From Streptomyces sp. NBC_01317 (GTDB lineage Bacteria > Actinomycetota > Actinomycetes > Streptomycetales > Streptomycetaceae), in assembly GCF_035961655.1 (NCBI RefSeq), contig NZ_CP108393.1, forward strand, positions 5,041,001-5,105,000: a stretch of DNA of 64,000 nucleotides, in the 5' to 3' direction. The notes under the pieces are model-generated. The model was given only the letters and a program-made list of their open reading frames with translations. It did no database searches and had not been told where the DNA came from. Positions 1 through 64,000 of the stretch are shown one piece after another. Position 1 is the first letter of the stretch, and each line of letters opens with the position of its first letter. A program made the position numbers and the translations under genes.

Positions 1-1
1 G

Positions 2-718
2 ATCACCACCGTCGTCTCGTACGCGCTCTTCCGCGCCCTGGTGAAGATCCTGCCCCGCGCCCGCCGCTCCGTGACCGTCGCGTCCTTCGTCGCCGCGCTG
101 GTCTCCGTACCGGCCGCCGCCATCGGCTTCACCCTCTTCTACGCGATCGGCGGGACCACCGACATCCCGATCGGCAAGGTCCTGACCGGCATGGTCGGCG
201 TCCACGTGCTGATCGGCGTCGGCGAGGCCGCCATCACCGCGCTGACCGTGGGCGCGGTCATCGCCGTACGCCCCGACCTGGTCCACGGCGCCCGCGGCCT
301 CTCCGCCCCGCTCAAGCTGCGGGTCGGCGGCGAGCTGGTGGACGCGGCGCCCGCCGCCGCGCCCGTGCCCGTGGCGGCGCGGTCCACCCGCGCGGTCTGG
401 GCGACGGGCCTGGTCACCGCCCTCGTACTGGCCGGTTTTGTGTCCTTCTACGCCTCCGCGAACCCCGACGGCCTGGAGAAGGTCGCCGCCGACCAGGGCA
501 TCGACAAGAAGACCGAGCCGCACCACACCGCCGACTCCCCGCTCGCCGACTACGGCGTCAAGGACATCACCGACGCCCGGATCTCCGGCGGCCTCGCCGG
601 GGTCATCGGCGTGGCCGGCACCGTCGCCGTCGGCAGCGGGATCTTCTGGGCGGTGCGCCGGCGCCGCGCGGCCGACCGGGACGGCTCCGTGACGTCCTTC
701 GCCGGCGGGAGCGCCTGA
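2..718 (+). CDS. cbiM: Energy-coupling-factor Co/Ni transporter substrate component CbiM with fused PDGLE (CbiN-like) tail, 5' partial
   Basis: The reading frame is open from the window edge, so the N-terminus lies outside; the GTG at 41 is internal. This is the membrane core of an ECF importer for cobalt or nickel. Hydrophobic helices (VIGVGEAAITALTVGAVIAV) belong to the CbiM/NikM S-component. After a polar Ala/Pro linker come a helix and the sequence NPDGLEKVAADQGID, the PDGLE domain that supplies the CbiN/NikN function, then a final helix and a basic tail. The stop lies one base before cbiQ, so the genes are surely co-transcribed. Whether the metal is cobalt or nickel cannot be told from this fragment. 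Confidence 0.9.
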   Translation: MTTVVSYALFRALVKILPRARRSVTVASFVAALVSVPAAAIGFTLFYAIGGTTDIPIGKVLTGMVGVHVLIGVGEAAITALTVGAVIAVRPDLVHGARGLSAPLKLRVGGELVDAAPAAAPVPVAARSTRAVWATGLVTALVLAGFVSFYASANPDGLEKVAADQGIDKKTEPHHTADSPLADYGVKDITDARISGGLAGVIGVAGTVAVGSGIFWAVRRRRAADRDGSVTSFAGGSA

Positions 719-719
719 C

Positions 720-1481
720 ATGGGCGCGGGTCACGCCCACAAGCTCTACCGGCACGGCCACAGCCCGGTCCACGACCTGCCGCCGCACTGCAAGCTCGCC
801 GCCGTCTTCTGCTTCGTCCTCGTGGTGGTCTCCACCCCGCGCGAGGCGGTCTGGGCGTTCGGCCTGTACGCGGTGCTGCTGGCGGCGGTCGCCGCGGCGG
901 CCCGTGTCCCCGCCGGATTCCTGCTGCGGCGGATGCTCATCGAGGTGCCGTTCGTCGCCTTCGCCGTCCTGATGCCCTTCGTGGTCCCCGGCGACGAGAT
1001 CCACGTCCTCGGTGTCCCCCTGAGCGTCCCCGGGCTCTGGGGCGCCTGGAACGTCCTCGCGAAGGGCACCCTCGGCGTCGCCGCGTCCGTCCTCCTCGCC
1101 TCGACCACCGAGCTGCGGTCGCTGCTGCTGGGCCTCCAGCGGCTGCGGCTGCCGCCCCTGCTCGTCCAGATCGCCTCCTTCATGATCCGGTACGGCGACG
1201 TCATCACGGACGAGATGCGCCGGATGTCCATCGCCCGGCGCTCGCGCGGCTTCGAGGCGCGGGGCGTACGGCACTGGGGGGTGCTGGCCAAGACGGCGGG
1301 CGCCCTGTTCATCCGCTCGTACGAGCGCGGCGAGCGCGTCCACCTGGCGATGGTGAGCCGGGGGTACACGGGCACGATGCCGGTCATCGACGAGGTGACG
1401 GCCTCGCGGGCCCAGTGGCGCTACGCCGCCGCCCTCCCGGTGTCGGCGCTCGCCGTGTGTCTGCTTGGCTGGACCCTATGA
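720..1481 (+). CDS. cbiQ: ECF transporter transmembrane (T) component CbiQ
   Basis: A 253-residue polytopic membrane protein that couples the ATPase to CbiM in an ECF Co/Ni importer. It has about five hydrophobic segments. The diagnostic cytoplasmic coupling region is near residues 160-185 (MSIARRSRGFEARG), with the Ala-Arg-Gly type signature typical of CbiQ/EcfT. It starts one base after the cbiM stop, and its stop TGA overlaps the cbiO start as ATGA. Length is normal for the family. Substrate (Co2+ or Ni2+) is inferred from the neighbours only. Confidence 0.92.
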   Translation: MGAGHAHKLYRHGHSPVHDLPPHCKLAAVFCFVLVVVSTPREAVWAFGLYAVLLAAVAAAARVPAGFLLRRMLIEVPFVAFAVLMPFVVPGDEIHVLGVPLSVPGLWGAWNVLAKGTLGVAASVLLASTTELRSLLLGLQRLRLPPLLVQIASFMIRYGDVITDEMRRMSIARRSRGFEARGVRHWGVLAKTAGALFIRSYERGERVHLAMVSRGYTGTMPVIDEVTASRAQWRYAAALPVSALAVCLLGWTL

Positions 1482-2365
1482 CTCGGCCGGACTCCGTACC
1501 GCAGGACGCCATGCCCCTGGACCCCAAGCCCCTGGACCCCAAGCCCCAGGACCCGGCGCCCCAGGACCCCACACCTCAGGACCGCGCGCCCGCTCCCTCC
1601 GCCGCCCGGCCGGTGTCCCTCGATGTCCGGGGCCTCGCCTACGCCTATCCCGATGGCCACCAGGCGCTCTTCGGCGTCGATCTGTCCGTCGCGCGCGGGG
1701 AGCGGGTGGCGCTGCTCGGGCCCAACGGGGCCGGCAAGACCACGCTCGTCCTGCACCTCAACGGCATCCTCGACGCCGGGGCCGGCACGGTCACCGTCGC
1801 CGGGCTGCCCGTCGAGAAGCGGAACCTGGCGGAGATCCGGCGGCAGGTCGGCATCGTCTTCCAGGACCCGGACGACCAGCTGTTCATGCCGACCGTCCGG
1901 GAGGACGTGGCGTTCGGCCCGGCCGCCGCCGGGCTGCGCGGCGCCGAGCTGGAGGCGCGGGTCACCACCGCGCTCGGACGGGTCGGCATGGCGGAGTACG
2001 CGGACCGCCCCCCGCACCACCTGTCGTTCGGCCAGCGCCGCCGGGTCGCGGTCGCGACCGTCCTGGCCATGGAGCCGGAGATCCTCGTCCTCGACGAACC
2101 GTCGTCCAACCTCGATCCGGCGTCCCGGCGTGAACTCGCCGACATCCTGCGGTCGCTGGACATCACCGTGCTGATGGTCACGCACGACCTGCCGTACGCG
2201 CTCGAACTCTGCCCCCGCGCCGTCATCCTGAGCGAGGGCGCCATCGTCGCGGACGGTGCCACCCGCGATCTGCTCGGTGACGAGGCGCTGATGGGCGCGC
2301 ACCGGCTGGAGTTGCCGTTCGGTTTCGACCCGAAGTCCGTGGCGCCGGGACCCGTCGCGTCGTAG
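1478..2365 (+). CDS. cbiO: ECF transporter ATPase CbiO
   Basis: ATP-hydrolysing subunit of the Co/Ni importer. I placed the start at the ATG that overlaps the cbiQ stop (ATGA) rather than at an upstream in-frame codon; this gives 295 residues. Visible motifs: Walker A GPNGAGKTT, Q-loop VFQDPDDQLF, the ABC signature LSFGQRRR (Phe in place of the usual Gly), Walker B ILVLDEPSSNLDP and the H-loop THDL. The first 40 residues are an unusual Pro/Asp-rich tail built of repeated PLDPKP/PQDPAP units, encoded by near-identical DNA repeats around 1511-1585. It is probably disordered and may be expanding by slippage. Confidence 0.93.
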   Translation: MTRPDSVPQDAMPLDPKPLDPKPQDPAPQDPTPQDRAPAPSAARPVSLDVRGLAYAYPDGHQALFGVDLSVARGERVALLGPNGAGKTTLVLHLNGILDAGAGTVTVAGLPVEKRNLAEIRRQVGIVFQDPDDQLFMPTVREDVAFGPAAAGLRGAELEARVTTALGRVGMAEYADRPPHHLSFGQRRRVAVATVLAMEPEILVLDEPSSNLDPASRRELADILRSLDITVLMVTHDLPYALELCPRAVILSEGAIVADGATRDLLGDEALMGAHRLELPFGFDPKSVAPGPVAS

Positions 2366-2447
2366 GTATGTTTCTTCCGAGCGGTACGCGCGCGGAAGCG
2401 GCGACCGGATCGGAACAACGAGCGGTACGACGGGCGGGAGTGCGGGC

Positions 2448-3611
2448 GTGGACGTCCAGGGCACGGTGGCGGCGGGCTTCGAGCCGGTCAGGGATGCCTT
2501 CGTACGGAACTTCGAGCGGCTCGGTGAACGCGGCGCGGCCGTCGCCGTCTTCCGCGACGGGCGGAAGGTCGTGGACCTGTGGGCCGGCACGCGGGACGTC
2601 GACGGGACGGAACCCTGGGCCCTGGACACCGCGCAGACCGTCCGGTCCGCCACCAAGGGCATCGCCGCCGCCGTCCTCCTCCTGCTCCACCAGCGCGGGC
2701 AGATCGACCTCGACGCCCCGGTGGGCACGTACTGGCCGGAGTTCAAGACGGCGGGCAAGGAACGGGTGCTCGTACGGCATCTGCTCACGCACCGTGCCGG
2801 ACTCCCCGTCCTGGACCGGCCGCTGACCCCGGCCGAGGCGATCGACGGCGAATCGGGCGCGCGGGCGCTCGCCGCCCAGCGGCCCCTGTGGGAGCCGGGC
2901 ACCGACCACGGCTACCACGCGCTCACCCACAACTGGCTCATCGCCGAACTGGTCCGCCGGGTCACCGGCCGGAGCGTCGGCCGCTGGATCGCGGAGGAGA
3001 TCGCCGGACCGCTGGGGCTGGACTTCTGGGTCGGGCTGCCCGCCGAGGAGGCCCACCGGGTCGGCCGTATCGGCCCCGCCGAGGCCCCGCCCGCCGCCGA
3101 GGGAGGCGGCGAGCTGCGGCTGCGGCCGAAGCGGTCCGTGTCGGAGGCGTACAAGGACCCGGAGTCGCTGACGCGGCGGGCGTTCGGTGCGATCGCCCCA
3201 CGCGCGGACGAGAACGATCCCGCCTACCGCGCCGCCGAGTTGCCCGCCGGAGGCGGGATCTCCACGGCGCGGGCGCTGGCGCGCGTCTACGCGGCGATGC
3301 TCGGACCGGTCGACGGCCACCGGCTGTTCGCACCCGCCACCCTCACGCTGGCCCGTACGGAGGAGTCGGCGGGCCCGGACCGGGTCCTGGTCGTCGCCAC
3401 CCGCTTCGGCCTGGGCTTCATGCTCCACGGCCCGGCGGCCCCGCTGCTGGGCCCCGGCTCCTTCGGCCACCCGGGCCGCGGCGGCGCCCTGGGCTTCGCG
3501 GACCCCGAGTCGGGCATCGCCTTCGGGTACGTCACGAACGGCATGCGCCAGGGCGTCACGGCGGACCCGAGGGCGCAGGCGCTGGTACGGGCGGTGCGCG
3601 CGGCGATCTGA
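2448..3611 (+). CDS. Beta-lactamase-fold serine hydrolase (EstB-like esterase)
   Basis: A 387-residue cytoplasmic-looking protein of the class C beta-lactamase/serine esterase family. The nucleophile motif SxxK is seen as RSATKG near residue 67, followed by a hydrophobic helix and the YxN-type motif YHALTHN near 152. A C-terminal GHPGRGG segment stands in for the KTG box. No signal peptide is visible, which argues against a true beta-lactamase and for an intracellular esterase, amidase or transesterase. The GTG start is the first sensible one after a Gly-rich ribosome site. It follows cbiO by 82 bases but has no obvious link to metal uptake. The substrate is unknown. Confidence 0.8.
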   Translation: MDVQGTVAAGFEPVRDAFVRNFERLGERGAAVAVFRDGRKVVDLWAGTRDVDGTEPWALDTAQTVRSATKGIAAAVLLLLHQRGQIDLDAPVGTYWPEFKTAGKERVLVRHLLTHRAGLPVLDRPLTPAEAIDGESGARALAAQRPLWEPGTDHGYHALTHNWLIAELVRRVTGRSVGRWIAEEIAGPLGLDFWVGLPAEEAHRVGRIGPAEAPPAAEGGGELRLRPKRSVSEAYKDPESLTRRAFGAIAPRADENDPAYRAAELPAGGGISTARALARVYAAMLGPVDGHRLFAPATLTLARTEESAGPDRVLVVATRFGLGFMLHGPAAPLLGPGSFGHPGRGGALGFADPESGIAFGYVTNGMRQGVTADPRAQALVRAVRAAI

Positions 3612-3770
3612 CCGCCGGGGCGGGGGGCTCCGTGAGGGGATCGGGGGAGCCGGACATCCGCCGCTTCGGGATGACGAGTTCGACCCGCGCTTCACTCGGT
3701 TCGTGGACCACGCGCCTGGCCACCGACCCCCACGGGGCCAGGCGCTGGAGCTCGATGCCGGTCCGGCCCC

Positions 3771-4865
3771 TCAGAGGAGCCGCTTACGACCCCAGAAGAA
3801 GAGGAACGCCACGACACCGGCGGTCAGGGCGAACAGGATCGCCGCCCCGAACCACTGCATGGCGTTCATCTGCGACAGCGGGAGGTACCGCACCGACCAG
3901 CCCACGACATCGGCCTTGTCCAGGCACACCTGCCGTGCCGCTTCGGTCTGCGAGTTCGAACAGGTGCCCCAGCCCAGCAGATCCCCGCTGCCGGTGACAA
4001 ACGACTGGTCGATTTCATAGGCGCCGTGGGGGAGCGAGGGGGACTCGTTCCCGCCTGTGACCCCCTTGTCCGTCGTGACCGTGACGACGTTGCCGAGCGA
4101 CAGCAGGAAGTAGCCCCAGACGAGCTGGAGCACGACGGTGAAACCGAAGGTGACCACCATGGCCGGCAGCGTGCGCCGCAGCACCACACCGATCGCTACC
4201 CCGCCGAAGACGGAGAAGAGGCTGAGGGCGACGGGCACCGGGCCCGTCGTGTTGAACGCTTGGGCCGAGGTCCAGTCCATGACGACCATGGCCTCGGACT
4301 TGACGGGGTTCCACCACCAGCCGAACACCGCCGACAACGCGCCCGTGCTCACCACGACCACCAGTCCGGCCAGCGCCAGCTTCGTGCCGAGCCAGCGGGT
4401 CCGGCTCGTGGACTGGGCGGCGACCAGCTTGGCGGTGCCGTTCTCCAGGTCGCCCGCGACGAGCGGGGCGCCGAGGAAGACACCGAGCAGGATGGGTATC
4501 GCCTGGAGACCCATGGAGACGACGGAGAACGCGTCGACGTACTGCTGGAACGTGCCGCCCGCCTCGGCGAGGCTCTTGCCGGGATAGCCGTAGCCGTCGA
4601 GGAAGTCGACCAGTTGGCCGCGCTGGTAGACGATCCAGGCCGCGGCGAGGGCGGTGCCGGCGAGGATCGTCCAGAACGCGGCCCGGTGCTGGCGCCAGAT
4701 CAGCCAGGTCATACCGCTGAGCCGGGGGCGCCGGCCGACCTTCGTGGTGATCGTGTCCAAGGTCCCGCCGGTGGTCCCGTTCATGGTCCCGTTCTTGCCG
4801 TCGCTCGTGGAGCCGGTCGAGGTGCTGGTCGAGGTGCTGGTCGAGCCGCGGGTGGAGGTGCTCAT
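3771..4865 (-). CDS. ABC-2-type transporter permease of a YtrA-type operon
   Basis: A 364-residue integral membrane protein with about six hydrophobic segments, for example ILAGTALAAAWIVYQ, IPILLGVFLGAPLVAGDLE and FGAAILFALTAGVVAFLFFW. GAPLVAGDLENGTAKLVAAQSTSRTRWLGTK-like wording is typical of ABC-2 permeases. Its ATG overlaps the stop of the upstream ATPase (ATGA), so it is the third gene of the GntR-ATPase-permease operon. The first 50 residues are a Ser/Thr-rich repeat (TSTSTSTSTGST). Translation could instead begin nearer MTWLIWRQ, but the overlap favours the long form. The substrate is unknown; relatives export or sense cell-wall-active compounds. Confidence 0.85.
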   Translation of the reverse strand: MSTSTRGSTSTSTSTSTGSTSDGKNGTMNGTTGGTLDTITTKVGRRPRLSGMTWLIWRQHRAAFWTILAGTALAAAWIVYQRGQLVDFLDGYGYPGKSLAEAGGTFQQYVDAFSVVSMGLQAIPILLGVFLGAPLVAGDLENGTAKLVAAQSTSRTRWLGTKLALAGLVVVVSTGALSAVFGWWWNPVKSEAMVVMDWTSAQAFNTTGPVPVALSLFSVFGGVAIGVVLRRTLPAMVVTFGFTVVLQLVWGYFLLSLGNVVTVTTDKGVTGGNESPSLPHGAYEIDQSFVTGSGDLLGWGTCSNSQTEAARQVCLDKADVVGWSVRYLPLSQMNAMQWFGAAILFALTAGVVAFLFFWGRKRLL

Positions 4866-5806
4866 GCCGCCACCGCCCCGGTGCCGAACCCCTGGCCGTG
4901 GACCTGGGCGGTGGGGGTGATCAGCGGTGGTGCGTCGGGTGAGCGGAGATAGGCGAGCAGGAGTTCCTCCATGTTCGGGGCGTTGATGTCCCAGGGGCCG
5001 GTGACCGGGCCCACGGGGCGGATGAGCGCGGTGAACTGCCGTCCGCTGGTCCGGGACTCGACGAGGGTGTGGTGCCCGAGGGCGGGAGGCATGCCGTCAC
5101 CGTCCTTGGCGCCCGTGACCAGGGTGTGCACGGACATCAGCTCGTCCACGTCACCGGCGAGGCGCACTCCGCCGCCGGAGACGACGACGAGGTAGTCGCA
5201 CACGTTCTCCAGTTCGGCGAGGACGTGGGTGGACATCAGCACGGTGGTTCCGCGCTCGGCGGCCTCGGCGAGGAGGGTGCCCATGATCTCGTGGCGCACG
5301 ACCGGGTCGAGGTCCGACATCGGTTCGTCGAGCATCAGCAGGTCAGGGCGCTTTCCGAAGGCGAGGGCGATGGCGACGCGGGTGCGCTGGCCTCCGGAGA
5401 GGGTGCTGATCTTCGCGTCGAAGGGCACGCCGCCCGCGCGGATGATGTCCTCGGCGGCGCGCTGGTCCCAACCGGGGTTCAGCTCCCGGCCCAGACGCAG
5501 GGTCTCCGCCACGGTGAAGCGGCGGAACAGGGGCTTCTCCTGGGCGAGGAACGCTGTGCGCCGGCCGGACTCCACCGAGCCCGGAGCGTCACCGAACAGG
5601 CTGATCGAGCCGTTCGTCGGCTGGAGGACATGGGCCGCGATGCTCAGCAGCGTGGTCTTGCCCGCCCCGTTGGGTCCCACCAGGCCGCAGATCCGTCCCG
5701 CCGGAAGCCGGAAGGAGCAGTCCCGCAACGCCCAGCCCCGCCGGTAGCGCATCCCCAGCCCGTACGCCTCGATCGCCGGTTCCCCCGCGTACATACCGTC
5801 ACTCAC
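4862..5806 (-). CDS. ABC transporter ATP-binding protein of the YtrA-type operon
   Basis: A 314-residue ATPase partner of the following permease. It shows Walker A GPNGAGKTT, the signature LSGGQRTRVAIAL, Walker B LLMLDEPMSDLDP and the switch His in MSTHVLAE. I chose GTG at 5806. It overlaps the GntR stop, has GGAGCACAG just upstream, and lies before the conserved start of the domain; an ATG four codons on is the alternative. The long in-frame extension upstream is read-through of the GntR gene and not real. The C-terminal 90 residues form an accessory domain of unknown role. Confidence 0.9.
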   Translation of the reverse strand: MSDGMYAGEPAIEAYGLGMRYRRGWALRDCSFRLPAGRICGLVGPNGAGKTTLLSIAAHVLQPTNGSISLFGDAPGSVESGRRTAFLAQEKPLFRRFTVAETLRLGRELNPGWDQRAAEDIIRAGGVPFDAKISTLSGGQRTRVAIALAFGKRPDLLMLDEPMSDLDPVVRHEIMGTLLAEAAERGTTVLMSTHVLAELENVCDYLVVVSGGGVRLAGDVDELMSVHTLVTGAKDGDGMPPALGHHTLVESRTSGRQFTALIRPVGPVTGPWDINAPNMEELLLAYLRSPDAPPLITPTAQVHGQGFGTGAVAA

Positions 5807-6263
5807 CTGTGCTCCTGGTTGTCGTGGCCCCCGTGGACCCCGTTGTCGTGGACCTCGTCGCCGCCACGTTCCCGGCGGCGTACTGCTTCTCCATCGCCGA
5901 CGCGACCAGCGCGGCCACGTCCTCCTGCTCCAGACCGTCCCCGGCCGCCCTCGACATCCACGCCACCAGCTCCGCGTACAGCGCCGAGTCGGTGCCCGTC
6001 TCGGGGCGGCCCAGCGTGCGGCGTACGAACGTGCCCTGGCCCGGTCGCGGTTCGACCAGGCCCTCGCGCTCCAGCTCGCGGTACGCCTTGAGGGTGGTGT
6101 TCGGGTTGACCGTGCTGGTCGCGGCGACCTCCTTGGCGGTGGGCAGCCGGTCACCCGGCACGAGTACGCCCAGCCGCAGGGCCTGCTTGGTCTGCTGCAC
6201 GATCTGCTGGAAGGCGGGGACCCCGCTCCGCCTGTCGATGCGGTACTCCACGCTCACCACCAT
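5799..6263 (-). CDS. GntR-family regulator, YtrA subfamily
   Basis: A 154-residue repressor with an N-terminal winged helix (PGDRLPTAKEVAATSTVNPNTTLKAYREL, residues about 36-65, followed by EGLVEPRPGQGTFV). Its effector region is short and helical, the hallmark of the YtrA subfamily, which normally controls its own ABC-transporter operon. The stop overlaps the start of the ATPase gene. A perfect 10-bp inverted repeat covers its ATG, so autorepression is likely and the transcript may be leaderless or nearly so. The ligand is unknown. Confidence 0.9.
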   Translation of the reverse strand: MVVSVEYRIDRRSGVPAFQQIVQQTKQALRLGVLVPGDRLPTAKEVAATSTVNPNTTLKAYRELEREGLVEPRPGQGTFVRRTLGRPETGTDSALYAELVAWMSRAAGDGLEQEDVAALVASAMEKQYAAGNVAATRSTTTGSTGATTTRSTGE

Positions 6264-6286
6264 TCCACTACTTGATTAGTGGAATG
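6261..6286. promoter_or_regulatory. Perfect inverted repeat, likely operator of the GntR/ABC operon
   Basis: The arms CATTCCACTA (6261-6270) and TAGTGGAATG (6277-6286) are exact reverse complements separated by CTTGAT. The left arm contains the start codon of the leftward GntR gene. CACTA-N6-TAGTG resembles operators of YtrA-type regulators. Binding here would block both RNA polymerase and translation initiation. Confidence 0.75.
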
Positions 6287-6488
6287 ATGATGGAGGGGTG
6301 CGAGGGCGGTTGTCAATGCCGACCGGGGACGAGGAGAAGCGCGTGGGAGGTCGTGGCGCGGATGGATCAGTGTGGCCACGCCTGGAAGCGACCGACCGGC
6401 GCCCGGCTCTGGTGCGGGAGGTGCGTTCGGCGGCATGATCACCGGACCACCGGCCGGACGGGCCGGGTGGCCGGACGGAGTGAGTGGC

Positions 6489-7334
6489 ATGCGACAGGTG
6501 GATCAGCCGGAGGCGGGACGGACCGGGGCGGGCCCTTCAACGGCTGGGGAGGTGCCGCCCGGTGTCCGGCGGTTCGACGGGTACGGCGTGCTGATCACCG
6601 GCGCCGGCCGGGGCATCGGCGCGGCCACCGCACGCCGGCTGACCGCCGAGGGCGCCCGCGTCCTCGTCACCGACCTGGACGAGCAGCGGGCGCGGGCCAC
6701 GGCCGAGTCCCTCCCCGGCGCCCTCGCGTACCGCTGCGACGTCGCCGACCGTACCGAGATCGAGGCGGCGGTCGCGTACGCCGTGGAGCACTTCGGCTCC
6801 CTCGACGTCCTGGTCAACAACGCGTACGCCTGCGCACCCGACGCCCCGCTCTTCGAGGACGAGCCGGACGACGTCTGGGCCAGGGACCTCGACATCACCC
6901 TGACCGGGGCGTTCCGCTGCGCGCGGGCCGCGCTGCCGCACCTGGCGGCCTCGGGGCGCGGCGCGATCGTCTCCATCGGCTCCGTCAACGGCGAGCAGGA
7001 CTTCGGCAACCACGCCTACAGCGCGGCCAAGGCGGGCCTCGCGAGCCTCACCCGTACCCTCGCGGGACACGCCGCCCCCCGAGGGGTACGGGTGAACCTC
7101 GTCGCCCCCGGCACCATCCGCACGGAGGGCTGGGCGGGCCGCGAGGACGCGCTGGACCGCGCGGCCGCGCACTACCCGGCGGGCCGGGTGGGCACCCCGG
7201 GGGACATCGCGTCGGCGGTGGCGTTCCTCGCGTCCGCGGACGCGGCGTGGATCACCGGCGTGACGCTCCCGGTGGACGGCGGCATCCTGACGAGCAACCT
7301 GGGCCTGCGACGTGCCCTCGGGGGCGAGGACTGA
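6489..7334 (+). CDS. Short-chain dehydrogenase/reductase (SDR)
   Basis: A 281-residue classical SDR oxidoreductase. The cofactor motif TGAGRGIG is near residues 36-43 and an acidic residue (TDLDEQ) after beta-2 suggests NAD(H). The structural motif is NNAYA in place of NNAG. The catalytic Ser (SIGSVNG) and YSAAK supply the active site. The C-terminus VTLPVDGGIL is typical. I chose the ATG at 6489 because GGAG lies about eight bases upstream; a start at 6372 would add a Gly/Pro-rich tail with no homology value. The substrate is unknown. The gene stands alone, divergent from the GntR operon. Confidence 0.85.
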   Translation: MRQVDQPEAGRTGAGPSTAGEVPPGVRRFDGYGVLITGAGRGIGAATARRLTAEGARVLVTDLDEQRARATAESLPGALAYRCDVADRTEIEAAVAYAVEHFGSLDVLVNNAYACAPDAPLFEDEPDDVWARDLDITLTGAFRCARAALPHLAASGRGAIVSIGSVNGEQDFGNHAYSAAKAGLASLTRTLAGHAAPRGVRVNLVAPGTIRTEGWAGREDALDRAAAHYPAGRVGTPGDIASAVAFLASADAAWITGVTLPVDGGILTSNLGLRRALGGED

Positions 7335-7413
7335 GCCGGGTCGTCCGGTACGCGGCGGCCGCGACGGCCACCTGCCGCCGCGCCGCCCTCACGCGTCCCC
7401 GTACCGTTTCCCC

Positions 7414-7911
7414 ATGCCCGAACTCCAGCGCCTGCGCCCCGACCACGCCCCGGCCCTCCTCGCGTTCGAGCGCGGGAACCGGGCCTACTTCGCCGCGTCG
7501 GTGACGGATCGCGGCGACGCGTACTTCGCGCACTTCGACGCCCGCCACGACGCGCTGCTCGCGGAACAGGCCGCCGGGCTCTGCCACTTCCACCTGCTGG
7601 TGGAGCGCGGGGGAGAGGTGGTGGGGCGCGTCAACCTGGTGGACGTGGCGGACGGTTCCGCCGAACTGGGGTTCCGGATCGCCGAGAAGGCCGCGGGGAG
7701 AGGGCTGGCGACCGTCGCCGTCCGCCGGATCTTCACCCTCGCCGCCACGGAGTACGGATTGACCTCCCTGCGCGCGGGCGCGGCGCGCGACAACCTCGCG
7801 TCGCGGGCCGTCCTGACCCGCACCGGGTTCACCCCTACGGGCGAGAGCGTCCTGGGCGGGAGGCCGGGGATCACGTACGTACGGGAGCTGGTGCGCGCGC
7901 CCCGTACGTGA
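7414..7911 (+). CDS. GNAT-family N-acetyltransferase (RimJ/RimL-like)
   Basis: A 165-residue acetyltransferase. It carries VGRVNLVDVADGSAELGFRIAEKAAGRGLATVAV, in which RGLAT matches the acetyl-CoA pyrophosphate loop, followed by LRAGAARDNLASRAVLTRTGF, characteristic of RimJ/RimL-type enzymes that acetylate N-terminal or small-molecule amines. TACCGT sits six bases before the ATG with no ribosome site between, so the mRNA may be leaderless. The substrate is unknown. Confidence 0.82.
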   Translation: MPELQRLRPDHAPALLAFERGNRAYFAASVTDRGDAYFAHFDARHDALLAEQAAGLCHFHLLVERGGEVVGRVNLVDVADGSAELGFRIAEKAAGRGLATVAVRRIFTLAATEYGLTSLRAGAARDNLASRAVLTRTGFTPTGESVLGGRPGITYVRELVRAPRT

Positions 7912-7936
7912 GCCGGACAAATGCGGTCCGGGGCTC

Positions 7937-8788
7937 TCACGTATGCAGCATCAGACCGATCCCCACCACCATCAGCCCCGCCGCCGCGATCCTCGGCGTG
8001 CCGAAGCGCTCCTTGAAGAACACCGCCCCTATCGCCGCCCCCACGATGATCGACGACTCCCGCAGCGCCGCGATCGGGGCCAGCGCCGCCCGGGTCTGGG
8101 CCCAGAGGACCAGCCCGTACGCCATGACCGACAGGAAGCCGCCCAGCAGGCCCAGCGCGGCGTGCGGGCGGAGTTGGGGGAGAAGGACGCGGGCGCCGCG
8201 CACGTGGAGCGCGTACGCCGGGATCAGGACGCCCTCCAGGATCATCAGCCACGCGAGGTAGCTGACCGCCGAACCCGAGTTCCGTACCCCCACCCCGTCC
8301 ACGACGGTGTACGCGGCGATCGACAGGCCCGTCGCCAGCGCCGCCACCAGCGCGGGCCAGTGGGGCTTGGTGCGCGAGCCCTTGATGCCCCACAGGGCCA
8401 CCCCCACGAGTCCCGCCGACGCCACCGCCACCCCCGCCGCCTGCCAGGCGTCGAGCTTCTCGCCCACGAAGAGCGCGGCCAGCACGGTGACCACCAGCGG
8501 CGCCGTACCGCGCGCGATCGGGTACATCTGGCCGAAGTCCCCGAGGCTGAACGACCGCATCAGCAGCGCCTGGTAGGCGATGTGCAGCGCCGCCGAGACG
8601 AGGAGGTACGGCCAGGCCGCCGCGTGCGGCAGCGGGGCGAAGCAGGCGGCCACCGCGCCGAGCGCCGCGCCGCCCCCGGCGATCAGGGTGAAGGCGAGGA
8701 GCTGGTCGCGGATGGTGTGCGCGATGGCGTTCCAGGTCGCGTGGGTGAGCGCGGCCACCAGGACCGCCAGGGCGACGAGCGGAGTCAC
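7937..8788 (-). CDS. EamA/DMT-superfamily transporter
   Basis: A 283-residue membrane protein with about ten helices in two EamA repeats, for example LVALAVLVAALTHATWNAIAH at the start and ALAPIAALRESSIIVGAAIGAVFFKE in the second repeat. The P/G-RE-S pattern and the final GLMVVGIGLML helix are typical of drug/metabolite exporters. The GTG start overlaps the YbaK stop (GTGA), so both form one transcript. The substrate cannot be predicted. Confidence 0.85.
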   Translation of the reverse strand: MTPLVALAVLVAALTHATWNAIAHTIRDQLLAFTLIAGGGAALGAVAACFAPLPHAAAWPYLLVSAALHIAYQALLMRSFSLGDFGQMYPIARGTAPLVVTVLAALFVGEKLDAWQAAGVAVASAGLVGVALWGIKGSRTKPHWPALVAALATGLSIAAYTVVDGVGVRNSGSAVSYLAWLMILEGVLIPAYALHVRGARVLLPQLRPHAALGLLGGFLSVMAYGLVLWAQTRAALAPIAALRESSIIVGAAIGAVFFKERFGTPRIAAAGLMVVGIGLMLHT

Positions 8789-9342
8789 GCCTTGCGCTCG
8801 CGGACGTCCACCAGGGTGCCGCCGGCGTGGGCCACCAGGGACGCGGGGTCCATCGGGAAGACGGTGTGCGGGGTGCCCGCCGCCGCCCACACCAGGGCGT
8901 GGTCGAGCAGGCCCCGGTCGGCGAGGACGGTTGTCTTCGTACGGTGGCCGAAGGGCGGGATGCCGCCGATGGCGTACCCGGTGGTCTCCCGTACCCGATC
9001 GGCGTTCGCCCGGGTGACGGCCACGGCGCCCAACTCCTGCCGTACCCGCTCCAGATCGACCCGGGAGGCGCCGTCCATCAGCACCAGGACCGGGACCCCG
9101 TCGGCCTCGAAGACCAGGGACTTCACGATCTCGTCCAGCGCGCAGCCGACCGCCGCCGCGGCTTCGGCGGCGGTGCGGGTGGCGTCGGGGAAGCGGCGGA
9201 TCTCCCCGGCCAGGTGGCCGAGGCCCAGCTCGCGCAGGGCCTCGGCGAAGCGGGGGTGAGCGGCGGAGGCGGGTGCCGCGGTGGTGGGTGCCGCGGTGTG
9301 AGGTGCCATGGCGCCGGGTGCCGTGGTGTCGGGTTCGTTCAT
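8785..9342 (-). CDS. YbaK/EbsC-family aminoacyl-tRNA deacylase
   Basis: Member of the YbaK/ProX editing-domain family that hydrolyses mischarged aminoacyl-tRNA, classically Cys-tRNA(Pro). The conserved stretch DEIVKSLVFEADG-VLVLMDGASRVD is followed by ANADRVRETTGYAIGGIPPFGH, in which GGIPPFGH forms part of the pocket. The N-terminus is an Ala/Pro/Thr-rich tail of about 28 residues. I took the ATG at 9342; a GTG three codons earlier is equally possible, and neither has a clear ribosome site. It is the first gene of an operon with the EamA transporter. Confidence 0.85.
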   Translation of the reverse strand: MNEPDTTAPGAMAPHTAAPTTAAPASAAHPRFAEALRELGLGHLAGEIRRFPDATRTAAEAAAAVGCALDEIVKSLVFEADGVPVLVLMDGASRVDLERVRQELGAVAVTRANADRVRETTGYAIGGIPPFGHRTKTTVLADRGLLDHALVWAAAGTPHTVFPMDPASLVAHAGGTLVDVRERKA

Positions 9343-9414
9343 GGCTGGCACGCTAGTCGGCGGGGTACGGGCTCCGCGAACCGCTTTCGCGCCCGCGACC
9401 GGCGTGCTGCCGGC

Positions 9415-11058
9415 TCACCCTGCCCCCAGCACCGCCGCCACCACCGGCCCCGCCGCGTCCGCCCCGTGTCCGCCGGACTGGACCACCGCCGCGGCCGACA
9501 GGTCGTCCTGGTAGCCGGTGAACCAGCTGTTGGAGTCGGCCTGGTTGTCGACCTCGGCGGAGCCGGTCTTCGCGCCCTTGTCACCGCCGAGCCCCGACAT
9601 CGCCTGCGTCGCCGTGCCGTACGAACTCGTCGCGGTCAGCCGCATCAGGTACCGCAGGTTCTGCGACACGGCGGACGGCAGCGAGCGCCGCGCGTAGGCG
9701 ATCTGCCGGTCGTCCAGCGTCTTGGACACGATGACCGGCTGCCGGAAGGTGCCGTTCTTCGCGGTGGCCGTGATCGACGCCAGGTTGAGCACATTCATCT
9801 GCACCGTGCCCTGCCCGATGTACTGCGCCGCCGCCTCGCCGCCCGCCGCGGCCGGCACGCTGCCGTCGAACGACGTCACGCCCGTCTGCCAGTTGAGCCC
9901 GATCCCGAAGACCTCCTGGGCCTCCTTGCTCAGCGCCGCGTCGTCGTGGGTGTCGTCGATGAAGTGGATGAAGCCGGTGTTGCACGAGCGGGCGAAGCTC
10001 TGCGCGAAGGTGCCGCCCGGGATCGAGAACCCCTCAAGATTGGTGAACGTACGCCCCTGGTACAGCACATCGGGGGAGCAGTCCGCCGCTCCGTCCGGGG
10101 AGACGAGGCCCTTCTCCATCAGCATCGCGGCCGTCAGGATCTTGAGCGTGGAGCCGGGCGCCTGCTTGCCGAGCATCGCCGCGTTCCAGCCGTCGCTCCG
10201 GTTGTTGGCGACCGCGATGATCTCGCCCGTACTCGGCTTCACGGCCGCGACCGACGCCTCGCTGAACTTCTTCACCGCCGTCTCCGCCGCCGCCTGGACG
10301 GTCGCGTCCAGCGTCGTCCGCAGCTTGCCCGTCCTGCCCTTCGCCAGCGTGAGCAGCGTCCGGTTGGGCGTGGTGGCGTCGTCGCTGCTCAGCGACAGCT
10401 CGATGCCGGGCGTGCCGCCCGCGTCCTCGCCGTACTTCTTGCGCAGCTCGTCCAGGATGCTCGCGAGCGACGGGTACTTCTCCGCCGTCAGCGCCGTCCC
10501 GTTGCGGTCGACCGCCTCGATCGGCGGGACGGACGCCTCACCCGTGACCAGCGACGTGGTCGCGGTCAGCTGGGGGTGGATCACGCTCGGCGCCCAGTCG
10601 ACGAGCGGCTTGCCGGTGGTCAGGCCGCGCACCACCGTCAGCTCGGAGCTGTACGACCAGGGCTTGCTCTTGCCGTCGAACGTGACCGTGGCCTTGACGG
10701 TGTACGGCACCTTCGCGCCGACCGGGGTCCCGGGGGTGATGACGGCGGAGGCGACGTGCGCCGTGTCCCGGTAGTCGGTGAGCACCGACTGGGCCTCGGC
10801 GGCGTTGTTGGTCAACTGCGCGGCGGCGGCCGGGTCCTTGCCGCTCGCCCACGCGGCGAGGAAGCCCTTGGCCGCCGTGTCGATCTCCTCGGCGCTCAGC
10901 GGTCCGGTCTTGACCTCCTCGGACTGCGAGGTGGTGGTCGTGCCGTCCGTCCCGCTGTCGCCGAGCCCGTTGTAGACGTTGACCGCCCCGTACCCCACCC
11001 CACCGACAACCACGGCGAACACCCCGCCGACGATGGCCACTTTCGCTCCGCTGCGCAT
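9415..11058 (-). CDS. Class B penicillin-binding protein (transpeptidase)
   Basis: A 547-residue cell-wall DD-transpeptidase anchored by one N-terminal helix (VAIVGGVFAVVVGGVGYGAV). Residues about 45-165 match the NTF2-like MecA_N domain and the remainder is the transpeptidase. The catalytic triad motifs are intact: S303-T-L-K306, S358-C-N360 and K497-T-G. This architecture resembles low-affinity PBP2a-type proteins, and streptomycetes carry several such paralogues. An odd palindrome and a 22-bp-phased repeat sit upstream. Downstream on the same strand is the YbaK gene, about 70 bases away. A role in septal or sporulation wall synthesis is possible but unproven. Confidence 0.9.
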   Translation of the reverse strand: MRSGAKVAIVGGVFAVVVGGVGYGAVNVYNGLGDSGTDGTTTTSQSEEVKTGPLSAEEIDTAAKGFLAAWASGKDPAAAAQLTNNAAEAQSVLTDYRDTAHVASAVITPGTPVGAKVPYTVKATVTFDGKSKPWSYSSELTVVRGLTTGKPLVDWAPSVIHPQLTATTSLVTGEASVPPIEAVDRNGTALTAEKYPSLASILDELRKKYGEDAGGTPGIELSLSSDDATTPNRTLLTLAKGRTGKLRTTLDATVQAAAETAVKKFSEASVAAVKPSTGEIIAVANNRSDGWNAAMLGKQAPGSTLKILTAAMLMEKGLVSPDGAADCSPDVLYQGRTFTNLEGFSIPGGTFAQSFARSCNTGFIHFIDDTHDDAALSKEAQEVFGIGLNWQTGVTSFDGSVPAAAGGEAAAQYIGQGTVQMNVLNLASITATAKNGTFRQPVIVSKTLDDRQIAYARRSLPSAVSQNLRYLMRLTATSSYGTATQAMSGLGGDKGAKTGSAEVDNQADSNSWFTGYQDDLSAAAVVQSGGHGADAAGPVVAAVLGAG

Positions 11059-11080
11059 CCTGCTGTCCCCTCCCCCGGGC

Positions 11081-11103
11081 CTCCTTTGAACATGTTCAAG
11101 GAG
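11081..11103. promoter_or_regulatory. Palindrome in the leader of the PBP gene
   Basis: TTGAACATGTTCAA (11086-11099) is a perfect 14-bp palindrome, and flanking CTCC/GGAG extend it imperfectly to 23 bp. It lies 23-45 bases upstream of the PBP start codon. Its leftward strand contains AAAGGAGG, a full Shine-Dalgarno, but too far from the ATG to serve it. It could be a repressor site or an RNA hairpin that hides this element. Confidence 0.5.
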
Positions 11104-11169
11104 GCAGTCGGGGGAACTCTACGGGACAGGTGTGACAGATCGGCCGGGTGTTATCGGACTGCGACGATG

Positions 11170-11210
11170 ACATTCGGGCGGCGTACGGTCGACATTCGGG
11201 CGGTGTACGG
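11170..11210. repeat. Two 19-bp direct repeats at 22-bp spacing upstream of the PBP gene
   Basis: ACATTCGGGCGGCGTACGG at 11170-11188 recurs at 11192-11210 with one change (C to T). The start-to-start distance of 22 bp places both copies on the same DNA face, as expected for tandem protein sites. They lie 110-150 bp upstream of the PBP gene. Confidence 0.6.
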
Positions 11211-11253
11211 ATGACGTACGGGTGCCCCGTACCCCCGGCGTCGACGGTCCCAC

Positions 11254-12663
11254 CTACGCGGGCGCCATCCGCAGATCCAGTTTGAGCAGGGCGTTCTCGA
11301 CCAGCTCCGGCATCGCCGGATGGATCCAGTACTGACCGCGCGCCATCGTGCGCGCGTCGAGGCCGAAGTGCATGGCCTGGATGACCGGCTGGATCAGGGT
11401 GGGCGCCTCGGGGCCGATGAGGTGGGCGCCGAGGAGCAGGCCGGTGATCGGGTCGGCGAGGAGTTTGACGAAGCCGGTGGTGTCCTCCATCGCCCAGCCG
11501 TACGCGATGTCCGCGTACGCGTGTGTCGCGCTGACGTACTCGATCCCGGCCGCGCGCGCCTGGTCCTCGGTCAGGCCGACCGAGGCGATCTTCGGCGCGG
11601 AGAACACGGCGTGCGGCACGTACCGGTGGTCGGACTCGATGGGGGCGCCCGGGTTCAGCAGGTTGTGCTGCACGACCCGCGCCTCGTGGTTGGCGACGTG
11701 CTTGAGCTGGTACGGGGAGCTGATGTCGCCCAGCGCCCAGACGCCCTCCACGGACGTGGCCTGGGTGCTGTCGGCGTACACCCGCCCGTCGTCGGTGAGC
11801 TTGAGCCCGCCCGCGGCGGCGTCGATCAGGTCGGTGTTGGGGACGCGGCCGGTGGCGACGAGGAGTTCCTCGGCCTCGATGGTCTCGGGCCCCTCGGGCC
11901 CGTCCACGTACACCCGTACAAGACTCCCCTCCCGCTCCACACGCGACGCGGTCCGGTCCATGCGCAGATCCCAGCGCTGCCCGGCAAGGTCGGTGAAGCG
12001 GCGGGCGATGTCGGTGTCCTCGTGGCGCAGCAGCAGGTCCGAGCGCCCGATGACGGTGATCTCGACGCCGAGGGCGGAGAAGACGTGCGCCAGCTCGACG
12101 CCCACGAACCCCGTGCCCATGATGATCATGCGCGGGGGCAGTTCGTCCAGGCGCATCACGGTGTCGCTGGTGAGGTAACCGGAGGTGTCGATCCCCGGCA
12201 GCGCGGGGACGGCGGGCCGGCTCCCGGCGGCGACGACGACCCGGTCGGCGGTGACGGCCTCGGGACCGGCGGCGGTCTCGACCACCAACTCCCGTACGCC
12301 GGTGAAGCGGGCGGTCCCCTTGAGGAGCGTGACGTTGGGGCTGCCCTCGGCGCGATAGCGCTCACCACCGGCCGCGATGGGGTCGATCCGGCCGAAGATC
12401 CGGTCCCGGATCTCGCCCCACCGCACGCCGCGCAGCTCCAGATCCACCCCGAGCCGTGCCGAACCGGCGGGCGTACGGGCGGTGTCGGCGGCGTGCACGA
12501 ACATCTTCGTCGGAATGCACCCGACGTTCAGACACGTCCCTCCGTACACGGAGTCGGGCCCGATGCCCTTCTCCACGATCGCCACGTCCCACTCGGCGAA
12601 CCGCTCGTCCACGATCGAGTTACCGGAACCGGAACCGATGATGACGAGGTCGTAATGGCGCAT
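11254..12663 (-). CDS. mtr: Mycothione reductase
   Basis: A 469-residue FAD-dependent disulfide reductase that keeps mycothiol reduced with NADPH in Actinobacteria. It opens with MRHYDLVIIGSGSGNSIVDE (FAD-binding), followed by the redox-active GGTCLNVGCIPTK. The NAD(P) site is MGTGFVGVELAHVFSALG, and the C-terminal dimer domain ends with YWIHPAMPELVENALLKL, containing the catalytic His-Pro and Glu. Wording such as FAEWDVAIVEKG and GCIPTKMFVHAAD separates it from lipoamide dehydrogenase. The ATG at 12663 is the family start; upstream in-frame codons would add a Gly/Arg tail. Confidence 0.93.
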   Translation of the reverse strand: MRHYDLVIIGSGSGNSIVDERFAEWDVAIVEKGIGPDSVYGGTCLNVGCIPTKMFVHAADTARTPAGSARLGVDLELRGVRWGEIRDRIFGRIDPIAAGGERYRAEGSPNVTLLKGTARFTGVRELVVETAAGPEAVTADRVVVAAGSRPAVPALPGIDTSGYLTSDTVMRLDELPPRMIIMGTGFVGVELAHVFSALGVEITVIGRSDLLLRHEDTDIARRFTDLAGQRWDLRMDRTASRVEREGSLVRVYVDGPEGPETIEAEELLVATGRVPNTDLIDAAAGGLKLTDDGRVYADSTQATSVEGVWALGDISSPYQLKHVANHEARVVQHNLLNPGAPIESDHRYVPHAVFSAPKIASVGLTEDQARAAGIEYVSATHAYADIAYGWAMEDTTGFVKLLADPITGLLLGAHLIGPEAPTLIQPVIQAMHFGLDARTMARGQYWIHPAMPELVENALLKLDLRMAPA

Positions 12664-12810
12664 CCGCTGATCCGTCCTTGCTGTTCGTAACACTGCTACA
12701 GACTTTCCGAAGTCTCTCCCGCCCCCAGGCCGGGCACCACCCCCTCGGCCCCCCGGCCCCCCGTACCACGCCCGTACCACCCCCGGACCACCGACAAGGA
12801 GCACCAGGCC

Positions 12811-13710
12811 GTGATGAACGTCGAGATCTCCCCGCGCTTACGCGAGGCAGCCACCGAACTGGGGGCGGGGGTCCCCTACGCCCTGAAGGTCCTGGCCGGC
12901 CGGCTGGCAGAGGAGCCGGAGCTGGGCCGGCCCATGGGTCCGCCGGGCGTCCTCACCGTGATGGTGGACGGTGACCTGTTCGAGGAATGCCCTACCTTGG
13001 CGGTCGACTACCTCCGGGGGCCGGACAGGATCGAGATACGCCACGCGACCGCGACCCACGGCGCCGGTCCGGCCGCACGCGCCCGGCCCCGGGACCAGCC
13101 GGAGGACCCGGCGGCGGAAGCGCTCACCGTACGAGAGGTCAAGGACGCCTGGCAGCGCGTGACCCACTGGCTCCGGCGCCACGCCCCCGCCTCCCACGCG
13201 GCCCTCCGCCCCGGCGCCGACCCTACGACCCTCACCGCCCTGGAACACCACCTCGGCACCCCGATACCCCCCGCGCTGCGTGCCCTGTGGTCCCTGACGG
13301 CGGGCGACGACGGGGTAGGCGGCCGGGGATGCCTGCCGGGCAACCGGGCCCTGATGACCTTGGACGCCGTGGCCGAGTCGTACCGGCACCGCATGGACAC
13401 CACCCGGGCCCATCGCCCGGAATACGACCGGTTCACCGCGTGGAGGGCCACCTGGATTCCGGTGGTCTCCCTGTCCCCGGCCGACAGCACGTCGGGCCTG
13501 TACCTGGACACCGAGACCGGCTTCCTGGGCGGCTGGTCCCGCTACGACGAACCCCCGGCCGACGAACTCGACACCCTGGTCACGTACTTGGAAGAGGCGG
13601 CCGACATGCTCCAGGCCCCGGCCCTGGCGACGAGGGACAGGCCGGGCCTGAGGGACGGGGCGCTGGTGTGGGGCGGGGAGGAGGACGACTGGCACCCCTT
13701 GACGGATTGA
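12811..13710 (+). CDS. SMI1/KNR4 (SUKH)-family protein
   Basis: A 299-residue protein in two parts. Residues about 1-110 hold a region of unknown family followed by an Arg/Pro-rich linker. Residues about 110-280 read as a SUKH fold: LTALEHHLGTPIPPALRALWSLTAGDDGV, then WIPVVSLSPADSTSGLYLDTETGFLGGWSRYDE and LDTLVTYLEEAADML. SUKH proteins are often immunity proteins for nucleic-acid-targeting toxins, but no toxin gene is adjacent here. AAGGAG lies about ten bases before GTG-ATG, so either codon may start it. Confidence 0.75.
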   Translation: MMNVEISPRLREAATELGAGVPYALKVLAGRLAEEPELGRPMGPPGVLTVMVDGDLFEECPTLAVDYLRGPDRIEIRHATATHGAGPAARARPRDQPEDPAAEALTVREVKDAWQRVTHWLRRHAPASHAALRPGADPTTLTALEHHLGTPIPPALRALWSLTAGDDGVGGRGCLPGNRALMTLDAVAESYRHRMDTTRAHRPEYDRFTAWRATWIPVVSLSPADSTSGLYLDTETGFLGGWSRYDEPPADELDTLVTYLEEAADMLQAPALATRDRPGLRDGALVWGGEEDDWHPLTD

Positions 13711-13719
13711 CGCCCCACA

Positions 13720-14148
13720 AGACAAGAGGGGCGGCCGCTCACGCACCGGCCGCTCACGCACCGGCCCCTTCGCCGCCCGGCGCTCGGACATCTCCGCCAT
13801 GACGGCGGACGTTCCGGCGCAGACGACGGCGCCCAGGGCGAAACCCACGACGACCGGGTTGACGTAACCGGGAATGGCGTCGGCGGCGAAGCTTCCGCCG
13901 TCCGTCGTCTCGCAGGTGAAGCGGAGGGTACGTAGTCGATGACTCGCGACGCGCGCTCCCACTGCCCCGGCGTCCGGCAGGGCAAGAGCGGCGAGGAGCC
14001 GGCGCCCTCGTCCTCCGCGCCCGCCCGAGCCCGCCGAAGCCGTACCCGGCAAACCCGAAGGCGGTGACCAGACCGGCCGGATGAGCAGCAGAAGCACCAT
14101 CCGCAGAGTGCACCAGCCCACCCCCACGCGGAATGTGACGGACCACAC
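13720..14148 (-). pseudogene. Possible decayed gene for a small membrane protein
   Basis: This 518-base interval between the SUKH and HIT genes has no intact gene. On the minus strand, one frame reads GYVNPVVVGFALGAVVCAG-TSAVMAEMSERRAAK, a convincing helix with a charged tail. Another frame upstream reads AGLVTAFGFAGYGFGGLGRARR, also helix-like. The two halves are out of frame, as if a frameshift broke one gene, and the 3' frame runs on through the SUKH gene without a natural stop. Alternatively the interval is non-coding. I do not recognise a family. Confidence 0.3.
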
Positions 14149-14215
14149 AATTCCGGCAACAGGCCTGTCACACTCCCCGCGCCCGCCGTGGCCCGTGTCC
14201 GGGGCGAGACGGTCC

Positions 14216-14221
14216 TACGAT
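14216..14221 (+). promoter_or_regulatory. Probable -10 element of a leaderless HIT transcript
   Basis: TACGAT ends seven bases before the ATG of the HIT gene, leaving no room for a leader or ribosome site. Transcription would start at or next to the A of the ATG. Confidence 0.5.
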
Positions 14222-14228
14222 CCTGATC

Positions 14229-14681
14229 ATGACGACTCCCGCCTGCTACGCGTGCGCCCAGGAATCGCGGTTCGACGAACTCCCCGCACGGGAGCGCGTC
14301 GCCTTCGACCAGCACTGGCGGGTGGCCCACGCGTTCAACACCGCGTTGCCCGGCTGGCTGGTGCTGCTGCCCCGCCGCCATGTCACCGCTGTCCACGACC
14401 TCACCGACACCGAGGCCGCGTCACTGGGCACCTGGCAGGTCAAGCTCTCCCGGGCCCTGCGCGCCGCGACCGGATGCGCCAAGACCTACGTCGTCCAGTT
14501 CGCCGAAGCCGAAGGCTTCGCCCACGTGCACTTCCACATCGTGCCGCGCCCGGCGGACCTGCCCCCTGAGCACCGTGGACCAGGCGTTTTCGGAATGCTC
14601 CAACTCCCGAAGGAGCAACAGGTGACGCCCGACCGGGCAGACCACCTTGCCCACTCGCTCCGCCCCCACCTCGACACCTGA
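14229..14681 (+). CDS. HIT-family hydrolase
   Basis: A 150-residue histidine-triad protein that hydrolyses or transfers nucleoside phosphoramidates or dinucleotides. The triad HVHFHIVPR is at about residues 99-107, preceded by the usual GWLVLLPRRHVTAVHDLTDTEA block. The N-terminal CYACAQE keeps a CxxC that binds zinc in some relatives. Length is normal. It stands alone between a decayed region and the leftward mannosyltransferase. Confidence 0.9.
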   Translation: MTTPACYACAQESRFDELPARERVAFDQHWRVAHAFNTALPGWLVLLPRRHVTAVHDLTDTEAASLGTWQVKLSRALRAATGCAKTYVVQFAEAEGFAHVHFHIVPRPADLPPEHRGPGVFGMLQLPKEQQVTPDRADHLAHSLRPHLDT

Positions 14682-14766
14682 GCCCGAACCGCACGGCTCC
14701 GGCAGCGGCCGGCCGGAATCACGTTCGCCCCCGGCGCGCGGTGTGCGGGGACGTGCGCGGGGACAG

Positions 14767-16494
14767 CTACACCCACGTGTCGAACCACATCCGGTTCCGC
14801 CACGAGTCCACCGGGATCGACGTCCCCGTGTACAGCGGCCAGAAGTAGATGAAGTTCCAGACGATCAGCAGGACCAGCACGCCCGCGCCCACCGCGCCGA
14901 TCGTGCGGCGGCGTTCGTCCGAGCCCGGTGGGCCCGCCATCGCGCCGATCATCATCGCGACCGCCAGGCACAGGAACGGGACGAAGATGACCGCGTAGAA
15001 GAGGAAGATCGTGCGTTCCTGGTAGTGGAACCACGGCAGCCAGCCCGCCGCCACCGCGCACGCGATCGCGCCCGCCCGCCAGTCGCGGCGGAAGATCCAC
15101 CGCCACAGCAGGAAGAGCAGGGCGAACGCCGCCGTCCACCACAGCAGCGGCGTCCCCAGCGCCAGGACCTCGCGGGCGCACTTGCCCGTCGTCGTCGCCG
15201 GGCAGCCGTCCGTGCCGGCCGTCGGGGACTCGTAGAAGTACGAGACGGGCCGGCCCAGGACGATCCAGCTCCACGGGTTCGACTGGTACGTGTGGCCCGA
15301 GGTCAGGTTCGTGTGGAACTGGAAGACCTCGTACTCGTAGTGCCACAGGCTCCGGAGCGGGTCCGGCAGCCACGTGAAGTGCCCGCCCTTGCCCTCGCCC
15401 TTGGTCGCCCAGTCCCGGAAGTAGCCGTCGTCCGTGACGAACCAGCCCGTCCACGACGCCAGATACGTCGCCACCGCCACCGGCACCGTCGACACGAAGG
15501 CGGGCAGGATGTCCCGCAGGATCACAGCCCGGTACGGACGTACGGCACCGGCCGTGCGGCGCGCGCCCACGTCCCACAGGACCGTCATGATCGCGAAGGC
15601 GACCAGGACGTACAGACCGCTCCACTTCGTCCCGATCGCCAGCCCGATCATCACCCCGGCCGCGAGCCGCCAGGGCCGCCAGCCCAGCCGGAGGTTCTCC
15701 GCGATCCTGACGTCCGGGCGCAGGACACCCTCCGCGTCCTCGGGCAGCGCGGCGGCCAGCTTGCGCCGGGCCCAGTCGCGGTCGATCAGCAGGCATCCGA
15801 ACGCGGCCAGTACGAAGAACATCAGGATCAGGTCGAGCAGTGCCGTACGGCTCATGACGAAGTGCAGGCCGTCGACGGTCAGCAGCGCCCCCGCCAGGCA
15901 CCCCAGGAACGTCGAACGGAACAGCCGCCGCCCGATCCGGCAGAGCAGCAGCACCGACAGCGTGCCGAGCACCGCCACCATGAAACGCCAGCCGAACGGG
16001 TTGAGGCCGAACATCTCCTCCCCGAGCCCGATGACCCACTTGCCCACCGGCGGATGCACGACATAGCCGGGATCCGACGGCACCGTCACGGAGGACGGGT
16101 CGGCCAGGATCAGCTTGTCGACGTCCTTGACCTTCCAGTTGCCCTCGTACCCCTGGTGCATGAGGGCCCAGGCGTCCTTGGCGTAGTACGTCTCGTCGAA
16201 TATCACCGCCTTGGGTGACCCCAGGTGCCAGAACCGCAGCAGCCCCGCCACCAGCGTGATCAGCAGCGGCCCGCCCCACGCCGACCAGCGCGTCAGCCGC
16301 GCCGCCAGGACGGGCGGGCACGCGAGCACGGCCCACAGCCGCTCGGAGGGCTCGGTGTACGGCGGCACCAGCCGCTCGCGCAGCCCGATCACCGGCCGGG
16401 GAACATGGCCGAATCGGCGCAGCCGCTGGGGCCATGAGGGCGGCTTGTCGCCGGCGTCGGGCCCGTGGAGGGCTTCTGGCGCAGTACTGGTCAC
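14767..16494 (-). CDS. pmt: Protein O-mannosyltransferase (dolichyl/polyprenyl-phosphate-mannose, PMT family)
   Basis: A 575-residue multi-span membrane enzyme that transfers mannose from polyprenyl-phosphate-mannose to secreted proteins. The conserved acidic motif FDETYYAKDAW lies in the first outer loop after the helix LLITLVAGLLRFWHL. HPPVGKWVIGLGEEMFGLNPFGWR and FVMSRTALLDLILMFF follow, as in the actinobacterial PMT (M. tuberculosis Rv1002c type). I took the GTG at 16494. It is divergent from rsmI, the same pairing seen in mycobacteria. In streptomycetes Pmt also creates the phage phiC31 receptor. Confidence 0.92.
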   Translation of the reverse strand: MTSTAPEALHGPDAGDKPPSWPQRLRRFGHVPRPVIGLRERLVPPYTEPSERLWAVLACPPVLAARLTRWSAWGGPLLITLVAGLLRFWHLGSPKAVIFDETYYAKDAWALMHQGYEGNWKVKDVDKLILADPSSVTVPSDPGYVVHPPVGKWVIGLGEEMFGLNPFGWRFMVAVLGTLSVLLLCRIGRRLFRSTFLGCLAGALLTVDGLHFVMSRTALLDLILMFFVLAAFGCLLIDRDWARRKLAAALPEDAEGVLRPDVRIAENLRLGWRPWRLAAGVMIGLAIGTKWSGLYVLVAFAIMTVLWDVGARRTAGAVRPYRAVILRDILPAFVSTVPVAVATYLASWTGWFVTDDGYFRDWATKGEGKGGHFTWLPDPLRSLWHYEYEVFQFHTNLTSGHTYQSNPWSWIVLGRPVSYFYESPTAGTDGCPATTTGKCAREVLALGTPLLWWTAAFALLFLLWRWIFRRDWRAGAIACAVAAGWLPWFHYQERTIFLFYAVIFVPFLCLAVAMMIGAMAGPPGSDERRRTIGAVGAGVLVLLIVWNFIYFWPLYTGTSIPVDSWRNRMWFDTWV

Positions 16495-16556
16495 CGCGCC
16501 ATCGTAGGGAACGCCGCTGTGAGTGGTGCGCGTCGCGCCCTGCGAGGATGACGGAT

Positions 16557-17606
16557 GTGAACGGAACGCAGGCAACGCCGGGACCGAACGAGCCGCATGA
16601 AGCGTACGAATCTCATCCATTGAGTGCGTCGCACGAAGATCACGAAGATGACGACGGGGTGGGAGAGGGATTGGGAGACGGGCCGGGCGAGAGCGACGAC
16701 GACCTCCCCCTGGAACCCGGCGCCTACGCCACCCGCCCCACCGGCGGCGTCCTCGTCCTCGCCGGCACCCCGATCGGCGATTTCGGCGACGCCCCGCCCC
16801 GGCTCACCGCCGAGCTGGAGACCGCCGATGTCATCGCCGCCGAGGACACCCGCCGGCTGCGCCGCCTCACCCAGGCGCTCGGCGTGCAGCCCCGTGGCCG
16901 GATCGTGTCCTACTTCGAGGCCAACGAGTCGGCCAGGACCCCGGATCTGGTCGACGCCCTGTCCGGTGGCGCGCGGGTGCTGCTCGTCACGGACGCGGGC
17001 ATGCCGTCCGTCTCCGACCCCGGCTACCGGCTGGTGGCCGCCGCGGTCGAGCGCGACATCCGGGTCACCGCCGTACCAGGACCATCCGCCGTCCTGACCG
17101 CGCTCGCCCTCTCCGGCCTGCCCGTCGACCGCTTCTGCTTCGAGGGGTTCCTGCCCCGTAAGGCGGGCGAACGCCTCACCCGGCTCCGGGAAGCCGCCGG
17201 CGAGCGCCGCACCCTCGTCTACTTCGAGGCCCCGCACCGGCTGGACGACAGCCTCGCCGCGATGGCGGAGGTCTTCGGCGCCGACCGCAGGGCCGCCGTG
17301 TGCCGCGAGCTGACCAAGACGTACGAGGAGATCAGGCGCGGCGGTCTCGGCGAACTGGCCGCCTGGGCGGCGGAGGGGGTACGGGGCGAGATCACCGTCG
17401 TCGTCGAGGGCGCGTCGGCGCCGGGGGCCGGGGACCTGGCCCCGGAGGAGCTGGTGCGCAGGGTGCTGGTGAGGGAGGAGGCGGGCGAGCGGCGCAAGGA
17501 GGCGATCGCCGCCGTGGCCACCGAGGCGGGGCTGCCCAAGCGCGAGGTGTTCGACGCCGTGGTCGCGGCGAAGAACGCCGCTCGGGAAGGTAAAGGACGA
17601 TCGTGA
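16557..17606 (+). CDS. rsmI: 16S rRNA (cytidine1402-2'-O)-methyltransferase RsmI
   Basis: SAM-dependent methyltransferase of the tetrapyrrole-methylase fold acting on C1402 of 16S rRNA. Visible motifs: VLVLAGTPIGDFGDAPPRL, AAEDTRRLRRL, VSYFEANE, LVTDAGMPSVSDPGYRLV, VPGPSAVLTALALSGLP and YFEAPHRL. I used the GTG at 16557 with GAGG upstream; the ATG at 16548 is an alternative. Either leaves an unusual acidic, His-rich tail of about 60 residues (HEDHEDDDGVGEG) before the fold, much longer than in most RsmI. It is divergent from pmt. A TAGGGA at 16508 may be part of its promoter. Confidence 0.92.
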   Translation: MNGTQATPGPNEPHEAYESHPLSASHEDHEDDDGVGEGLGDGPGESDDDLPLEPGAYATRPTGGVLVLAGTPIGDFGDAPPRLTAELETADVIAAEDTRRLRRLTQALGVQPRGRIVSYFEANESARTPDLVDALSGGARVLLVTDAGMPSVSDPGYRLVAAAVERDIRVTAVPGPSAVLTALALSGLPVDRFCFEGFLPRKAGERLTRLREAAGERRTLVYFEAPHRLDDSLAAMAEVFGADRRAAVCRELTKTYEEIRRGGLGELAAWAAEGVRGEITVVVEGASAPGAGDLAPEELVRRVLVREEAGERRKEAIAAVATEAGLPKREVFDAVVAAKNAAREGKGRS

Positions 17607-17734
17607 ATTGCAAAGCGCGGACCGGGTGCCGGGCCATTTGGGCATGAGTAGGCCAAGACCGCTCCATTAATCGACAGGGCCTGGTGCGCTCCCGCCGTAA
17701 TAGGCGTCCACTGGAGAAGTGGAGAGGAGCTGGC

Positions 17735-18181
17735 ATGACTGAGATTACGGGCGCCGCTGTCGCGCACGAGGCATATGCGTTCTGTTGCATGCGCTGTGGT
17801 CATGGGTGGGAACAGGCCTATGACATAGAGCACCACGTCGACGGCACGGGCCACAATTTCGTCGTATACAAGGCCGGCGGAGTGCGGGTCCCTTCCCCGC
17901 TCTCCAGCCCGTCGTGCAGCAACTGCGGGGGACACGTCGTACGGATCATGAGGTCCGGGCAGGTGTCGTCGGTGAGGGCACTGGCGATGCAGCACTACGA
18001 GCCCGCGAGGACGACCAGGGCGGCCAGGAACGGCAGGGCCGGGAAGGCGTCGAAGGCGGACAAGAACGGGAAGATACCCGTGCGGGACGACGGGTCGGAG
18101 CCGGGGGACGGGGGCACGGGGAGGCCCGTCCACCACTGGCACCTGTCGGACCTGCTGCACCCGTTCCATCACCGCAGGTGA
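17735..18181 (+). CDS. Hypothetical protein with two CxxC zinc knuckles
   Basis: A 148-residue soluble protein of no family known to me. C18-x2-C21 and C61-x2-C64 form two knuckles around a small domain (GHGWEQAYDIEHHVDGTGHNFVVY), as in a zinc-ribbon fold. The C-terminal half is Lys/Arg/Gly-rich and disordered, ending in a His/Trp-rich tail (HHWHLSDLLHPFHHRR). GGAGAGGAG precedes the ATG at 17735. It lies between rsmI and tatD on the same strand, and the upstream 130 bases are noticeably more A/T-rich. A nucleic-acid-binding role is possible. Confidence 0.75.
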   Translation: MTEITGAAVAHEAYAFCCMRCGHGWEQAYDIEHHVDGTGHNFVVYKAGGVRVPSPLSSPSCSNCGGHVVRIMRSGQVSSVRALAMQHYEPARTTRAARNGRAGKASKADKNGKIPVRDDGSEPGDGGTGRPVHHWHLSDLLHPFHHRR

Positions 18182-18250
18182 ACCGACGTGGCCGAGTGAC
18201 CCCGAACCCGGGTGATCACCGCACGTGAACCCGTGGGCGCGGTCCTCTCG

Positions 18251-18256
18251 TAGGAT
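18251..18256 (+). promoter_or_regulatory. Probable -10 element of a leaderless tatD transcript
   Basis: TAGGAT ends seven bases before the tatD ATG, with no Shine-Dalgarno between. This points to a leaderless mRNA. Confidence 0.55.
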
Positions 18257-18263
18257 CGCGCCC

Positions 18264-19142
18264 ATGAGTTCGAAACAGGCCGCGCCACCGTTGCCCGAGC
18301 CCCTCCGGGTGCCGGTCGCGGATTCGCACACCCACCTGGACATGCAGGACAGCACGGTCGAGGACGCCCTGAAGAAGGCCGCCTCGGTCGGTGTGGCGAC
18401 TGTGGTCCAGGTGGGGTGCGACCTCAAGGGGTCCCGGTGGGCCGCCGAGACGGCAGCCGCGTACGAGAACGTCCACGCGGCGGTGGCCCTGCACCCCAAC
18501 GAAGCCCCCCGGATCGTGCTCGGCGACCCCGACGGGTGGTCGCGCCAGGGCGCGCGCCCCGGAGGCGGCGACGCGGCGCTGGACGACGCGCTGGCGGAGA
18601 TCGACCGGCTGGCCGCGCTGCCCCACGTACGGGCCGTCGGCGAGACCGGTCTCGACTATTTCCGGACAGGCCCGGACGGCGTCGCCGCGCAGGAGCGGTC
18701 GTTCCGCGCCCACATCGAGATGGCCAAACGGCACGGCAAGGCGCTGGTCATCCACGACCGCGAGGCGCACGCGGATGTGCTGCGCATCCTGGCCGAAGAA
18801 GGTGCGCCGGAGCGTACGGTCTTCCATTGTTATTCGGGTGACGCGGAAATGGCCGAAATTTGTTCGGCCGCCGGTTACTTCCTGTCTTTCGCAGGCAATG
18901 TGACATTCAAAAACGCTCAGCCGTTGCGTGACGCGCTCACAGTAGCGCCATTGGAACGTGTCCTTGTCGAGACAGATGCGCCTTTTCTCACACCGGCGCC
19001 CTACCGGGGCCGGCCGAATGCGCCGTATCTGATTCCGGTCACTTTGCGCGCGATGGCTGAGGTGCGTGGGATCGGAGAGGACATGTTGGCGGAGGCGATC
19101 GCGCGCAATACGGCGCAGGCGTTCGGTTACGGGTTGTCCTGA
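18264..19142 (+). CDS. tatD: TatD-family metal-dependent DNase
   Basis: A 292-residue TIM-barrel hydrolase. Metal ligands are seen in DSHTHLD (His22, His24), GETGLDYFR (Glu), VIHDREA (His), FHCYSGD (His) and VETDAPFL (Asp). TatD enzymes act as 3'-5' exonucleases in DNA repair and degradation. The start is set by the TAGGAT box and the position of the first His motif. From about 18820 onward, codon use turns clearly more A/T-rich (GAAATGGCCGAAATTTG), although the protein stays canonical. It sits just upstream of rpfB, as in other actinomycetes. Confidence 0.93.
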   Translation: MSSKQAAPPLPEPLRVPVADSHTHLDMQDSTVEDALKKAASVGVATVVQVGCDLKGSRWAAETAAAYENVHAAVALHPNEAPRIVLGDPDGWSRQGARPGGGDAALDDALAEIDRLAALPHVRAVGETGLDYFRTGPDGVAAQERSFRAHIEMAKRHGKALVIHDREAHADVLRILAEEGAPERTVFHCYSGDAEMAEICSAAGYFLSFAGNVTFKNAQPLRDALTVAPLERVLVETDAPFLTPAPYRGRPNAPYLIPVTLRAMAEVRGIGEDMLAEAIARNTAQAFGYGLS

Positions 19143-19300
19143 GGGGTCCGCAGTGCTTCCCGGCTCCCGGGAGGCCGCCGCGCGCAGGGTAGCGTCACGA
19201 CGCTGAGTGGTCGAGTCGCTTTGGAGAGTGACCGAAGCTCCGCTAGTGTCCCGGCCGCACCGTCGATCGCGGCGGGGCCGACCGGATCCTCTGGAGCGTC

Positions 19301-20890
19301 GTGAGCAATGCGCAAGGCAGTCACCGGGCCGCACGCGGCGGGCACCGCGGTGCCAGGGCCGTGGAAACGGCCGAGCCGGCCGAGGTGGTGGAGATCCTGG
19401 ACCTGAGACGGGTCGCGCCGGTGCTGCCGTACGGGGGAGAGGCGCCGTACGGCGGCGGGTACGAGGCGCAGGCCCCGTGCGAGACGCGGTACGAGGCGCC
19501 CGAGGCGTACGACACCCTTGACGGGTACGGCACCCCTGACGGGTACGGCACCCCTGACGGCACCCATGACGCGTACGCCCCGAACGCCCCGTACAGCACG
19601 CATGACCCCTACAGCGCCCCCTCCGCCGGCCCCGACGTGTACGCCCCCGTGCCCGCCCCCACCCCCGGCCGCCACTCCTCCCACCGCCGCAGACGCCCCG
19701 CACCGCCGCCCCCGCGCCTCCCGCAGGACGAACACCCCCAAGCGGCCCCCGACCGTCTCCCGGCCGGGAACCGTCTCACCGGCGGGAACCACCTCCCCGC
19801 CGGGAATCTCCGCCGCCTCGTCCCCCAGGCCCTCGTCGTCGCCTTCCTCGCCGGCGGCACCTCCGCCTTCGTCGCCAACGACAAGGCCGTCGAACTCAGC
19901 GTCGACGGCGTCCCGCGCACCATGCACACCTTCGCCGACAACGTCGCGGAGCTGCTGGCCGACGAGGGCGTCACCGTCGGCGCGCACGACATCATCGCCC
20001 CCGCGCCCGGCGCCGAGCTGGCCAGCGGCGACGAGGTCGTCGTCCGCTACGGCCGCCCCGTCCTGCTCACCCTCGACGGCCACCGCCGCCAGGTGTGGAC
20101 GACGGCCCGCACGGTCGACGGAGCCCTGCGCCAGCTGGGCGTACGGGCGGAAGGCGCGTTCCTGTCCGTCTCGCGCTCGTCCTCGATCGCCCGGCACGGC
20201 CTGGCCCTCGACGTACGGACCGAACGCGCCGTGACCTTCATGGCAGACGGCCGCGAGCGCACGATCCGTACCAACGCGGCGACCGTCGGCGAGGCCCTCG
20301 CCCAGGCCGGCATCACCCTGCGCGGCCAGGACACCACCTCCGTCGCGCGCGACAGCTTCCCGCGCGACGGCCAGACGGTCACGGTGCTGCGCATCACCGG
20401 CCGCGAGGAGGTACGCGAGGAGGCGATCCCGTACGACACCGTGACGACCCGGGACGCCTCGCTCTTCAAGGGCACGGAGGTCGTGGACCGGCAGGGACGG
20501 CAGGGGGCGCGCCGGGTCACGTACGCGCTGCGGACCGTCAACGGCGTACGGCAGAAGCCCCGCAGGCTCCACGACGAGATCGTCCGCGAGCCGGTCACCC
20601 AGCGGGTCAGGGTCGGTACGAAGGAGATGCCGACGTCCGTCGCGGGCGCGGACGGCCTGAACTGGAGCGGGCTGGCCGCCTGCGAGTCGGGCGGACGCCC
20701 GGGGGCGGTCGACGCGTCGGGGAACTACGGCGGGCTCTACCAGTTCGACACGGGGACCTGGCAGGCGCTGGGCGGCAGCGGGCGCCCGCAGGACGCCCCG
20801 GCGGCGGAGCAGACGTTCCGCGCGAAGAAGCTGTACGTGCAGCGGGGCGCGAGCCCGTGGCCGCACTGCGGCCGGAGGCTCACGGGGTGA
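19301..20890 (+). CDS. rpfB: Resuscitation-promoting factor RpfB
   Basis: A 529-residue cell-wall muralytic enzyme that promotes spore germination and resuscitation. Order: a disordered N-terminal tail of about 170 residues, rich in Tyr, Pro, Asp and Gly with tandem DGYGTP repeats; a single membrane helix (LVPQALVVAFLAGGTSAFVA, about 174-194); three DUF348 repeats (VELSVDGV, VLLTLDGH, VTFMADGR); a G5 domain (EEVREEAIPYDTV...REPVTQRVRVGTK); and the lysozyme-like Rpf domain from 447. The catalytic Glu462 lies in AACESGG, and paired Cys are present. The long cytoplasmic tail before the helix is unusual for RpfB. GTG with GGAG upstream is the start. Confidence 0.93.
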   Translation: MSNAQGSHRAARGGHRGARAVETAEPAEVVEILDLRRVAPVLPYGGEAPYGGGYEAQAPCETRYEAPEAYDTLDGYGTPDGYGTPDGTHDAYAPNAPYSTHDPYSAPSAGPDVYAPVPAPTPGRHSSHRRRRPAPPPPRLPQDEHPQAAPDRLPAGNRLTGGNHLPAGNLRRLVPQALVVAFLAGGTSAFVANDKAVELSVDGVPRTMHTFADNVAELLADEGVTVGAHDIIAPAPGAELASGDEVVVRYGRPVLLTLDGHRRQVWTTARTVDGALRQLGVRAEGAFLSVSRSSSIARHGLALDVRTERAVTFMADGRERTIRTNAATVGEALAQAGITLRGQDTTSVARDSFPRDGQTVTVLRITGREEVREEAIPYDTVTTRDASLFKGTEVVDRQGRQGARRVTYALRTVNGVRQKPRRLHDEIVREPVTQRVRVGTKEMPTSVAGADGLNWSGLAACESGGRPGAVDASGNYGGLYQFDTGTWQALGGSGRPQDAPAAEQTFRAKKLYVQRGASPWPHCGRRLTG

Positions 20891-20917
20891 CGGCGGTGAC
20901 GGGGTGACGGCGGTGAC
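20884..20917 (+). repeat. Perfect tandem 17-bp repeat after rpfB
   Basis: GGGGTGACGGCGGTGAC occurs twice head-to-tail (20884-20900 and 20901-20917), beginning within the last codons of rpfB, and is followed by GGCGGGG runs. The strand is G-rich enough to form a quadruplex. No terminator hairpin was seen between rpfB and rsmA. Confidence 0.7.
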
Positions 20918-20996
20918 GGGGCGGCGGGGCGGCGGGCTGACGGGCGGAGGGGCCGACGGGGACGACAGGGGCGACAGGGCTGGCCCCGGTTGACCG

Positions 20997-21002
20997 TAGG
21001 CT
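20997..21002 (+). promoter_or_regulatory. Probable -10 element of a leaderless rsmA transcript
   Basis: TAGGCT ends six bases before the GTG of rsmA, with no ribosome site between. It would give rsmA-ispE its own leaderless start. Confidence 0.5.
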
Positions 21003-21008
21003 TACCCG

Positions 21009-21959
21009 GTGAGCACCACTGAGCCACCGCCCGACACCTACGCCCTGCTGGGCCCCGCGGACATCCGTGAACTGGCCGCGGCGCTGGGCGTACGCCCGAC
21101 GAAGCAGCGCGGGCAGAACTTCGTGATCGACGCCAACACCGTCCGCAGGATCGTCCGCACCGCCGGGGTGCGCCCGGACGACGTCGTCGTGGAGGTCGGC
21201 CCCGGGCTCGGCTCGCTGACTCTGGCGCTCCTGGAGGCGGCGGACCGGGTGATCGCCGTCGAGATCGACGACGTACTGGCCGCCGCGCTGCCCGCGACGG
21301 TCGAGGCACGGATGCCGGCCCGCGCCGACCGCTTCTCGCTCGTGCACTCCGACGCGATGAGGGTCGCGGAACTGCCGGGCCCGCCACCGACCGCGCTGGT
21401 GGCGAACCTTCCGTACAACGTGGCCGTGCCCGTCCTGCTGCACATGCTGGAGCACTTCCCGACCATCGAGCGGACGCTGGTGATGGTCCAGGCGGAGGTC
21501 GCGGACCGGCTGGCGGCCGGACCCGGCAACAAGGTGTACGGAGTGCCGTCGGTGAAGGCCAACTGGTACGCGGACGTGAAACGGGCCGGATCCATCGGCC
21601 GTACGGTCTTCTGGCCGGCGCCCAACGTGGACTCCGGCCTCGTCTCGCTGGTCCGCAGGGCGGAACCGGTGGCGACCTCGGCCTCCAGGACAGAGGTCTT
21701 CGCGGTCGTGGACGCGGCGTTCGCACAGCGCCGCAAGACCCTGCGCGCGGCCCTGGCGGGCTGGGCGGGCTCGGCACCGGCGGCGGAGGCGGCCCTGGTG
21801 GCGGCGGGGGTCTCGCCGCAGGCGCGGGGGGAGGGGCTGACGGTGGAGGAGTTCGCGAGGATCGCGGAGTCAAAACCCACCACACTTCCCAAGCCGCCGA
21901 CGGACCCCCAACCGACCACCCCGCCTCCGTCCCCACCCCCGAAGGAGACCGACGCGTGA
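21009..21959 (+). CDS. rsmA: 16S rRNA (A1518/A1519-N6)-dimethyltransferase RsmA (KsgA)
   Basis: Dimethylates the two adenines of the 3' hairpin of 16S rRNA late in 30S assembly. It shows [17 protein letters not shown], the SAM motif [22 protein letters not shown] and the catalytic NLPYN, as expected for KsgA. The helical C-domain includes [12 protein letters not shown]. The last 30 residues form a Pro/Lys/Thr tail absent from most homologues. The GTGA overlap with ispE makes an operon. Confidence 0.95.
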
Positions 21960-22864
21960 GCGTCACCGTACGAGTACCGGCCAAGGTCAACGTCCAGCTG
22001 GCCGTGGGCGCCGCACGCCCCGACGGCTTCCACGACCTGGCGAACGTCTTCCTCGCCGTGGGCCTCTACGACGAGATCACGGTCACGCCGGCCGACGAAC
22101 TGCGCATCACCTGCACGGGCCCCGACGCGGCCCGGGTCCCCCTGGACACCACCAACCTGGCGGCGCGGGCCGCGATGGCCCTGGCGGCCCGCCACGGCAT
22201 CGACCCCCGGGTGCACATCCACATCGCCAAGGACATCCCGGTGGCGGGCGGCATGGCGGGCGGCAGCGCGGACGGCGCAGGCGCGCTACTGGCCTGCGAC
22301 ACGCTCTGGTCCCTCAACTCCCCGCAATCCGAACTCCTCTCCATCTGCGCGGAGTTGGGCAGCGACGTACCGTTCAGCCTGCTGGGCGGCGCGGCCTTGG
22401 GTGTGGGCAGGGGCGAACAGCTCACCCCGCTCCCGGTGGGCGGGGCCTTCCACTGGGTGTTCGCGGTGGCGGACGGCGGGCTCTCGACGCCGACGGTGTT
22501 CCGGGAGTTCGACCGCCTCACGGCCGGCAAGGACATCCCGGCCCCGGCCCCCGACCCGGCACTCCTGGAAGCACTCCGCACGGGCGACGCGGTAGCCCTG
22601 GCCGGCACCCTCTCCAACGACCTCCAGCCCGCGGCCCTCTCCCTGCGCCCGTCCCTGGCGGCCACCCTCACGGCAGGCATGACGGCGGGCGCCCTGGCGG
22701 CCCTGGTCTCCGGCTCGGGCCCCACGACGGCGTTCCTGACCAAGGACGAGGAATCAGCCACCCAGGTAGCCACCGCCCTCCACACCTCAACCACCTGCCA
22801 CACAGCCCGCCCGGCCCCGTCCCCGTCCCAGGGCGCGACGGTCATCAGGCACGACCCGTCCTGA
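21956..22864 (+). CDS. ispE: 4-diphosphocytidyl-2-C-methyl-D-erythritol kinase IspE
   Basis: GHMP kinase of the MEP isoprenoid pathway, phosphorylating CDP-ME at the 2-hydroxyl. The 302-residue protein has [14 protein letters not shown] at the N-terminus (Lys in the substrate site), the ATP loop [19 protein letters not shown] and the Asp-containing [15 protein letters not shown], followed by the C-terminal GSGPTTAFL glycine motif. It starts at a GTG overlapping the rsmA stop. The last part of the coding DNA has somewhat fewer preferred codons than the core. Confidence 0.95.
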
Positions 22865-23028
22865 CCGCCCGCGCTCCGGGCCACCTGCGCTCCCACCCTT
22901 TGCGCTCCGACCACCCACGTACCCGGCCGATCCCGCGCCCCCGCAGCGGAAGAGCGGCTCACTGTACGTGAACCCACCCACCACCTAATGTGATGCGCCC
23001 GGTGACATTTCGACGGAGGGCCGCGCGC

Positions 23029-23439
23029 ATGGATCCGGAGTTGGCCGCTTTGGCGGGTACCGCCGGTACGACCCTGGTCAGCCTGTTGGCGACGGACGCC
23101 TGGCACGGCGTGAGTGAGCGGTTACCGCTCCTCTGGCGACGGGCCCGCCCCGACAGGGAACAGTCCGTCGCCGCCGAACTCGACTCCTCCCGCGAGGAGT
23201 TGCTCAGTGCCCGGGCCATGGACGACCCGGAGACCGAGGCGGAGGTACGGGCGGAGTGGCAGGGCCGCATCCGGCGGCTGCTGATCGCTCATCCCGAAGT
23301 GGCCGAGGATCTACGGGCGTTGCTCGCCGATGTGACTCCGGACGAAGCGGCTCGACCGGCTCCGACGCAGCAGGCCACCGCGTCCGGGCAGGCCCGGATC
23401 TACCAGGCCGGCCGAGATCTGCGGCTGGACCAGGGGTGA
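23029..23439 (+). CDS. Small helical protein, first gene of a STAND-NTPase operon
   Basis: A 136-residue protein of a type I have seen next to STAND NTPases in actinomycetes but cannot name. The N-terminus (LAALAGTAGTTLVSLLATDAWHGVSERLPLLW) is an amphipathic or hydrophobic helix pair. The middle is charged and helical (AAELDSSREELLSARAM...AEWQGRIRRLLI). The last residues RIYQAGRDLRLDQG (123-136) closely resemble a motif near the start of the next protein (VYQASGDQHI). GGAGGG precedes the ATG at 23029. The stop overlaps the next start as GTGA, so production in fixed ratio is likely. It may be an adaptor or effector of the NTPase. Confidence 0.7.
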   Translation: MDPELAALAGTAGTTLVSLLATDAWHGVSERLPLLWRRARPDREQSVAAELDSSREELLSARAMDDPETEAEVRAEWQGRIRRLLIAHPEVAEDLRALLADVTPDEAARPAPTQQATASGQARIYQAGRDLRLDQG

Positions 23440-25613
23440 CCGGTCGCCAGGGCGGCGGGGGCGGGCAGGAGGGGCGGGCCGAGGACCGGGGGCGCGTCTA
23501 CCAGGCCTCGGGCGACCAGCACATCACCGAACATCATCACCACGGTCCCTCGTGGCAGGGCCCCGACTCCGTACGGCATCCCGCGGTGGGCCGGGCACCC
23601 GCGATCCTCCGCGACCGCGAGGAGCTCATGCGGCGGCTGCGCACCGCCCTCACCGAGGGAGCGGGGAACGAGGTCTTCGTCCTTCATGGTCTCGGCGGCT
23701 GCGGCAAGACGGCCGTCGCGTACACCCTGTTCCGTCACGCGGTGACCGAGGCCGGCCGCCTGGGGTTCTGGGTCAACGCCTCCGACCACGCCTCCCTGCG
23801 CGCCGGCATGCTCGCCGTCGCCGCGGACCGGGGTGCGGGCGACGGCGCGCTCATGGCCGCACGCAACGGTCTCCGCGCGGCGGCCGACCTGGTCTGGGAC
23901 CGCCTCGACCGTTCCGACGAGCCCTGGCTGCTGGTGCTCGACAACGCCGACGACCCGGCGGTACTGCGCGACGGCGGCTGGTCGCGTACGAGCCCCCGGG
24001 GCACCCTGCTGGTGACCACACGTCAGTCGGCGACCCGCTGGTGGCCGGCGGCCGAACTGCTCCACGTCGGTGTCCTGCCCCGCCACGAGGCCGCCCAGGT
24101 GCTGTGCGACCTCGCTCCCGGCACCGGCACCGTCGAGGACGCCGGCGCCATCGCGGACCGGCTCGGCCGCCTTCCGCTGGCCCTGACGCTCGCCGGCGGA
24201 TTCCTGGCCCACCAGATGATCGAGCCCTGGACCATGGCCGAGTACAGTCGGCGCCTCGAAGATCGTCAGGACCCCATCGAACTGATCGACAAGGGGGCGA
24301 CAGCCACGGGTCACGACTCTCGCCACCTGGTCAGCGGCACCTGGCAGCTCTCGCTGAACACCCTGGTCGGCCAAGGCATGCCGGACGCCGTCCCGCTGCT
24401 GCGCCTGCTGGCCTGCTGGTCGGACGACCCGCTGCCGCTCACCGTCCTGAGCGGGGCCGAACTCCTCCCGGACCTACGGGCGGACCGTGTCGAGTCCGCC
24501 CTGCGGGGGCTGCTCGACCACTCACTCACCGAACTCATTCCCGGGGACGGGCCGCGCTGCCTCCGTACCCACGGTGTGCTGCTCGACAGCGTCGCGCGTG
24601 GAGTCCCCGAGGAGCGACGGGACCCGGTCGCGGCGACCGCCGCGGATCTGCTCGCCCGGGCGCTCCCCGAACTGCCCGAGCGCGGATCACGGGACGCGGG
24701 GACCGGTCTGCTCGCCACGCACACCCTCGCCCTCCTGCGGCGCGTCCGCGACTGGTCCGCGGTGCGGCGGACGACGGTGGAGGCGGCGGTCACCTGCGCG
24801 CTGCGCCTGGTGACCGCCCAGCACCGGGCCGGTGACTACGCCTCGGCGCTCACCGTGGCGCGGGAGTCCGTGCGACTCGCCGGGGCCCGGCTGGAGAGCG
24901 ACCACATCCTTCTGTTACGGCTCCGCCAGCGCATCGGCAAGTCCGTCGACCGGCTGGGGCGCCTGGAGGAGTCGGTGACGCTCCACCGGGAGGTGCTCGC
25001 CGACCTGGTCCGTACCCAGGGCGCCGACGCCCCTGACACGCTGACGAGTTGCCTGCATCTGTCACGTCCGCTCACCTGGCTCGGCCGTACGGCGGAGGCG
25101 GTGGCGCTGATGCACCGGACCGTGACCGGCAGGGCTTCGGTGCTGGGCAGTGGGCACCCGCTGACGCTGGAGGCGCGCGCGTGTCTGCTGGAGCTGCCGC
25201 CAGGGCCCGAGTTGGAGCGTGAAGTGGAGGGCGGACCCGCTCTGGTCGCCGACTGCGTGCGCGAGCTGGGACCGGGGCACCCGATCACACTGTCCGCCGA
25301 ACTCAACTGCGCCGGAGCCCTGTTCAACACGGGCAGACCCGCCGAGGCGCTGCCACTGGCCCGTGGCGCTCTGGCGGCCCACGAGCTTCGGTACGGGGCC
25401 GAGTACCCGATCACACTGGCGTCCCGGAGCCTGCTCGGCAGTGTGCTCGCGGCGCTGGGCGAGAACGCGGAGGCGATCGAGCAGACCGGGATCGTGGTGG
25501 AGGCGCGGGAGCGGGTGCTCGGGCCCACGCATCCGTGGACCGTGGTGGCCCGCGAGAGGCTGGCCGGTCAACGACAAGCGTGTGCCGAGCGTCACAACGG
25601 CATGACATCGTGA
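23436..25613 (+). CDS. STAND (NB-ARC-like) NTPase with C-terminal TPR repeats
   Basis: A 725-residue signalling ATPase. Residues 21-36 carry VYQASGDQHITEHHHH, a tag-like motif with a His run. The NB-ARC core has Walker A GLGGCGKT (85-92), Walker B PWLLVLDNADD (163-173), sensor LLVTTRQ and the GLPLAL-like GRLPLAL (244-250). The rest is helical, with TPR units from about 500 (HRAGDYASALTVARESVRLAG, LGRLEESVTLHREVLADLVRTQG, NTGRPAEALPLARGALA). Such proteins are inactive monomers that oligomerise on ligand sensing. No enzymatic effector domain is fused, so a partner gene in the operon may be the effector. GTG start by overlap. Confidence 0.85.
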   Translation: MTGRQGGGGGQEGRAEDRGRVYQASGDQHITEHHHHGPSWQGPDSVRHPAVGRAPAILRDREELMRRLRTALTEGAGNEVFVLHGLGGCGKTAVAYTLFRHAVTEAGRLGFWVNASDHASLRAGMLAVAADRGAGDGALMAARNGLRAAADLVWDRLDRSDEPWLLVLDNADDPAVLRDGGWSRTSPRGTLLVTTRQSATRWWPAAELLHVGVLPRHEAAQVLCDLAPGTGTVEDAGAIADRLGRLPLALTLAGGFLAHQMIEPWTMAEYSRRLEDRQDPIELIDKGATATGHDSRHLVSGTWQLSLNTLVGQGMPDAVPLLRLLACWSDDPLPLTVLSGAELLPDLRADRVESALRGLLDHSLTELIPGDGPRCLRTHGVLLDSVARGVPEERRDPVAATAADLLARALPELPERGSRDAGTGLLATHTLALLRRVRDWSAVRRTTVEAAVTCALRLVTAQHRAGDYASALTVARESVRLAGARLESDHILLLRLRQRIGKSVDRLGRLEESVTLHREVLADLVRTQGADAPDTLTSCLHLSRPLTWLGRTAEAVALMHRTVTGRASVLGSGHPLTLEARACLLELPPGPELEREVEGGPALVADCVRELGPGHPITLSAELNCAGALFNTGRPAEALPLARGALAAHELRYGAEYPITLASRSLLGSVLAALGENAEAIEQTGIVVEARERVLGPTHPWTVVARERLAGQRQACAERHNGMTS

Positions 25614-25633
25614 TGGCCTACTGGGAGGTACGC

Positions 25634-25903
25634 ATGACGCGTGGATGGGAAGCCGACGCTTCCTCGCCGCTGCGCCGTCGGCTGGGGAAGTCCCCGGAGG
25701 AGTTGGGGACCACCGGCGGCGAGCAGGGCTGCCCGGACATCTGGGAGTTGGAGAACGGTGATGTCGCGGTGATCGGCAGGGATCTCACGGACTCCTACCG
25801 GGGCCGGCTGCCGGAGGGGGTGACGATCGCTCCGGACGAGCGACTGGTCGTCATCCCCCGCAGGACGGCGGTCGCGGCGAAGGCGGACACACCGGATGCA
25901 TAA
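25634..25903 (+). CDS. Conserved small hypothetical protein
   Basis: An 89-residue acidic protein (MTRGWEADASSPLRRRLGKS...GGEQGCPDIWELENGDVAVIGRDLTDSYRGRLPEGVTI). I recognise it as a common partner of DUF6879 genes in Streptomyces, with unknown function. I chose the ATG at 25634 because GGGAGG lies six bases upstream. An ATG at 25613 overlaps the NTPase stop and would add seven residues. Its last codons overlap the next gene by eight bases. Confidence 0.7.
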   Translation: MTRGWEADASSPLRRRLGKSPEELGTTGGEQGCPDIWELENGDVAVIGRDLTDSYRGRLPEGVTIAPDERLVVIPRRTAVAAKADTPDA

Positions 25904-26504
25904 CCTTCTGGCGGGCGTGCCGAGCGAGCGGCTCGACCTGGACGCGTACCAGGAAGAATTCGCCACGTACTTCTGGAACTGCGGCGAAGCCGGTTTCTGG
26001 AAGCTCGAAAGGCAGCAGCACTTCCGGGAGCCCGGGGTGGCGAGCTGGGAAGCGTTCTCCCGGGGCGAATGGCCCACCGCGCTGACGCTGATCGCGGAGC
26101 AGGAAGACCACTTCGAGCGGTATTTCCACGAAATCAAGGACCACGGATTCGCTCTGCACCGGGTGCGTGTGGTCGAGGAACCCCTCGTGCCTTATCTGCA
26201 ATGGGAACTCCACCTGTTGCGGCTGAAGGAGAAACACGGTGAGGACACCCGGGTCGTGGGCCCGGACGACGTCCGCGCTTGGGAATCGGACGAGGTGCTG
26301 CCGGAAATCGCGATTCTCGGGACATCGGTGATGTACGAGATCGTCTACGACGAGCAGGGGGTGCTCGCCGGCAGCCGCCGGTTCACCGACGCAGCGAAGA
26401 TCGCCGAGTGCAAGAAGGTGATCCAGGACCTGCACCGCTCCGGAGAACGGCTCCACAGTTTCTTCGAGCGCCGCGTCAGCCCCCTGCCTCCCCCCGAGGT
26501 GTGA
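25896..26504 (+). CDS. DUF6879-family protein
   Basis: A 202-residue soluble protein matching my memory of the DUF6879 family: FWNCGEAGFWKLERQQHFREPGV, SWEAFSRGEWPTALTLI and DDVRAWESDEVLPEIAILGTSVMYEIVYDEQGVLAGSRRFTD. Family members usually sit beside XRE/DUF397 regulators in Streptomyces; here the partner is an NTPase operon instead. No catalytic motif is evident. The start overlaps the preceding gene. Codons such as GAA, ATT and TTT are more frequent than in flanking core genes, a hint of transfer. Confidence 0.75.
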   Translation: MHNLLAGVPSERLDLDAYQEEFATYFWNCGEAGFWKLERQQHFREPGVASWEAFSRGEWPTALTLIAEQEDHFERYFHEIKDHGFALHRVRVVEEPLVPYLQWELHLLRLKEKHGEDTRVVGPDDVRAWESDEVLPEIAILGTSVMYEIVYDEQGVLAGSRRFTDAAKIAECKKVIQDLHRSGERLHSFFERRVSPLPPPEV

Positions 26505-26512
26505 GGAGACTC

Positions 26513-27352
26513 GTGCGCGTCATCCTGGTGTCCTACTCGGCGCAGGGGTTCGCCCTGCTCCACCGGGTCTGCGAGCGGACCGGCCGTACGCCCGTCGCCT
26601 ACGTCCACGCGCGATCCCTGCGCCCCGCCGGTCCCACCCGGTCCGGAGCCGGCCAGGTGGCCGGTGAGATCGTCGACGGAATTCCGCCCGGGATCGACCT
26701 GATTCTCCCCGGCAACAAGAAGGCGCTGGCGGAAACCTTGTGTTTGTACGGCGCGGATCTCGTCGTCTGCTACGGATTCCCGTGGAAGTTCCCGGCCTCG
26801 GCTCTCGCGGCCACCCGGTACGGAGCCGTCAACGTCCACACGTCGACGCTGCCGAAATACCGGGGTCCCCTCCCCGTGCATTGGGCGATCCGGAACGGTG
26901 ACCCCGACATCGGTGTCAGTATTCACCGGATGGACGAGGAGTTCGACTCCGGCGGAATCCTGGTCCAGGAATCCGGGATCGCCCTGGCGGACGATGTCAT
27001 TCCCGATCAACTCTGGTCAGTGGTCGATACGTGTATCGAAAGACTCCTGCCGGCGGCACTCGACCATGTCGCCGACGGATTCCCCGGGACCGCCCAACGC
27101 GAGGACCAGGCGTCCTACGCGGGGTGGATGGAGCCCGGCTTCTCGTACGTCGACTGGAATCACACCCGGTCGCGGATCCACAACCAGGTACGTGCCCTGC
27201 GTTTCGGCAGTTCCGGCAGGTCAGGACCGATCGCGGACGTGGCGGGGGAGCGGGTGAGGGTGCTGCGCACCTCCGTCGATCCTGTCGGCGGTGCGGTGGC
27301 GGTCCGGTGCGCGGACGGCCCGCTGTGGGTGGTGGAGTCGCTGCCGGAGTGA
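26513..27352 (+). CDS. Formyltransferase-family enzyme (Met-tRNA/GART-like)
   Basis: A 279-residue enzyme of the folate-dependent formyltransferase fold. The catalytic triad is intact: Asn107 and His109 in AVNVHTSTLPKYRGPLPVHW, and Asp145 in EEFDSGGIL. The C-terminal part carries a WNHTRSRIHNQVRALRF segment like the OB-domain junction of Fmt. It is not the housekeeping fmt by context; relatives formylate amino-sugars, ornithine or other amines. GGAG sits six bases before the GTG at 26513, 8 bases after the DUF6879 stop, so it closes the five-gene operon. The substrate is unknown. Confidence 0.85.
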   Translation: MRVILVSYSAQGFALLHRVCERTGRTPVAYVHARSLRPAGPTRSGAGQVAGEIVDGIPPGIDLILPGNKKALAETLCLYGADLVVCYGFPWKFPASALAATRYGAVNVHTSTLPKYRGPLPVHWAIRNGDPDIGVSIHRMDEEFDSGGILVQESGIALADDVIPDQLWSVVDTCIERLLPAALDHVADGFPGTAQREDQASYAGWMEPGFSYVDWNHTRSRIHNQVRALRFGSSGRSGPIADVAGERVRVLRTSVDPVGGAVAVRCADGPLWVVESLPE

Positions 27353-27431
27353 GCCGGCCGCCCGGAATGTCAGGCGGGTTGGTACGGCGACTACGCTGGG
27401 ACGTCGATCCGTCCCCCCGTACAGGAGTGAA

Positions 27432-29258
<1,827 letters not shown>

Positions 29259-29305
29259 AAGAGGACGCGTGAAGAGGGCGCGCGCCGAGGCATAACGGGC
29301 GCGTC

Positions 29306-29347
29306 ACGGGCCGGTTCTCCCTTGGGAACAGGGGAGGACCGGCCCGT
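29306..29347 (+). terminator. Intrinsic terminator after the ABC-F gene
   Basis: The arms 29306-29321 and 29332-29347 pair over 16 bp (ACGGGCCGGT..., one G-U pair) around a 10-base loop. A short T/C stretch follows, as is usual for U-tract-poor streptomycete terminators. Confidence 0.8.
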
Positions 29348-29510
29348 TCCGTACACGCGTCCGAGTGATACAAAGAAGCCCCGCTCGACTGAAGTGACGA
29401 TGCGGAATCCATACCCGAACCGCTCCGTTCCGAGGGACCAGCCATCGGAGCAGCGGGGGAGACCGGTCGGGCAGTGGGCCGTATACAGGGGACACAGGGG
29501 GAACGCGCTG

Positions 29511-31271
29511 ATGACTCAGCCACCCGGGCAGCAGCCGCCACCGCAGGAGCCGTCGCAGACACCGCACGTACCGGCCGCGCCGCCCACGCCGCCCGCCGGC
29601 CCGCCCGGCTACGGTCAGCCCGGTTACGGTCAGCCCGGCCCGTACGCGCAACAGCCCGGCCCGTACGGCCAGCAGCCCGGGCCCTACGGTCAACAGCCCG
29701 GTCCCTACGGCCCGTACGGCCAGCAGCCCGGTCCGTACGGTCAGCAGCCGGGCCCCTACGGCTACCCTCCCCAGCAGTTCCCCGGCGCCCCCACCCCGCC
29801 CCCGGGCGGCGGCGGCCGGAACCCGTTCAAGGGCAAGCCCGGCCTCGTCGTCGCGGCGGCCGCCGCGCTCCTGGTCGTCGGCGGCGGTACGTACGCCGTC
29901 CTCAGCGGCGGTGACGACGACGGCAAGAAGCCCGTCGCCGACACGAGCCAGGACCCGAAGCCGACGGGCAGTTCGTCGGCGGACGTCGACCAGGGCGACG
30001 GCACCGGCGGCGGGCGCGAGGCCGACGACGACCTCAACGCCGGGCGCGAGGACGGGGAGTCCAAGGTGCTCTTCCTCCAGACCAACGACGTGGACCTGCC
30101 GCGCGACGGCGCCGACGTCTACGGCCCGTGGTTCGCCGGCGACACCGTCGTCAAGGCCATGTACAAGCAGGTCGTGGGGTATTCGGCCACCGACGGCAAG
30201 AAGAAGTGGACGCTCGACCTGCCCGCCGAGCTGTGCGCCGCACCGACCGCGCCCTCCGCCGACGGCAAGATCGTCATCGGGTACATGAACGGCACCAGCG
30301 ACAAGAGCGACTGCAACCAGCTCCAGCTCGTCGACCTCGCCACCGGCAAGGGCGGCTGGAAGCAGGAGATCAAGGAGATCGGTCTCTTCGACATCCTGAG
30401 CGACGTGAACCTGACGATCAGCGGCAGCACCGTCACCGCCGCCAGGACCGCGGGCGCCCAGGCCTACCGGATGACCGACGGCAAGCAGCTGTTCGAGAAG
30501 TCGACGGGCACCTGCAAGCCGTTCGCCTTCGCCGGCGGCCCCAAGCTGATCGCGGCCGAGAGCTGCCCCACGGGCGACTTCGAGACCTCGCACCACCAGC
30601 TGGAGGAGCTGGACCCCGTCACCGGCAAGGCCAGGTGGACGTACAAGCTGGCCAAGAACTGGGAGGTCGACAAGGTCTACTCGGTCGACCCGCTGGTGAT
30701 CTCCACGCGCGAGAAGGACAAGGACTCGTCCTGGAACGTCCTGGCGCTCAACGCCAACGGCACGCTCCGCTCCTCGCTCGCCGGCGGCAAGGACTCGTTC
30801 GCGCCCAACTGCGGCGGCGGGTTTGTCATCTTCGGGCGGAACCTGGAGGGCTGCACCGGCCTCGCCGCCGATGCGAAGACCTTCTACATGGCGACGGCGC
30901 CCGCCAAGGGCAGCACGTCCCGTACGAACGAGGTCGTCGCCTTCGACCTCAACACCGGTAAGCCCACGTGGCGTTCGAAGGCACCCGGCGACCGCATGAT
31001 CACGCCGCTGCGGATGGAGGGCGGCAAGGTGGTGGTGTACGTGGAGCCGACGTACGACAAGGCGGGCGCGGTCGCGACCATCGCCCCGACCGGCGGTGTG
31101 CCGACGATCGTTCAGCAGCACCCCGCGTCCACGGCCGAGATCGAGGACTCGTTCTACCAGCCGACCCTGGCCTGGGCGGACGGGCGTTTCTACGTCGTGG
31201 GCGGCCGCGTCAGCGCGAGCAACGACGCGGCGGAGCTGAAGGAGAAGACGATGATGGCGTTCGGCAACTGA
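29511..31271 (+). CDS. Membrane-anchored PQQ-like beta-propeller protein, paralogue 1
   Basis: A 586-residue type II membrane protein. The cytoplasmic N-terminal 105 residues are Pro/Gln/Gly/Tyr-rich with six or more GPYGQQP repeats. One helix (LVVAAAAALLVVGGGTYAVL) follows, then an Asp/Lys/Ser linker. The outer domain has repeats of the VVGYSATDGKKKWTLDLP type, each resembling a PQQ_2 propeller blade (substrate-to-W spacing, four or more copies). The ATG at 29511 is preferred over upstream codons. The next gene is a diverged copy. Such pairs may sense or scaffold at the cell surface. No enzymatic residue is evident. Confidence 0.8.
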   Translation: MTQPPGQQPPPQEPSQTPHVPAAPPTPPAGPPGYGQPGYGQPGPYAQQPGPYGQQPGPYGQQPGPYGPYGQQPGPYGQQPGPYGYPPQQFPGAPTPPPGGGGRNPFKGKPGLVVAAAAALLVVGGGTYAVLSGGDDDGKKPVADTSQDPKPTGSSSADVDQGDGTGGGREADDDLNAGREDGESKVLFLQTNDVDLPRDGADVYGPWFAGDTVVKAMYKQVVGYSATDGKKKWTLDLPAELCAAPTAPSADGKIVIGYMNGTSDKSDCNQLQLVDLATGKGGWKQEIKEIGLFDILSDVNLTISGSTVTAARTAGAQAYRMTDGKQLFEKSTGTCKPFAFAGGPKLIAAESCPTGDFETSHHQLEELDPVTGKARWTYKLAKNWEVDKVYSVDPLVISTREKDKDSSWNVLALNANGTLRSSLAGGKDSFAPNCGGGFVIFGRNLEGCTGLAADAKTFYMATAPAKGSTSRTNEVVAFDLNTGKPTWRSKAPGDRMITPLRMEGGKVVVYVEPTYDKAGAVATIAPTGGVPTIVQQHPASTAEIEDSFYQPTLAWADGRFYVVGGRVSASNDAAELKEKTMMAFGN

Positions 31272-31365
31272 CCGTGGCTGTTGACGTCTTGAGCCCCGCG
31301 CCCGCCGCTCCCCGCGCTCCCCTTTCCTCCCCGCCTTCCGAGCCTTCCTCCGAGGTACGTACGCC

Positions 31366-33144
31366 ATGACACAGCCGCCGCCCCCGCCGCCCAACGAGCC
31401 CCCTCAGGGAGGGTTCGGCGCCCCGCAGGACCCGCCGCCCGCCGGCTTCGGAGCCCCGACGCCACCCCCGCAGTACGGCTACCCGCCACAGAATCCGCAG
31501 TACGGCCACCCGCCGCAGGGCCAGCAGCCCGGATACGGCTACCCCGGCCAACAGCCGCCTCCCCCGCCGGGATACGGCTACCCCGGCCAGCAGCCCCCGT
31601 ACGGCTACCCGGCCCAGCCGCAGTCCCCGTACCCGCCGCCACCCGCACCGGCCGGCGACAACGGCGGCCGCAAGAAGCTCTCCACCCAGGCCCAGATCAT
31701 CCTCGCCGCGACCGTCGCCGTCGCCCTGATCGTCGTCGGCGGGATCTACGTCGCCAACTCCGGTGGCGACGGCACGAAGGACGACGGCAAGAACACCACC
31801 GCCGGCGCCGACGGCGGCAAGGACGGCAAGGACGGCCAGAAGGACGGCAAGGACACCGACAACGGCATCGGAGGCGGCGGCAAGGAGAAGGCCCCCGCCG
31901 ACGTCAAGTCCACGATGGCCTTCAAGCTGGCGACCCCCAAGGTCACCGACATCACGAACGTCTCCGGCTCCTGGCTCACCGACACCGCCTTCGTGAAGAC
32001 CGGCGTCAACGAGATCGTCGGGTACGACCCCGCCAAGGGCACCCAGCTGTGGAGCATCCCCCTCCCCGGCCAGCTCTGCGCCGCCACGGACCACGTCAAG
32101 GACAACCTCACCGCCATCGCCTTCGAGGCCGCCAAGCGCACCGGCAAGACGGACTACCAGCCGTGCACGGAGATCGGCGCGATCGACCTCACGGCGGGCA
32201 GGCTGGTGTGGCGCAAGAGCGTCACAGGCCCCAACACCGGTGACGCCAAGCTCAAGTTCGACGAGATCACCATCGGCGCCGGCACGGTGGCGCTCGGCGG
32301 TACGGACGGCGGCGCCGCCCTCGACCTCGCCACCGGCGCCCTCCGCTGGAAGCCCCAGGCGAGCGCCGAGAACTGCGCCGACATGGGGTACGGCGGCGGC
32401 GCCGGGCTCGTCGTGGCGCGCAAGTGCGGTACGTACGAGGACCCCCAGGTCAGCATCGACACCCTGAACCCGGTGACGGGCGCCCCGCTCTCCTCGTACA
32501 AGATGCCGCCCGGTGTCGCGTACGCGAGCGTCATCTCGACCCAGCCGCTCGTCGTCGCCGCCGACGTCGGTGACACCGCGGGCGACGGCAGCGGCATCTC
32601 GGACTTCTTCTCCATCGACGAGAAGACGGGTGCGCTGCGGGCCAAGATCCCGGCCGACGCCGACACGTACGCGGCGGACTGCGCGACCACCGAGGTCGAG
32701 TCCTGCCGGGACGTCGTGGTCGGCAACGACCGCCTGTACCTGCCCACCGAGGAGCACGACGGCTCCGGGGACTACGGGCAGACCAACGAGATCGTCTCCT
32801 TCGACCTCGCCACGGGAAAGACGACCAGCGACCGCGCGGACGCGGGCGACCGCTACACGATCACGCCGCTGCGGATGGACGGCGGCAACCTGATCGCGTA
32901 CAAGTGGCCCCCGTACGACAAGGGCGGCCAGATCGTCTCCATCGACGGGTCCACCTTCAAGCAGACCGTCCTGATGGAGAATCCGTCCGACAAGGCGGTA
33001 CGGGAAGCCGAGACCAGCTTCACCAAGGGATACTCGGAGATGCGTTTCGCCGGGGGCCGGCTCTTCATCGCGGACGCGATGCTGAGCAAGCCGTCGACGC
33101 TGAACCTGACGTCGTACCTCGCGGTGTCGTTCACGACCGGGTAG
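31366..33144 (+). CDS. Membrane-anchored PQQ-like beta-propeller protein, paralogue 2
   Basis: A 592-residue protein with the same plan as its upstream neighbour: a Pro/Gln/Tyr/Gly tail with YGYPPQ and GYPGQQPP repeats, a helix near 108-128 (IILAATVAVALIVVGGIYVA), a Lys/Asp/Gly linker (GGKDGKDGQKDGKD), then propeller blades such as IVGYDPAKGTQLWSIPLPGQLC and IDLTAGRLVWRKS. Both share TPLRMDGG/TPLRMEGG and LPGQLCAA/LPAELCAA, so they arose by tandem duplication. Only 94 bases separate them, which suggests co-transcription. Confidence 0.8.
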   Translation: MTQPPPPPPNEPPQGGFGAPQDPPPAGFGAPTPPPQYGYPPQNPQYGHPPQGQQPGYGYPGQQPPPPPGYGYPGQQPPYGYPAQPQSPYPPPPAPAGDNGGRKKLSTQAQIILAATVAVALIVVGGIYVANSGGDGTKDDGKNTTAGADGGKDGKDGQKDGKDTDNGIGGGGKEKAPADVKSTMAFKLATPKVTDITNVSGSWLTDTAFVKTGVNEIVGYDPAKGTQLWSIPLPGQLCAATDHVKDNLTAIAFEAAKRTGKTDYQPCTEIGAIDLTAGRLVWRKSVTGPNTGDAKLKFDEITIGAGTVALGGTDGGAALDLATGALRWKPQASAENCADMGYGGGAGLVVARKCGTYEDPQVSIDTLNPVTGAPLSSYKMPPGVAYASVISTQPLVVAADVGDTAGDGSGISDFFSIDEKTGALRAKIPADADTYAADCATTEVESCRDVVVGNDRLYLPTEEHDGSGDYGQTNEIVSFDLATGKTTSDRADAGDRYTITPLRMDGGNLIAYKWPPYDKGGQIVSIDGSTFKQTVLMENPSDKAVREAETSFTKGYSEMRFAGGRLFIADAMLSKPSTLNLTSYLAVSFTTG

Positions 33145-33323
33145 CACGACCGGGTAACGCCACTTCGCGGACATGACCTGCCCCCACTCGTCCTGAATGG
33201 CAGGAAATTCCGCAATCCGGGGGGCTTCTGGCCGGTAGGGGGCGCGCGATCTCGAACAAGCGTGTAGCTTGCCGGGTCAGGAGCCCGGGGGGACCAGGCT
33301 CCAGCGCGATGGGGGTTGGCTCG

Positions 33324-34103
33324 ATGGGCGTGCGGCTCATGGTGGTCGATGATCACCGACTGCTCGCCGAGGCGCTCGCCTCGGCCCTGAAACTGCGCGG
33401 GCACCGGGTGCTCGCGGCGGCCGCCCCCACCTCGGGGGTCGCCGAGCTGGTGGTGAGCAGGGCGCCCGAAGTGTGCCTGATGGGTACGGCGACACCGGCG
33501 GAGCCCGGGGTCTTCGACCCGATCGTACGGATCAAGCGCGAGCGCCCGCAGGTGGCCGTGGTGGTGCTGGGGCCGGTCCCCAGCCCCCGCGGCATCGCCG
33601 CCGCGTTCGCCGCCGGGGCATCCGGTTACGTACGCCACGACGAGCGGATCGAAGGCGTCGAGCGCGCCATGGTCAAGGCACGCGCGGGCGAGGCGGCGGT
33701 GGCGCCGATGCTGCTCCAGGGCGCGTTCACCGAGCTGCTGAACCCGGCGGCGCAGCCCGACGACGAGGGCCAGCGGCTGCTGCGGATGCTCACCCCGCGC
33801 GAGGTCGAGGTGCTGGTACGGGTCGCCGAGGGCGAGGACACCCGGCTGATCGCGGCGGGCATGAACATCGCGCCCAGCACGGCCAGGACCCATGTGCAGC
33901 GGGTGCTGATGAAGCTCGGGGTGGGCTCACGGCTGGAGGCGGCGGCGCTGGCCGCCCGTACGGGACTGCTGGACCGGGCGGTGGTGAACGGGCCCGTCAC
34001 CGGGCGGTCTGCCGCCGGAGGGTCTGCCACCGGAGGGCCCGGCACCGGGCCGGACCTCGACGACGAACGCTTCGGCGACGAACGCTTCGGCGATCGCGAA
34101 TGA
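33324..34103 (+). CDS. LuxR-type response regulator with a degenerate receiver
   Basis: A 259-residue regulator (start at ATG 33324; ATG 33309 is possible). The receiver begins LMVVDDHRLLAEALAS, so the acidic pocket is kept. At the phosphorylation site, however, the sequence is CLMGTATP, with Gly54 where Asp belongs; the switch Thr is Gly and the conserved Lys is His (GYVRHD). The C-terminal HTH is standard: LTPREVEVLVRVAEGEDTRLIAAGMNIAPSTARTHVQRVLMKLGV. Hence control is probably independent of phosphorylation. No kinase lies nearby. The tail has Gly/Ala/Thr repeats and a repeated DERFG. Confidence 0.85.
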   Translation: MGVRLMVVDDHRLLAEALASALKLRGHRVLAAAAPTSGVAELVVSRAPEVCLMGTATPAEPGVFDPIVRIKRERPQVAVVVLGPVPSPRGIAAAFAAGASGYVRHDERIEGVERAMVKARAGEAAVAPMLLQGAFTELLNPAAQPDDEGQRLLRMLTPREVEVLVRVAEGEDTRLIAAGMNIAPSTARTHVQRVLMKLGVGSRLEAAALAARTGLLDRAVVNGPVTGRSAAGGSATGGPGTGPDLDDERFGDERFGDRE

Positions 34104-34126
34104 GGTCGGGCCCGGCCATGGGGGCT

Positions 34127-34414
34127 TCACTCGGCCGGCGGCGGTCCTGACTCCTCGGCCGGCGCGGTCGGGCGCAGTTTGAGCCAGATCAGGAAGAAGA
34201 GTCCGAGCGCCAGCATGCCTATGCCCGTCCACAGGTTGATGTTGATGTCCTGTGCCTTCTTGAGGTCGGCGTCGGACGCGGTGATCCCGGCGATCGTCAC
34301 GATGATCCCGTAGACCACGAAGAGTCCGCCGATGATGCGTCGTACGTCGAAGAGCCGTGCCGCGGTGGCGGACTTGGTCTCCAGTTCCTCGACGTCGTTC
34401 CGGTAGTCGCTCAT
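34127..34414 (-). CDS. Small two-helix membrane protein, partner of the symporter
   Basis: A 95-residue protein with a charged N-terminus, two membrane helices (GGLFVVYGIIVTIAGIT and LWTGIGMLALGLFFLIWLKL) and a Pro/Glu tail. AAGGAAC precedes the ATG. It lies 46 bases downstream of the sodium:solute symporter on the same strand and is probably co-transcribed. Small membrane subunits accompany some SSS transporters, so an accessory role is plausible. No named family is recognised. Confidence 0.75.
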   Translation of the reverse strand: MSDYRNDVEELETKSATAARLFDVRRIIGGLFVVYGIIVTIAGITASDADLKKAQDININLWTGIGMLALGLFFLIWLKLRPTAPAEESGPPPAE

Positions 34415-34460
34415 GTCGTTGTGTTCCTTGTCGACCGGTCGGGATCAGAGAGAGTCGGGA

Positions 34461-36131
34461 TCAGAGAGAGAACGGGACGTAGCAGACGGCGGCGAGAATG
34501 AGCGCGCCCCAGCCCAGCAGGGCCGGCCTGCGGTACCACGCGTCGTCGCCCTCGGCGGCGGCCTCGTCCATGCCGGGCGAGCGGGTCCCGTACACCAGGC
34601 CGTCGAGCTTCTCGGCGGGCTTCGGCTTGGTGACGTACGAGACGACGACCATCACCACGGCGCCGACGACAAACGCGACGATGGACGACACGAAGTTCGC
34701 GCCCTGGTCGCTGGGGATGGAGATGACCCCGCCCTTGTACAGCCAGAAGTAGTTGACCATCGCGGCGACCGTGCCGGAGAGCAGGCCCCAGAAACCGGCG
34801 GCCGGGGTGGTCCGCTTCCAGAACATCCCGATGATGAAGACCACGAACAGCGGGACGTTGAAGAAGGAGAACAGCGTCTGGAGGTAGTTCATGATGTTGC
34901 TGAAGCTGGAGGCGATGAACGCCGTACCCATGCCGATCAGCACACCGACCGCCGTGACGATCCGCCCGGTCTTCAAGTAGTAGGCGTCCTCACGGTCCTT
35001 CTTGAGGTACGCGCCCCAGATGTCGTTCGTGAACACCGTGTTGAACGACGACACGTTCGCCGCCATACCCGCCATGAAGGCGGCCAGCAGGCCGGTCACG
35101 GCGATGCCCAGCACACCGTTGGGGAGCAGGTCGCGCATGAGGACCGGGATCGCGTCGTTGTACTGGAGGCCGCTGCCGGCCTTGCCGAGCGTCGGCTCCA
35201 TGACCAGCGCGATCAGACCGGGGACGATCACGACCAGCGGGATGAAGATCTTCGGGAACGCGGCGATGAGCGGGGTCCGCTTGGCGGCGGAGAGGTTCTT
35301 CGCGGACAGCGCGCGCTGCACCTCTGCGAAGTTGGTGGTCCAGTAGCCGAAGCTCATGACAAAGCCGAGGCCGAGGACGATGGTGAGCCAGTTCGCGCCG
35401 AGCGGGTTGGGCGAGCCGACGCCCGTGCCCTGCCAGGCGGTGAGGAACGCGCCGCCCTTCGAGTCCGTCAGGGAGTCGGTCAGGCCGCCCCAGCCGCCGA
35501 CCCGCTTGAGGCCGACGACGGTCAGCGGGATCAGCGCGGCGAGGATGACGAAGAACTGGAGCACCTCGTTGTAGATCGCCGAGGAGAGGCCCCCGATGGT
35601 GATGTACACGAGGACGAAGAGGCCCGCGACGACGATCGCGACCCACTGAGGCCAGCCCAGCAGCGCCTCCAGCACGATCGCCATCGCGTAGAGGTTGACG
35701 CCCGCGATCAGGACGGCGGACACCGCGAAGATGATCGAGGAGAGCAGGTGGGAGGAGGGTCCGAAGCGGTGGAGCAGGAACTCCGGTACGGAGCGGACCT
35801 TCGAGCCGTAGTAGAAGGGCATCATCACCAGGCCGAGGAAGACCATGGCGGGGATGGCGCCGATCCAGTACCAGTGCACGGTGTAGACGCCGTACTGCGC
35901 GCCGTTGGCCGCCATGCCGAGGATCTCGGTGGCGCCGAGGTTGGCGGAGACGAAGGCGAGTCCCGTCACCCAGGCCGGCAGCGAACGGCCGGAGAGGAAG
36001 AAGTCGAGGCTGGTCTTCACGCTGGCCCGGGCGGCGAACCCGATGCCGAGGACCACTATGAAGTAGATCGCCAGGATGGTGTAGTCGAGCCCGTTCGTCG
36101 GGAGACGGAGCCCTTCGGCCAGATATGGCAT
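34461..36131 (-). CDS. Sodium:solute symporter (SSS family), likely for galactose or another sugar
   Basis: A 556-residue transporter with about 13 helices. The SSS core is clear: LDFFLSGRSLPAWVTGLAFVSANLGATEILGMAANGAQYG, YYGSKVRSVPEFLLHRFG, and GGLSSAIYNEVLQFFVILAALIPL. This SGLT/PutP-type wording is associated with sugars in several bacteria. I took the ATG at 36131. It is divergent from galTEK across a 223-bp spacer, so a role in galactose uptake is reasonable but inferred only from position. Confidence 0.88.
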   Translation of the reverse strand: MPYLAEGLRLPTNGLDYTILAIYFIVVLGIGFAARASVKTSLDFFLSGRSLPAWVTGLAFVSANLGATEILGMAANGAQYGVYTVHWYWIGAIPAMVFLGLVMMPFYYGSKVRSVPEFLLHRFGPSSHLLSSIIFAVSAVLIAGVNLYAMAIVLEALLGWPQWVAIVVAGLFVLVYITIGGLSSAIYNEVLQFFVILAALIPLTVVGLKRVGGWGGLTDSLTDSKGGAFLTAWQGTGVGSPNPLGANWLTIVLGLGFVMSFGYWTTNFAEVQRALSAKNLSAAKRTPLIAAFPKIFIPLVVIVPGLIALVMEPTLGKAGSGLQYNDAIPVLMRDLLPNGVLGIAVTGLLAAFMAGMAANVSSFNTVFTNDIWGAYLKKDREDAYYLKTGRIVTAVGVLIGMGTAFIASSFSNIMNYLQTLFSFFNVPLFVVFIIGMFWKRTTPAAGFWGLLSGTVAAMVNYFWLYKGGVISIPSDQGANFVSSIVAFVVGAVVMVVVSYVTKPKPAEKLDGLVYGTRSPGMDEAAAEGDDAWYRRPALLGWGALILAAVCYVPFSL

Positions 36132-36354
36132 GGGTACTCGCTTCGTCGCAAGTTCGATCGTGATCGATCTTGGTTGATATGTACGGCTTTGGTGATGCGG
36201 GGTTGTCGGTGGGGAATCGGAAACTGATCGGTGCCGTCGTTGCATGTGCCCCACAGGCAAGCGTTGACGCATCTGTTTGCTTGTGGTTTCTTGTGTGCGA
36301 TTCTGTTTGAGTGGTGACGCTCTACACGTGTGGGCCGGGCCTGGAGGCGACGGA
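36132..36354. promoter_or_regulatory. Divergent regulatory region between the symporter and galTEK
   Basis: A 223-bp spacer with lower GC than its surroundings. Near 36264 lies TTGACG, a good -35 for rightward transcription. Around it is a T/G-rich stretch with recurring TTTG/TTGTG units (TGTTTGCTTGTGGTTTCTTG, about 36273-36292) and an inverted pair CAAGC/GCTTG. In S. lividans the corresponding galP1 promoter is galactose-induced and glucose-repressed through repeated motifs, so these are candidate operators. Toward the symporter, GATCGTGATCGATC at about 36157-36171 is another repeat. Confidence 0.5.
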
Positions 36355-37404
36355 ATGAAGAAGACGGTGACGCGGCTCGCCGACGGCCGGGAGTTGATCT
36401 ACTACGACTCCGGGGACGGGGGCAGCGTGGTGCGCCAGGCGGTGGACCGCCGGCCCCTCGGCCCGGTCGCGACCTCCTCCGAGATCCGCCGCGACCCGCT
36501 GCTCGGCGACTCCGTCGCCATCGCCTCGCACCGCCAGAGCCGTACGTACCACCCGCCCGCCGACGAGTGCCCGCTCTGCCCCTCCAGGGACGGCAGGCTC
36601 AGCGAGATCCCGGACTCGTCGTACGAGGTCGTCGTCTTCGAGAACCGCTTCCCCTCCCTCGCCGGGGACTCGGGCCGCTGCGAAGTGGTCTGCTTCACCT
36701 CTGACCACGACGCGTCGTTCGCGGACATCGGCGAGGAACAGGCCGCGCTGGTCCTGGCGGCCTGGACCGACCGCACCGCCGACCTGGCCCGGCTGCCCCA
36801 GGCGGAACAGGTCTTCGCCTTCGAGAACCGCGGCGAGGAGATCGGGGTGACGCTCGGCCACCCGCACGGGCAGATCTACGCGTACCCCTTCGTCACCCCG
36901 CGCACCGAGCTGATGCTGCGCTCGGCCCGTACGCACCGGGCGGAGACCGGCCGCAACCTCTTCGACGACGTCGTCGCGCGCGAACGCGCCGAGGGCACCC
37001 GGGTGGTGCTGGAGGGCGAGCACTGGGTGGCGTTCGTGCCGTACGCCGCGCACTGGCCGTACGAGATCCACCTCTACCCGAAGCACCGCGTCCCCGACCT
37101 GCGGGCCCTGGACGACGCGGCCCGCACAGAGTTCCCACAGATCTATCTGGAACTCTTGAAGCGCTTCGACCGGATCTTCGGGGAGGCCGAACCGCCGACC
37201 CCGTACATCGCGGCCTGGCACCAGGCGCCCTTCCGGGCCGCGGGGCGGGACGACTTCGCCCTGCACTTGGAGCTTTTCACCGTACGGCGTACGTCCGGCA
37301 AGCTGAAGTTCCTCGCGGGCTCCGAGTCCGGCATGAGCGTGTTCATCAACGACGTGCCGCCGGAGACCGCGGCCGGGCGATTGCGAGAGGTAGCGAGCAA
37401 GTGA
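36355..37404 (+). CDS. galT: Galactose-1-phosphate uridylyltransferase
   Basis: Exchanges UMP between UDP-glucose and galactose-1-phosphate in the Leloir pathway. The 349-residue protein has CPLCPS (zinc CxxC), the FENRFPSL block and the active-site HPHGQ ([16 protein letters not shown]), then the second-half SSG-like [13 protein letters not shown] lies about eight bases before the ATG at 36355. It is the first gene of galTEK, and its stop overlaps galE as GTGA. Confidence 0.95.
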
Positions 37405-38369
37405 GCAAGAAGTACCTGGTCACAGGTGGCGCGGGATATATCGGCGGGGTGGTGGCGACCCATCTGCTGGAGGTCGGCCACGAGGTGACCGTCCTCGACG
37501 ACCTCTCCACCGGATTCCGTGAAGCGGTCCCGGCGGGCGCGGAGTTCATCGAGGGCCGCGTCCAGGACGCCGCCGAATGGCTGGACTCCTCGTACGACGG
37601 CGTCCTGCACTTCGCGGCGTCCTCACAGGTCGCCGAGTCGGTGGCGAAACCCGAGAAGTACTGGGAGAACAACGTCGGCGGCTCCCTGGCGCTGCTCGGC
37701 GCGATGCGCGCCGCCGGGGTGCGCACGCTGGTGTTCTCGTCCACAGCGGCGACGTACGGCGAACCGGTCTCCACGCCCATCACGGAGACCGACCCGACCG
37801 CGCCGGCCAATCCGTACGGCGCCTCGAAGCTCGCCGTCGACCACATGATCGCGGGGGAGTGCGCGGCGCACGGGCTCGCGGCGGTGTCGCTGCGGTACTT
37901 CAACGTGGCGGGGGCGTACGGGAGCGCGGGGGAGCGGCACGACCCCGAATCGCACCTCATCCCGCTGGTGCTCCAAGTGGCAGCAGGAAAGCGGGAGTTC
38001 ATCTCCGTCTACGGCGAGGACTACCCGACGCCGGACGGCACGTGCGTGCGCGACTACATCCATGTCGCGGACCTCGCCGACGCGCACCTGAGCGCGCTGG
38101 AGGCGGCGGTGAAGGGCGAGCACCTGGTGTGCAACCTCGGCAACGGGAGCGGGTTCTCGGTGCGTGAGGTCATCGAGACGGTACGGAAGGTCACGGGCCA
38201 CCCGGTCCCGGAAGTGGTGGCCGGGCGCCGCGACGGCGACCCGGCGGTGCTCGTCGCGTCCGCCGAGACCGCGCGCACGCGGCTCGGCTGGACCCCGACC
38301 CGCTCGGACCTGGGTGACATTGTGGCGGACGCGTGGGCGTTCGCACGGCGTGAGGAGACGCGGGAGTGA
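37401..38369 (+). CDS. galE: UDP-glucose 4-epimerase
   Basis: NAD-dependent epimerase interconverting UDP-galactose and UDP-glucose. The 322-residue protein has GGAGYIGG (NAD loop), VLDDLSTGF, the catalytic Ser in STAATYGEP and YGASK (Tyr and Lys), [12 protein letters not shown] and [12 protein letters not shown]. It overlaps galT and galK by four bases each. In S. lividans a second, constitutive promoter (galP2) serves galEK because cells need UDP-galactose for wall polymers. I did not locate an equivalent here. Confidence 0.95.
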
Positions 38370-39595
38370 GCGTGACGGAGAGCGGTGCGGGCGGCGGGGG
38401 TACGGGCGGCGGGAGCGCGAGCCACGGCGGTGGTGGTACGGGTGACCGGGGCGTGGCCGAGCAGTTCCTCGCCCTGTACGGGGCCCGGCCCGACGGGGTC
38501 TGGGCGGCGCCCGGACGGGTCAACCTGATCGGTGAGTACACCGACTTCAACGACGGCTTCGTCATGCCGCTCGCGCTGCCGCACACCACGGTCGCGGCGG
38601 TCTCCCGCCGTACGGACGGAGTGCTGCGGCTCCACTCCGCCGACGTCGCCCAAGGCGTCGTGCAACTCGCCGTCGACGCCCTCGAACCCCGCTCGGACAC
38701 CGGCTGGGCCGCGTACCCGGCCGGGGTCGTCTGGGCGCTGCGCGCCGCCGGGCACCCCGTCACCGGCGCGGACATCCATCTCACGTCGACCGTGCCGACC
38801 GGCGCGGGGCTCTCCTCCTCGGCCGCCCTGGAGGTCGTCACCGCGCTCGCCCTCAACGACCTGTTCGAACTGGGCCTGGACGGCGGGGAGTTGGCGGTGC
38901 TGGCCCAGCGCGCCGAGAACGACTTCGTGGGCGTTCCGTGCGGGATCATGGACCAGACGGCGTCGGCGTGCTGCACCGAGGGCCATGCCCTCTACCTGGA
39001 CACCCGCGACCTGACGCGGCGTCAAGTGCCGTTCGACCTCGCGGCGCAGGGGCTCCGGCTGCTGGTCGTGGACACCCGGGTCAAGCACGCGCTGGGCGAC
39101 GGCGCGTACGCGGAACGGCGCGCGGGCTGCGAGGCGGGCGCGCGGGCGCTCGGCGTACCGGCCCTGCGGGACGTCCCGTACGGCGAACTCTCCGCCGCCC
39201 TGAACCGGTTGGCGGACGAGGGCGAGAACGTCCGCCGTTACGTACGCCATGTCGTGAGCGAGGACCACCGCGTCGAGCGGGTCATCGCGCTCCTGGACGC
39301 GGGGGACGTACGCGCGGTCGGCCCGGTCCTGGTGGAGGGCCACGCCTCCCTCCGCGACGACCTGCGGGTCTCCTGCCCGGAGCTGGACCTGGTCGTGAGC
39401 GGCGCGGTGGGAGCGGGCGCGCTGGGGGCCCGGATGACCGGCGGCGGCTTCGGCGGCTCGGCGATCGTACTGGTGGAGGAGGCGGACGCGGACGGGGTCA
39501 CGGCGGCGGTGGAGAAGGCGTTCGCGGCGGCGGGCTTCACCGCGCCGCGCGTCTTCACGGCGGTCCCGTCGGGGGGCGCGCGACGGCTGGTCTGA
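38366..39595 (+). CDS. galK: Galactokinase
   Basis: GHMP kinase that phosphorylates galactose at C1. It shows the galactokinase signature [23 protein letters not shown], the ATP loop [15 protein letters not shown], the catalytic region [10 protein letters not shown] and the C-terminal [12 protein letters not shown]. At 409 residues it is longer than usual because of an N-terminal Gly/Ser-rich tail of about 25 residues, encoded by GGCGGG-type repeats. It is the last gene of galTEK. Confidence 0.95.
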
Positions 39596-39625
39596 CCGGC
39601 TGAGCCGACGGGCGGGGCCGGGGCG

Positions 39626-40180
39626 TCACCGCCCGAAGCGGCGCAGAAGGCGCCCCCGGCCTCCCCGGCCTTCCTGACCGTCCCGCCCCTCCTGACCGTC
39701 CTGACCGTCCTGCCCGTCCTCCGAAGTGCTGCTCCCGCTCAGCGACTTGACCAGGATGTACTCCGTCACCCCCGGCGGATAGTCCGTCACCTCGCCGGCC
39801 ACCTCGTACCCCTGCTTCCGGTAGAAGCCGGGCGCTTGGAAGTCCCACGTCTCCAACCGCGCCCGCGCGCAGTCGCGTTCGTCCCTCGCCACCCGTTCCG
39901 CCTCCCCCAGGAGGCGGCTGCCGAGGGCGGCGCCCCGGTGGTTCGGGTCCACCCAGAGGAGGTCCACATGCAGCCAGCGGGCCCAGGTGCGGCCGACGAG
40001 CCCGCCGGCCAGTGCGCCCGTCGCCTCCTCCAGCAGCCACACGTGGAGCGGTTCCTCCCGGCCCAGCGGGCTGTCCCGCAGTGTGCGCATCACGGGGGAG
40101 CGCTCCACGTTGGTCTCCCGCAGTCGTTCGCCGAGCTCAGTACGTCGTTCTTTGTCGACTTCTGTCTCAATACGAAACAT
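39626..40180 (-). CDS. GNAT-family acetyltransferase with a repetitive C-terminal tail
   Basis: A 184-residue protein. The GNAT core includes ALAGGLVGRTWARWLHVDLLWVDPNHRGAALGSRLLGEAERVA, in which RGAALG is the acetyl-CoA loop, and FYRKQGYEVAGEVTDYPPG. The C-terminal 35 residues are an imperfect repeat (DGQDGQDGQEGRDGQEGRGG), from GACGGTCAG DNA units at about 39655-39725, and are probably disordered and prone to length change. The ATG at 40180 has AAGGTGGG upstream. It is convergent with galK (30-base gap). The substrate is unknown. Confidence 0.82.
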   Translation of the reverse strand: MFRIETEVDKERRTELGERLRETNVERSPVMRTLRDSPLGREEPLHVWLLEEATGALAGGLVGRTWARWLHVDLLWVDPNHRGAALGSRLLGEAERVARDERDCARARLETWDFQAPGFYRKQGYEVAGEVTDYPPGVTEYILVKSLSGSSTSEDGQDGQDGQEGRDGQEGRGGRGRLLRRFGR

Positions 40181-40259
40181 GAAGCCCACCTTAAACAACC
40201 CCGTCAACCAGTTCTGCGAATTTCCTTCCGCTCACGGCCCACGGCCGTACGCTGATGCA

Positions 40260-40283
40260 CAGCACCGGTGGGGGCCGGTGCTG
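40260..40283 (+). promoter_or_regulatory. Hairpin in the leader of the LuxR regulator at 40426
   Basis: CAGCACCGG (40260-40268) and CCGGTGCTG (40275-40283) form a 9-bp stem with a 6-base loop. TACGCT at 40249-40254 could be a -10 box, placing the hairpin at the very 5' end of a 165-base leader. It may stabilise or regulate the mRNA. Confidence 0.4.
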
Positions 40284-40425
40284 ATGCAGGGGTGGAGCAA
40301 GTCGGGTACGACGCCCGGGGTGGGGTGCACAGTCAGCAGCACGGCGGCGGCCGTGCCGTCGACGCGACCCCGTTCGCCGGGCGCCGTACCCGCGACGTCC
40401 GCTCCCCGCCTTCTGGGGGTGTCCA

Positions 40426-41199
40426 TTGGTACGTATCAGGGTTCTGGTGGTGGACGATCACCGCATCTTCGCCGAGTCACTCGCCGCCGCGCTCGCGGCC
40501 GAGCCGGACGTGGACGTCGCGGCGGCCGGCAGCGCCCCCGCGGCGCTGCGCTGTCTCGACCGCGCGGCGGCCGAGGGACGCCGGTTCGATGTGATGCTCG
40601 TCGATGCCGACCTGGGCACGATCGCGGGACCGGTTCAGGTGCCGGTCGCGCGGGCCGTGCCCGACAACGGCGGGGCGGTACTGGTCGACGGGCTCTCGCT
40701 CGTCGCCGGGGTCCGCTCCGGCCAGCCGTCCGTCCGGGCGGTCGTGCTCGCCGAGAAGGACGACCAGCGCCGCGCGGCGCTGGCGCTCCAGGCGGGCGCG
40801 TCCGGCTGGGTCGCGAAGGACTGTTCACTGCAACGGCTGCTGGCGGTGATACGAGGCGTCCTGCGCGACGAGACGCATCTGCCGCCGGCGCTGCTCACCG
40901 GCGTTCTGCGGGAGTTGACGGCCGCGCGCAAACACCGCACGGAGAGCGAGCGGCTCGTCGAGTCGCTCACTCCGCGCGAGCGCGAGGTGCTGCGGTGCAT
41001 GGTCGCGGGGCTGGGACGCAAGGCGGTCGCCGAGCGTCTCTTCCTTTCCCCGCACACCGTGCGCACGCACATGCAGAACGTGCTGGGCAAGCTGGGTGTG
41101 CACTCCACGCTGGCCGCCGTCGCCCTGGCCCGCCGGGCCGGGGTCGGTCCGGCGGATCTAGCCGGGGATGTTGTCGAAAGGGGCGGTCAGCTGGCGTAG
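40426..41199 (+). CDS. LuxR-type orphan response regulator with an insertion in the receiver
   Basis: A 257-residue regulator. The receiver keeps Asp10/Asp11 (VLVVDDHRIF), the acceptor Asp60 (FDVMLVDAD) and Lys131 (GWVAKD), but the switch Thr is Ala109. About 25 extra residues (64-90, TIAGPVQVPVARAVPDNGG) follow the phospho-Asp. The HTH reads LTPREREVLRCMVAGLGRKAVAERLFLSPHTVRTHMQNVLGKLGV. The start must be TTG at 40426 with GGGGGTG upstream, since no in-frame ATG or GTG precedes the receiver. There is no partner kinase. Its 3' end overlaps the MarR gene tail-to-tail by 42 bases. Confidence 0.85.
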   Translation: MVRIRVLVVDDHRIFAESLAAALAAEPDVDVAAAGSAPAALRCLDRAAAEGRRFDVMLVDADLGTIAGPVQVPVARAVPDNGGAVLVDGLSLVAGVRSGQPSVRAVVLAEKDDQRRAALALQAGASGWVAKDCSLQRLLAVIRGVLRDETHLPPALLTGVLRELTAARKHRTESERLVESLTPREREVLRCMVAGLGRKAVAERLFLSPHTVRTHMQNVLGKLGVHSTLAAVALARRAGVGPADLAGDVVERGGQLA

Positions 41200-41655
41200 C
41201 AGCCCGGCCAGCTCCCCGCGCTGCGCGCGGGAGAGCTCCGCGAGGATCGCGCGCTCCTGGGCCAGCAGCCCGGCGAGCGCCTGATCCGCGCGGTCCTGGC
41301 CCTCGACGGTGAGCCGGACCAGGACGCCCCGCCGGTCGGTCGGGTCCGGCAGCCGCTCGACCAGGCCTTTCTTGGCCAGCCTGTCGATACGGTTGGTCAT
41401 CGTGCCCGACGTGACGAGTGTCTGGGTCAGCAGCTGCCCCGGTGAGAGCTGGTACGGGTCTCCCGCGCGCCGCAGTGACGTCAGTACGTCGAACTCCCAC
41501 GGCTCCAGCTGGTGCTCGGCGAAGGCGAGCCGGCGCGCGCGGTCGAGGTGACGGGCCAGCCGGGAGACGCGGCTGAGCACCTCCAGCGGTTCCACGTCCA
41601 GGTCAGGACGCTCCCGCCGCCATGCCGCCACCAGTCGGTCGACCTCATCCTCCAT
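41158..41655 (-). CDS. MarR-family transcriptional regulator
   Basis: A 165-residue winged-helix repressor. The core is EFDVLTSLRRAGDPYQLSPGQLLTQTLVTSGTMTNRIDRLAKKGLVERLPDPTDRRGVLVRLT, the canonical MarR recognition helix and DxRG wing. The ATG at 41655 gives the family length. It is divergent from a methyltransferase across a spacer holding a perfect 14-bp palindrome. Its last 14 codons are antisense to the end of the LuxR gene. Confidence 0.9.
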   Translation of the reverse strand: MEDEVDRLVAAWRRERPDLDVEPLEVLSRVSRLARHLDRARRLAFAEHQLEPWEFDVLTSLRRAGDPYQLSPGQLLTQTLVTSGTMTNRIDRLAKKGLVERLPDPTDRRGVLVRLTVEGQDRADQALAGLLAQERAILAELSRAQRGELAGLLRQLTAPFDNIPG

Positions 41656-41690
41656 GGCGATCAGTGTAGAGGGTCCCTCGACATGAAGTC

Positions 41691-41704
41691 TCTTGACGTC
41701 AAGA
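41691..41704. promoter_or_regulatory. Perfect palindrome, likely MarR operator
   Basis: TCTTGACGTCAAGA is an exact 14-bp palindrome 36 bases upstream of the marR ATG and 100 bases before the methyltransferase ATG. Its TTGAC half-sites could also supply a -35. Position and symmetry fit a MarR dimer controlling both genes. Confidence 0.7.
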
Positions 41705-41803
41705 TACATCCGGTGCAGGCTGGGTGCCGTAGGCGGTCGCGGATGCCTGGCGCCGGGCCCCGCCCTGCCCGGACCCGTTCCCCGACCCCCAAGGGACCCG
41801 ACG

Positions 41804-42700
41804 ATGCACCCCGACGCGCACCTCGCCTCCGCAACACCCTCCGCCTCCGCCCCACCCCCCGCCGCGACCTGGGACCCTCGCCAGTACCTGCGCCACGCGG
41901 GCCACCGCACTCGCCCCTTCCTGGACCTGCTGGCCCGGATCCCCGACCCGCCGGCCGGCGCCGCCCCCCTCACCGTCGCGGACATCGGCTGCGGCCCCGG
42001 CAACGTCACGGCCCTGCTCGCCGACCGCTGGCCGAACGCGCTGATCACCGGTTTCGACAACTCCGCCGAGATGCTGGACCTGGCCACGGAGCGGTACGCG
42101 GGCCCCACGCCGGGCGGCGGCCGGATGGACTTCGTCGCCGGGGACGCCACCACGTGGACACCGGACCCGGCCCGCCCGTACGACCTGATCGTCTCGAACG
42201 CGGCGCTCCAGTGGGTCCCTGGCCATCCCGGCCTCTTCCCCGCCTGGCTCGACGGCCTCGCCCCCGGCGGCACCTTCGCCTTCCAGGTCCCGAAGAACTT
42301 CGACGCCCCCAGCCACGTCCTGCTCGCGGCCCTGTGCGACAGCCCCGCCTGGCGCGACCGCCTGGCAGGCCGCGCCCGCCGCGACGCCCGCGTCCTGGAG
42401 CCCGCCGACTACCTGACCCTCCTGGAGAACCTGGGCTGCGAGGCGGACGTCTGGGACACCACGTACCTGCAACTCCTCCCCGGTGAGGACCCGGTCCTGG
42501 ACTGGGTGAAGGGCACGGCGCTGCGCCCGGTCCTCACGGCACTGGGGGACGACCACCAGGCGATCGACCGGTTCACCACCCAATACCGAGACGCCCTGCG
42601 CGAGGCCTACCCCCCGGGCCCCCACGGCACGGTCTTCCCGTTCCGCCGCATTTTCGCGGTGGCCCGCAAGCCGCTCAGCGACCCAGCGCACCACGACTGA
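41804..42700 (+). CDS. tam: SAM-dependent methyltransferase, trans-aconitate 2-methyltransferase type
   Basis: A 298-residue class I methyltransferase. Motif I is VADIGCGPGNVTALLADRWP; then come GFDNSAEML, FVAGDATTW and YDLIVSNAALQWVPGHPGLFPAWLDGLAPGGTFAFQVPKNFDAPSH. The NAALQWV and FQVPKN wording is that of Tam, which esterifies trans-aconitate, an inhibitory by-product of the citrate cycle. AAGGGA precedes the ATG at 41804. It is probably regulated by the divergent MarR. Its end overlaps the Uma2 gene tail-to-tail by 26 bases. Confidence 0.85.
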   Translation: MHPDAHLASATPSASAPPPAATWDPRQYLRHAGHRTRPFLDLLARIPDPPAGAAPLTVADIGCGPGNVTALLADRWPNALITGFDNSAEMLDLATERYAGPTPGGGRMDFVAGDATTWTPDPARPYDLIVSNAALQWVPGHPGLFPAWLDGLAPGGTFAFQVPKNFDAPSHVLLAALCDSPAWRDRLAGRARRDARVLEPADYLTLLENLGCEADVWDTTYLQLLPGEDPVLDWVKGTALRPVLTALGDDHQAIDRFTTQYRDALREAYPPGPHGTVFPFRRIFAVARKPLSDPAHHD

Positions 42701-43271
42701 TGTCGATGTCGATGGTGAACGGGACACCGGTCTTGAGGCGGTCGTGGTGAATCCCTGTCAGGGCATAAGCCTTGGTCAGACGGTCCAGTTCGTAGACATG
42801 GACGACGGGGTGCTTGTCGGCCCCGGCCCTCTCGACCAACCAGAAGTTCGGAATGCCCGCGGCGGCGTACTTCGCGGGCTTGGCGCTGCGGTCACGTGCC
42901 TCGGACTCCGGTGAGATGACCTCGATGGCCAGGAGGATGTCCGCCGCCAGGAAATGCGTTTGGTCCATGTCGACGATGCCACTGCTACGGGCCACGGAAA
43001 TGTCCGGCTCGGGTCCGTTGCGGCGATCAAGCACCACGGTGATCTCCCGCTCGATCGTCATCTCCGCGGGTACGGTGCGCTCCAGCCCGTTCAGCAGCAG
43101 ATTGATCATCTTGGCGTGGAAGCGGCGTTGCGGACTCACGAAAACAAGACTCCCGTCGATCAACTCTGTGTGAGGCGGGAGTTCCGGCAGCGTGAACAGA
43201 TCGTCCACGGTGTATCCGTCCTGCGGGGGCAAAGGCCACTGGTGCGCGACCTTGACTGGCTCGGCGGTCAT
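42675..43271 (-). CDS. Uma2-family (DUF820) putative restriction endonuclease-fold protein
   Basis: A 198-residue protein of the Uma2 family, abundant in Streptomyces. The PD-(D/E)xK-type core is visible as EPDISVAR (Asp), LLAIEVISPES (Glu) and KPAKYAAAGIPNFWLVE (Lys). The N-terminal YTVDDLFTLPELPPHTELIDGSLVFVSPQRRFHAKMINLL is also typical. GGGAGGA five bases upstream fixes the ATG at 43271. The role is unknown; its PD-(D/E)xK fold suggests a nuclease. It is a single-gene unit. Confidence 0.85.
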   Translation of the reverse strand: MTAEPVKVAHQWPLPPQDGYTVDDLFTLPELPPHTELIDGSLVFVSPQRRFHAKMINLLLNGLERTVPAEMTIEREITVVLDRRNGPEPDISVARSSGIVDMDQTHFLAADILLAIEVISPESEARDRSAKPAKYAAAGIPNFWLVERAGADKHPVVHVYELDRLTKAYALTGIHHDRLKTGVPFTIDIDISRGALGR

Positions 43272-43359
43272 GATTCCTCCCATGAACGGGATACTGGCGC
43301 TACAGCTTCACGGTAGCGGCTGGAATCGGATGTCGTCATCACAACGAGTGACCGCGCGC

Positions 43360-43382
43360 CCTCCGGGCTGACCGCCCGGAGG
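43360..43382 (-). terminator. Hairpin terminator of the desaturase-TetR operon
   Basis: CCTCCGGGC (43360-43368) and GCCCGGAGG (43374-43382) pair perfectly over 9 bp with a 5-base loop, 14 bases past the TetR stop. No T-tract follows. Confidence 0.6.
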
Positions 43383-43395
43383 ACATCGGCACGGA

Positions 43396-44097
43396 TCACG
43401 ACCTCCGGTGCCCGATCAGCCGGGGCTTCGGCTCCAGGCCCTCCAGGCCGTGCCACGCCAGGTTGACCAGGTGGGCCGCCACCTCGGACTTCTTCGGGCG
43501 GCGGGCGTCCACCCACCACTGGCCCGTCAGCGCCACCATGCCCACCAGCGCCTGGGCGTACAGCGGCGCCAGCTTGGGGTCGAAGCCGCGGTTCTTGAAC
43601 TCCGTGCCGAGGATGTCCTCGACCTGGACCGCGATGTCGCTGATCAGGGACGCGAACGTGCCCGTGGACTGGGCCACCGGCGAGTCGCGGACCAGGATCC
43701 GGAAACCGTCCGTGTACCGCTCGATGTAGTCGAGCAGCGCGAACGCGGCCTGTTCCAGCAGCTCACGCGGGTGACCGGCGGTCAGTGCGCTGGTCACCAT
43801 GTCCATCAGCTGGCGCATCTCGCGGTCCACGACCACCGCGTACAGCCCTTCCTTGCCGCCGAAGTGCTCGTACACGACGGGCTTGGAGACCCCGGCCTTC
43901 GCCGCGATCTCCTCCACCGACGTCGCTTCGAAACCCTTCTCGGCGAACACCGTCCTGCCGATGTCGAGCAGTTGTTCGCGGCGCTCCGCACCGGTCATAC
44001 GGACTCGGCGTGCACGCCGGCCTCCCGCGGGGGGCCGGCTCTTCTCCGTGCTGCCCGTGCTGTCCGTACCGCCGTCGATCGCCACGTTGCCCATCAT
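43396..44097 (-). CDS. TetR/AcrR-family regulator of the desaturase operon
   Basis: A 233-residue repressor. The HTH spans RREQLLDIGRTVFAEKGFEATSVEEIAAKAGVSKPVVYEHFGGKEGLYAVVVDRE, and the ligand domain follows. The ATG at 44097 overlaps the desaturase stop (ATGA), so both genes form one transcript. A Gly/Arg tail of about 40 residues precedes the HTH. The likely role is feedback control of fatty-acid desaturation by acyl-CoA or a related lipid, inferred from the linkage and the operator upstream. Confidence 0.88.
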   Translation of the reverse strand: MMGNVAIDGGTDSTGSTEKSRPPAGGRRARRVRMTGAERREQLLDIGRTVFAEKGFEATSVEEIAAKAGVSKPVVYEHFGGKEGLYAVVVDREMRQLMDMVTSALTAGHPRELLEQAAFALLDYIERYTDGFRILVRDSPVAQSTGTFASLISDIAVQVEDILGTEFKNRGFDPKLAPLYAQALVGMVALTGQWWVDARRPKKSEVAAHLVNLAWHGLEGLEPKPRLIGHRRS

Positions 44098-45101
44098 GCC
44101 GCGTTGGAGGATGCGCCCTGGCGCCGGGAGTCCACGCGGTCGGCGCTCGGCCAGCGGACGTCCGAGGCCCAGCCGAGCTGCTCGAACCAGCGGATGATGC
44201 GGGCGCTGGAATCGACCTGGCCCCGCAGCACGCCGTGCCGCGCGCTGGTCGGGTCCGCGTGGTGCAGGTTGTGCCACGACTCGCCGCACGAGAGCACGGC
44301 CAGCCACCACACGTTGCCCGAGCGGTCGCGGGACTTGAACGGACGCTTGCCGACCGCGTGGCAGATCGAGTTGATCGACCAGGTGACGTGGTGCAGGAGA
44401 GCCACCCGGACCAGTGAACCCCAGAAGAACGCCGTGAAGGCGCCCCACCAGGACATCGTTACCAGACCGCCGACCAACGGGGGGATCGCCAGCGAGACGA
44501 CCGTCCACAGGGCGAACTGCCGGGACACCGCGCGCAGGGCCGGGTCCTTGATCAGGTCGGGCGCGTACTTCTGCTGCGGTGTCTGCTCCTCGTCGAAGAG
44601 CCAGCCGATGTGCGCCCACCACAGGCCCTTCATCAGGGCCGGCAGCGTCTCGCCGAAGCGCCACGGCGAGTGCGGGTCACCCTCCGCGTCGGAGAACTTG
44701 TGGTGCTTGCGGTGGTCGGCCACCCAGCGCACCAGCGGGCCTTCCACGGCCATCGACCCGGCCACCGCGAGAGCGATCCGCAACGGCCGCTTCGCCTTGA
44801 ACGAGCCGTGCGTGAAGTAGCGGTGGAAGCCGATCGTGATGCCGTGGCACCCGAGGTAGTACATGAACACCATCAGGCCCAGGTCGAGCCAGCTGACGCC
44901 GCCCCACGCGAAGGCGAGCGGCACGGCCGCGACGAGGGCGACGAACGGGACGGCGATGAAGAGCAGGAGAGCGACCTGCTCGATCGTCCCCTTGCTGTCC
45001 GCGCCGAGGGTGGCGGAGGGGAGTGGGGCGCCGCCGTCGGACGGCGCGGGGACGGTGGGAGGAGGAGTGGATTCTTCGATCACATCGGGGGTTGTGGTCA
45101 T
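44094..45101 (-). CDS. Acyl-CoA (delta-9) fatty-acid desaturase
   Basis: A 335-residue integral membrane di-iron desaturase. The three histidine boxes are complete: HRYFTH, HRKHH and HNLHH (SCGESWHNLHHADPTS). Four membrane helices surround them (VALLLFIAVPFVALVAAVPLAFAW, LALAVAGSMAV and others). It introduces a cis double bond in acyl chains to adjust membrane fluidity. The first 40 residues are Pro/Thr-rich. It is divergent from ppc and co-transcribed with its TetR gene. Confidence 0.92.
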   Translation of the reverse strand: MTTTPDVIEESTPPPTVPAPSDGGAPLPSATLGADSKGTIEQVALLLFIAVPFVALVAAVPLAFAWGGVSWLDLGLMVFMYYLGCHGITIGFHRYFTHGSFKAKRPLRIALAVAGSMAVEGPLVRWVADHRKHHKFSDAEGDPHSPWRFGETLPALMKGLWWAHIGWLFDEEQTPQQKYAPDLIKDPALRAVSRQFALWTVVSLAIPPLVGGLVTMSWWGAFTAFFWGSLVRVALLHHVTWSINSICHAVGKRPFKSRDRSGNVWWLAVLSCGESWHNLHHADPTSARHGVLRGQVDSSARIIRWFEQLGWASDVRWPSADRVDSRRQGASSNAA

Positions 45102-45154
45102 TGGGGAGCCCCTGGGGTGAGGAATGCGGCAGATGCCCGGATACGGGTGCGTAA

Positions 45155-45170
45155 CCTACGGCATCGTAAG
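45155..45170. promoter_or_regulatory. Imperfect palindrome, candidate TetR operator
   Basis: CCTACGGCATCGTAAG: the arms CxTACG and CGTAxG are symmetric except for one pair, around GCAT. It sits 54 bases upstream of the desaturase ATG in the desaturase/ppc spacer, the expected place for the autoregulating TetR protein. Confidence 0.55.
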
Positions 45171-45344
45171 TATGGCAGCGCCCAACGCCGCGACAAGAGG
45201 CCTGTGGATAACGTCGAACGAACGACACCTATCCTTGGTGTGGTCGGACAGCGCGGTCCGCCGGACCCGCCGCTCGAACACCCGGCCGGTCCGAATGCCC
45301 CCAGACCCTCCAGACGTGCTTGAACACTGCAAGGAGCCGCACCT

Positions 45345-48074
<2,730 letters not shown>

Positions 48075-48091
48075 CGTCCTACGTGTGTGCG

Positions 48092-48132
48092 AAGGGGTAC
48101 GTCCGCGTCGACGTGACGCGGACGTACCCCTT
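48092..48132 (+). terminator. Intrinsic terminator after ppc
   Basis: The arms 48092-48109 (AAGGGGTACGTCCGCGTC) and 48115-48132 are perfect complements over 18 bp around a 5-base loop. It could also stop leftward transcripts of the membrane-protein gene. Confidence 0.85.
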
Positions 48133-48162
48133 TCGGGTGGTACGGGACTGTCCTTGAGGACG

Positions 48163-48633
48163 TCACAGCGCCAGGAACGTCGCCAGGAGCAGCGCAAGAC
48201 CCGCCAGACCCGTCACCCACGCCGTACGGGTCATCCGCAGCCCCGCCCCGATCAGCGGAGAGGCCAGCAGCAGCGCGCCGCCGAACGGCAGCCAGGCGTG
48301 CAACTGACCGCCCAGGCCCGTCCGTACCAGCTCGTCGGTGTCGGGCTTCACCACCACGGGGATGCGCTCCCCCTCCTTCACGGCGACCGACCGCTCGGCG
48401 CTCATCCCCGTCCGGGGACCCGCCGGACCGTCCGGGTCGTACGGGCCCGTGCAGGACGAGGCGGAGCAGCTGGTGACCGTGAGGGTGCCGTGCTCCCGGC
48501 CCTTGGCGAGCACCACGTGCTGCGCCGTCCCCCACGACGACCAGAAACCGGCGGCGAGGAGCAGGACGGCCACCCCGCCCATCGCCGTGCGGCGGCCGAG
48601 GAGGAACAGGCGGTCGGAGGAGCTGGCCTTCAT
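48163..48633 (-). CDS. Small membrane protein with an extracytoplasmic loop
   Basis: A 156-residue protein. Helix 1 is AMGGVAVLLLAAGFW, followed by an outer loop of about 70 residues with two Cys (TSCSASSCTG) that may form a disulfide, and then two C-terminal helices (WLPFGGALLLASPLIGAGL and WVTGLAGLALLLATFLAL). The ATG at 48633 has AAGGATC upstream. It is 53 bases downstream of pth, possibly in the same transcript. No family is recognised. Confidence 0.75.
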   Translation of the reverse strand: MKASSSDRLFLLGRRTAMGGVAVLLLAAGFWSSWGTAQHVVLAKGREHGTLTVTSCSASSCTGPYDPDGPAGPRTGMSAERSVAVKEGERIPVVVKPDTDELVRTGLGGQLHAWLPFGGALLLASPLIGAGLRMTRTAWVTGLAGLALLLATFLAL

Positions 48634-48686
48634 GGGCCGCGATCCTTGGCCATGGGATGGCACAAGGTCAAGTCGGGCCGGTGGGC

Positions 48687-49283
48687 TCAGGAGTTGTACG
48701 CGCTCTGCGCCCGCTCCAGGCCCTGCGTCACCAGCGCCTCCACCGCGTCGGCCGTACGGTCGACCAGGTAGTCCAGCTCCTTGCGCTCCACCGACGAGAA
48801 GTCCTTGAGCACGAAGTCCGCGACCTGCATCCGCCCCGGCGGGCGGCCGATGCCGAACCGCGCCCGGTGGTACTCGGGACCCATGGACTTGGTCATCGAC
48901 TTGAGGCCGTTGTGCCCGTTGTCCCCGCCGCCCAGCTTGAGCCGCAGCGCGCCGAAGTCGAGGTCCAGCTCGTCGTGGATCGCGACGATGTTCGCCGTCT
49001 CCACCTTGTAGAAGTCACGCAGGCCCGCGACCGGTCCGCCGGAGAGGTTCATGTACGAGGTCGGCTTGGCCAGCACCACGCGGCGGCCGGTGGGGCCCGG
49101 GGCGCCGAGCCGGCCCTCGATGACCAGCGCCTGAGCCTTCTGGGCGCGCTTGTACGAGCCGCCGATGCGTTCCGCCAGCAGATCCGCCACCATGAAGCCG
49201 ACGTTGTGCCGGTTGGCCGCGTACCCCGGCCCGGGGTTGCCCAGGCCCACGATCAGCCAGGGGGCGTTGGCATCTGTTGTCAT
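48687..49283 (-). CDS. pth: Peptidyl-tRNA hydrolase
   Basis: Recycles peptidyl-tRNA that drops off ribosomes. The 198-residue protein has [24 protein letters not shown] (catalytic His in RHNVG), [22 protein letters not shown] (catalytic Asp) and [18 protein letters not shown] precedes the ATG. It is downstream of rplY, separated by a hairpin, as in many actinomycetes. Confidence 0.96.
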
Positions 49284-49334
49284 CGGCGCCGCGTCTCCTC
49301 ATGGTCGTACAGCCGTCTGTCGTCACAGCCGAAA

Positions 49335-49364
49335 GGGGTGGCGGGCCCGCAGGCCCGCCACCCC
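49335..49364 (-). terminator. Hairpin terminator between rplY and pth
   Basis: The arms 49335-49347 (GGGGTGGCGGGCC) and 49352-49364 pair over 13 bp with a 4-base loop, 27 bases past the rplY stop. It probably attenuates read-through into pth. Confidence 0.8.
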
Positions 49365-49391
49365 GTCGAGTCAGGCGTGGATGCGCCTGGA

Positions 49392-49985
49392 TCAGGCCTC
49401 GGCGCCCGCGGTCTCGCCCTCGGCGGTCTCCGCGGCCGGCTCCTCGGCCTGCGCGGACACGACCTGGAGGACGGCCGCCTCGCCGTCGATCGACAGCGTC
49501 GTGCCGGTCGGCAGCGGGATGTCCTGCGCGAGCACGGTCGCGCCGGAGTCCAGGCCCTCGATGGAGACCGTCACCGAGGTCGGGATGTTCGTGGCCTCGG
49601 CCTCGACGGTGATCGTGTTGAGGACGTACTCCAGCAGGTTCCCGCCCGGGGCCAGCTCACCCTCGACGTGCACGGCCACCTCGACGATGACCTTCTCGCC
49701 GCGCTTCACCGCGAGGAGGTCGACGTGCTCGATGTCGCCCTTGATGGCGTTGCGCTGGATCGCCTTGGGGATGACCAGCTCGCTGCGGCCGTCGATGTCC
49801 AGGTCGAGCAGGGCGTTCGCGGTACGGAGCGCCATCTGGAGCTGGTGGGCCGGCAGCGTCACGTGCACCGTGTCGGCGCCGTGGCCGTAGATGACCGCGG
49901 GGACCTTCTGGTCGCGGCGGGCACGGCGGGCGGCGCCCTTGCCGAACTCGTTGCGGATCTCGGCGCTGATCTTCAGTTCGGACAT
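49392..49985 (-). CDS. rplY: 50S ribosomal protein L25 (general stress protein Ctc)
   Basis: Binds 5S rRNA. The 197-residue long form has an N-terminal L25 domain (ISAEIRNEFGKGAARRARRDQKVPAVIYGHG) and a C-terminal TL5/CTC beta domain (EVAVHVEGELAPGGNLLEYVLNTITVEAEATNIP), then an acidic Ala/Glu tail (EEPAAETAEGETAGAEA). GAGGAG precedes the ATG at 49985. Confidence 0.95.
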   Translation of the reverse strand: MSELKISAEIRNEFGKGAARRARRDQKVPAVIYGHGADTVHVTLPAHQLQMALRTANALLDLDIDGRSELVIPKAIQRNAIKGDIEHVDLLAVKRGEKVIVEVAVHVEGELAPGGNLLEYVLNTITVEAEATNIPTSVTVSIEGLDSGATVLAQDIPLPTGTTLSIDGEAAVLQVVSAQAEEPAAETAEGETAGAEA

Positions 49986-50155
49986 GACTGCACTCCTCGT
50001 AGATTCTGACAGAAGATGACGGAAAATGCCGTCACCCGGCCACGACAGGCCTGCTACGAAGAGCGCGTCGATAACGGACCAACCGCACACAGGTGCGGCC
50101 TCCCTCGCCGAGCAACTCGGTGAGTCTACCCGGCGGGGAGGCCGCCCCAGAAATC

Positions 50156-50182
50156 GATCTTCGCCCGGGCTCCCGGGCGATC
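50156..50182 (-). terminator. Possible terminator between prs and rplY
   Basis: CGCCCGGG and CCCGGGCG, flanked by GATC on both sides, can form an interrupted stem with a 2-base loop about 45 bases past the prs stop. The tight loop makes it less certain. GGCTCCCGGGC is repeated just after it. Confidence 0.35.
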
Positions 50183-50227
50183 TTGGCCCAGGCTCCCGGG
50201 CCTCTCAAGCCTCTCAGGCGAAGGTCG

Positions 50228-51205
50228 TCACGCCTGCTCCTCGAAGAGGCTGGTCACCGACCCGTCCTCGAACACCTCGCGCACCGCGCGGGCGATCGTC
50301 GGCGCGATCGACAACACCGTGATCTTGTCGACCTCCAGGTCACCCGGGTCCGGCAGGCTGTTGGTGAAGATGAACTCGCTGACCTTCGAGTTCTTCAACC
50401 GGTCCGCGGCGGGACCCGACAGCACCCCGTGCGTCGCCGTCACGATGACGTCCTCCGCGCCGTGCGCGAACAGCGCGTCCGCCGCGGCGCAGATCGTGCC
50501 ACCCGTGTCGATCATGTCGTCCACCAGCACACACACCCGGCCCGCGACATTGCCCACGACCTCGTGGACCGTCACCTGGTTCGCCACGTCCTTGTCACGC
50601 CGCTTGTGCACGATCGCCAGCGGCGCGCCGAGACGGTCGCACCAGCGGTCCGCGACCCGCACCCGGCCCGCGTCCGGCGAGACGACCGTCAGCTTCGTAC
50701 GGTCCACCTTCCCGGCCACGTAGTCCGCGAGGACCGGCAGCGCGAAGAGGTGGTCCACCGGGCCGTCGAAGAACCCCTGGATCTGGTCCGTGTGCAGATC
50801 GACCGTCAGAATTCGGTCGGCGCCCGCCGTCTTCATCAGGTCCGCCACCAGACGGGCCGAGATCGGCTCCCGCCCGCGGTGCTTCTTGTCCTGCCTGGCG
50901 TATCCGTAGAAGGGCACGATCACGGTGATGCTCCGGGCCGAGGCCCGCTTGAGAGCATCGATCATGATCAGCTGCTCCATGATCCACTTGTTGATCGGAG
51001 CGGTGTGGCTCTGGATCAGGAAGCAGTCCGCGCCACGGGCCGACTCCTGGTAGCGGACGTAGATCTCACCGTTGGCGAAATCGAACGCCTTGGTCGGAAC
51101 GATCCCGACACCCAGTTGGTCGGCGACCTCTTCGGCCAGCTCGGGGTGGGCGCGGCCGGAGAAGAGCATCAGCTTCTTCTCGCCGGTCGTCTTGATCCCG
51201 GTCAC
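50228..51205 (-). CDS. prs: Ribose-phosphate pyrophosphokinase
   Basis: Makes PRPP for nucleotide, His and Trp synthesis. The 325-residue protein has FANGEIYVRYQESARG, VPFYGYARQDKKHRGREPISARLVADL (flexible loop), TVDLHTDQIQGFF (catalytic His) and the PRPP loop VCVLVDDMIDTGGT. GTG start with GAGGAG upstream. It lies 139 bases downstream of glmU on the same strand, the usual bacterial pair. Confidence 0.96.
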   Translation of the reverse strand: MTGIKTTGEKKLMLFSGRAHPELAEEVADQLGVGIVPTKAFDFANGEIYVRYQESARGADCFLIQSHTAPINKWIMEQLIMIDALKRASARSITVIVPFYGYARQDKKHRGREPISARLVADLMKTAGADRILTVDLHTDQIQGFFDGPVDHLFALPVLADYVAGKVDRTKLTVVSPDAGRVRVADRWCDRLGAPLAIVHKRRDKDVANQVTVHEVVGNVAGRVCVLVDDMIDTGGTICAAADALFAHGAEDVIVTATHGVLSGPAADRLKNSKVSEFIFTNSLPDPGDLEVDKITVLSIAPTIARAVREVFEDGSVTSLFEEQA

Positions 51206-51344
51206 AGCACTGTCTCCTCAGACGTGTTGACTGCCGCTGCACCCGCGTGTCGCTGCGAGCCAGCCGAATCGTGCAGTTACGCGATGTGCGATAAACGGAT
51301 GGGTCGATATCACGGTACGCCGAGATGAGCGCGGCTGTTTCCGG

Positions 51345-52814
51345 TCAGCTTTCGCCGCCGGCCCCTCCACCCGCCGGAGCGGCTGCCGGACCCGCCGCCT
51401 CGGCCGCCCGCGCTGCCGCGCTGCCCGGCCGCTTCCGCGCCACCCAGCCGTCGATATTCCTTTGCTGGCCACGGGCCACGGCCAGCGAACCCGCCGGTAC
51501 GTCCTTCGTGATGACCGACCCGGCCGCCGTGTACGCGCCGTCGCCGATGGTGACGGGCGCCACAAACATGTTGTCCGAGCCCGTCTTGCAATGTGAGCCG
51601 ACCGTGGTGTGGTGCTTCACTTCGCCGTCGTAGTTGACGAAGACGCTGGCCGCGCCGATGTTCGTGTACTCGCCGATCGTCGCGTCACCCACGTACGACA
51701 GGTGCGGCACCTTCGTGCCCTCGCCGATCGTCGCGTTCTTCATCTCCACGTACGTACCGGCCTTGGCCTTCACACCCAACCGGGTCCCCGGCCGCAGATA
51801 CGCGTACGGGCCGACCGTCGCCGACGCGCCGATCTCCGCGCCGTCCGCGACCGTGTTGTCCACGCGCGCGCCCGCGCCCACGTGCGTGTCCTTGAGCCGG
51901 GAGTTGGGCCCGACCTCCGACCCCTCACCGAGGTGCGTCGTGCCCAGCAGCTGGGTGCCCGGGTGGATCACCGCGTCCTGCTCGAACGTCACGTCCACGT
52001 CCACGAACACCGACGCCGGGTCCACGACCGTCACCCCGGCCGTCATCGCCCGCTCCAGCAGGCGCGCGTTCAGCAGCCGGCGCGCCTCCGCCAGCTGGAC
52101 CCGGTTGTTGATGCCCAGGATCTCGCGGTGGTCGGCGGCGACCGCCGCGCCGACGCGGTGGCCGGCCTCGCGCAGGATGCCGAGGACGTCCGTCAGGTAC
52201 TCCTCGCCCTGGCTGTTGTCCGTACGGACCTTGCCGAGCGCGTCCGCGAGGAGCTGCCCGTCGAACGCGAACACCCCGGAGTTGATCTCCCGGATCGCGC
52301 GCTGCGCGTCGGTGGCGTCCTTGTGCTCCACGATCGCGGTGACCGCGCCGCTGGCGCCGTCCCGCACGATCCGTCCGTACCCGGTGGAGTCGGGGACCTC
52401 GGCGGTCAGGACGGTGACGGCGTTGCCGTCGGCCGCGTGGGTGGCGGCGAGCGCGTTCAGCGTGTCGCCGGAGAGGAGCGGGGTGTCGCCGCAGACGACG
52501 ACCACGGTCCCGTCCGGGACACTGCCCAGCTCCTGGAGGGCGGTACGGACGGCGTGTCCCGTGCCGTTCTGCTCGGCCTGGAAGGCGGTGCGTACCCCGT
52601 CGTACTCCTCGGTCAGATGGGTCTCCACCTGCTCACGGGCGTGTCCGACGACCACGACGAGATGCTCGGGCCCGAGGTCACGGGCCGCGGCCACCACATG
52701 TCCGACGAGCGAACGCCCGCAGATCTCATGCAGGACCTTGGGAGTGCTCGACTTCATGCGGGTGCCTTCACCCGCTGCGAGAACGACGACGGCTGCCGGG
52801 CGGTTGGCGCTCAC
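51345..52814 (-). CDS. glmU: Bifunctional GlmU: GlcN-1-P acetyltransferase / GlcNAc-1-P uridyltransferase
   Basis: Last two steps to UDP-GlcNAc for peptidoglycan. The N-domain has VVLAAGEGTRMKSSTPKVLHEI and VVVCGDTPLL. The left-handed beta-helix C-domain has hexapeptide repeats (TIGEGTKVPHLSYVGDATIGEYTNIGA) with the catalytic His in KVPHLSYVG. The end is an Ala/Gly/Pro tail. The GTG at 52814 has AAGGGC upstream. The 489 residues are normal for actinomycetes. Confidence 0.96.
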   Translation of the reverse strand: MSANRPAAVVVLAAGEGTRMKSSTPKVLHEICGRSLVGHVVAAARDLGPEHLVVVVGHAREQVETHLTEEYDGVRTAFQAEQNGTGHAVRTALQELGSVPDGTVVVVCGDTPLLSGDTLNALAATHAADGNAVTVLTAEVPDSTGYGRIVRDGASGAVTAIVEHKDATDAQRAIREINSGVFAFDGQLLADALGKVRTDNSQGEEYLTDVLGILREAGHRVGAAVAADHREILGINNRVQLAEARRLLNARLLERAMTAGVTVVDPASVFVDVDVTFEQDAVIHPGTQLLGTTHLGEGSEVGPNSRLKDTHVGAGARVDNTVADGAEIGASATVGPYAYLRPGTRLGVKAKAGTYVEMKNATIGEGTKVPHLSYVGDATIGEYTNIGAASVFVNYDGEVKHHTTVGSHCKTGSDNMFVAPVTIGDGAYTAAGSVITKDVPAGSLAVARGQQRNIDGWVARKRPGSAAARAAEAAGPAAAPAGGGAGGES

Positions 52815-52884
52815 GGGAATGCCCTTCGGCTTCGGGTGGTGGACCACCGCAGGATACCGGGGGGTTTCGCGCCGGAAACGAGTG

Positions 52885-52913
52885 CGGGTCCTGACCGTGA
52901 AGGTCAGGACCCG
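52885..52913 (-). terminator. Intrinsic terminator of tRNA-Gln, ahead of glmU
   Basis: CGGGTCCTGACC (52885-52896) and GGTCAGGACCCG (52902-52913) form a perfect 12-bp stem with a 5-base loop, 10 bases past the tRNA 3' end. It separates the tRNA transcript from glmU. Confidence 0.8.
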
Positions 52914-52923
52914 TTCCGTGAAG

Positions 52924-52996
52924 CTCCCCCATCAGGATTTGAACCTGAACATACGAGACCAAAACTCGCAGTGCTGCCTGATTACACCATGGGGGA
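52924..52996 (-). tRNA. tRNA-Gln (anticodon UUG)
   Basis: 73 nt without encoded CCA. The acceptor stem TCCCCCA pairs with TGGGGGA, discriminator G. The anticodon stem GCGAG/CTCGT carries loop TTTTGGT, giving anticodon TTG. The T-arm reads CAGGTTCAAATCCTG. It reads CAA codons, rare in high-GC genomes, so it may limit expression of CAA-rich genes. Confidence 0.93.
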
Positions 52997-53023
52997 TCAT
53001 GTGCAACCAAACCAGACATTTGG

Positions 53024-53878
53024 CTAGGCTGGTGGCGTCGCAGCTAACACTATGCCGTACCACCAGCCCTCGATGCGACGGTACAAGTCGGCGCACTGTA
53101 GGACTCGCACGCAGAAACACCCGCGATATCTGTCTCCGACGTTCTTCCGGTTGGTCGTGGGGTTGTGCTTCTTCAGTGTGGTCTTGCCGAACGCCTGGAC
53201 CTCGACGCCCGCGACCTCTGCCCAGAACTGCTCGGCGGCGCCCACGTCGGCGGACTCGTGGATCTGCACCTGGTAGCGCAAGCGATCCTTGCTGACGCCG
53301 AGCAGATCGAGCCATGCCAGGAACACTCTGATCATGTTCGGATCACTGTTGATGAACGAGACCCGTTCCTGCGGTCGGTGGGTCTTGCGCTTGGCCCCCT
53401 CCGCCCAGTAGAGCGCGACTCCGATCAGGAAGAGTTCGCGCTCGGACAGGGTGCCTATCTCGGCCGTCGCTTCGCTCTTGGTCCGCTGCCGTTCCACATC
53501 CCGCCGAGCGAGCGTTGCCTCCCAGCCTCGCCGCCCGATCGCCGACGCCTCCTCGCGCGTGCGCTTCGGCGGCTTCGGCAGGTCCCGTACCCACAGCGAG
53601 ATCGAACTCTTCGAGCACCCCAGCTCCACCTGGATCTGGTCGTACGTGAGCCCCTGTAAGCGCAGCTCCCGCGCCTTCTCCCGCAGGTCGTCCTTGGCTC
53701 TCGGGCGTTTGGTCCACTCCGGTGCGGGCTCGCCCCTGACCAGGCGGCCGAGGAGGTCGTTGTTGTGGATCTTGAGGCGGTCGCGGATCTGCCGCAGGCT
53801 CAACCCCTCCCGCCGCAGCGCCACCGCCCGCTCCCGGAGTCCTTCGAAGTCGGCATATTTGCCGTTCAGAGATGTCAT
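53024..53878 (-). CDS. HTH protein with LAGLIDADG-endonuclease-like C-terminal half
   Basis: A 284-residue protein of no named family I can fix. The N-terminal half has two helix-turn-helix modules (EGLSLRQIRDRLKIHNNDLLGRLV, about 25-47; QGLTYDQIQVELGCSKSSISLWV, about 75-97). The C-terminal half resembles a homing-endonuclease fold: LFLIGVALYWAEGAKR (149-164, like the LAGLIDADG helix), FINSDPNMIRVFLAWL, and CVRVLQCADLYRRIEGWWYGI at the end. The acidic catalytic residue is plausibly Glu160. It ends 27 bases before the tRNA-Gln gene on the same strand. Its codons are less biased than the neighbours. It could be a domesticated or mobile element remnant. Confidence 0.7.
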   Translation of the reverse strand: MTSLNGKYADFEGLRERAVALRREGLSLRQIRDRLKIHNNDLLGRLVRGEPAPEWTKRPRAKDDLREKARELRLQGLTYDQIQVELGCSKSSISLWVRDLPKPPKRTREEASAIGRRGWEATLARRDVERQRTKSEATAEIGTLSERELFLIGVALYWAEGAKRKTHRPQERVSFINSDPNMIRVFLAWLDLLGVSKDRLRYQVQIHESADVGAAEQFWAEVAGVEVQAFGKTTLKKHNPTTNRKNVGDRYRGCFCVRVLQCADLYRRIEGWWYGIVLAATPPA

Positions 53879-54021
53879 GCGGGAAATCGTCGTACGGAAT
53901 CATGACTTCCGGCTCGAATGCATGGTCGATTCACCAGTTCGAGTGATCGCTCCCCATCTGTTGTGTCCCTCGTCCCGTCCAGCGCAATCCAGGACACAAG
54001 AAAATGAGTCGCGCCCGCCCG

Positions 54022-54027
54022 TAGGCT
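54022..54027 (+). promoter_or_regulatory. Probable -10 element of the sensor-kinase gene
   Basis: TAGGCT ends seven bases before the ATG of the histidine kinase. GGGAG also lies in that gap, so either a leaderless or an ordinary start is possible. Confidence 0.45.
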
Positions 54028-54034
54028 GGGAGAC

Positions 54035-55366
54035 ATGACCACAACGGGGGCTCATCAGGACGCCGCGGGCCCGACCGCCCGCGGCTACTGGTGGTGGGAG
54101 CGTCGGCGGAGTGTTGTTCTGGATGTGGGGCTGGCCGGTGTGTCGGCCCTGGAGTGCGGGCTGGAGGGGGTCCGGTTCGCGGACACCGCCGCGCTGCCCG
54201 TACCGGTGGGGGTGGTCTTCGGCCTCCTGGCCGGTTCCGCGCTGCTCCTGCGGCGGCGGTGGCCGGCCAGCGTGGTGCTCGTCTCGATCGCCGTGACCCC
54301 GGCGGAGATGGGCTTCCTGATGGCGGTCGTCGGGCTCTACACCCTCGCCGCCTCCGAGATACCGCGCCGCGTCATCGCCTCCCTGGCCGGGATGCAGCTG
54401 GCGGGCACGCTGATCGTCACGTTCATACGGACCCGGCAGAGCGTCTCCGAGGGGGACTTCGACGCCGCCCGGTGGTACGTACCGCTCATCGCGATCATGA
54501 TGTCCGTCGGACTGACCGCCCCGCCCGTGCTCTTCGGCCTCTACGTCGGGGCCCGGCGGCGGCTGATGGAGAGCCTGCGGGAGCGCGCCGACAGCCTGGA
54601 GCAGGAACTGTCGCTGCTGGCGGACCGGGCGGAGCAGCGCGCGGAGTGGGCGCGTACGGAGGAGCGGACCCGGATCGCCCGGGAGATGCACGACGTGGTG
54701 GCGCACCGGGTGAGCCTGATGGTGGTGCACGCGGCGGCGTTGCAGGCGGTGGCGCTCAAGGACCCGCCGAAGGCGGTGAAGAACGCGGCGCTGGTGGGCG
54801 ACATGGGGCGCCAGGCGCTGACCGAGCTGCGCGAGATGCTCGGGGTGCTGCGGGCCGGTGAGCAGGTCGCGGCGCGCAAGGCCTCGGACACGGGTCCCGC
54901 GCTGACCGTGCCGCTGGCGGCGGTGGGGCTGGCGGCCGCCGCTGCCGCCGCCGCGGCGGCCGAGGACGGGCCCGGCATGGGGGACATCGAGGCGCTGGTG
55001 GGCCAGTCCCGGGAGACGGGGATGGTGGTGGAGCTGACGGTGCACGGGGAGTCGCGACCGTACGCCGCCGAGGTGGAACAGACCGCGTACCGGGTGGTGC
55101 AGGAGGCGCTGACCAACGTCCTGAAGCACGCGGCGGGCGCGAAGGTGGTGGTACGGCTGGCGCACCGCGAGGCGGAGGTCGCGATGCAGGTGGAGAACGG
55201 CCCGTCGGACAGCGGCGCGCAGGACGCGGGCCTGCCGAGCGGCGGCAACGGCCTGCTGGGGATGCGGGAGCGGGTGACGGCGCTGGGCGGCGTCTTCGTC
55301 TCGGGGGAGACGGACGCGGGGGGTTTCCGGGTGTCGGCGGTGCTGCCGTACCGGGCTGCGGCTTAG
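54035..55366 (+). CDS. Orphan sensor histidine kinase (HisKA_3 / NarL type)
   Basis: A 443-residue membrane kinase. About four helices in residues 25-170 are followed by a coiled linker, then the phospho-acceptor RTRIAREMHDVVAHRVSLMVVHA (His in EMHD). The ATPase region has QTAYRVVQEALTNVLKHAAGA (N-box) and GNGLLGMRERVTALGG (G-box). Between them is an Ala run (GLAAAAAAAAAAEDG, encoded by GCC/GCG repeats at about 54930-54960), which probably varies in length. No response regulator is adjacent, which is unusual for this class. The signal is unknown. Confidence 0.88.
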   Translation: MTTTGAHQDAAGPTARGYWWWERRRSVVLDVGLAGVSALECGLEGVRFADTAALPVPVGVVFGLLAGSALLLRRRWPASVVLVSIAVTPAEMGFLMAVVGLYTLAASEIPRRVIASLAGMQLAGTLIVTFIRTRQSVSEGDFDAARWYVPLIAIMMSVGLTAPPVLFGLYVGARRRLMESLRERADSLEQELSLLADRAEQRAEWARTEERTRIAREMHDVVAHRVSLMVVHAAALQAVALKDPPKAVKNAALVGDMGRQALTELREMLGVLRAGEQVAARKASDTGPALTVPLAAVGLAAAAAAAAAAEDGPGMGDIEALVGQSRETGMVVELTVHGESRPYAAEVEQTAYRVVQEALTNVLKHAAGAKVVVRLAHREAEVAMQVENGPSDSGAQDAGLPSGGNGLLGMRERVTALGGVFVSGETDAGGFRVSAVLPYRAAA

Positions 55367-55417
55367 GGGGGTGGGGTGGGTGGTGGCACTCGTGTCCTGG
55401 GACGAGGTGGTCCGGGG

Positions 55418-55903
55418 TCAGTTCTCCGTCAGGCGCGTGGGGAGTTTGCCGGCGATCAAGGTGGCCAGCGCCTGGTCGATGTCCGGGCCCAGGAACCAGT
55501 CGCCCGTGTGGTCGATGCTGTAGACCGCCCCGGTGTCGTCGATCGCCAGCACCCCCTGCCCGTCGTCCTCGCCCAGCGGGCTCATCCCGGTCTCCAGTGA
55601 GCGCCCCAGGTCCGAGAGGGTACGGGCCAGGTGGATGCCCGCCATGGGGTCGATACGGAACGCCACGGGGGCTATCTGACGGCCCGGGCCCGGCGCGGCG
55701 ACCCGCAGGCCGCCGAACTCCGCCCAGGCCTCCACGGCGGCCGGGAACACCGCGTGTGTGTGCCCGGCGGGCGTGATGTGGGCGCGGAGCGTGTCCGCCC
55801 ACTCCTCGGCCTGCTTTATGTCCCACCGCCCCGGCTGCCAGCCGGCGTCGCGGAGGGCGGCGTCGATGGGCACGGGGAAGCGGGTGGTGGAGAGGTCGGG
55901 CAT
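55418..55903 (-). CDS. SUKH-3-like immunity-type protein
   Basis: A 161-residue protein (RFPVPIDAALRDAGWQPGRWDIKQAEEWADTL...FPAAVEAWAEFGGLRVAAPGPGRQIAPVAFRIDP...LGEDDGQGVLAIDDTGAVYSIDHTGDWFLG) matching my memory of the SUKH-3 family. SUKH proteins neutralise toxins of several nuclease and deaminase classes. It starts eight bases after the YwqJ-type deaminase stop, a classic toxin-immunity spacing, and it is convergent with the kinase gene. Confidence 0.82.
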   Translation of the reverse strand: MPDLSTTRFPVPIDAALRDAGWQPGRWDIKQAEEWADTLRAHITPAGHTHAVFPAAVEAWAEFGGLRVAAPGPGRQIAPVAFRIDPMAGIHLARTLSDLGRSLETGMSPLGEDDGQGVLAIDDTGAVYSIDHTGDWFLGPDIDQALATLIAGKLPTRLTEN

Positions 55904-55911
55904 GGCGCGGC

Positions 55912-56412
55912 TCAGTTCTTCTCGGTGGGGTCGACCGGCTGCACGCCGAAGTGGGCGAGCATGGCCGTACAGGACCGGCACGGCGGTGCGTAACTGCCGT
56001 GCAGCGGGTCGCCGTCCTCCCGGATGCGACGGGCGGTCAGCTTGGCCTGCTTGAGGGAGCGGCGCGCCTCGCCGTGGGTGAGGGGTTTGCGCCTGGCCCG
56101 CTTGGAGCGGCCCTCCTCGGTGGCCGTGAGGTGGCGGGAGAGCAGGATCGCCTCGGGGCAGCGGCCGGTGAACCGTTCCCGCTGTCCGCTGGTGAGCGTG
56201 TCGAGGAAGTCCTGTACGAGCGGGTGCAGCGTCGGCGGCTTGTCGGCCTTGCCGGCGGTGCAGGTGAGGTTCTCGCCGCGCACGGTGAGGGCCGCCGCGA
56301 CGGCGGGCAGGATGCCGTCGCGGCGCTGCCGGAGCGCGGGCGCCCGGTGCGGTTCCGTACTGCTCCAGCTGAGGCGTGGGTCGCCGGACGTGTCGGTCGG
56401 TGCTGTGTGCAA
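55912..56412 (-). CDS. YwqJ-like nucleic-acid deaminase (putative toxin or toxin-derived enzyme)
   Basis: About 166 residues with the deaminase-fold zinc motifs: GRC85-P-E87 and PPC145-RSC148. The context GENLTCTAGKADKPPTLHPLVQDFLDTLTSGQRERFTGRCPEAILLSRHL fits the YwqJ-related deaminase family, known as the tip of polymorphic toxins. Here the domain stands alone without a delivery region or signal peptide. The start is unclear. I chose the TTG at 56412 because GGGAGGG lies nine bases upstream; a GTG at 56457 is possible. The SUKH-3 gene follows eight bases after. Confidence 0.78.
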   Translation of the reverse strand: MHTAPTDTSGDPRLSWSSTEPHRAPALRQRRDGILPAVAAALTVRGENLTCTAGKADKPPTLHPLVQDFLDTLTSGQRERFTGRCPEAILLSRHLTATEEGRSKRARRKPLTHGEARRSLKQAKLTARRIREDGDPLHGSYAPPCRSCTAMLAHFGVQPVDPTEKN

Positions 56413-56722
56413 AGTGCTGTCCCTCCCGTGCCCGCGGCGGGAAGCCGCTGGTATCACGCCCCCGTGTCGAGGGGACAGCCTGCCAAATGTGACGGGCCGT
56501 GGGAAAGCTGGGGCATGAATAGGGGCGTTCTGTCGGCGCTGGGTCACCCGGGCGTGACCGTTGGTCACGGGGACGGGGAGGGTCCGGCCGGGGTGTGCCG
56601 GGACCCGGGGCCGGGGGTGCGATCGCGGCCCCGGAGCGTCTCGGTCCCCTCTTGCCCCACCGCATAGGCTGTCCGGACCAGGGCTGTGCTGAACCAGCCG
56701 GAAGCAGCAGGGGGCAACCGCC
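56413..56722. promoter_or_regulatory. Divergent spacer between the two toxin/immunity-type operons
   Basis: 310 bp without a gene. TAGGCT at about 56665-56670 is a candidate -10 for the rightward operon, 52 bases before its ATG. GGTCACCCGGGCGTGACC at about 56544-56561, followed by GGTCAC, offers an inverted repeat (GGTCAC/GTGACC) for a shared regulator. Nothing else was recognised. Confidence 0.4.
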
Positions 56723-57700
56723 ATGACGACAGGTCGGCTCGGGCAGCAAGCCGCGCCACCGAACGCGGCCTACGCCGGGCAGGTCGTGCATTTCCCGGAC
56801 CCGGTCCGGGCGTCCCGCCACCCCGGGGGTGTGCGGGTGGACGAGGACGGCCGTCCGGATTTTGTGCCGTACGCGCGTGCCGCGGCGGAGATAGCGGACC
56901 CCCCGGAGGGGTTCGGCGTGGACGAACTGCGGCTCACGGACTACGTGTCGGCGAACGCCGCGCTGGCCGCCGCGGGCCATGAGCTGTGGGACACGGTCCC
57001 CGCGGTGGCCACTCCGCACGGCTGGACCTGGCACCACACGCCGGGCTCGCGCCGGCTGGTGCTCGTACCGGTCGAGGTGAAGGCCCTGTTGCGGCACCAC
57101 GGGGGTCTCGCGACGGCGCGCGTGGACCACGCCAAGCGCGGGACGCGCCCGCTCCAGGAGACGAGGCCCGGCCACTTCGGGCTGCCCAAGGGAGCGATGT
57201 CGGTCACCGAGCAGCAGGTGCTCGGCGTCGAGGAGGATCTCGGCTACCGGCTGCCGGGCGCGTACCGCTCGTTCCTCAAGGCGGCGGGCGGCTGCGCGCC
57301 GGCCGGCGCGGCGCTCGACGCGGAGCTGGGGCTGCTGGTGGACCAGCCGTTCTTCACGGTGCGTGAGGAGGCGGCGTTCAACGACCTGGTGTACGTCAAC
57401 AAGTGCCTGCGGGACCATCTGACGAAGGACTACCTGGCGGTGGGCTTCGTCCAGGGCGGCATCCTGGCCGTCAAGGTCAGGGGTGAGCGGCTCGGTTCGG
57501 TCTGGTTCTGCGCGTACGACGACGCCCGCGACCAGGACGGCTGGAGCGTCCAGGAGCGGGTGGAACGGCTGTTGCTGCCGTGCGGCGACGACTTCGACGC
57601 CTTCCTGCTCCGCCTGGCGGGCAACCCGCCGGAGCTGGAGACGGTGGCGAACCTGATGGTGGACGGTGGCTTCGCCCGCGCCGTCCCGGTGGAGGGATGA
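56723..57700 (+). CDS. WHH-type HNH/EndoVII nuclease domain fused to a SMI1/KNR4 (SUKH-1) domain
   Basis: A 325-residue fusion. Residues 40-150 match the WHH nuclease of polymorphic toxins: GRPDFVPYA, then LWDTVPAVATPHGWTWHH (W103-H104-H105), then LVLVPVEVKALLRHHGG with further His. Residues 161-325 are SUKH-1: VTEQQVLGVEEDLGYRLPGAYRSFLKAAGGCAP...DDFDAFLLRLAGNPPE. Normally such toxin and antitoxin are separate proteins, so this looks like a self-neutralised or repurposed pair. The stop overlaps the next start (ATGA). I recall similar proteins as conserved in Streptomyces, annotated only as SMI1/KNR4. Confidence 0.8.
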   Translation: MTTGRLGQQAAPPNAAYAGQVVHFPDPVRASRHPGGVRVDEDGRPDFVPYARAAAEIADPPEGFGVDELRLTDYVSANAALAAAGHELWDTVPAVATPHGWTWHHTPGSRRLVLVPVEVKALLRHHGGLATARVDHAKRGTRPLQETRPGHFGLPKGAMSVTEQQVLGVEEDLGYRLPGAYRSFLKAAGGCAPAGAALDAELGLLVDQPFFTVREEAAFNDLVYVNKCLRDHLTKDYLAVGFVQGGILAVKVRGERLGSVWFCAYDDARDQDGWSVQERVERLLLPCGDDFDAFLLRLAGNPPELETVANLMVDGGFARAVPVEG

Positions 57701-60700
57701 CCACGATGGTGACCTTCGCGCAGGCGCAGGAGCGCGCGGAAGAGTGGATCAACGGTGAGGTGCCCGGCTACCAGCAGCGTGAGGTGCGGGTACGGGAGTT
57801 CGAGCTGGGCTTCGTCGTCTGGGCGGAGGACCGCGAGGGCGGTCCGGTCTCGGACGGCGGGCGGCAGCGGCTGGTGATCGCCAGGGACAGCGGCGACGCG
57901 TCGCTGTGGCCGGCGCTGCCGGTCGGTGAGGTGATCCGGCGGTACGAGGAGGAGTACGGGGCGCCCACGGACGCCGTACCCGCGCCGGAGGCGCCGCAGC
58001 GGATCGACCTGAACCAGACGTCGTTCCTGCTGACGCCGCCGGAGTGGCTCCAGGAGGCGGCGGACAGACTGGGCATCCCGGACAGGCGCGAGGCTCCGTC
58101 TCCGTCGCCTTCTCCGGAGGACGCGCCGACCGATCTCGTACGCGGGTACGGGGCCGGCGCCCCCGGCAACGGATCGCTGGGCGGCAACGAGTCGTTGGGC
58201 GGCGGTTCACTGGGCGGCGCGGCGCCGCTGGCGGCGAGCGGGGGTTACGCCCCCACCGACATCGTCCCCTCCGTCCCCTCCGGGTCGCCCGGGCCGACAC
58301 CGTGGGCCGGGACGGACACGAACGCGCCGGCGCCCGGCGGTCCCGTACGACCGGGCCCGCAGCCGCCCGTACCGCCCGGGGCGACGCCCTGGACGGGCAC
58401 GGACACAAACGCGGCGAACGACGGTTCCGTACCGCTGCCCCCCACCGTCTTCGCCCCGCCGCTCTCGGGCGCGGACGACGAGGACACCCCACCCCCGGGC
58501 CTGGCGGCGGACGCCCCGACGGCCCTGATGTCGAGCGGCAGCGGACTGCCGAGGACGACGATCGCACCGGCGGTGGAGGGGCCGGGGGGCGGCTTTGCCG
58601 GACAACCCGGCACGGATTCCGCGCGTTCCGGCGAGGGCGCGGGCCCTGCGGGGCTTGGTGGCGGTCCCGGCGCGGGCCACGCAGGTCCGGGGGCGGGTCT
58701 TGCGGGTCCCGCAGGGCAGGGCATAGCTCACGCGGGTTCAGGCGCGGGCCCCGCGGGCCATGGTGGGGCTCCCGGTAACGCTCCCGGCGTGGGACACGGC
58801 ATGGGACACGGCGCGGGTCCGGGCACGGGTCCGGGCGCCGGCCCTGGGGGGCCCGGATCGGGCCCTTCGGCTCCCGGCGTGGGTCCCGCAGGGCCGGGCA
58901 TGGGCCCCGGCATGGGCCACGCGGGCCCCGGCGCGGGGCAGGGCCCCGGCGAGGAGCTCAACACAGGTCAGGCGCGTCCGGGCGTAGGGCCCGGCGCAGG
59001 CCAGGCAGGTCCGGCCGCCGGGCACGCGGGTGCTGGTACGGGCCCTGCCGCCCCCGGCCCGGATCGCAGTGCCGGACCCGGCGCTGGCCCCGGCAGTGGT
59101 CCCGCCCCCGGAGCCCGGGACATCGCCGATGCCGCGACCAGCAAGGCGTACGCGCCTCCGCGCGGCGGGCGTGGGGGTGGTTCCACCACGCCTCCGCCGC
59201 CGAGCCCGCCGGGTGTTCCCGGTGGGGCCGGTGCGGCCGGCGGGACGCCTCCGACGTCCGGCCCGGGTGCGCCCGGTGTGCCGGCGAGCGGCTATCTGCC
59301 GACTCAACTGGTCCCGCAGCAAGGCTCCGACGCCCCGCAGCCGCCCGGTCCGCCGGGCGCTCCCGGCGCGGGTCCCGGTGTGCCCGGTGCGCCTTCGGAC
59401 GGCGGGGTGCACCACGCCGCCACCATGCTCGCGGGCCCCAACCCGCTCGGTCCCCCGCCCGGCTTCCCCCAGCCGCCGGGCCCGCCCGGCGCCCCTGGTG
59501 CGGGCGCCCCGCAGCCGCCCGGCCCGCCCGGTCCTCCCGGCGCGGGTCCCGGCGCTCCCCAGCCCCCCGGCCCTCCCGGGCCGCCGCCGGGCGGTGTGCA
59601 CCACGCCGCGACCATGCTCGCGGGCCCCAACCCGGTCGGCCCCCCGGCCGGCCCCCCGCAGCCGCCGGGTCCGCCCGGCGTGCCCGGGGCCGGGCACGGC
59701 CCCGTACCGCCGGGCCCCGTACCGTACGCACCCGGTTCCGGTCCCGGCGCCGGTCCCGTACCGCACGGCATGGCACCCCACGGACCGGGCCCCGTGCCCC
59801 AGGCACCCGCGTCCGGCCCCCCGCCGTACGGCTACCCGCAGCCCTACGGCCTGCCGACCGTCGGCCCCGGCTACCAGGCCGTCCTGCGCTACCGCGCGCC
59901 CGACGGCTCGGAGGCGCAGATCATCCGCCGCTCGGCGCCCGGGACCCCGCACCCCGAGTGGCAGATCCTGCACGAGCTGCGCGCCCTGAACGTGCCGCCG
60001 CAGCAGGTCCTCGAACTCCACACGGAGCTGGAGTCCTGCGAGCTGCCCGGCGCGTACTGCGCGCGGATGATCCGCGAGAGCTGGCCGCAGGTGCGGATCA
60101 CCAGCGTCGCCCCGTACGGCCAGGACCACGCCAGCCGCCAGCAGGGCATGCAGCATCTGCTCACCCACCAGGGCGAGTTGCACCAGGTCGCGGACGGCCC
60201 GGCGCGCCCCGCGCCGGTACGGGCACCGCTGCCGCAGATCCCGCCCGCGCCGCCGATCCCGCCCGAGGGCGTCGCGCAGGAGCTGCTGGGGGCTTTCGGC
60301 CCGCAGGGCATCTGCCGGTTCGACCAGCGGGCGGTGTCCCGGCAGGGCGTGCCGGACCTCGTCGCGCGCACGCTCGTGTGGGCGGGGCTGCCGGCCGACT
60401 TCGGGCCGTTCTTCTGGGCGCAGCCGGCCCACCCGGTCGTCCCGACCCTGGCCGAACTGGCCGCGCAGCGGCAGATCCAGCCGGCCGCCGACGCGGGCTC
60501 GTACCTCGTCATGGGCAGTGACTTCGGCCGGGCGATCTGTGTCCAGTACGGTACGGCGCACATCATGGCCGTCCCCGTCGAGCCGGGTCCTGGCGGGCAG
60601 TCGGTGCCGCCGCAGTTCGTCAACACGGGGCTGCCGGAGTTCACCCGCTCGCTGGCGCTCCTCGGCCGGATGTGGCGTCTGCGCTACGGGCTGACGCCGG

Positions 60701-60825
60701 AACAGGCGGGCCGCTGGACCGTCGACTTCCAGGCGCAGCTGGCGGCGCTGGACCCGGCGGCGCTGTCGTCGCCGGAGAGCTGGTGGTCGGTGCTGCTGGA
60801 GCAGATGTGGGACGGCCTGCTCTGA
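57697..60825 (+). CDS. Giant Imm35-like / Pro-Gly-rich / deaminase / SUKH-4 fusion protein
   Basis: A 1042-residue protein. Residues 5-90 (TFAQAQERAEEWINGEVPGYQQREVRVREFELGFVVWAEDREG...RLVIARDSGDASLWPALPVGEVIRRYEEEYG) resemble the YrhB/Imm35 immunity fold. About 590 residues of Pro/Gly/Ala repeats follow (GPGAGPG, PPGPPGAPG), plus a repeated VHHAATMLAGPNPxGPP unit. Residues 725-810 look like a nucleic-acid/nucleotide deaminase: H752-P-E754 and C781-ELPGAY-C788. Residues 866-1042 (LLGAFGPQGICRFDQRA...DFGRAICVQYGTAHIMAVPV) match SUKH-4. No signal peptide is present. Immunity and enzyme modules share one chain. Confidence 0.75.
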   Translation: MTTMVTFAQAQERAEEWINGEVPGYQQREVRVREFELGFVVWAEDREGGPVSDGGRQRLVIARDSGDASLWPALPVGEVIRRYEEEYGAPTDAVPAPEAPQRIDLNQTSFLLTPPEWLQEAADRLGIPDRREAPSPSPSPEDAPTDLVRGYGAGAPGNGSLGGNESLGGGSLGGAAPLAASGGYAPTDIVPSVPSGSPGPTPWAGTDTNAPAPGGPVRPGPQPPVPPGATPWTGTDTNAANDGSVPLPPTVFAPPLSGADDEDTPPPGLAADAPTALMSSGSGLPRTTIAPAVEGPGGGFAGQPGTDSARSGEGAGPAGLGGGPGAGHAGPGAGLAGPAGQGIAHAGSGAGPAGHGGAPGNAPGVGHGMGHGAGPGTGPGAGPGGPGSGPSAPGVGPAGPGMGPGMGHAGPGAGQGPGEELNTGQARPGVGPGAGQAGPAAGHAGAGTGPAAPGPDRSAGPGAGPGSGPAPGARDIADAATSKAYAPPRGGRGGGSTTPPPPSPPGVPGGAGAAGGTPPTSGPGAPGVPASGYLPTQLVPQQGSDAPQPPGPPGAPGAGPGVPGAPSDGGVHHAATMLAGPNPLGPPPGFPQPPGPPGAPGAGAPQPPGPPGPPGAGPGAPQPPGPPGPPPGGVHHAATMLAGPNPVGPPAGPPQPPGPPGVPGAGHGPVPPGPVPYAPGSGPGAGPVPHGMAPHGPGPVPQAPASGPPPYGYPQPYGLPTVGPGYQAVLRYRAPDGSEAQIIRRSAPGTPHPEWQILHELRALNVPPQQVLELHTELESCELPGAYCARMIRESWPQVRITSVAPYGQDHASRQQGMQHLLTHQGELHQVADGPARPAPVRAPLPQIPPAPPIPPEGVAQELLGAFGPQGICRFDQRAVSRQGVPDLVARTLVWAGLPADFGPFFWAQPAHPVVPTLAELAAQRQIQPAADAGSYLVMGSDFGRAICVQYGTAHIMAVPVEPGPGGQSVPPQFVNTGLPEFTRSLALLGRMWRLRYGLTPEQAGRWTVDFQAQLAALDPAALSSPESWWSVLLEQMWDGLL

Positions 60826-60867
60826 CAGATCCGTTCCGAGCCTCACAACGTGCTGTACGGATGACCT

Positions 60868-60898
60868 GGGCGCCCTCCGCGTGACGCGGCGGGCGCCC
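60868..60898 (+). terminator. Intrinsic terminator after the giant fusion gene
   Basis: The arms 60868-60881 and 60885-60898 pair over 14 bp with a single mismatch, loop TGA, 43 bases after the stop. Confidence 0.75.
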
Positions 60899-61065
60899 GG
60901 GCCGTTTCCGGCTCGTCTCCCTCTTGAGCAGCGGATTCCGGCATTCCGCGTGCCATGCCGCATCCTTGGGCAGGACAGATGGGCGGAGTGTCGCATTATG
61001 CGCATTTCGCTTCGATCCAGCAGGATGTGCGCCGGATCGCGTTGTGTGCCGGAAGGGGCTTCCCG

Positions 61066-61965
61066 ATGAGTGCTGCTCAGCCGTCTGTTCACGGTTTCGT
61101 GCCCACGCGCGGGCGTGGCTACCACCCGGAACAGGTGGACCACGAGGTCACCACCCTGTCGCGGGTCCGTGACGACGCGTGGGAACGCGCGGCCCGCCTC
61201 ACCGTCCTCGCCAAGCGCATGGAGGGCGAGGCGGCGCTGCTGCGGGAGCGGGCCGAGGAGGTGCGGGCGCGCGGACCGCAGACGTACGAGTCGCTCGGCG
61301 GCCGGGCCCCGCAGATCATGACGCTGACCGCCGACGAGGGCGACCGGGTGCGGGCGGAGGCCCGCGAGGAGGCCAGGGCGGTGCTCGACACGGCCAGGGC
61401 GGAGGGCCGGGAGACCAAGGAGGCGGCGCGGGAGGCGTCGGAGGCGGTGCGGGCGGAAGCGGAGGCGTACGCGCGTGACGTGCTCGGCGCGGCGAAGGCG
61501 CTGGCCGACACCGAACGCGTCGAGGCGCGGCGCGAGGCGAAGGCGTGGCGCGGGGAGGCGCTGGAGGAGCTGCGGGAGATGCGCCGCCGGACGCAGGCGG
61601 TGGTGGAGGGCCTGGAGAAGGGCCACGCGGAGCGGCTGGCGGCGACGGACCGGGAGATCGCCGGGCGGGCGGCGGAGTGGGAGGTCCGTACGGCGGAACT
61701 CTCCGCGTACGCGCAGGCGGAGCTGACGGAGGCGCAGCGCGCGTTCTCCGAGGCGGGGGAGCGGGCCCGCCACGGCCAGGAGAACGCGCAGGCGAAAGCG
61801 GCGGAGCTGCTGTCGTCGGCGGGAGCTTCGGCGGAGCGGGCGCTGCGGGAGGCGCAGCGGGTGGTGCGGGAACACGACGCCTCGCGCGAGGAGATGCAGG
61901 CGCACATGACGCTGGTGCGCAACGCGCTGGCCGCGCTGACGGGGAGGGCGCCGGCGGAGGGGTGA
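61066..61965 (+). CDS. Long coiled-coil protein (DivIVA/Scy-like)
   Basis: A 299-residue cytoplasmic protein. The short N-terminal motif VPTRGRGYHPEQVDHEVTTLSRVRDDAWERAARLTVLAKRM resembles the head of streptomycete DivIVA-like coiled-coil proteins. From about residue 95 almost everything is Ala/Glu/Arg heptads (AEAREEARAVLDTARAEGRETKEAAREASEAVRAEAEAYARDVL) to the end. Such proteins scaffold at hyphal tips, and relatives have been misannotated as cellulose-binding. GGAAGGGG precedes the ATG at 61066. The upstream 240 bases hold the terminator of the fusion gene. Confidence 0.8.
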   Translation: MSAAQPSVHGFVPTRGRGYHPEQVDHEVTTLSRVRDDAWERAARLTVLAKRMEGEAALLRERAEEVRARGPQTYESLGGRAPQIMTLTADEGDRVRAEAREEARAVLDTARAEGRETKEAAREASEAVRAEAEAYARDVLGAAKALADTERVEARREAKAWRGEALEELREMRRRTQAVVEGLEKGHAERLAATDREIAGRAAEWEVRTAELSAYAQAELTEAQRAFSEAGERARHGQENAQAKAAELLSSAGASAERALREAQRVVREHDASREEMQAHMTLVRNALAALTGRAPAEG

Positions 61966-62020
61966 CGCGTTTTCTTCGGTTCCTTCGGTGCGGGTTGGTG
62001 TTCGGTTGCGCTTACTGCTT

Positions 62021-62044
62021 GTCCTCAATCGCCGGACGGGCTGG
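62021..62044. repeat. Copy of a repeat I recall as dispersed in streptomycete genomes
   Basis: The segment reads GTCCTCAATCGCCGGACGGG then CTGG. I recall this sequence as a common intergenic hairpin half in Streptomyces, often paired with its reverse complement. Only one copy is present here, just left of the large palindrome. Confidence 0.4.
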
Positions 62045-62167
62045 GTTTGTCGTGGTGACGGGGGTTTGGGTTTGGGTGAGTGATTGGGTGCGGGTTCGGG
62101 CCGAGGGGTAGTCGTGGGTGCCCGGGTTGTGTGGTTCGGGTGGGGCCGCCCCTGTTGTTGATTGTCG

Positions 62168-62254
62168 CGGGGCCGGGGTGGGCGTCAAGGGCGCTCCTGC
62201 GTCGCGTCGCTGCGCGATGACCTGCGGTCACCCTTGACCCCCACCCCGGCCCCG
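62168..62254. repeat. Large hairpin 1 (left arm of the palindromic element)
   Basis: The arms 62168-62191 and 62231-62254 pair at 23 of 24 positions, with GTCAAGGG/CCCTTGAC innermost. The 39-base interior includes GCGCTCCTGCGTCGCGTCG. Confidence 0.8.
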
Positions 62255-62484
62255 CTAGGGAAGGCGGAGGGGGGCGGCCCGGGGGGAGGGGTCCCCGGGG
62301 GGCTTGTTTGTCCCTGGTGTTTCGTCGCGGTCCGCGCCTTTCGGCGGGGTGTTGCGCACCACTTGAATGGGGCGGTGGCGAGTCGTCTCGGCGGCTGCCA
62401 CGCCGTCTGTTGGCGGGTGTGCAAGCACCGTGTCTGTGGTGGGTGGGTGGTGGGGCGGTGGTGGTAGGGGGAGGCGGCTGGTCT

Positions 62485-62600
62485 GGCCTGTTTCGGTGGG
62501 TTGTTTGCTGTGAGAGCCCTTTAACGCAACACAGGACACAAGGCCGGGTGGGAGAGGCCCTCAGGAGCCCTAAAATCCAGGTCAAATGGGGCATTTGGCC
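62485..62600 (+). repeat. 116-bp direct repeat, copy 1
   Basis: Copy 1 of a unit that recurs at 62721-62836. It runs from GGCCTGTTTCGGTGGGTTG to CAAATGGGGCATTTGGCC. The two copies are the same length and by eye about four-fifths identical, with the block ACACAGGACACAAGGCC unchanged. Confidence 0.8.
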
Positions 62601-62720
62601 TGCCGGGGTGTGGTGGTGGGCAGTCTTGGCGGCCGACTGTCACCCACCGGCCCGTACGCGGGCGTCAAGCCGGAGTTGAGTGGGTGGTGGGGGCATGTGT
62701 GGTGGGTGGGGCGGTCGCCG

Positions 62721-62836
62721 GGCCCGTTTCGGTGGGTTGTGTGCTGTCAGAGCCCCTTAACGAAACACAGGACACAAGGCCAGGGGGAAGAGGCCCCTAT
62801 GAGCCTCAAAGCCTGGGCAAATGGGGCATATTGACC
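62721..62836 (+). repeat. 116-bp direct repeat, copy 2
   Basis: Copy 2 of the unit at 62485-62600, from GGCCCGTTTCGGTGGGTTG to CAAATGGGGCATATTGACC. The 120 bases between copies (62601-62720) are unrelated and G/T-rich. Confidence 0.8.
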
Positions 62837-63061
62837 ACCAGGGCGGGCCGGGGCCCTGCCCGACCCCGCAGCTGACCACGGATCTCAGACACGGTGCTTG
62901 TGCGCTGGCCAACGGGCGGTCGTCAGCCGCCGAGACGAGACCGGCTGCCCCATTCAAGTGGTGCGCAAAGCCCCGCCGAAAGCCGCAGCCCGCGACGAGA
63001 CGCCGAGAACAGACTGGCCCCCGGGGACCCTTCCCCCGGGCCGCCCCCCCAGCCTTCCCTT

Positions 63062-63154
63062 GCGGTTTCGGGGCGGGGGTCAAGGGTGGAGCGCAGCGTA
63101 ATCGGCGAAGCCGACGCGACGCAGGAGCGCCCTTGACGCCCGGCCCGAAACCGC
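63062..63154. repeat. Large hairpin 2 (right arm of the palindromic element)
   Basis: The arms 63062-63086 and 63130-63154 pair at 23 of 25 positions with the same inner GTCAAGGG/CCCTTGAC. Its interior is the reverse complement of hairpin 1 over about 20 bases (CGACGCGACGCAGGAGCGC). Confidence 0.8.
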
Positions 63155-63273
63155 GACACTCAACCGCAAGGGGCGGCCCCACCCGCCTTGTTGGGTGCTG
63201 GCCACCCCCGACTACCCCTCGGCCCGAACCCGGGCACTGGGCAGCACCGCAACTACACAACCACCGCCACCGC

Positions 63274-64000
63274 CTACAACCCATCCACCCCCCGCACCTC
63301 CATCAAGCCCACCGCGAGCGCCAGCGTGATCGCGGTGAGTCTCGGGGCGAAGTCGACCACCACGTGGCCCAGTTCCGGGTGTTCCGCGTAAAGGTCCGCG
63401 AGGGTTTGCGGGGGGTGGGAGAACTGCCACAGCGCCGCCGCGTGGACGCTTGCGCCGCCGATCAGTCTCTTTGCCGCCACAGGTCCCAGTGACGGCAGGA
63501 AGCGCGTCGCCATCGCGGCGAGTTCGTCGAGGGCGGCCAAAGCGGTCAGCTTGAACGACAGGACCGCCTCGCGGGAGACGTTGCGTTCCAGGTTCAGCGC
63601 GGCATGGGCGAGAAGGTCGCAGAACAGGGGCTGATCGACCAGGGTCCTGGACAGCACGTCCGCCAGGCCGGCCACCGTACCCACCGCCGCGCCCGTACCC
63701 ACCGCCGCGCCCGCGCCCGCATCCACCCCCACCCCCACCCCCGCCCCCGCCAACCGCTCCCCCACCGCTCCCGCCCACCGCGTCCAGCCCTCCGCCGTCA
63801 GCCGGAGGTAGATCTCCTCGCGCGTTTCGAAGTAGCGCAGGACCGCCGATTTGTTGATGCCCGCCTCGGCCGCGATGTCCGTGAGCGTGACCTCCCGTAC
63901 GCCCTTGCGCAGCCCCAGGACCCGGGCCGCTTCCATGATCGATGCCGCTCGCAGTTCCTTGTTCTCGGGGCTGCGGGCGCGCTGGAAGGCAGGGAGCTGG
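63274..64000 (-). CDS. TetR-family regulator, 5' partial at the window end
   Basis: The frame stays open to the window edge (QLPAFQRARSPENKELRAASIMEAARVLGL), so the true start lies beyond 64000. The ATG at 63934-63936 is probably internal. HTH: VTLTDIAAEAGINKSAVLRYFETREEIYLRL. The ligand domain follows with LADVLSRTLVDQPLFCDLLAHAALNLERNVSREAVLSFK. Between them is a Gly/Val/Ala repeat (AGVGVGVDAGAGAAVGTGAAVGT), encoded by CCCGTACCCACCGCCGCG-type DNA repeats at about 63680-63760, unusual for TetR. The target is unknown. Confidence 0.85.
   Translation of the reverse strand, partial: QLPAFQRARSPENKELRAASIMEAARVLGLRKGVREVTLTDIAAEAGINKSAVLRYFETREEIYLRLTAEGWTRWAGAVGERLAGAGVGVGVDAGAGAAVGTGAAVGTVAGLADVLSRTLVDQPLFCDLLAHAALNLERNVSREAVLSFKLTALAALDELAAMATRFLPSLGPVAAKRLIGGASVHAAALWQFSHPPQTLADLYAEHPELGHVVVDFAPRLTAITLALAVGLMEVRGVDGL

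Follow-up and report, generated by a model that had tools for sequence, protein, structure and literature searches.

A genus-wide Streptomyces gene block joins toxin-type enzyme domains to SUKH partners and may be a domesticated intracellular module

Why should a Streptomyces chromosome carry, within a few closely packed genes, three enzyme domains of toxin families and a SUKH immunity-type partner for each? The window analyzed here is a 64,000-nucleotide stretch of the chromosome of Streptomyces sp. NBC_01317. An earlier note had read one part of it as a compact island of deaminase, WHH-nuclease and four SUKH/Imm-type modules that might act inside the cell, for example in defence or development. 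The features of this part, in window coordinates, are:

55418..55903, minus strand: P2, SUKH-3 protein of 161 aa (PF14433, E=1.8e-52; domain about 55448-55879)
55912..56412, minus strand: P1, YwqJ-type deaminase of 166 aa (PF14431, E=2.3e-28; domain about 55945-56334)
56413..56722, no strand: intergenic, probable regulatory region (conserved blocks in an alignment of 80 sequences)
56723..57700, plus strand: P3, WHH nuclease-fold domain fused to SUKH-1/SMI1_KNR4, 325 aa (Pfam)
57697..60825, plus strand: P4, 1042 aa, with N-domain, long Pro/Gly/Ala linker, deaminase and SUKH-4 (Pfam)
57697..57966, plus strand: P4 N-terminal domain of about 90 aa (predicted helix-four strands-helix)
58000..59850 (approximate limits), plus strand: P4 low-complexity linker with recurring short Thr motifs (motif counts in orthologues)
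59863..60165, plus strand: P4 XOO_2897-type deaminase domain (PF14440, E=1.7e-37)
60274..60804, plus strand: P4 SUKH-4 domain (PF14435, E=8.7e-46)
60955..61965, plus strand: P5, coiled-coil protein (DivIVA_Wag31, 2.5e-5, below cut-off)

Pfam profile searches showed that the four genes P1-P4 (55418-60825) form two divergent, closely packed pairs, as the earlier note had proposed; P2 starts 8 bp beyond the P1 stop codon, and P3 and P4 overlap by 4 bp (ATGA). The YwqJ-type deaminase, SUKH-3, WHH, SMI1_KNR4, XOO_2897-type deaminase and SUKH-4 matches all exceed the curated cut-offs and fall where that note had placed these domains. Three belong to polymorphic-toxin families (PF14431 in P1, PF14414 in P3 and PF14440 in P4) and three to the SUKH superfamily (PF14433, PF09346 and PF14435), each toxin-type domain adjoining or being fused to an immunity-type partner (SUKH-3, SUKH-1 or SUKH-4). 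Gene order and fusion thus give the pairing: YwqJ with SUKH-3 in trans, and WHH with SUKH-1 and XOO_2897 with SUKH-4 in cis. The YwqJ and SUKH-3 domains, which had been listed together, are both present, as separate genes without fusion. The chain described as Imm35-like/deaminase/SUKH-4 keeps its deaminase and SUKH-4 and loses its Imm35: no Imm35 match was found at E<=10 in the window protein, 15 orthologues or three paralogues. As the N-terminal 90 or so residues of P4 match no Imm35 profile, the block has three SUKH domains rather than four SUKH/Imm modules. No Pfam family covers this N-domain; profile searches of 16 proteins (the window protein and 15 orthologues) returned only Ribosomal_L12_N, in three of them and at best 0.019, and in a model of the L085 orthologue it has pLDDT block means of 57-86. 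The last gene does encode a coiled-coil protein, P5, although its DivIVA/Wag31 match scores only 24 bits where the cut-off is 260. P5, by position the counterpart of S. coelicolor SCO3114, is a conserved neighbour (57/58 loci, median identity 47.8%) whose membership in the module is unproven. By position, P1-P4 correspond to SCO3115-SCO3118 of the same species.

The divergent intergenic region, probably regulatory to judge from its conservation, contains the conserved blocks GACAGCCTGCCAAAT, GAAAGCTGGGGCATGA and CGCATAGGCTGTC and the P3 ribosome-binding site in the 80 aligned sequences. P1 has a TTG start codon with GGGAGGG upstream. Rfam gave no match to a known structured RNA in 53000-62500 at the gathering threshold. 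Control by bldA through TTA codons was considered and rejected, TTA occurring in 0/79 P2, 0/80 P3, 0/80 P4, 3/79 P1 and 4/64 P5 genes.

The distribution of the block is that of core genes. Of the 80 named Streptomyces loci, 22 were too short to be counted for synteny; in all of the other 58, whose flanks are complete, the block stands at the identical chromosomal place, with P2 present in every one. Among 151 genus genomes that, unlike the named loci, were sampled without regard to P3 similarity, 142 have P3, 146 the P4 C-terminal region, 143 P1 and 149 glmU, and P3 is single-copy in 140 of its 142 carriers. An order-wide sample gave P3 in 228/229 genus genomes, 3/3 genomes of the family's other genera and 12/12 of family f3; a class-wide sample gave P3 matches in only 4/265 genomes outside the genus. 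The genes thus co-occur in other genomes, and since the block is syntenic in relatives, the word island was wrong. Neither outcome that the earlier note had named as refuting it, missing profile hits to deaminase or WHH domains and absence of co-occurrence, was seen. A mobile or defence island was likewise rejected, given a near-universal, syntenic block and no PADLOC match. For PF14440 the core gene was found in 33 of 37 genus genomes, and non-core genes were patchy (9/37).

Sequence divergence agrees with this picture. Median dN/dS was 0.16 for P3 and 0.185 for the P4 C-terminal part versus 0.17 for pth and 0.20 for glmU, a comparison of near relatives that favours P3, as does that of identities, because the 80 named loci were chosen by P3 similarity (84-93% identity). 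P1 and P2 evolve faster (0.34 and 0.31). Pairwise protein distances correlated with those of glmU (0.76-0.86), and purifying selection on P3 and the P4 C-terminal part is about as strong as on glmU. Variable toxin tips and patchy distribution, the marks of polymorphism, are not what was found: the block is near-universal, syntenic and conserved. Conservation roughly on a par with that of a housekeeping enzyme of the cell wall suggests old toxin enzymes in internal use, and presence in nearly every genome of the genus favours core physiology over phage defence. In two named drafts P4 appears to be broken (by an in-frame stop in L095 and a frame change in the linker in L081), and L151 has a shortened C-terminal match. 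These are either sequencing errors or real losses, and real losses would argue against strict essentiality. In G010 a real loss was rejected, as the 14-kb region there contains 2267 N.

Are the proteins exported? On the Kyte-Doolittle scale, means over 19 residues peak at 0.95-1.18 in P1-P4, so that no segment is hydrophobic enough to form a membrane helix or signal peptide; this is a crude measure that leaves room for signal-less export. The Pfam scan of the block proteins found no trafficking or processing domain, and no secretion genes were noticed by eye in the gene list of the window. The intracellular placement proposed earlier is therefore supported, though short of proof, by the absence of hydrophobic segments and trafficking domains and by an evolution unlike that of a polymorphic weapon. 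It is very unlikely that P1 or P4 is a weapon that, lacking a classical signal, leaves the cell through a type VII or contractile system, with SUKH as immunity. Such a weapon would account for domain families that are those of polymorphic toxins (by Pfam and the tables of PMC3482391) and for the P4 paralogues in type VII-type loci described below, but it would have enzyme and immunity domain sharing one chain, a conserved rather than variable toxin part, and neither a trafficking domain in the Pfam scan nor secretion genes noticed in the gene list of the window.

Defence genes are normally patchy in distribution. PADLOC-DB gave no family at E<=0.1 for the five proteins P1-P5. Of the two roles offered in the earlier note, development or another core function is thus favoured, and defence is less likely given the genus-wide near-universality, synteny, purifying selection and lack of a PADLOC match. 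We accordingly consider it improbable that the block is an intracellular abortive infection system in which phage infection lifts the SUKH restraint on the deaminases and thereby kills the compartment. Pairs of enzyme and inhibitor that lack export signals would suit such a system, as would the putative NTPase genes near P4 paralogues (seen by eye), whereas a near-universal, syntenic and vertically inherited block without PADLOC match would not.

Do the enzyme domains retain their active sites? The C-x-E and C-x-x-C motifs of P1 are invariant in 94/94 aligned rows, and the HPE and C-x6-C motifs of the P4 deaminase in 75/75 (rows dropped by length were 3/97 for P1, 1/97 for P2 and 6/81 for P4; a few genes count twice through overlapping loci). 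In the L085 model the P4 deaminase domain has the strand and helix order of the deaminase fold (pLDDT block means 58-91). Its best Foldseek matches were APOBECs, weak at E 0.004, with none under 0.001. Sequence searches of solved structures gave no match for P1 and no relevant match for P4. From these motifs, the P1 and P4 deaminases are probably catalytically competent.

The P3 nuclease-fold domain differs. Its WHH domain (about 57008-57124; PF14414, E=1.1e-12, with PF12639 also matched at 5.9e-7) precedes the SUKH-1/SMI1_KNR4 domain (about 57203-57607; PF09346, E=1.8e-11). P3 lacks the complete W-H-H ... H ... H-x-G-G set of an active WHH/HNH nuclease: Lys120 occupies the canonical position of the third His in 99/99 Streptomycetaceae rows, and the first His is replaced by A, V or T in 20 rows of family f3 (2/124 rows were dropped by length). 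The ligand roles of these positions are those which we take to apply from colicin HNH nucleases. P3 residues 33-122 and 34-129 align, weakly (E 0.019 and 0.06), with the WHH-type Rhs nucleases 8bd1 and 8h8a, including VRxDxDGxPDFxPY and WHH, and the VH position of these nucleases is again Lys120 in P3. The predicted P3 fold has a mean pLDDT of only 37. By alignment the WHH site is remodelled; His126 could compensate, or the WHH part may have turned from cutting to binding.

Paralogues offer a comparison. Deaminase motifs were lost in five of the seven examined. The five, L293-L297 from other Streptomyces, share the P4 architecture of N-domain, pseudo-deaminase and SUKH-4, but unlike P4 they have lost both zinc cysteines (5/5) and the His of HPE (4/5), and the linker is short. 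L293, L294 and L296 stand in type VII-type loci, L296 beside a WXG100_2-papain toxin. Putative NTPase genes were seen by eye near L293-L297. The other two, L258 and L259, lie outside the type VII/NTPase group and keep the motifs; hence, the core copy is not alone in having intact motifs.

The SUKH proteins P2-P4 could instead face outside toxins. A standing immunity locus, in which SUKH neutralises nucleases and deaminases that competitors or kin deliver and the toxin-type domains fused to it serve as decoys or stabilisers, seems to us rather unlikely. It would fit SUKH as an immunity superfamily with polyimmunity loci and proteins (described in PMC3482391), the dead-deaminase P4 paralogues in type VII-type loci, one beside a papain toxin, and the altered P3 site. 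However, changing toxins should drive diversification, and the constraint on P3 and on the C-terminal part of P4 is about that on glmU; P3 is nearly always single-copy; and the zinc site, which a decoy could afford to lose, is intact in all aligned rows of both deaminases.

The P4 linker carries TVFAP-, TALM-, PTQLV- and ATMLA-like Thr motifs. The four classes occur in 60-69 of 70 orthologues (two of 72 proteins, L081 and L095, were excluded) against no more than 0.011 copies in a shuffled linker, the patterns having been selected after inspection of the sequences; of six patterns, one (f) matched 0/70. A genome-wide ATMLA-type family was rejected: the genome itself has six matches, two in P4, versus three for the reversed-pattern control.

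Set against the polymorphic toxin systems with SUKH immunity described in PMC3482391, the block shares the YwqJ, XOO2897 and WHH families, the immunity superfamily and the order of toxin gene before immunity gene. It differs in having neither trafficking or processing domain nor variable C-terminus, in the fusion of immunity to enzyme in P3 and P4, and in being genus-wide, syntenic and under purifying selection. The ComI/ComJ pair of Bacillus, possibly derived from a toxin-immunity pair according to the same paper, is a precedent for a chromosomal nuclease-inhibitor pair taken into internal function, although it is a single pair of different protein families with a known role in DNA uptake. 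Our literature search turned up no publication that deals with these four genes; earlier SUKH/deaminase papers, outside its scope, might mention such fusions.

We therefore give roughly even weight, for and against, to the reading that P1-P4 were domesticated in Streptomycetaceae as an intracellular module, passed on vertically, with three toxin-type enzyme domains each held by one SUKH. In such a module each SUKH domain would silence its partner in the way that SUKH immunity proteins silence toxins; a signal would lift this restraint, and the freed deaminases would act upon nucleic acid or nucleotides of the cell itself as part of a core process. A bolder version, which we offer only tentatively, is that two ex-toxin deaminases, core in practically every Streptomyces, act on RNA, DNA or the nucleotide pool of their own cell, restrained by built-in SUKH inhibitors, as a programmed editing or mutagenesis switch in growth or development. 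Its inputs could be the conserved P4 threonine motifs or the orphan histidine kinase next to the block.

Toxin-immunity genes are investigated as rapidly evolving weapons; in this case three toxin-type domains, each with its SUKH partner, have become fixed across a genus. The intact core copies and the dead paralogues form a natural comparison for the recruitment of toxin parts, and a clear question becomes testable in an ordinary laboratory strain: what domesticated YwqJ and XOO_2897 deaminases would edit, and when.

The window spans 5.04-5.10 Mb of a genome of 8.07 Mb, assembled as one contig and related to Streptomyces, and four genes, P1 to P4, occupy 55418-60825. With the gene that comes next and the Pfam matches, the block reads as follows.

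P1: minus strand, 166 aa, YwqJ-type deaminase (PF14431, 2.3e-28)
P2: minus strand, 161 aa, SUKH-3 protein (PF14433, 1.8e-52)
P3: plus strand, 325 aa, WHH nuclease-fold domain (PF14414, 1.1e-12) fused to SUKH-1 (PF09346, 1.8e-11)
P4: plus strand, 1042 aa, XOO_2897-type deaminase (PF14440, 1.7e-37) and SUKH-4 (PF14435, 8.7e-46)
P5: plus strand, coiled-coil gene, next after P4

The end of P1 and the start of P2 are 8 bp apart, and P3 and P4 overlap by four bases. P3 additionally matches Colicin-DNase (PF12639, 5.9e-7). In P4 the deaminase is preceded by an N-terminal domain belonging to no Pfam family and then a long Pro/Gly/Ala linker; the Imm35-like part proposed in the earlier note received no profile support. 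No strongly hydrophobic stretch was seen in P1-P4. PADLOC returned no match to these four proteins, and we consider it improbable that the block serves in phage defence.

The block had been described as an island, but it proved to be core genome, syntenic in 58 of 58 judged Streptomyces loci. These are the sufficiently long members of 80 named loci and are near relatives selected via P3. The glmU, prs, histidine-kinase, P2, P1, P3 and P4 genes had identical orientation in all 58, as well as the same order judged from coordinates; rplY was present in 57, pth in 55, ppc in 54 and P5 in 57. Eight more distant loci of the genus (L217-L224) kept the inner order P2-P1-P3-P4, five of them (L217, L218, L219, L223 and L224) with the block inverted relative to glmU and prs, and some of the eight without the kinase, HTH or P5 genes. 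The histidine-kinase gene (54035-55366; SCO3119 by position) adjoins P2 in all 58 named loci and is a possible candidate regulator of the module. The HTH protein gene (53024-53878), beside a tRNA-Gln gene, was found in 41 of 58 loci and is a patchy gene amid an otherwise fixed neighbourhood. Downstream of P5 (62000-63300) the conserved block stops, and translations of the ORFs there contain repeated stretches; the TetR gene at 63274 was found in none of the 58 loci.

In 151 evenly drawn Streptomyces genomes of at least 95% completeness, P3 was found in 142 (74-90% identity, own genome excepted) and was single-copy in 140 of these. The P4 C-terminal part was found in 146 (weakly in G154 and G169, partially in G008 and G123), P1 in 143 (weakly in G014 and G158) and the housekeeping control glmU in 149, with full-length matches of 71-89% identity. 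The nine P3-negative genomes are split into 240 to 1020 contigs each, and P4 was still present in seven of them (G014, G033, G103, G120, G134, G139 and, partially, G008); the five P4-negative genomes have 60 to 1040 contigs each. A suspected loss of P4 in G010 was rejected because the site is a run of N. Non-core PF14440 genes were patchy (9 of 37 genomes of the genus, the core gene being in 33 of 37).

In an order-wide sample P3 was present in 228 of 229 Streptomyces genomes, in all three genomes of other Streptomycetaceae genera (72-78% identity) and in all 12 genomes of another family, f3 (39-43%), and was not found in the single f2 genome. A class-wide sample gave matches in 4 of 265 genomes outside the genus, two of them convincing. 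At the locus, the three genomes of other genera also had P1, P2 and the N-terminus of P4, and two of them the P4 C-terminal part, the third locus being interrupted by a contig end; in one other-genus locus (L207) about 5 kb separates P3 from P1. None of P1, P2, P4 or P5 was found in seven 20-kb f3 loci, and the P4 N-domain was found in 0 of 14 f3 genomes. In those loci ppc lies immediately downstream of P3 (L208, L211 and L214), about 9 kb away (L209 and L213) or not inside the 20-kb stretch (L210 and L212); a gene of about 1190 aa, by eye mfd, adjoins P3 in L208 and L211. From presence and position, P3 seems to be the oldest part, to which P1, P2 and P4 would have been added within Streptomycetaceae.

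Selection was assessed by Nei-Gojobori counts on 61 sequences, the window plus 60 named loci required to have all eight genes (n = 59 for P5). Median dN/dS was 0.16 in P3 and 0.185 in the C-terminal part of P4; the comparison genes gave 0.17 (pth), 0.20 (glmU), 0.08 (prs) and 0.31 (kinase), although locus selection favours P3 in this comparison; identity ranges from samples not so picked agree. Values for P2, P1 and P5 were 0.31, 0.34 and 0.59. Pairwise protein distances of P1-P5 correlated with those of glmU at 0.76-0.86 (controls: pth 0.73, prs 0.71). This pattern fits vertical inheritance and purifying selection of the block rather than an arms race, with P1 and P2 the faster-changing members.

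The deaminase motifs were invariant in length-filtered alignments: C-x-E and C-x-x-C in 94 P1 rows, and HPE and C-x6-C in 75 P4 rows. The latter include L095, with an in-frame stop shortly ahead of the deaminase core, and L081, with a frame change within the linker; L151, a shortened match, was left out. We also compared seven aligned paralogues having PF14440 plus a SUKH-4 type sequence. Five (L293-L297) share the P4 N-domain and have lost both cysteines, four of them also the histidine of HPE; the other two (L258 and L259) keep all motif residues. By eye, the neighbours of L293, L294 and L296 include type VII secretion genes; next to L296, Pfam identifies EccD, an ATPase of the FtsK/SpoIIIE type and a WXG100_2 protein that carries a papain-fold toxin domain. 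Putative P-loop NTPase genes, STAND-like by eye, lie near all five (that of L296 has a weak Pfam match to AAA_16). Judged from sequence, these N-domain/dead-deaminase/SUKH-4 proteins in or near type VII-type loci would be a separate use of the P4 architecture. That P1-P4 form a standing immunity locus is a reading we think unlikely.

For the shorter P4 orthologue L085 (791 aa), an AlphaFold2 model with mean pLDDT 54 gave a deaminase stretch (block means 58-91) with the strand and helix order of the deaminase fold, in which HPE begins a helix and the cysteines lie around the start of the following helix. The N-domain (pLDDT 57-86) was modelled as a helix, four strands and a helix, and the linker had no structure. 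Foldseek against the PDB ranked APOBECs best, then blasticidin-S deaminase, with DddA lower (best E 0.004, none below 0.001); we take these matches as supportive of the predicted fold, not proof.

The P4 linker ranges from 282 to 666 residues, yet each of four classes of short threonine motif is present in 60 to 69 of 70 orthologues. Shuffled linkers gave at most 0.011 copies per linker, although the patterns were picked after inspecting the sequences, which keeps the shuffling from serving as an independent test. Even so, the motifs clearly recur. Those of the ATMLA type occur three times on average, and a fifth motif, TSFLL, directly follows the N-domain in 68 of 70. In the window (about 58000-59850) T-x-[LFY]-[AVML] motifs are retained amid fast-changing low-complexity sequence; phospho-threonine or docking motifs are possible roles. 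The 310-bp divergent region (56413-56722) has conserved blocks across 80 sequences, and in the window a perfect inverted repeat, CGTGACC-GTT-GGTCACG, was seen there by eye.

The toxin pattern WHH...[LIV]H...H-x-G-G of PDB chains and relatives, whose residues we take to be metal ligands as in colicin HNH enzymes, is altered in P3. The third His position is Lys120 in 99 of 99 Streptomycetaceae rows; in f3 (20 rows, 13 genomes) it is His in 13 and Asn in 7, with Ala, Val or Thr at the first His position. These changes argue that P3 is a remodelled nuclease fold, perhaps non-cutting. A second WHH-SUKH-1 protein (L255; genome G019, contig C2 of 1.6 Mb), 38% identical to P3, likewise has Lys at the third position.

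In S. coelicolor P4, P3, P1 and P2 should, by position, be SCO3115-SCO3118, because four gene numbers are free between the coiled-coil gene and the kinase gene. The article main texts searched gave no mention of SCO3115, SCO3116, SCO3117 or SCO3118, and among the matches listed for SUKH or KNR4 with Streptomyces no title pointed to the P1-P4 locus. SCO3119 is listed among orphan histidine kinases (PMC9739842) and has been named as a possible target of AtrA (PMC13170358). The coiled-coil protein SCO3114 is weakly similar to FilP, and the SCO3114-mCherry strain had wild-type morphology and a diffuse signal (PMC2680258); SCO3114 also has weak cellulose affinity (PMC6224456). For SCO3113, the adjoining number, significant overexpression is reported in whiA as well as whiH mutants, which no other gene showed (PMC3878966).

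A polymorphic-toxin survey lists YwqJ, XOO2897 and WHH as SUKH-associated toxins, with occasional SUKH-toxin fusions and ComI/ComJ as a possible domesticated pair; its tables and text passages on these families do not mention the P1-P4 locus (PMC3482391). P1-P4 resemble polymorphic toxin systems in working like toxin-immunity pairs, but lack two defining features, a trafficking module and polymorphism, and that they are a weapon seems to us very improbable. P1-P4 are a core-genome module built from toxin-immunity pairs. Our confidence in a physiological reading is slightly reduced because the paralogues L258 and L259 keep the deaminase motifs too, and we now hold it with about as much belief as doubt: the module would have an intracellular physiological role, with two competent deaminases restrained by SUKH.
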